From positions 1-20,262 of IMG/VR virus record IMGVR_UViG_3300043602_000060: a stretch of 20,262 nt of DNA. One strand, written 5' to 3'. Below the pieces are notes generated by a model that worked only from the letters and a program-made list of their open reading frames with translations, searched no databases and was not told where the DNA came from. The DNA comes from a virus. Below, one piece after another: positions 1-20,262 of the stretch (the first letter of the stretch is position 1; every line of letters begins with the position of its first letter). Both the position numbers and the translations under genes were made by a program.

Positions 1-140
1 GTCTCTTGCTCGCGTGCGCGGACGCCAGGGAGGAACCCGGCAACGGCGCTGATGGTGGCCGCGCGGCCAGCCCCGCGAGCCTGCGCGATGTTCCCTTGGG
101 CTTCACCCTGACGAACGAGCAGATCGGAGATGCGCGACAT
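1..140 (-). CDS. Partial virion/ejection-type protein, N-terminus only
   Basis: An open frame starts at an ATG whose A and T are shared with the upstream TAA stop (TAATG) and runs off the left end of the window. The 46 visible residues begin MSRISDLLVRQGEAQGN and continue into an Ala/Gly/Arg-rich stretch and a hydrophobic FLPG segment. Its place as the third consecutive gene after the gp10-like gene, and its Gln/Ala-rich helical start, fit an internal ejection protein of a P22-like phage, but the family cannot be named from this fragment. The RISDLL start resembles motifs at the C-termini of the two preceding proteins. Confidence 0.6.
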   Translation of the reverse strand, partial: MSRISDLLVRQGEAQGNIAQARGAGRAATISAVAGFLPGVRAREQE

Positions 141-994
141 TACTGGGGCCTCGGACGGCGAGACAGAATCAGGTCAGACAGCCGGTATTGCTGGTCGAAG
201 TTGTCGTTCTTGTCTGTTCTCCCCATCGACCACAAATCTTGCCCGCGGCCCCACTGGTCGTTGACGTCAGTGCGGTTCTGATTCCACGAGGTGTCGGCAC
301 GGTTCGCCGCGAAGTTGCGGTTCACGTCCTCTCGGCGGAAGCCTTCGGTGTCCCACGCGCGATCATCAAGCTGGCCAGCGCGCCCGCGGTTCCAGTTGTC
401 GGAGAACGTCCCGTAATTCGTGCCGAACGTGTCGAGTTGGCGGCCGAATTCGTTGTTGAGTTCGCCCGAAAGCAAGCCGGCAGCGCGCTGGCCAAACTCT
501 TCGATGGGCGCGTTCGTGAATGTGAGCCCCCGTGCGGACGCCATGCGCGGGACGTTGCGCACGAGCTCTGAGATCCCGAACTTGTATGACGGGCTCTCCG
601 CAACCTTCGCCGGGTCGAAGCTGAATTGATCCGTGAACTGCGACGGCGCCGGGTTGCCACCGACGAGCGACGAGATCGACGGTCCCCGCGTGGCCGGCGC
701 GTAGGCGGTCGGCTCCTGCGGTTGCTGCTGCGGCAGTTCGTCGGCGTCCCAGCCCTGCCCGCCGCCAGTCCAATCCCGCCAGCCGTTCGAGCCGAACACG
801 TTGGCGCTCGTGGCGTCCGTGCCGATGCCCTGCTGCGTTCGTGCGTCACGGAACTGCGCTTCGAGCGGCTGCAGCACGCCCATGATGCGCGGGCTCACCG
901 TGCCGGTCGAACGGAACGCTTCGAGCTCCGGCGCGAGTTCCGGATTCGCCGCGATGGCCTGGTCGATGAAGGCGCTGAGCTGTTGCGGGTCCAT
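140..994 (-). CDS. Putative internal virion (ejection-type) protein with Asn/Asp/Arg/aromatic repeats
   Basis: This 284-residue protein is not recognised by family. It starts immediately after the upstream TGA (TGAATG) and ends in a TAATG overlap with the next gene, so it belongs to the tightly packed late operon. Residues 1-50 look helical and acidic, residues 65-110 are Gly/Gln/Pro-rich, and the last 80 residues are unusually rich in Asn, Asp, Arg and Trp. There the pattern R-x-D-x-N-x-x-[F/W] occurs three times at spacings of 20 and 18 residues. The C-terminus carries RLSDLI close to the stop. There is no signal peptide and no cysteine. In P22 the position downstream of gp10 is occupied by the needle and ejection proteins, so an internal virion role is inferred from position and composition only. 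Confidence 0.7.
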   Translation of the reverse strand: MDPQQLSAFIDQAIAANPELAPELEAFRSTGTVSPRIMGVLQPLEAQFRDARTQQGIGTDATSANVFGSNGWRDWTGGGQGWDADELPQQQPQEPTAYAPATRGPSISSLVGGNPAPSQFTDQFSFDPAKVAESPSYKFGISELVRNVPRMASARGLTFTNAPIEEFGQRAAGLLSGELNNEFGRQLDTFGTNYGTFSDNWNRGRAGQLDDRAWDTEGFRREDVNRNFAANRADTSWNQNRTDVNDQWGRGQDLWSMGRTDKNDNFDQQYRLSDLILSRRPRPQ

Positions 995-1702
995 TCAGTA
1001 CCTCACCAGATCGGACATGCGCGGTCGACGGCCGGCGTTCGGGCTCGGGAGGCGTCCGCTGGCCATGAGCGATTCAGCGGTAACTGGCGCCGGCGGTGGT
1101 TGACGAACCAGATCGGAGAGTCGAGCGACCGACTGCTGCCCGACCTGCGCATAGGGTTCAAAGAACCGCTGATCGTCGGCGTAGACGCCCTTTTCGAAGT
1201 CGAGCGCTTCGCGGACACCTTGGAGCTGTGCGTTCGCCGCATCGCGTGAGGCGTTCGCGTTCGTGCGTCCCGTGAGGTATTGCCCTGCGGCCTGCACGCC
1301 CTGCTGCACCAACGGGTTCGCGGCAAAGCGCGAGATGGTGTTCCAGATGCCGCCCCCAGCCGCGGCGGCCCCGCCCGCTGCCGTTCCAGCCCCAGCCGCG
1401 GCCGGCGCCGCACTCGCCGCCGTGCCCGCCGTACCGCCAGCCCCAAAGAGCGCGGGCGCATAAGCTGCGGCCACCGGCGCCGCGAGCACCCCGGCCGCCA
1501 GCTTCCAATCGAACGCGGGTCCGACTTCGCTGATCTGGCCCGTAGGTCCGACCTGATATTTCTGCGTGTCGAACGAGGGATCGACGCCGCGCCATGTGCG
1601 CTGCCGCTCGAGCGCGTTCCGCACACCACCACGAAGGCCGCCACCCTGCGTGCTGTAGGGCCGTTGCGTGCCGCGCGGGTCGGTCCACATGTCCTGCGCC
1701 AT
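995..1702 (-). CDS. Putative ejection/membrane-penetrating virion protein with Ala/Gly-rich core
   Basis: A 235-residue protein whose ATG overlaps the upstream TAA (TAATG). The N-terminal 60 residues are polar and contain no signal peptide. Residues about 66-120 are almost entirely Ala and Gly with some Val, Leu and Thr, a low-complexity hydrophobic stretch that could insert into or cross a membrane. A helical Gln/Ala-rich part follows, then a Pro-rich tail. RLSDLV (residues 194-199) and RMSDLV (228-233, nearly at the C-terminus) are two copies of a short motif also found in the next two proteins. Hydrophobic Ala/Gly segments are common in podovirus DNA-ejection proteins, and the position after the gp10-like gene agrees. 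No specific P22 gene can be assigned. Confidence 0.7.
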   Translation of the reverse strand: MAQDMWTDPRGTQRPYSTQGGGLRGGVRNALERQRTWRGVDPSFDTQKYQVGPTGQISEVGPAFDWKLAAGVLAAPVAAAYAPALFGAGGTAGTAASAAPAAAGAGTAAGGAAAAGGGIWNTISRFAANPLVQQGVQAAGQYLTGRTNANASRDAANAQLQGVREALDFEKGVYADDQRFFEPYAQVGQQSVARLSDLVRQPPPAPVTAESLMASGRLPSPNAGRRPRMSDLVRY

Positions 1703-2160
1703 TAATTCACCTCGAACGTGATCACGCCTTCAACGGCGCGCAGATCGGTGAACGCTGCACCGTCCAGCCGGGTAATCGTGATGGTGGACGCCCCAGCCGT
1801 CACCCGCGCCTTGCCGACCGCGAACGTCCCGTTGTCATCGACCATCACGAGATTCGTCATGCTCCGAGCGGCCGTGAGGTCCGCAGGAATCGCGACGGTG
1901 ACCGATGCGCCTGCGCCGGCGGTCGTCACGAGCACCAGCGCAACATCGAGCCGCTTCCCCATCAGGCAGTAGGCGAAGGTCGTCTGGTCGCCAGCCTGCA
2001 CCGTCCACGAGAAGTTCCCAGCCAGATACTCAACGGCTTTCCAGATGCCGTAGCCGCCTTTGAGGTAATCGAAGAAGGCGATGCGCCACGCACGCAAGAG
2101 CTTCCCTTTTTGATCCACCATCGGTTCGCGATCGAGAACCGCCAGCGTCTTGGCGTTCAC
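1702..2160 (-). CDS. Small virion-associated protein of unknown function, in the position of the P22 tail needle
   Basis: This 152-residue protein starts at a GTG overlapping the upstream TGA (GTGA), indicating translational coupling; Met14 is a possible later start. The N-terminus (REPMVDQKGKLLRAWRIAFFDYL) resembles a short lead-in seen at the start of many phage tail/virion proteins, where a 'valid/previous-part then W..FFDxL' pattern precedes a structural domain. Residues 60-152 are rich in Val, Thr and Ala and predicted to form beta strands. The gene follows the gp10-like gene, where P22 has the tail needle gp26, but there is no long trimeric coiled coil, so it is not called a needle. Family resemblance is from memory of typical sequences and is weak. 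Confidence 0.65.
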   Translation of the reverse strand: MNAKTLAVLDREPMVDQKGKLLRAWRIAFFDYLKGGYGIWKAVEYLAGNFSWTVQAGDQTTFAYCLMGKRLDVALVLVTTAGAGASVTVAIPADLTAARSMTNLVMVDDNGTFAVGKARVTAGASTITITRLDGAAFTDLRAVEGVITFEVN

Positions 2161-3599
2161 GCCGCACGGCCCATCACGAGATCGGCGCCAGAAAGCGCCC
2201 GCACGACGGACGACGTAATCACGAGCCGGTACACTCGCCCCTTGTGGCCGCTCTTCCCGAGCCGGCGCAGCTGCGCGACGTTGTCGAAGTCACCCTGCGC
2301 GCCCAGCGTGATCTCGAGCGGCGTGCTCCACGTCTTGCCGTCATCGTCGGACCAATCGACCGACCCGACGGGAGCGGGGACTGTCGCCGTACCGACGCCC
2401 ATCTGAAAATCGAACGTCAGCGTGTGATGCGTCCGGTTCTTCCCGACCGGCGGCGCGGCTCGGACGATGCGAATCACATCGCCGTCGTCGTCCAGATAGC
2501 TTTCGGAGAAGTCGTAGACCAGCCCGTCGCTGTGCGACCCGAGCAACTGGCGGCCGAACGCGGCGATGCACCCGAGCCCAAGGAACGCTTCCGACTGACC
2601 GAGCCCGGTATCCCAATGATCCCAATTCGTCCACAAGTCGGTCAGCTCGTCGTACACCCACGTGACGCCAGGCGACACGAACTGCAGGACGAAGAAGCTG
2701 TGCCCGCGCCACTCGATCGCGTACGCCTGCGCGTTGGCGATCTGCGTCTCGGTATAGCTCTTGAGCGCGGCGTCAACCGCGTGCGTACTGATTCGCTGCG
2801 GTCCGTACGACTGAAAACGCTCCACCACACGCGAGCCGCCCGACTGTGACAGGCTGTAGACGGTCCCCCGCAACAGGCACGAGCCAAAGGTCGCCGGTGA
2901 CCCGGACGGAATCACGACGTCCACGGGTTCCGCTGGGAAGCCGGGCGCGGCGGTGTAGCGCCACACTTCCGACCGCTGAACGCCACGCAGCCAGAGCTCC
3001 CCCACGTCTTCATCGACGAGCAGGCTGTTGATGTAGTCGCCCGTGTTCGACTTCTCGCCAATGTCCACCGTCGCGTACGAGGTTCCGACGTACAGGTCGG
3101 ACAAATGGAACGTGACCCCGTTGCGCGTCAACCAGACGAAGTGCCCTTTCCAGAACACGACCTGAATCACGTTCGCCGGGAACTGCGGGTCGGCAATCGC
3201 CGTGAGCGTGTTCGCGCCCAGGTTAAAGATGAATCCCACGCCAGCGGAGGCAATCGCGATCTCCCCGACCTGTGGCCCGTTGTAGGCCAATGAGGCCGGC
3301 TTGCCGTCGTCGACCAACTGCCCGGCTGTCCCACGGAGCGTGACCGTCCAGTTGCTATTCAGTTCGTAGAGATCCGGCCCTGAGACGATGAAGAAGCGGC
3401 CGTTCGCTTCGATGAAGCCGCGCCACGGACCCACACCGGCGGTGAACTTCTGCAACAACCCTGGCCGCGCAACGTACCCAAGGTCGGTCTTCGACTGGCC
3501 GCCGCTCGTCAGTTCGGGAATCCAGTTTCGGCACTCTTCGGAGCCGATCACCGACTGCGGATGCTTAAAGGCCGGCCCTACAAATCCAAAGGGCGGCAT
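2157..3599 (-). CDS. P22 gp10-like packaged-DNA stabilisation (tail hub/connector) protein
   Basis: The 480-residue product matches the length of P22 gp10 (about 472) and its character: an N-terminal MPPFGFVGPAFKH segment, an RNWIPE motif typical of these proteins, then long beta-rich repeats with propeller-like LYEL, VFWKGHFVWL and VYDELTDLWTNW stretches. In P22, gp10 binds below gp4 on the connector and helps keep packaged DNA in the head and attach the tail. The gene starts with a TGATG junction (ATG sharing its A with the stop of the gp4-like gene) and ends in a GTGA overlap with the next gene. The order gp4-like then gp10-like is exactly that of P22. No signal peptide. Confidence 0.82.
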   Translation of the reverse strand: MPPFGFVGPAFKHPQSVIGSEECRNWIPELTSGGQSKTDLGYVARPGLLQKFTAGVGPWRGFIEANGRFFIVSGPDLYELNSNWTVTLRGTAGQLVDDGKPASLAYNGPQVGEIAIASAGVGFIFNLGANTLTAIADPQFPANVIQVVFWKGHFVWLTRNGVTFHLSDLYVGTSYATVDIGEKSNTGDYINSLLVDEDVGELWLRGVQRSEVWRYTAAPGFPAEPVDVVIPSGSPATFGSCLLRGTVYSLSQSGGSRVVERFQSYGPQRISTHAVDAALKSYTETQIANAQAYAIEWRGHSFFVLQFVSPGVTWVYDELTDLWTNWDHWDTGLGQSEAFLGLGCIAAFGRQLLGSHSDGLVYDFSESYLDDDGDVIRIVRAAPPVGKNRTHHTLTFDFQMGVGTATVPAPVGSVDWSDDDGKTWSTPLEITLGAQGDFDNVAQLRRLGKSGHKGRVYRLVITSSVVRALSGADLVMGRAA

Positions 3600-4336
3600 C
3601 AGCGCACCATCCCGGTGTCAATATCGAACGTGCCACCACCAACGAGCATCGGGGAGTTAGAGCGCTTCGTGTCGCGCGGCGTCGCGTTCTTGAAGGTGCG
3701 CTTCAGATGCGCCGCACGATTCACCAACCGTGGCGACACGACGGCGGCCGGATACTGGTCGGCGAGGTCGAGCGCGAGGTTCTTCCGCAACGTCAGCGCG
3801 AGGCCGGACGGCATCACAACATCGTCCGCCAGCGTGAACGTTGAAATCTGCCCACCGAGCGTGTAGAGCACGAGCTGTGTCGTCCCGACGTTCGGAATCG
3901 GCAGCGGGTAGATCGTCCCGTAGCCAGACGCGTCGTTGCCGCGGCTGTACCAGGCGGCGGCCGACAGCGACGCTTGCTGAGTCTTATCCGGCCACTGCGC
4001 ATACTCGAGATCCGTCAAGAGCGGCAACGGCACTTGCTGCGGCGGCGAGGCGGCGGTGTCGAGAATCAGTCCGGCCGCGAAGATGGACGCCGGCCGCGGA
4101 ATGTTGATGCTCGCGCCTGACCCGACGGTGTAACTGGCCGTGCCGTTCGCCAGCGTCTTCGCGGTTCGGACGAGCGTGTAGAGCATCCCCGGCTCGATCC
4201 CGAGCGCATCCGCCAGCAGATTCAGCGCAACCAAACCATCCTCAGATTCACTCGGCTTCGGGCTCTGGCCGTCGGCCAGGACGCCGATGTCGAGCATCGC
4301 GCCGCGGATCAAGGCATCGGCCGTGGTGGTAATCAT
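3599..4336 (-). CDS. P22 gp4-like head-to-tail connector (tail accessory factor)
   Basis: The 245-residue protein begins MITTTADALIRGAMLDIGVLADG, a pattern characteristic of the P22 gp4-type connector: a helical start, then GVLA(D/E)G, a second helix with LNLLADALG, then ASYTVGSGA and NIPRPASI beta segments, later an IYPLPIPN strand and an LADQYPAAVV helix near the C-terminus. These proteins form the dodecameric ring under the portal. It is longer than P22 gp4 (166 residues), but such longer homologues are common. The ATG overlaps the stop of the secreted-protein gene before it (ATGA), and the stop overlaps the gp10-like start, so the three are translationally linked. Confidence 0.8.
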   Translation of the reverse strand: MITTTADALIRGAMLDIGVLADGQSPKPSESEDGLVALNLLADALGIEPGMLYTLVRTAKTLANGTASYTVGSGASINIPRPASIFAAGLILDTAASPPQQVPLPLLTDLEYAQWPDKTQQASLSAAAWYSRGNDASGYGTIYPLPIPNVGTTQLVLYTLGGQISTFTLADDVVMPSGLALTLRKNLALDLADQYPAAVVSPRLVNRAAHLKRTFKNATPRDTKRSNSPMLVGGGTFDIDTGMVR

Positions 4337-5244
4337 GGCTTCTTCACCACCGCCGTGCAGCCGCGGTCATCCATCACCGTCAGGACGTGCTTACCGTCCG
4401 CGCGCCACTCGAGTGTTTCCTTGAGCCACTTTCGAGTACCAACCCCGAACGTCACGGTACGCGTCCCGGTGTTCGACGTGGGCCACTTCACGCCGCTGAC
4501 GACGAGCGGGCTGCTCACACAGACGTCCACCGGCGGCACAGGGGCAGGCGTCGGCGTGGGAACTGGCGCCGCCGCGCACGCGGGAACCGAGGCGCCAACG
4601 GACTTCCACTTCGTAACCTCGTCCCACTTGCGCCAGCTGGCAAACCTCGCGTCGTACACGTGCGTCACGCCGCCAGGGAACACGTACTTCGTGCCAGCCG
4701 CGCCAGGCAGCGCCGCACCGCCAGGCATGGAATACGCGCCGTCGCGAAGCGTCCACCCAGAGGACAGCGCCCAGACGTGCCCGAGCGCGTCCGTCCCGCC
4801 TGAGACCTCGGTGCACGCACTCGCAGGCGTCGGTGGTGCCGGAGCGGGCGCGGGAACTGGTGTCGGAGCAGGAGCTGGCGCCGGCAGTGCACCAGCCTGC
4901 ACCGTCAGGACCGGCGTGCGCGACGATTCCACACCGTTGACGTAGACAGCCGCTTGCAACGCATGAGCGCCAGCCGTGAGCGTCACGTTGACCGTCCCGT
5001 CAAAGAGGGACAAGCCCGCCGCGTTCGGCCCCCGTGCGAGCGCCAGGGCTTCCCTCGGCCTGGCTGTGCCGTCCACGATCAGTACGCCGTCGGTTGGTGA
5101 GCCCTCCGCGCAGATCTGCATCCGGTAGGCCACGCCCGGTGTCACCGTCTGCATCGTCAGCCATGACGTGTCGCAGGGATGACTTTGCGCGACAGCAGAT
5201 GACACCAGCGACAGGCAGAAGACCGCGATCAGGGCGACTCTCAT
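4333..5244 (-). CDS. Secreted multidomain protein with Sec signal peptide and Pro-rich linkers
   Basis: I choose ATG at 5244 (MRVALIAVF) rather than the GTG three codons earlier, because it begins a clean signal peptide: positive residue, hydrophobic core, then SSAVA-Q. The mature protein has a beta-sandwich-like domain (about residues 20-115), a linker of alternating Pro and Ala (about 117-138), a second domain with several Trp residues (SSGWTLRDGAY, SWRKWDEVTKW), another Pro/Thr linker, and a C-terminal domain ending VVKKP. It has six cysteines in the mature part. The frame is 303 residues. No enzyme motif is recognised; a cell-surface or extracellular adhesive/binding role is only a guess. 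Its end overlaps the gp4-like start, so it is co-translated with a connector gene. Confidence 0.72.
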   Translation of the reverse strand: MRVALIAVFCLSLVSSAVAQSHPCDTSWLTMQTVTPGVAYRMQICAEGSPTDGVLIVDGTARPREALALARGPNAAGLSLFDGTVNVTLTAGAHALQAAVYVNGVESSRTPVLTVQAGALPAPAPAPTPVPAPAPAPPTPASACTEVSGGTDALGHVWALSSGWTLRDGAYSMPGGAALPGAAGTKYVFPGGVTHVYDARFASWRKWDEVTKWKSVGASVPACAAAPVPTPTPAPVPPVDVCVSSPLVVSGVKWPTSNTGTRTVTFGVGTRKWLKETLEWRADGKHVLTVMDDRGCTAVVKKP

Positions 5245-5288
5245 GCTGCACACCGTTGCAGAGCGGTTTGGAGGTAGAATCCGGCGCT

Positions 5289-5435
5289 ATGACTAAGCCT
5301 GTGAGAGTGCTGATTATCGGAGCCCTGATTCTGTTTGGGGCCGCCGTGGCAGCGAGATCCATTCCCTATGATCGGTGTGTCTACATGGCCACTGATTACA
5401 GCTCTGAGCCACAGCCGTTTTGCGGCGGACGCTAA
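5289..5435 (+). CDS. Possible 48-residue membrane/secreted peptide on the opposite strand
   Basis: In the 196-bp gap between two minus-strand genes, a plus-strand frame starts at ATG 5289. It encodes a basic N-terminus (MTKPVR), a hydrophobic segment (residues 6-22) and a short polar tail with two cysteines, ending QPFCGGR. A GGAGGT sequence lies upstream, though about 13 bases away, longer than ideal. TAGAAT just before the start could be a -10 box with no convincing -35. No better minus-strand candidate fills the gap. It could be a signal-peptide or single-pass membrane peptide similar in style to the adjacent secreted proteins. Coding status is uncertain, since short frames of this length arise by chance. 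Confidence 0.4.
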   Translation: MTKPVRVLIIGALILFGAAVAARSIPYDRCVYMATDYSSEPQPFCGGR

Positions 5436-5440
5436 GGCGC

Positions 5441-6142
5441 TCAACACCCAACTCCAAGTAAGCTGAACGTCTTCGGGCACGTCGCGCCACCGCCCCCACC
5501 GAGATCGCCACCGTCGAACTCGTCGATAAATGAGCTTGGTCCCACAAACGTGAACACCACGAATCCCACCGCGCCGCTGGTGATGGGAGAGGAGGAATCG
5601 GCATAAGCCGACCCAGCCGCTGAGCCGTTTTTCAACGCTTGGATGGAGGACGTGGCTCCACCCGTGCATTCAATGCGAATGACATCGAGTTCAGCCGCCG
5701 TGACTCCGGTATCATCTACCTTTGTTGGCGTGCCAGCGACGTATTTGTAGATGACGATCTCTCTCGCGGGGGTCTCATTGGAATCCACGTAGGCCACATA
5801 CATCGTCTGCGCCCCGGACGCGATGCGACACGCAGGCCCAGCGATGATGCTTCCCCCGCCAACACCATCGGCATAGACCTTCACCTGGGCGTATTGATCG
5901 TCAGTGACCATGTTCGCTGACCAATACGCGCCGCTGACGGTGTTCGTGGGGTTCCCCTGCACGATACCGCTCGTTCGATCCGGTGTGCCGAGTCCCGTGA
6001 TCGCCGTCCAGTTGCCACTCAAGGCGCCAGTCCCGGCGAAGGCATCGGTGTAACTGGCCGCGTGCAGCACCACCGACAGGGGCGCCAGGCTCAGCCCGAG
6101 AACAACCGCGACGATCAGGAGATGGCGAAGCGCACGCGGCAT
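5441..6142 (-). CDS. Secreted concanavalin A/LamG-like lectin-fold protein
   Basis: The 233-residue product has an N-terminal signal sequence (residues 1-29, hydrophobic core LLIVAVVLGLSLAPLSVVL, cleavage near HAA). The body looks like a LamG/concanavalin A-type jelly roll: a D-x-F-x-G start with LSGNWT, then a QYAQVKVY strand, GPACRIASG, VIYKYVAG, IRIECTGG and a final ITSGAVGFVVF strand. Such folds often bind glycans. A Gly-rich linker (GGDLGGGGG) and a short Cys-containing tail CPKTFSLLGVGC end the protein. It has four cysteines. The ATG follows the upstream TAA with no gap (TAAATG), with GGGGA as a possible ribosome binding site inside the upstream gene. Ligand and location are unknown. 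Confidence 0.72.
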   Translation of the reverse strand: MPRALRHLLIVAVVLGLSLAPLSVVLHAASYTDAFAGTGALSGNWTAITGLGTPDRTSGIVQGNPTNTVSGAYWSANMVTDDQYAQVKVYADGVGGGSIIAGPACRIASGAQTMYVAYVDSNETPAREIVIYKYVAGTPTKVDDTGVTAAELDVIRIECTGGATSSIQALKNGSAAGSAYADSSSPITSGAVGFVVFTFVGPSSFIDEFDGGDLGGGGGATCPKTFSLLGVGC

Positions 6143-7948
6143 TTAGGGCGTCCCCATCTGAAAGCAGTGAATCCGCGTCGGGAGCGGCGTGCCGTACCAC
6201 AAACTCGGTGAGGGCATCAGGACGGCGAGGGTGTTATTCGGCCCACACGCCGAATGCCGATACATGAACGTCGCGCCAGCAGGACCATGCAGCGCGGATG
6301 CGGACACCAATCGAACCGTCATGTTCGTGTCGGTGAGGCCATCAAATTCCGGCGCAATGTCGCCGCAGCTCTGGCCCGAGCACGCATCAAACACGGTGGA
6401 GCTGATGTTCTCGTGAATCGTGAATCCCGAGCGCAAGTCGGCGGTGGACCCTCCGTAGGTGATGACTTGATTCAGAAGGCCGTTTGCCTCCGTGAATATT
6501 GGGGGCGTGGGAAACGTGAACCGAAACCGATCGGAGGTCGCGTTAATCGCGATCGTGACCCCGGTGTATTCGTAGACCTTAAACGGCACTTCGTTGTAGT
6601 CCAGTCCGCCATACTGAATCTCTACGTTGCTGTCGTACTCGATTTCCGTCGAAGGGTTGCGAGTGCCAGCGTAGGTCTCCGCATACTTCAGGGGATCAAG
6701 GCAGGCAAAGGAATGCCGACTCTTATCCTGCTGAACCGCCGCAGCGATGTATGCCCCCGCCGTGCTGTAGGTGATGAGATGTAGGATGCAGTGCTGCGCG
6801 CCCGTATCGACCCACACCGCCGCGTTGATCTGATTCGTCAGCAGACCGTCATGTAGGGTCCACCCCCCGGCGCCACCGATGCCAGCCCCGCAATCTTTAT
6901 CGGACGTGTGATTCGCAACGAGGTCGCCGATGAACGCGGGTTGTGGAAGCCTGTGGGTGGTGTCGGGACAGCCAGGGACAACATTGACCGCCACGGGCTT
7001 AAAATTTGCCGAAATGTTCTCAATCTCTGTTCCGTTTGGTTGCCCGGTCGGAAGATTCAGGACAATAGCCGTGGGATCGGTGCTGAATCCATGGAGGCTG
7101 TGGTTGCCACCGCCATAGAGCATGTGCCGCTTGCCCTCAAAGTGGGCGTCAGCAAACCACGTCGGGACTTGGAGAATGGGGCCGTCGCTCTGCTTGTGGC
7201 CGCGATCCTCGAACGCATACGCGGCCTGCGCCGTGCAACTCGATGACCCGCGCGTGCAGTAGGCAAGAACGGGCTTGCCGCCCGAATCGTCGGAATACGT
7301 CCCCACGCTCCACGTAAACCACACATTGGAGCCAACAGCGAGCATCCCGTTCGGCCCGGCACAACATCCACCGTTCAGCAGATCGCCGTTGAGATCAACC
7401 CTGAGCGCCCCAAGGGGATACCCGTAATACTCTTCCAGCGTGGCAGTCGGGTAGTGGCCCGCTGTCGGCGATGACGCGAAATCATCACAGCGGAACTTGT
7501 AGAGGAATCCTGATTGCCCGGCCGTACTGGAGTTCTGCGCCGTCGCGATGAAGTGCCCAACGCCGTCTTCGACGATATGCCCGAAGCCAGCCACGTTCGT
7601 ATAGCCGCCGGTCATGCCGTGGCTCGTGTAAGTCAGTCCGGCAGAGAACGGCTGCAAATCAAGTGGGAGCTCGCAACTCCCGAGATAGGTGATGTCGGTA
7701 TTGACATCGATCAGCGTGCGGGCGCCGGCGCCTGGCTCCTCTTCGTCGCCACCACCACCGCCAGGAGGTGCTGCGGTCCGACCGCGAAGACGGAGCCTGC
7801 CCTGTCCAGCCTCGAAGACGCGGCTTTGCTTCAACGTGCGCTGGATCTTGTCTCCAGCACGAAGGTGCTCAAGTGCTTGCGCGCCAACAGGCGCCGCACT
7901 TAACAGGAGCGCGCATGCGACGGCGAGAATAGATAGCAAGCGTTTCAT
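6143..7948 (-). CDS. Large secreted Cys-rich protein, possibly beta-propeller-like
   Basis: At 601 residues this is the largest protein of the secreted block. It has a classical signal peptide (MKRLLSILAVACALLLSAAPVGA, Gln at +1). A basic segment (residues 27-60) and a linker with five Gly and an acidic run (about 64-80) precede a long beta-rich region. Repeating segments such as GMLAVGSNVWFTW, HMLYGGGNHSLHG and AAVWVDTGAQHC suggest a propeller-like fold, but I cannot assign a family or active site. The mature part has fourteen cysteines, fitting an oxidising compartment. The start lies nine bases after the previous stop and no good Shine-Dalgarno is visible. It could be a surface-binding or glycan-processing protein; function unproven. 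Confidence 0.72.
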   Translation of the reverse strand: MKRLLSILAVACALLLSAAPVGAQALEHLRAGDKIQRTLKQSRVFEAGQGRLRLRGRTAAPPGGGGGDEEEPGAGARTLIDVNTDITYLGSCELPLDLQPFSAGLTYTSHGMTGGYTNVAGFGHIVEDGVGHFIATAQNSSTAGQSGFLYKFRCDDFASSPTAGHYPTATLEEYYGYPLGALRVDLNGDLLNGGCCAGPNGMLAVGSNVWFTWSVGTYSDDSGGKPVLAYCTRGSSSCTAQAAYAFEDRGHKQSDGPILQVPTWFADAHFEGKRHMLYGGGNHSLHGFSTDPTAIVLNLPTGQPNGTEIENISANFKPVAVNVVPGCPDTTHRLPQPAFIGDLVANHTSDKDCGAGIGGAGGWTLHDGLLTNQINAAVWVDTGAQHCILHLITYSTAGAYIAAAVQQDKSRHSFACLDPLKYAETYAGTRNPSTEIEYDSNVEIQYGGLDYNEVPFKVYEYTGVTIAINATSDRFRFTFPTPPIFTEANGLLNQVITYGGSTADLRSGFTIHENISSTVFDACSGQSCGDIAPEFDGLTDTNMTVRLVSASALHGPAGATFMYRHSACGPNNTLAVLMPSPSLWYGTPLPTRIHCFQMGTP

Positions 7949-7957
7949 GGGTTCTGA

Positions 7958-9457
7958 TTACCGATAGGTGTACGTCGCTTTAATTTCATTCGCGGCGACT
8001 TCGGCGACATCGCTGTCCGCAGCGCCAGTCGTGAAGGAACACGTCAGCGCCACGCTGAAGGTCAGGCCGGCTGGAAACTCCACGGCAAAGCCGGCTCCAG
8101 TCGTCGCCCCTGGAATCGCCGCTCCCCACAGCACGGTTGATGTGCCTGGCGTCGTGTTCGCCGCCGTCAGGTTGTAGCAACGGATGTAGCGCGCGGCGGC
8201 ATTGGTGTTCGTGATCAGGACCGAATACAGCACGCCAGGCGTCGCTTTGATTTCGTGCTCGTCTTCAGTCGATCCCGCCGATGTGCGGTAGTGAACGGAC
8301 GCTCCGCCAGGGGCGGTGTAGATGCCGCCCTCGAGCGTCATGCACAAGTAGACGCGGTCGCCGTTGGCGCTGACAGCCGTACACGGCACACTGCTCGCGT
8401 AGCCGCCGATCGGCACCGGATTACAGGCGGACGCAGCGTCGTGCGCGACGTCCGAACAGGTATCAGTCCCGGCCATTTTCACGACGTCAACCTGCACCGG
8501 TGTCATCGACGCCCGGCCCTGCACGGTGATGACATCAGCCGATGACGTGCCGGCGGTTCCGAGCGCCGGTTGCTTCGCGGCCGTCGCCGCACCGGTCGGA
8601 AGCGGCAACGCTGCGGCCGACATCGGCAGCGCCGTGCCAGAGGCGATGCCCTGGACGCTGATCACGTCCGTTGACGATGATCCAGCCGTGCCAAGCGCGG
8701 GCTGTTTCGCGGAGGTCGACGCACCAGACGGCAGCGGCAGTGCAGCGGCCGTGATGGCCGTCCCTGAATCAATCCCTGCCAGGGCGGCTTCGACGCCATC
8801 AAGGTAGGTTTTAACGAGATCGAGATCGGCGAGCACCGCAAGCTGCGTGGTTTCCGTCGTGTCGCTCGTGCCAGCGCCACCCCCACCGCCGCCTCCACCG
8901 CCGCCGCCACCGGTCGCGGCTGCCGAGATGTAGACAATCGCCTGGCCTGACGAGTACGACGTCATGCAGGCGCGCACGGACGTCAGGGAGGCCACGTCCA
9001 TCACCCAGAGGCCCGCGGCCGTGGTCGAGTTGACCGCCGTCCCAGGTGCTTCAGGCGTCGCGGCGTCGATCGCGACGAAGCTCGAGCCGCCCGCAGACAC
9101 CGTCCATGTGATCGTCCCGCTGAACGTCGGGTTGCCGACGACGCCGACGCTCGCGCGGCCCATACCGGTGACGTCGAGCGAGGCGCATTGATTCGCGGCG
9201 CCGAGCAGCTGGCCGCTGGGGCCGTTATTGCGCGGGGCGATCTGCGCGAAGGACGGCGCCGCGTACAGCAGCAGGATCGCCGTCAGGATCGAGGCGATGC
9301 GTCCGCGCTTCGGCCGCTTCTCTTCGACGGGTTCAGGTGCCGCAACTGTTTTCTTCGGGCTGTCGAACCAACCCTCACCGAGCGCGCGATCCTCGTCTTC
9401 GGTTTCGACGCGGCGCGGATCTTCTGTGGCGTGATAGCGCCAAGCCGGATAACCCAT
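7958..9457 (-). CDS. Virion-type protein with internal signal/transmembrane segment, poly-Gly linker and LPLPTG repeats
   Basis: A 499-residue protein whose start is set by AGGAG eight bases before the ATG. Residues 1-35 (GYPAWRYH, DEDRALGEGWFDSP) resemble a small N-terminal module I recall from many phage structural proteins. A charged stretch and then a signal-like segment follow at residues 51-72 (RGR, hydrophobic core ILTAILLLYAAPSFA, Gln next), so the export signal is internal. Residues 73-180 are beta-rich, residues 183-194 are twelve consecutive Gly, residues 237-317 hold two 37-residue repeats containing LPLPTG, and the C-terminal domain (about 330-499) is beta-rich. There are eight cysteines. 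It may be a type II membrane-anchored or a cleaved virion-surface protein. Confidence 0.75.
   Translation of the reverse strand: MGYPAWRYHATEDPRRVETEDEDRALGEGWFDSPKKTVAAPEPVEEKRPKRGRIASILTAILLLYAAPSFAQIAPRNNGPSGQLLGAANQCASLDVTGMGRASVGVVGNPTFSGTITWTVSAGGSSFVAIDAATPEAPGTAVNSTTAAGLWVMDVASLTSVRACMTSYSSGQAIVYISAAATGGGGGGGGGGGGAGTSDTTETTQLAVLADLDLVKTYLDGVEAALAGIDSGTAITAAALPLPSGASTSAKQPALGTAGSSSTDVISVQGIASGTALPMSAAALPLPTGAATAAKQPALGTAGTSSADVITVQGRASMTPVQVDVVKMAGTDTCSDVAHDAASACNPVPIGGYASSVPCTAVSANGDRVYLCMTLEGGIYTAPGGASVHYRTSAGSTEDEHEIKATPGVLYSVLITNTNAAARYIRCYNLTAANTTPGTSTVLWGAAIPGATTGAGFAVEFPAGLTFSVALTCSFTTGAADSDVAEVAANEIKATYTYR
8507..8749 (-). repeat. Two in-frame repeats encoding LPLPTG-type modules
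   Basis: Residues 237-273 and 281-317 of the enclosing protein are two copies of a 37-residue unit (30 of 37 identical), spaced 44 residues apart. Each contains LPLP[S/T]GA, AKQPALGTAG and DVI[S/T]VQG. The second copy is followed by a partly similar segment. LPLPTG-x-AT-x-AKQ is a module I recall as recurrent in phage virion proteins, so this is probably structural repetition and not a sign of recombination. Confidence 0.8.
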
Positions 9458-9474
9458 GTGTCAAGCTCCTGAAA

Positions 9475-9506
9475 TCCGGAGGCGGGCCGTTATTCCCGCC
9501 CCCGGA
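9475..9506 (-). other. Intergenic hairpin before the 9457 start
   Basis: On the minus-strand transcript, 12 consecutive pairs (one G-U) form a GC-rich stem with an 8-base loop. It lies in the 62-base gap after the 9520-10347 gene and is followed by TTTCAGGAG, which contains the next ribosome binding site. There is no real U-run, so it is a weak terminator at best; an RNA-processing or mRNA-stabilising stem is equally possible. Confidence 0.45.
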
Positions 9507-9519
9507 GGCATGAAAGGGA

Positions 9520-10347
9520 TTACCGCGGCGCGAGGGTGAACGTGATCGTGACGCCGGCGAGCTCGCCAGCGGTGTCATCAGTGAAGTCGACGCCGAGTCG
9601 TTCCCCTGCCGACAGCAACAGGAACGAGGACGTCGCAGAGAGCGTCGCGCTGGTCACGGTTTCCGCCGCGATGCCGGACGTGACCGCATTCCAGGCCGTC
9701 GCCAGGAGGTCACCGGACGCAGCCGCTTCCGTGCTCTGCTCGCGCATGATGCGCACGGTCAACGTGCCGGCCGACTCTGCGACCTTCGACACGTAGGTGG
9801 CCCCGACGAGTACCAGCGGCCGATCGACCGTGTAGCACGACTGATCGACCATGTCGGCAATGAGCAGCATCCGACACGTCTGCGTGAACGTCTGATCGAG
9901 CCGATACCAGACCCCCGCCGGCGAGCACTGCGAAATGAAGCCGCTCGTCAGCGAGATATGCGGTAGGTAGGCTTCCGCCGTGGATGTGCACACCCCAGCC
10001 ACGTCGGACTGATAGAACCGTCCGCGCGCGCCGGTGTAGACGGTCGACCCGCTGGCATGGGCGGACGTGTCGACGAGGCCCGGCAGCGGCATCGCCCGGC
10101 GTGCGACCTGCACGTAGGGACTATTGACCGCCGTGACCCGCATGACTTCGCGGGCGACGTTGCCGGTCACCACGACCATGCGATCGCCAACCGAGATGTT
10201 GGAGGTCGAGGCCAGTTGAATCTGACTCGCCGTGGCCGTCACGGCCGCCGCGAGCGTGGTGGAGTTGAGCGTGGTCTGAGCAAATGCGGGAACGGCGAGC
10301 GCTACAAGCAGGCCCACCGTCACCATCAGGGTCTTCAGCGTCTTCAT
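9520..10347 (-). CDS. Secreted-type virion protein with signal peptide, directly after the coat gene
   Basis: The 275-residue protein starts at an ATG with AGGAG seven bases upstream. Residues 1-23 are a textbook signal peptide (MKTLKTLMV, hydrophobic core, PAFA) with Gln at +1. Residues 24-105 form a module with TTLAAAVTATASQIQL, NISVGDRMVVV, EVMRVTAV and SAHASGSTVYTG. I recall this beta-rich pattern as frequent in phage virion and decoration proteins, where repeats of similar type occur without a signal peptide. The second half is beta-rich, with SATLSATSSFLLLSAGERLGVDFT near the end. There are four cysteines in the mature part. The position immediately after the coat gene suggests a head decoration role, which conflicts with export; the conflict is unresolved. 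Confidence 0.78.
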   Translation of the reverse strand: MKTLKTLMVTVGLLVALAVPAFAQTTLNSTTLAAAVTATASQIQLASTSNISVGDRMVVVTGNVAREVMRVTAVNSPYVQVARRAMPLPGLVDTSAHASGSTVYTGARGRFYQSDVAGVCTSTAEAYLPHISLTSGFISQCSPAGVWYRLDQTFTQTCRMLLIADMVDQSCYTVDRPLVLVGATYVSKVAESAGTLTVRIMREQSTEAAASGDLLATAWNAVTSGIAAETVTSATLSATSSFLLLSAGERLGVDFTDDTAGELAGVTITFTLAPR

Positions 10348-10369
10348 GTCGTCTCTCCTGAAAGTGGTT

Positions 10370-10398
10370 CCGCCCGGCGGTCACTCGCCGCCGGACGG
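10370..10398 (-). other. Hairpin in the coat-downstream gap
   Basis: An 11-pair GC-rich stem (one G-U on the minus-strand RNA) with a 7-base loop lies 16 bases after the coat stop. No U-run follows; instead a CTTTCAGGAG stretch carries the next ribosome binding site. It could attenuate transcription or protect the coat mRNA 3' end, giving more coat than downstream protein. The same hairpin-then-TTTCAGGAG layout recurs at the next gap. Confidence 0.45.
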
Positions 10399-10414
10399 TG
10401 GTACTTGGTGGTGC

Positions 10415-11647
10415 CTAGCTGCCCGACTGGACGCGCAGCGTCCACTCGTCGCGGAGCATCGCCACGGCCGGCCAGATGTCGAAGCGGATCTTCCACATCG
10501 AGCTCTCGATGTCCCATGCGCGGGTGTAGCGCATCGACAGGCCGAGTCGTTCATCGGACTTCGTCGCCCCCTTGGCGCCCTGGCCTTCGGGGTTGCCGAG
10601 TTCCTTGAACGCGAGCGCGATAGCCGCCTTGTGCCACATGAGGCCCTGGCGCGCGGTCTTGCTCAGATAGCTCGAGATGTGCCCGAACAGCTGAATCGCG
10701 CCGTCGTCGTCCGGGGCGGCCGAAACATTGCGCTTCGGTCCGGTGAGGACGATGGCCGGGCTGATGGTGATGGTTGCTTCGCCCGATCCGTCCGAGGCGT
10801 AATCCGCCACGACGCGGAACGTCTTCAGGCGGCCCGTGCTCTCCTTGGTGACCGGATTCACCGCGTAGCAGCCGGGGAACGCCACGATGTCGTTCTGCTT
10901 GAAGATCGCGCTGGACGCCGTCCAGTCGTCGGTGATGATCGCGGAACCGACCTGATTCGCGCCCTTGACCAAACCCGCACCGGTGACCGCGCCGGTCACG
11001 TGGGTTTTGGTCTGCTGGGTGCGCGCCCAATCGAGCCCGCCGGCGCGCTTCATGCGGCCGTCCTTGTACTGCTTGCCGAGACTGCCCACGTCGGCGTACA
11101 GGCCCTTCAGGAAGTCAACCGCGTCAACGTCCATCTGCGGACTGATGGCGCACAGGATGCCGCCGTTGTCATCGGGGCAGCAGTAGTCGGACAGGATCGC
11201 CTGGCCGCTGAGATACGTGCTGAGCGCGCTGGGATTCGTGCCCGGCGTGCCGACGAAATTGGGCGACTTCATGAGCTCGGTGATGACCATCGAATCGACG
11301 GCCGTCGCGAGGCGGGACATGAGCGGCTTCAGGATCTGTTCCGAGGACGAGGACAGGTCCATCAGCATTTCTTCTTCCGTCAGCTTGACGTCGACGCCGA
11401 TCGGATCGGCAAACGTCAGGTTGACGTAGTCCTCATCGAGATCCTGCCAGTCGGCTTGCCAGCCGGTGCGGACGTCGAAGAAGTTGGGCTTGCGGATGCG
11501 GATGCTGTTGCCGCGATTCGATCCGCCGTTGGGGCCGAAGTGCTTATCGAACTTTCGCGTGGTGTGCTGCGTCGCCACCAGCGCGTTTTCGAAGATGTCC
11601 ATCGACTCGAGCGTGACGATGTCATCGGTCAGTAAGTTGTGGGCCAT
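10415..11647 (-). CDS. P22-like major coat protein
   Basis: A 410-residue protein, close to P22 gp5 (430), located directly after a scaffold-like gene and before the connector genes. Recognisable points are the N-terminal MAHNLLTDDIVTLESMDIFENALV, a central ADPIGVDVKLTEEE, a WARTQQTKTHVTG segment corresponding in position to the FDD..RSPKLPVLTKS part of P22 coat, then beta-rich KQNDIVAFPG, TFRVVADY and ATITISPAI strands of an inserted domain, and a C-terminal SMRYTRAWDIESSMWKIRFDIWPAV. It forms the icosahedral shell with the scaffold as assembly partner. The start codon lies 16 bases after the scaffold stop, with GGAG very close upstream. The family is assigned by length, order and motif pattern. 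Confidence 0.85.
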   Translation of the reverse strand: MAHNLLTDDIVTLESMDIFENALVATQHTTRKFDKHFGPNGGSNRGNSIRIRKPNFFDVRTGWQADWQDLDEDYVNLTFADPIGVDVKLTEEEMLMDLSSSSEQILKPLMSRLATAVDSMVITELMKSPNFVGTPGTNPSALSTYLSGQAILSDYCCPDDNGGILCAISPQMDVDAVDFLKGLYADVGSLGKQYKDGRMKRAGGLDWARTQQTKTHVTGAVTGAGLVKGANQVGSAIITDDWTASSAIFKQNDIVAFPGCYAVNPVTKESTGRLKTFRVVADYASDGSGEATITISPAIVLTGPKRNVSAAPDDDGAIQLFGHISSYLSKTARQGLMWHKAAIALAFKELGNPEGQGAKGATKSDERLGLSMRYTRAWDIESSMWKIRFDIWPAVAMLRDEWTLRVQSGS

Positions 11648-11663
11648 CTACTCCACTCCGGCG

Positions 11664-12722
11664 TCAGCTGTTCTTGGCCTTGGAGCGGCGGTACTCGTCG
11701 AGTAACGCGCCACCGCTTTTCTTGGGGTCGAACGTGCTGGACGCTGAAGAGGCCGCAATCACCGGGCTATGAGGCGCCGGGGCAGCCGTGACAAGGGGTG
11801 CAGCGGGCGCCGGCTTCGGCGCCGCCGCGGTGATGTCGCGCTCGATCGCGCCGATGTGTCGCAGCAGCGCCCGCGGACCCGCCTTGATGGCGGCCAGCGT
11901 GGCGTCGAGCTGCGAGGCAAGGCGATACAGCACCTCGCCCCCGACCTTCGGGTCTTCGATGTCTGAGAGCGCGTCTGCAATCGCCTCGTCGGCTTGGTGG
12001 CCGTGAATGGCGGTTGCGAGGGAGCCGATGGCCGTGTCGAAATCGCGGTGCACACCGCGGGCGTGCTCGGCGTGCTTCCCGGTGCGCTCGCCCACCTGGC
12101 GGGCGCGTTCGGTCTGCTGCGCGGTTGCACGTTCAGCCGCCGTGGTGCGGTCGGCCTGACGACGGTCCCATTGACTCAGGGCCCGGTTGTGTTCCGCGAT
12201 CAGCCCCGCGTACGGGTCCGGGTGGTCCGGATGCTTCGCGATGAACGCCGACAGGGCGCGCTCTGACGTATCCAGGGTCGGTTCGGGATCGGACGGATCG
12301 GATGCCTCAGCCTTGGGCGCGGGCCGGTGCGCGACTGCCGCCGCGGCGTGCGGCTGGCCTACCGGCGCTTGGAGGCGCTGGCGGAGTTCGGTGTTCTCAC
12401 GCTCGAGGCGCGTGGCTTTGTTGACGAGCCGAGTCTGGAATCCCTTGCGCGCGGCTTCCTTGTGCTTGATGGTGCGCGCGCGCTTCTCGGCCGGGGTTTC
12501 GTTGTCTTTCGGCGCTTCGAGTTCGTCGATCGCCTTACGCAGTTCAGGGTCGGCTTCGACTTCCGGATCGGGCGTCTCGTCCACGGGCTTCTGCGGCTCG
12601 GTGACGGCTGACGATGGAGTCTCGCCGTTCGCCTTCAACTGCCGATACGCGGTCAGGTCGAAGGACGCGGGCGGATTAGTTGTCTCGGCTGCCGGAGCGG
12701 CCGGAGTAATCGGTTGTTCCAT
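11664..12722 (-). CDS. Scaffold-like capsid assembly protein
   Basis: This 352-residue protein has no cysteine and is highly charged, with Ala/Pro/Glu-rich low-complexity N-terminus (residues 1-85), a coiled-coil-like Arg/Glu/Gln/Ala region (about 85-125 and 175-235), a helical segment, an Ala/Pro linker, and a basic C-terminal helix ending DEYRRSKAKNS. P22 scaffolding protein (303 residues) is similarly helical and binds coat through a positively charged C-terminal helix-turn-helix; the basic tail here fits that role. Position between portal and coat supports it. The ATG has no visible Shine-Dalgarno: it comes right after an intrinsic terminator's U-run. No other Met is present in the protein, so ATG 12722 is the likely start. 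Confidence 0.75.
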   Translation of the reverse strand: MEQPITPAAPAAETTNPPASFDLTAYRQLKANGETPSSAVTEPQKPVDETPDPEVEADPELRKAIDELEAPKDNETPAEKRARTIKHKEAARKGFQTRLVNKATRLERENTELRQRLQAPVGQPHAAAAVAHRPAPKAEASDPSDPEPTLDTSERALSAFIAKHPDHPDPYAGLIAEHNRALSQWDRRQADRTTAAERATAQQTERARQVGERTGKHAEHARGVHRDFDTAIGSLATAIHGHQADEAIADALSDIEDPKVGGEVLYRLASQLDATLAAIKAGPRALLRHIGAIERDITAAAPKPAPAAPLVTAAPAPHSPVIAASSASSTFDPKKSGGALLDEYRRSKAKNS

Positions 12723-12728
12723 AAACGT

Positions 12729-12775
12729 AAAAAGGCCCGGACAAACCGTCTCGTGAAAGACGGTCTGCCGGGCCT
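12729..12775 (-). terminator. Strong intrinsic terminator directly before the scaffold start
   Basis: The minus-strand RNA can fold into an 8-pair outer stem (12733-12740 with 12768-12775), a small internal loop, and a 7-pair inner stem (12745-12751 with 12758-12764) with a 6-base loop, followed by five U. This is a classic factor-independent terminator. It ends six bases before the scaffold ATG, so it must be bypassed or partial for scaffold and coat to be expressed. Confidence 0.8.
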
Positions 12776-12857
12776 CAGTTCGTGCTGAGCGTCGGCTGAC
12801 GCAGCTAAATTGTTATCGGTCGCGGTGGCTCAGGGCGCGAGCCTGCCGAGCGTGTCA

Positions 12858-12887
12858 AGTATCAGCGCGCTTCCGTTCTCCTGTCAA
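12858..12887 (-). promoter_or_regulatory. Sigma70-like promoter before the scaffold leader
   Basis: Reading the minus strand, a perfect TTGACA (12887-12882) is followed after 18 bases by GATACT (12863-12858, four of six matches to TATAAT). It overlaps the end of the small gene upstream and would start a leader of about 130 bases that runs through the terminator to the scaffold ATG. Match quality is good but chance matches to such short motifs occur. Confidence 0.45.
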
Positions 12888-13044
12888 TAGGTTTCTGCGC
12901 CCGGTAGCTGATTTCAGGTGTCACGAGCTGCACGTTGCCGTGATCGTCGATCGCGATGCGAATCGACGATGGTCGGCACGCCTGCAGGCCCATGACCTGA
13001 ATCATCTGGTCGACGAGGGATTGGACTTGTGGCGGCAGGCTCAC
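12862..13044 (-). CDS. Small protein of unknown function (60 residues)
   Basis: The 60-residue frame starts at a GTG that overlaps the stop of the preceding small gene (GTGA). The sequence begins MSLPPQVQSLVDQMIQV and has a hydrophobic-amphipathic N-terminal helix followed by a short beta-like IRIAIDDHGNVQLVTPEI segment and a basic end. No family is recognised. Its evidence is the chain of three overlapping small genes with coupled starts between portal and scaffold, in a region without other features. The promoter -35 lies inside its last codons. Confidence 0.6.
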   Translation of the reverse strand: MSLPPQVQSLVDQMIQVMGLQACRPSSIRIAIDDHGNVQLVTPEISYRAQKPIDRRTEAR

Positions 13045-13235
13045 TGCGGCACCGTCGTATCGGCCCAGCGCGGAACCGGGTGCATCGCCAGCGCGTGCGC
13101 GCGTATCGCCACGTCAAGCGCTTGCTCAGACCTGGCAGACGCTTGATGCTTACAGGTGCCGTCTGGATAGCCACACAGTTGCACCCATAACCTTGTGCGC
13201 GGCCAATCGACGGCGGTCGGAACCTGCTCGCTCAC
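13041..13235 (-). CDS. Small protein of unknown function (64 residues)
   Basis: The frame is open for longer, but the preceding gene ends at 13232, and a GTG overlaps that stop (GTGA), so GTG 13235 is chosen. The product begins MSEQVPTAVDWPRTRLWVQL, contains CGYPDGTCKH (two cysteines) and ends ADTTVPQ. No family is recognised. The upstream extension has the skewed Arg/Asp/Glu composition of a non-coding frame, supporting the shorter start. It is the middle of three coupled small genes. Confidence 0.6.
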   Translation of the reverse strand: MSEQVPTAVDWPRTRLWVQLCGYPDGTCKHQASARSEQALDVAIRAHALAMHPVPRWADTTVPQ

Positions 13236-13444
13236 TGCAGCGTCACCGTCGGCTGATACCCGAGCCACTCCAACGTCACCGGCCCGGCCAGCGCAATCGC
13301 GCGATGGTCGGCGTCGGTCAGCGTCTCGCCGGCGGCGATCTTCTTCTTCAACTTCACCAAGCGCTCTTTCAGGCTGGCGAGCGAGGCGGCCTGCTTCTGA
13401 TAGGAATGCAGTTCCTTCCGGCTCGCGCGTTCTGCCCAACCCAC
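13232..13444 (-). CDS. Small coiled-coil-like protein downstream of the portal gene
   Basis: The 70-residue frame starts at a GTG one base after the portal stop. The N-terminal half is a Lys/Arg/Ala/Leu-rich helix (SLASLKERLVKLKKKIAAGE) with a heptad-like pattern, then LTDADHRAIALAGPVTLEWLGYQPTVTLQ. A GGGG stretch seven bases upstream may be its ribosome binding site. No function is known; it could assist packaging or portal assembly, but nothing in the sequence shows this. Confidence 0.6.
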   Translation of the reverse strand: MGWAERASRKELHSYQKQAASLASLKERLVKLKKKIAAGETLTDADHRAIALAGPVTLEWLGYQPTVTLQ

Positions 13445-13445
13445 G

Positions 13446-15530
13446 CTAGCGCCCCAACTCCGGCGACGGGTTCGGCTGCGGCGCGTGCACCTGAGCCAAG
13501 CCCTGAATCTTGGCGCGCTCGGTTTCGTGCTGCTGCTTGATGTGCTCGCGTTCCGTGTCGCCGCGCTGCTTGATCGCCTCTCGATCGCGGTCAGCCTGCG
13601 CCTGAATCTCGGTTTGCTTGATCTTGGTGTCGGCTTCCATCTGGCCCGACTCGAGCTGCTGTTTCAGCTTCGCGATCTCATGCTCAGCCTGCTGAATCAA
13701 CTGCTGCGCCTGTTGCTGGAACTGCTGCAGCTGTTCCTTGGGCACCATGCCGGAATCATCCGGCGGTGACAACTGGTCGGCCAACTCCGCCATCCCGGCA
13801 CCATCCAAGTTGCGCAGAAGCGTGCCCGCGGCCTTCGCAGCCATCGGTGGCGGCAGCATCGGCAACACACTCTCGATGACTTCGACGGTCTCTTGACGCC
13901 CGGTGTCTTTCGTCTTCCCGCCGGTGACGGTGATATCGAACTGCCCCACGCCGGTATCCAGCATGTGTTCGATCTGGCCGTCCTGCAGGCCCAATTGCTG
14001 CAACGCTTCTGGGCTCGGCTGGCCGTTCGACACAACCACCGCGATTTCCTTTTCATCCTTCCCGTTGATGCGGAGGATGCGCGCGGCGTCGTAAATCTCC
14101 CGGCCCATTTCGACGATGATGCGGCCAGTCAATCGAACCCCGCTCTTCGTGCTGTCGCCAAAGTGGCTGGTGGCCTGCTGTTGTTCGGCCTGGCGGGCGC
14201 GAATCGCCCGCCCGCTCTGTTCGGGTCGACTCTCGTCCGGGGTGACGTCAGGGACGCCCAGAACGCCCCGCAGGCTCATGCTCGCCCGCTGCGCCGCCAT
14301 CACCAGATGCTGCACTTGGGGCGTGGCGTGGACGAACTTCGGCTCCGCGATCGGTTGCCCGCGCTCGTCGATGTCTTCAAAGAACAGCACCGCCGGCCGA
14401 TTCTTATGGAGGTTCGTGTAATCGTCGGTGTTCCCGCCGACGGCCCGCACCGACGCCAGCCACACGCCCTCTGACCCGAGATCCACCGCGGACGCCAGTC
14501 GGTTCTCGTAGAAGTTGACGAGCCGTTGCGGCCCCTTCGCCATCCGCACCATGCCGCGGCAGTCTTCTTTGCCTTCCACGATGCGCCGCTCCCCGACGAT
14601 CTTCACAACCGGGATGTAGAGCCCTGGCACGTCCGCGCGCTCGAGGATGTGCTTCTGGCCGTAGTACTTGAACCATTTCACCTTCGGAATCTTGAAGGTG
14701 TGTTCGCGCAGAATGGACTCTTTCGGGTATTGGTCGGGCGCGATCTTCTCCACCGCCGTCGGGACGCCGTTGATGTCGACGATACACAGCGTCAGTTCTT
14801 GGTCTTCGATGTAGTAGCGCTCCGCGACGCGGACCATCTTCTCGCCGGCCCATTCAGGCGGACAGTCACCCGGCGCCTGCTTCAGTTCGCCATAGCTCTT
14901 GTACGGCGCGTTCGGATAGAGGCGGCTGAATTCGGTCCATTCAAGATCGGAGGCGATGATGCTGAAGCGCTGATCAGAGAAGTCGAGCTGTCGCGCGCGC
15001 GGGTCTTCGTACACCGAGTGCTGATGCAGGATGGCTTCGATGCGAATGTCCTGCTGTAGCACGTCCAGCGAATACTGACCGTCCTTCGACCGCTGGACCG
15101 GCGTGAAGTAGCCAGGGCGAATCCGCCAGAAGCCGCGCCCCATGACCACCGCATGCCGGCGCGCCCACTTGTAGACGTCCTCCGCGTTCGACAGGTTTTC
15201 AATCCGTCGACAGATGCCCTGCCAGTACTCCGCACTCTTCGGGTCCGCCCCGCCGCCGTTCGGGCTCACCACCATCCGGTGCACGGGCTGATTCGTGACC
15301 TTCGCCACCTGTCCGGAGGTCTGGTCCATCACGACATCGGGCTTGCCGCTGTTCTTGAGGTAGGAGAGCTCCGCATCGGTGAAGTGCTCGCCGGCTTCAA
15401 ACTTCTGATCGGCCACTTCCCGCGTTCGCTGCGCGGAGAAGGCGTCCTCGGACAGCTTCCATTCGGCGGCGGCGGCCTCGAGTAGCTTCTCGTCGGCGGC
15501 CGTGTCGCGGTCCTTCGTCTCGTCAGCCAT
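13446..15530 (-). CDS. P22-type portal protein
   Basis: The 694-residue product is close to P22 portal (725) and follows terL with only a two-base gap. Typical parts are the acidic N-terminal helix, DVVMDQTSGQVAKVTNQPVHRMVVSPNGGG, a wing/stem region with RIENLSNAEDVYKWARRHAVVMGRGFWRI, the VKWFKYYGQKHILE and PQRLVNFYENRLASAVD segments of the core, and a C-terminal helix (about residues 597-680) rich in Gln, Lys and Glu with IKQRGDTEREHIKQQ. P22 portal carries a similar long C-terminal helical barrel. It would form the dodecamer through which TerL drives DNA into the procapsid. Four cysteines; no signal peptide. Confidence 0.88.
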   Translation of the reverse strand: MADETKDRDTAADEKLLEAAAAEWKLSEDAFSAQRTREVADQKFEAGEHFTDAELSYLKNSGKPDVVMDQTSGQVAKVTNQPVHRMVVSPNGGGADPKSAEYWQGICRRIENLSNAEDVYKWARRHAVVMGRGFWRIRPGYFTPVQRSKDGQYSLDVLQQDIRIEAILHQHSVYEDPRARQLDFSDQRFSIIASDLEWTEFSRLYPNAPYKSYGELKQAPGDCPPEWAGEKMVRVAERYYIEDQELTLCIVDINGVPTAVEKIAPDQYPKESILREHTFKIPKVKWFKYYGQKHILERADVPGLYIPVVKIVGERRIVEGKEDCRGMVRMAKGPQRLVNFYENRLASAVDLGSEGVWLASVRAVGGNTDDYTNLHKNRPAVLFFEDIDERGQPIAEPKFVHATPQVQHLVMAAQRASMSLRGVLGVPDVTPDESRPEQSGRAIRARQAEQQQATSHFGDSTKSGVRLTGRIIVEMGREIYDAARILRINGKDEKEIAVVVSNGQPSPEALQQLGLQDGQIEHMLDTGVGQFDITVTGGKTKDTGRQETVEVIESVLPMLPPPMAAKAAGTLLRNLDGAGMAELADQLSPPDDSGMVPKEQLQQFQQQAQQLIQQAEHEIAKLKQQLESGQMEADTKIKQTEIQAQADRDREAIKQRGDTEREHIKQQHETERAKIQGLAQVHAPQPNPSPELGR

Positions 15531-15532
15531 TT

Positions 15533-16957
15533 TTAGACCAACCCCGACGGCCGTATGGGCCGCGATTGAGGCGCCTTCGGCTTCGGCGTGTCGTTCGTCA
15601 TCAATTCCTCAGCGACGGCTGCGTAGCGATATTCGTCCGCCCCGTGACTCGTCCAGTCGTGCAAGGGAATCTCTTTGAACATCCCGCGTTTGTCGTCCCA
15701 CTCTTGGCGGTACTGGCCGATGGATTCAATGAACGGCGCGCAGTGCGTCTCGTCGATCCACAGCCGCGCGAACATCAGGCGGCCGGCGGAAATGCCGTCG
15801 TCGACGGGAATGCTGCGAACCTCGGTGAAGTGCCAACCCAACTTGCCGGCGGTCTCGAGCCGCGTCTTGCCGGTGCCCAGGTCCGTGCTCTTGATGTCGT
15901 GTGGCGCGAAGTGCTTCCCCCAGGTGTAGCCGCGTTCGCGCCCGCGCTCCTGTAGGCGCTGAATCATCTGCTCGATGCCGTCGGAGCCTGAACCTTCGAG
16001 GTAGTCAATCTTTTGGACCGACTTTCCGAAGCGCTGATACATCCCGACGGCCATCTTCGGCCCCTTGCCGATGTCCCAGACGTCGTGCACGAGCAGTGCG
16101 GGATCGTGCGGCACGCGGCCGATGCGCTTATCACGCCGAGCGGCGGCCAGTTCTTTCGCGTAGTACGCGCCCTTGATGGCGGCCTCGGTCGAGAGGAACC
16201 ATTCCTGGTCGTACTCGGCCTGCGTCATCAAGCCCTTGTCGATCAGGGCCTTGTCGTCCTCCATCGCGCGGCGGATGGCGGTGATGGTCGCGCCCTCTTC
16301 CGTCGCCAGCGAGGCGTTGACGTCCTGCCACAGCGTGAACCATTCCGGGTCGCCCTTCGCGGCCTCATGCGTCTTGAACAGCTGGTTCTTGCCCTTGATC
16401 GTCCCGAGGAACGCGCAGTAGCCGAGATGGTCGGCCAGCGACTTCGAGAGCACTTCACCGAACACGCCTGGCGGGTGCTGGCTGAATTCGTCGAGTGACA
16501 GCCCGGACAGCGGAAACCCGCGCAAGGCGTCGATGTTGTCGGCCCCGAACAGCCGGACGACGCGATGCGAGCCCTTCCCGCACGCGTAGGTAATCGACAT
16601 GTCCCGCTCATTCGTGTCGGCGCCTGGCACGTCCGCGGCGATGAATTTCAGCTTGTCCCACGCGACCGTTCGCGCCTGGACGAGCGTCGGCAGGACGTGC
16701 GCGTAGATGCGCTCGCGCAGCAATTCGGTGATTTCTGCCGGCGTGAAGTTCGGCTCGAGAGAGCGCAGCCGCTGCGACTCCCACGCGTCATCCGTTGCCG
16801 CGCGCTGATGGTGGTTCAGCCAGGACGTCGTTTTGCCGCCCCGGCGGTGCATGACGATGGCAAACCATCGAAGGAACGACGCGTGCATCGGCCGCGCCCA
16901 ATTCCTCGGTTTGTAGGGAATGACGATGCGCCGACGCTCAGCCACGGCTACTGCCAT
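15533..16957 (-). CDS. terL: Terminase large subunit (DNA-packaging ATPase/nuclease)
   Basis: A 474-residue protein (P22 gp2 is 499). The N-terminal ATPase has the Walker A loop HRRGGKTT (K42), Walker B SLDEF (D156, E157) and the coupling motif GTIKGKN (185-191). The C-terminal RNase H-like nuclease shows acidic residues in HDVWDIG (D292, D295), APHDIKS (D354) and SHGADEYRY (D441). It cuts concatemeric DNA and powers packaging at the portal. Its start overlaps the end of terS by 10 bases, and portal follows two bases after its stop. All catalytic motifs look intact. The ATPase-nuclease order and neighbours make the assignment firm. Confidence 0.93.
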   Translation of the reverse strand: MAVAVAERRRIVIPYKPRNWARPMHASFLRWFAIVMHRRGGKTTSWLNHHQRAATDDAWESQRLRSLEPNFTPAEITELLRERIYAHVLPTLVQARTVAWDKLKFIAADVPGADTNERDMSITYACGKGSHRVVRLFGADNIDALRGFPLSGLSLDEFSQHPPGVFGEVLSKSLADHLGYCAFLGTIKGKNQLFKTHEAAKGDPEWFTLWQDVNASLATEEGATITAIRRAMEDDKALIDKGLMTQAEYDQEWFLSTEAAIKGAYYAKELAAARRDKRIGRVPHDPALLVHDVWDIGKGPKMAVGMYQRFGKSVQKIDYLEGSGSDGIEQMIQRLQERGRERGYTWGKHFAPHDIKSTDLGTGKTRLETAGKLGWHFTEVRSIPVDDGISAGRLMFARLWIDETHCAPFIESIGQYRQEWDDKRGMFKEIPLHDWTSHGADEYRYAAVAEELMTNDTPKPKAPQSRPIRPSGLV

Positions 16958-17331
16958 GAGAGCTCGACACCACCGGAATGCTCGACTTCATGCTTGACCG
17001 TGTGGCGGCCGGAGCACTTATTCAGTTCGGCTATCGCCTTAATGCGGGCGGCCTCCCCGACTTTCGATGAACTGGCGATTTGACTCAGGATTTCGTCACG
17101 CTGTTGCGCGCTGAGAATCGACGCCTGCTCGCGGACTTCCACGTGTTGATCAATCGCTGACCGGATTTGAGCTTTTTTCAGCAGGCGATAACCGATTTGC
17201 CCCGCCGCCTTCTTGCTGTAGCCTGCCAGTTCCGCAGCTTTCGACGCGTTTCCGTGGGCATCTCCGCAATACGCGACGACGAAGCTCCGCTCGCGGTCAT
17301 TCAACGGTTTTGAGCTTTTCGAGGGAGACAA
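16948..17331 (-). CDS. terS: Terminase small subunit (Terminase_2-like)
   Basis: The 127-residue protein has the N-terminal pattern of the Terminase_2 family: LNDRERSFVVAYCGDAHGNASKAA, with the helix-turn-helix NASKAAELAGYSKKAAGQIGYRLL (residues 28-51), and a C-terminal oligomerisation helix region. It recognises the packaging site and activates TerL. The frame begins with TTG at 17331; an in-frame TAA lies eight codons upstream and no Met precedes the domain. Another TTG (17304) is possible. No clear ribosome binding site. It is preceded by a non-coding 85-bp gap with repeated elements, and overlaps terL by 10 bases. Confidence 0.85.
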   Translation of the reverse strand: MSPSKSSKPLNDRERSFVVAYCGDAHGNASKAAELAGYSKKAAGQIGYRLLKKAQIRSAIDQHVEVREQASILSAQQRDEILSQIASSSKVGEAARIKAIAELNKCSGRHTVKHEVEHSGGVELSWQ

Positions 17332-17346
17332 GCTGAAGCGAGAATG

Positions 17347-17407
17347 CGCTTACCCGATCAGGCGCGCAATGGACTAGCTGCCGCTTACCGCACTAGCGGC
17401 GCTTACC
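17347..17407. repeat. Three direct repeats CGCTTACC upstream of terS
   Basis: CGCTTACC occurs at 17347-17354, 17382-17389 and 17400-17407. The second and third copies are each preceded by ACTAGC (17373-17378 and 17392-17397), giving a 16-17-bp double unit. All lie in the 85-bp non-coding gap before terS. This arrangement looks like operator or pac-type protein-binding repeats. No protein is proven to bind them; the neighbouring HTH protein and TerS are candidates. Confidence 0.6.
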
Positions 17408-17412
17408 TGCTG

Positions 17413-17428
17413 TGTTCTACGTGGAACA
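17413..17428. promoter_or_regulatory. parS-like palindrome (15 of 16 to the ParB-binding consensus)
   Basis: TGTTCTACGTGGAACA differs at a single base from the widespread ParB centromere consensus TGTTCCACGTGGAACA. It is an inverted repeat with 7 of 8 pairs. It overlaps the stop codon of the upstream HTH gene; on the minus strand the deviating base makes the TAG stop. It lies five bases from the third CGCTTACC repeat. No parA or parB gene is visible in this window. Confidence 0.5.
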
Positions 17429-17695
17429 TCCAAGCCTAACGAGATACCGGGTCGCTTCGGCGCGCTCGACGAATGCCCACAACCTGACGCCGCAGCGTTG
17501 CCACGTCAGTTTGACCTCTCCGCGCTTGGCGTCGTCGATGACCTTGTCCTTTGAGAAGCCTGCCCATGCGGCAACGAAACTGACGCGGACCGGTGGGCCT
17601 TCGATATCCAGAATCGAACGCGGCGGCACGAACAGTCTCCGGCTTCGCTGTTCCTCGCGTGCGGAGTCGGCTAGAAGGGCTTGAGGATCTGTCAT
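17417..17695 (-). CDS. Small excisionase/MerR-type winged-helix DNA-binding protein
   Basis: ATG 17695 is chosen because it overlaps the stop of the upstream gene (ATGA); an upstream Met exists eight codons earlier but would overlap more. The 92-residue product has a helix-turn-helix-like centre, VSFVAAWAGFSKDKVIDDAKRGE, followed by a wing (VKLTWQRCGVRLWAFVER) and helix AEATRYL, resembling excisionase/MerR-like folds. It sits directly before the repeats, the parS-like palindrome and terS, so it may bind them or regulate late genes, which is inference. The protein ends CST at a TAG codon within the palindrome. Confidence 0.65.
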   Translation of the reverse strand: MTDPQALLADSAREEQRSRRLFVPPRSILDIEGPPVRVSFVAAWAGFSKDKVIDDAKRGEVKLTWQRCGVRLWAFVERAEATRYLVRLGCST

Positions 17696-17991
17696 TTCGG
17701 CGCGTCCTCGTCGTAGCACTTGCCGTCAGCGCGGGCTGGCCACCACGTTGAACCTTTAAAACCAGGGGACCAGCACGCCGCCATGCTTCGCTTCTCAGGT
17801 AGCCATCGAGCGAAGGCCTGGCCACTGGCGTCGTAATACACGCCGTGGCGAGGCGCCTGCGGATTCTCCTGCTGCTGCGCGGTGTCCTTCCAGAGTGCAG
17901 CGATTTCCTGCCACCGGTGAACCTGAATCTGCGCGCTGACCGCCCAGGAAAACAGGACGATGAACATCGCCAGCACGAGGAACCGTTGCAT
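17692..17991 (-). CDS. Small secreted protein with Sec signal peptide
   Basis: A 99-residue protein starting MQRFLVLAMFIVLFSWAVSA with Gln at +1, so a short classical signal peptide. The mature part contains Trp-rich pieces (HRWQEIAALWKD, GSTWWPARADGK) and two cysteines (AACWSP, GKCYDE). GGGAG lies eight bases upstream. No family is recognised. Its export signal resembles those in the 4.3-10.3-kb block although it is far away, next to the terminase region. It overlaps the following HTH gene by four bases, indicating co-translation. Confidence 0.65.
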   Translation of the reverse strand: MQRFLVLAMFIVLFSWAVSAQIQVHRWQEIAALWKDTAQQQENPQAPRHGVYYDASGQAFARWLPEKRSMAACWSPGFKGSTWWPARADGKCYDEDAPK

Positions 17992-18112
17992 CTACGTATC
18001 TCCCTTAAAAGAAAGGACAAGAGGCGGCGCGTATGGTCGGCCCGCGTGAACTGTCGTCCCGGTCCACGCAGCCTGAGGCTTGGAAAGTCATCATCGCCAA
18101 CCGTGACTCCTG

Positions 18113-18913
18113 CTAAGCAACTTCCTCGCTGTCCACAACGCCTCGCTTGATTCGCTGCAACGTGTCGGTAATCGTGCCGAGCGTTCGGCTCATGGCCTGC
18201 ATCTGATCGATCGTGCGATCGTCGACTGCGCAGTTGAATGCTTCAAGTTTCCGGCGCACGTCCCATGAGTGCATCGGTTGCGTCGGGTCGAACCCCATCT
18301 CCACCATCCGTTTACGAGTGGCGTCCAATTCGTCATTGCGCCGTCGCTGCTCATCTACCTCGAATCGCAGGCTATCGAACGCCGCTTGAATCTTCTTGCT
18401 CACGGCAGAGGACAGCGCGCGGCGCTCCTCTTTCCCGTTAACCCACTCGCGCAGTTGTTCGGTGCGCCAATTCCGGTCTTCGACTGGCGCTCCGTGCTCG
18501 CGCGTAATCTTCGTGCGGCACATGAGCACGTACACCATCAACTCGGCCGGCAACTGAATCTCTCGGCGCGCGGCCTTCCGCTTGACCTGAATCCGCCCGG
18601 CCTTCCCAACGGGCTCCATGAGCCCAACGCCCGCCGGTAGTTCTTCGACCGGGACGAGCTTCGGTGGGGCGACGACGTACAGCAGATGACAGAGCGGCAT
18701 GTAGTTGTGAATCTTGTCGTCTCGCCGCCAGTCGTTCCGGTCAACCTTGATCTCGTAGCCGATGGTCGTGATCGGGCTCCAGGTCTTGACCAGCGCCCAC
18801 GCGTCCAAGCGGAGATGTGCCCGCGTCTGCGAAGGGCCATCCTTACACTCGGGCACGAACACATCGCCAGAATGACGCTGCGCGAGCATGGCGAGCAGAT
18901 CGCTTGCGGTCAT
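18113..18913 (-). CDS. PD-(D/E)XK nuclease-like protein (MmcB-like) with coiled-coil C-terminus
   Basis: The 266-residue product has RAHLRLDAWALVK with D37, a TTIGYEIKVDRNDW strand with E54 and K56, and YMPLCHLLYVVAP: a typical D...ExK core, with Arg/Asp after it, as in MmcB-type restriction-like nuclease proteins. After residue 110, KAARREIQLP leads to a helical region with ALSSAVSKKIQAAFDSLRFEVDEQRRRNDELDATRKRM, likely coiled coil. AAAGGGG shortly before the ATG suits ribosome binding. It may be involved in DNA repair, recombination or defence against host DNA; specificity is not known. It is flanked by 79- and 121-base gaps without clear genes. Confidence 0.65.
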   Translation of the reverse strand: MTASDLLAMLAQRHSGDVFVPECKDGPSQTRAHLRLDAWALVKTWSPITTIGYEIKVDRNDWRRDDKIHNYMPLCHLLYVVAPPKLVPVEELPAGVGLMEPVGKAGRIQVKRKAARREIQLPAELMVYVLMCRTKITREHGAPVEDRNWRTEQLREWVNGKEERRALSSAVSKKIQAAFDSLRFEVDEQRRRNDELDATRKRMVEMGFDPTQPMHSWDVRRKLEAFNCAVDDRTIDQMQAMSRTLGTITDTLQRIKRGVVDSEEVA

Positions 18914-18992
18914 CGTCCCCTTTCAGCGTCCGAAGCGTGAATGAATGCCCATCGCTCTACCCGTGAACGTCCCCTGCACGGCGGTCGAATCG

Positions 18993-19499
18993 TCAAGTCG
19001 CTGGCTGCGGGTTGCGGACGTTCGGATCATTCGAGCTGTCCAATCGCGTATCCACATCCGACTCTTTTTCCGTGGACTCGTCTCCTAGTACAGTCAGTAG
19101 TTGAGAGGCCCACTCCCTCAGAATGCGAGAGTTTCCGTTATCACCAAGCCCGTGATGCCACGCGACCGCTTCCTTCTCCATCTCCTCCGCGATCTGCGTC
19201 ACGGCTGCTCGGAGCTGTCCTTCTCGTTGCGTGAGGGTGGTGAGACGAGCTTCAGCAGCTTCCAATTCCTCGCGCAACCGTTCTTCCGTTGTGACAGCGC
19301 CGTGAGACGTGACGGTTACTTCGGTAATTGGCGAAGCGTGAAGGCCGTCCTCAATGACACGCCCCAACTCTGAAAGGCTTGAGGCCGAACGCAACCAACC
19401 GCCGAGCACGTAAGCAGCGCGAACATCAAACACTGGCTGCTCCGCCTCTCCTGGGAGGGGTGTGGCCGTGGAGGGGTGATTAGATGGATTCGTAGTCAT
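18993..19499 (-). CDS. Hypothetical coiled-coil protein
   Basis: The 168-residue product has a polar N-terminus, FDVRAAYVLGGWLRSASSLSELGRVIEDGL, then a heptad-like segment (about residues 70-112) rich in Glu, Leu and Ala, and an acidic, Ser/Asp-rich tail. No enzymatic motif or signal peptide is seen. Its ATG overlaps the end of the XRE gene by 20 bases, so the two are coupled. No family recognised; unknown function. Confidence 0.6.
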   Translation of the reverse strand: MTTNPSNHPSTATPLPGEAEQPVFDVRAAYVLGGWLRSASSLSELGRVIEDGLHASPITEVTVTSHGAVTTEERLREELEAAEARLTTLTQREGQLRAAVTQIAEEMEKEAVAWHHGLGDNGNSRILREWASQLLTVLGDESTEKESDVDTRLDSSNDPNVRNPQPAT

Positions 19500-19710
19500 C
19501 GATCACTTTCACTGGCGGCTGTCGATTACCGCGCTCGAAATCGCTCACATACGCCGCTGAGAATCCGAGTCGGCGGGCCATTTCACGCAGGCTGATGCCA
19601 GCACGTTCACGCTTCCACCGCAGCCACCGGAAGTGAATCACGGTCACAAGCCCCGTGCCGTCGCAGTGTTCACAGCAAACGTCGATCTGACGCGCTGGTT
19701 CCTTCGTCAT
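19480..19710 (-). CDS. XRE-type helix-turn-helix protein with N-terminal Cys cluster
   Basis: The 76-residue product has VCCEHCDGTGLVTV near the start: a single CxxCxGxG motif as in DnaJ-type zinc modules. Residues 28-65 (WLRWKRERAGISLREMARRLGFSAAYVSDFERGNRQPP) are a canonical XRE/Cro helix-turn-helix, so it probably binds operators. It lacks a C-terminal domain for multimerisation or cleavage. Its ATG overlaps the preceding stop (ATGA). A transcriptional regulator role is inferred from the fold; the target is unknown. Confidence 0.72.
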   Translation of the reverse strand: MTKEPARQIDVCCEHCDGTGLVTVIHFRWLRWKRERAGISLREMARRLGFSAAYVSDFERGNRQPPVKVIDDYESI

Positions 19711-19871
19711 GAGGATGATCCCTCTGCCCGAGGAGAAGGCTGCAGCTTGGCGTTGAATCGCTCGATAGACCTTCTCAGCCGCGCGTTGTGCTCAGGGATG
19801 TGATTGCGGCACGAAGACGGCTCCGGGAGCGGCGACGAATAGAACCGCCCGCACCATTCACAGCGATACAT
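19707..19871 (-). CDS. Small zinc-finger-like protein
   Basis: The short product starts MYRCEWCGRFYSSPLPEPSSC, giving CxxC, then C-x2-H and another His (CRNHIPEH), a likely zinc site. I place the start at ATG 19871 because GGAGG lies nine bases before it; the longer frame upstream to 19931 has no such site, and ATG 19877 is a close alternative. The C-terminus is basic helical (ARLRRSIERFNAKLQ). It overlaps the XRE gene (ATGA). Nucleic-acid binding is possible; no family named. Confidence 0.55.
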   Translation of the reverse strand: MYRCEWCGRFYSSPLPEPSSCRNHIPEHNARLRRSIERFNAKLQPSPRAEGSSS

Positions 19872-20021
19872 GCTCATATCCCTCCATCCTGTCTGTCGGT
19901 CTGCTCGAAAAAGATCACGAAGATCCGGCATACGCGCGTGGTCAGTTCGAGCTTCGCCAACTCACCCTTGGGTAACGACCGCATCGACCGTTGCGCCCAC
20001 TTCCAACGACGTGTCGGATCG

Positions 20022-20228
20022 TCACTCGCTGCGCTCTACCCATTCCTTCCAGAGCGTCAACGTCAAGGCCCGCAGGCTGATGCCTTGCCGCTTTGCCTTC
20101 GTCACCACGCGGTCGTAGAGCGTCGGCGGGATACGGTCAACCTCGAACCGCACGCGGCGATCTGTCTGCGGTGTGAACTCGCGGGAATAGCCTCTCTTTG
20201 CCATTCCCGCGAGTTTACCGGTAATCAC
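20022..20228 (-). CDS. Ribbon-helix-helix-like small DNA-binding protein
   Basis: The 68-residue product begins at GTG 20228, preceded by GGAG eight bases upstream and overlapping the previous stop (GTGA); ATG 20204 is an alternative. Residues 24-30 (RRVRFEV) form a potential ribbon strand, then helices at about 34-48 and 51-66 (SLRALTLTLWKEWVE), a ribbon-helix-helix layout as in Arc/CopG-type repressors and partition regulators. It is basic. The precise function is not established. It is separated by 90-150 bases without a clear gene from the zinc-finger gene downstream. Confidence 0.6.
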   Translation of the reverse strand: MITGKLAGMAKRGYSREFTPQTDRRVRFEVDRIPPTLYDRVVTKAKRQGISLRALTLTLWKEWVERSE

Positions 20229-20262
20229 GCCTCAATCTCCTCATTCGCGTCGAACACGACTT
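20225..20262 (-). CDS. Partial CDS, C-terminus only
   Basis: The last 12 codons read VVFDANEEIEA and a TGA, overlapping the ribbon-helix-helix start as GTGA. The start is outside the window. Only the gene coupling and in-frame reading support it, and nothing about function can be said. Confidence 0.4.
   Translation of the reverse strand, partial: VVFDANEEIEA

Follow-up and report, generated by a model that had tools for sequence, protein, structure and literature searches.

Five consecutive genes, here called A to E, lie between the P22-type coat gene and the gp4 and gp10 genes of an uncultured short-tailed phage known from an IMG/VR record, and all five carry a Sec-type signal peptide (SP), internal in one. 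Together with related genes in other contigs, this suggests that in this phage and several relatives some virion parts may be produced away from the cytoplasm and added at a late stage. The window, that is, the whole 20,262-base record, reads on its minus strand as a P22-type late operon in the order terS, terL, portal, two small ORFs, scaffold, coat, A–E, gp4-like and gp10 (Table 1). The homologues of coat, portal, gp4 and gp10 follow one another as in P22-like head-tail operons, and 3' of gp10 stands a fibre-like ORF, followed by a gene resembling those of ejection proteins (phrog_598, 4e-6) and one final ORF. The coordinates, strand and gene order that the original prediction gave for the five-gene insert in this operon were correct.

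Table 1. Features of the window. A slash marks the predicted signal peptidase cut; bare numbers in the last column are SP scores.
Feature	Position	Strand	Description	Score or match
gp10-like gene	2157..3599	-	head closure / tail hub protein	phrog_578 'head closure Hc3' 8e-68
gp4-like gene	3599..4336	-	tail adaptor	phrog_12985 5e-15; matched in 77 relatives
Gene E	4333..5253	-	306 aa; SP MRVALIAVFCLSLVSSAVA/Q; Pro-rich linkers; 6 mature cysteines	
Gene D	5441..6142	-	233 aa; SP ...VVLHA/ASY; Gly-rich linker; C-terminal tail PKTFSLLGVGC	
Gene C	6143..7948	-	601 aa; orphan; SP MKRLLSILAVACALLLSAAPVGA/Q; 14 mature cysteines	
Gene B	7958..9457	-	499 aa; small head-operon domain fused to an SP protein that has fibre-type repeats and a C-terminal domain	
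Internal SP of B	9245..9310	-	residues ~50-71; KRGRIASILTAILLLYAAPSFA/Q	4.92
N-terminal part of B	9311..9457	-	~49 aa; counterpart of the 60-90 aa coat-gp4 ORF of relatives	
Gene A	9520..10347	-	275 aa; SP, small beta-rich tail-fibre-type domain, exchangeable C-terminal domain	
SP of A	10279..10347	-	MKTLKTLMVTVGLLVALAVPAFA/Q	5.52
Coat gene	10415..11647	-	P22-type; directly upstream of A-E	PF11651 E=3.8e-33; phrog_283 7e-61
99-aa ORF	17692..17991	-	SP MQRFLVLAMFIVLFSWAVSA/Q; upstream of terS	5.22

Relatives were gathered with alignments of gp10, terL and A. The gp10 search yielded 80 loci, to which eight named phages were added, the terL alignment gave relatives at 45–63% terL identity, and the search by A added more. 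The gap between coat and gp4 in these relatives mostly holds one to three small ORFs without SP (about 60 relatives), and a gp4 gene directly after coat, as the original prediction stated for P22, is not the rule. The last small ORF of the gap is usually 60–90 aa long with a basic tail, and some relatives have tail-fibre-type genes there. Single-protein searches with A–E in named phages and with coat and C in viral contigs returned no relatives, and a terL search of genome contigs gave only three distant matches, with no host among them. In a promoter scan of the block region, neither strand showed a sigma-70-like site, the number of terminator-like sites there was near expectation (7 found, shuffle mean 5.7), and there was no Rfam match anywhere in the window.

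Signal peptides were evaluated with a home-made n-h-c score (positive n-region, hydrophobic core, AxA site), which has no formal error rate. Genes A, C, D and E scored 5.37–5.53 at the N-terminus, each combining an N-terminal n-h-c architecture with an AxA-type site as recognised by Sec and signal peptidase I, and the internal segment of B scored 4.92; the other head-tail operon genes in the window were near zero, none exceeding 0.1. By this score, the Sec-type signals originally predicted for all five genes, internal in one, thus hold up. A score of 4.5 was reached by 12 of 1287 ORFs of the relatives (~1%) and by shuffled N-termini in 1–7% of trials, shuffling being a weak control as composition itself carries signal. 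With background and shuffles so low, N-terminal signal peptides on four of five genes are not explained by chance. Lipoprotein signals, cut by signal peptidase II and found on many exclusion proteins, were considered and rejected: there is no lipobox, and the +1 residue is Q in A, B, C and E and A in D. The start of E is more likely the ATG at 5244 than the GTG at 5253. The 99-aa ORF is the only other SP gene of annotated size in the window; it has no family match and is possibly unrelated to the block. A separate 48-aa ORF on the plus strand (5289–5435), in the gap between D and E, has an SP-like start, MTKPVRVLIIGALILFGAAVA/ARS, with a score of 5.89 and two cysteines in its short mature part.

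SP-bearing relatives of A stand directly 3' of the coat gene in eight other uncultured contigs (L170, L091, L171, L172, L173, L101, L097/L098, which represent one virus, and L096), at 24–60% identity, L170 reaching 60% over the alignment. The comparison with related phages that had been proposed as a check thus finds SP genes after coat recurring, in L091 as a run of three. Across the nine A sequences, the A/Q at the cleavage site and the cysteine pair C120/C141 are invariant, and C158/C171 are common to the six closest. The six closest homologues have a mean identity of 35% in the SP and 51% in the mature part, the SP being lower in 14 of 15 pairs, as expected for a real signal peptide. A-like genes without SP occupy the same slot directly after coat in L012, L013 and L090, so the SP was added to a gene of the virion operon. 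The L012 protein starts MAQTTTTISAAVTASDQ and mature A starts QTTLNSTTLAAAVTATASQ, so that the SP was placed exactly before the native start. The two forms are mixed within the lineage: L090, the closest by terL (63%), has an A-like gene without SP, and L231 has an SP on its tailspike and none on its A-like gene.

Among the A relatives, at least two unrelated types of C-terminal domain follow one N-terminal domain, a modular pattern typical of fibres. The AF2 model of A, built from the nine sequences, has a mean pLDDT of 77, with residues 30–160 mostly at 80–96. Its Foldseek matches among viral models were mostly uncharacterised phage proteins and tail fibres, and those in PDB were weak, among them the AP22 tailspike, aligned over 100 columns (TMq 0.23). 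The A-family profile matched 8vjh 'Minor tail protein' at E=9e-7, as well as a tip-attachment-protein-J-domain protein, and the A homologue of L101 matched phrog_9851 tail fiber (1.4e-7); the A of the window, searched by itself against tail proteins, gave only 0.045. Such matches support a virion-adhesin origin of A, which is not proof of its presence on the particle. Structure prediction, likewise proposed as a check, failed for C, whose AF2 model, made without relatives, has a pLDDT of 32. In L170, the ORF at the terL position (2246–3841) has no match to the terL of the window despite 44% identity in portal and 42% in coat, hinting that its terminase was swapped.

Gene B is most simply read as an in-frame fusion of the usual small head-operon ORF to an SP protein. 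Its N-terminal part corresponds to the small ORF of the relatives in position and pattern, residues 1–49 have a weak match to the small ORF of PAE2 (33% over 36 aa, E=0.008), and there is no ATG, GTG or TTG between residues 36 and 58. The basic tail of the fused ORF doubles as the n-region of the signal peptide. The B homologues of L091 (28%, E=7e-9) and L170 have no fused domain and start directly with the SP.

The evidence on head docking rests on the relatives, as no head-binding domain was found in the window and the record ends before any tailspike gene. The record of L173, G004, is 41.3 kb long with a coat gene that spans the record ends, and is apparently circular and complete. Besides A, it encodes four SP proteins after the ejection genes (spike-like, B-like, D-like and pectate-lyase/NosD-like). 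Directly behind its SP, the spike-like protein has a domain matching 7eeq 'Tailspike head-binding domain' of cyanophage Pam1 (E=2.4e-15), which in PBR31, Pam1, DSL-LC05 and MW202483 stands at the very N-terminus with no SP. A profile search of all loci found about 48 P22-like relatives in which this domain lacks an SP, and three contigs of the lineage of the window, L173, L184 (record of L172) and L181 (record of L096), in which it lies behind one and A has an SP too; this search found no second head-binding-domain protein in G004, only the SP-bearing one. With a further viral scan added, the domain was directly behind an SP in 10 of 117 distinct sequences and without one in 107. The ten SP forms scored 4.54–6.01, three of the SP-less ones 4.0–4.5 and the remainder lower. 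The loci L265, L288 and L244 comprise 17–20 ORFs, of which none but the tailspike encodes an SP protein with a high score.

Detectable homologues among A–E were confined to A and B. No recognisable virion domain was found in C, D or E, and C had no homologues in profile, family and sequence searches. The D-like SP protein of G004 (L177 4715–5479) ends similarly to D, with GGGG..APRLGLLGVGGA. In both proteins a run of glycines precedes a short tail with the letters LLGVG, and this ending could serve the exported proteins as a C-terminal tag.

The mature block proteins are rich in cysteines, with 36 in 1747 residues in comparison with 12 in 2852 in the other virion-operon proteins of the window (p=2e-7), and the counts in A to E (4, 8, 14, 4 and 6) are all even. 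Among the 117 tailspike sequences, CxxC is found at the start of the head-binding domain in 4 of the 10 with SP and in none of the 107 without (Fisher p=3e-5, uncorrected for relatedness). Signal peptides are thus linked with paired cysteines, as would be expected if the proteins fold in the periplasm.

The best reading is that A is a short fibre, B is fibre-like and C–E are uncharacterised exported proteins. Export of the block proteins is well supported by their sequences; actual export and cleavage, the disulfides and, above all, docking to the virion are what we infer from them. We give about even chances that the block encodes virion-type adhesins that are exported by Sec, fold in the oxidising periplasm and dock at lysis. 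The block proteins would be made together with the late head-tail genes and sent through the host Sec translocon, with signal peptidase cutting after the A-x-A/Q motif's alanine. They would then fold in the oxidising periplasm, where paired cysteines could form disulfides. Assembly of DNA-filled heads with gp4 and gp10 would take its usual course in the cytoplasm. Once lysis opens the inner membrane, these adhesins would probably meet the heads and dock. This last step is suggested by the retention of the head-docking domain and by the binding of P22-type accessory proteins to finished particles. P22 tail parts, as reportedly found by Israel et al. in 1967, join finished heads in vitro. Dec binds P22 capsids in vitro (PMC6449081). 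The general form of the proposal, that some P22-type lineages finish their virions outside the cytoplasm, with tailspikes and fibres exported by Sec, disulfide-bonded in the periplasm and docked at lysis, we hold more tentatively, at slightly less than an even chance.

The main rival, less likely in our judgement, is that the exported proteins never join the virion and act in the periplasm, on the infected-cell surface or in the surroundings, for example by blocking or destroying receptors against superinfection, by degrading capsule and so freeing progeny, or as soluble depolymerases; their virion-type domains would then be inherited from tailspikes and fibres. Clean signal peptides and cysteine pairs fit such a role, as do the missing virion domains of C–E, the G004 SP protein resembling secreted pectate lyase/NosD, which has an fn3 domain and no head-binding domain, and the proposal of a role in superinfection exclusion for an SP protein that Thermobifida phage P1312 secretes (PMC4569894). 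On the other hand, the head-binding domain has been kept behind the SP and has gained CxxC in several cases, no second, SP-less tailspike was found in G004, and A always directly follows coat in this lineage. Of the secreted or surface-anchored programme considered in the original prediction, the export half is supported, as the signal peptides look truly cleavable; the purely secreted form is not the simplest reading, given the virion fibre domains of A and B and the tailspike head-docking domain behind the SP in relatives. Some block proteins may act as free agents and others in the virion.

We consider it improbable that the hydrophobic N-termini are uncut virion parts, serving as membrane-active or oligomerisation helices rather than as export signals, although virion proteins are normally assembled in the cytoplasm, the hydrophobic segment of B is internal, and the post-coat proteins of the more distant L105, L112 and L114 have N-terminal hydrophobic segments. 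The n-h-c architecture, the invariant A/Q with a diverged core, the SP-linked cysteine pairs and the start of homologous domains at the cleavage point all argue for cleaved signals, and it is accordingly unlikely that signal-like helices do something else. Misassigned starts, a mis-assembled contig or host genes are very improbable: the window is a single metagenomic contig and GC3 is lower in C and D (0.70) than in coat, portal, gp4 and gp10 (0.83–0.88), but independent contigs show the same arrangement again, with their sequences conserved, and a Shine–Dalgarno-like AGGAG precedes the starts of A and B.

To our knowledge, the accepted view is that the cytoplasm is where tailed phages carry out all of their assembly and where tailspikes and fibres fold, and we know of no description of a split, two-compartment assembly pathway for them. 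No precedent for signal peptides on tailed-phage virion proteins was found in open-access full text, which is weak evidence of novelty. The window shares with the P22-like podovirus operon (coat, small ORFs, gp4, gp10) its gene order and the coat (PF11651), portal, gp4 and gp10 genes, and differs from it in having 6 kb of SP genes in the coat–gp4 gap and the small ORF fused into B. The head-binding domain of the relatives is 39–48% identical to that of cultured phages (Pam1 7eeq, Xanthomonas phage PBR31, Phage DSL-LC05); the cultured tailspikes checked have no SP, whereas in the relatives the domain lies behind a Sec SP, sometimes with a new CxxC. Gene A is similar to Dec of phage L and head-fibre decoration proteins in its position after coat, but no homology to phage L Dec was shown, A has an SP, and its N-terminal domain is of the kind seen in tail-fibre and minor tail proteins, to which A is closer than to proteins that decorate capsids. 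Thermobifida phage P1312 ORF22 likewise has an N-terminal SP on a large phage protein, which has a phosphatase and a carbohydrate-binding domain in place of domains for virion docking or of fibre type (PMC4569894).

If late docking of exported adhesins is true, receptor-binding virion parts can be made in another compartment, with consequences for the way in which tailspikes come by disulfides, the moment at which virions turn infectious and the possible display of phage adhesins on infected cells ahead of lysis. It would also matter when receptor-binding proteins are predicted in metagenomes, as annotators who see an SP may assign such a protein to the host.

Two further observations concern other contigs. 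Shortly after the SP-bearing A, L096 (9600–10676) and L101 (17966–18979) encode multi-pass membrane proteins that are homologous to each other (30% identity, E=6e-20). These may be membrane sugar transferases that could act on the exported proteins, but family and structure searches gave no match in support. SP-like starts were also seen on fibre- or spike-like proteins of other uncultured phage contigs, L204 (6795–8282), L215 (5697–8291), L202 (2638–3732) and L191 (7674–8282), the L204 protein matching virion structural and tail spike PHROGs (4.5e-32), suggesting that signal peptides on such proteins reach beyond P22-type phages.
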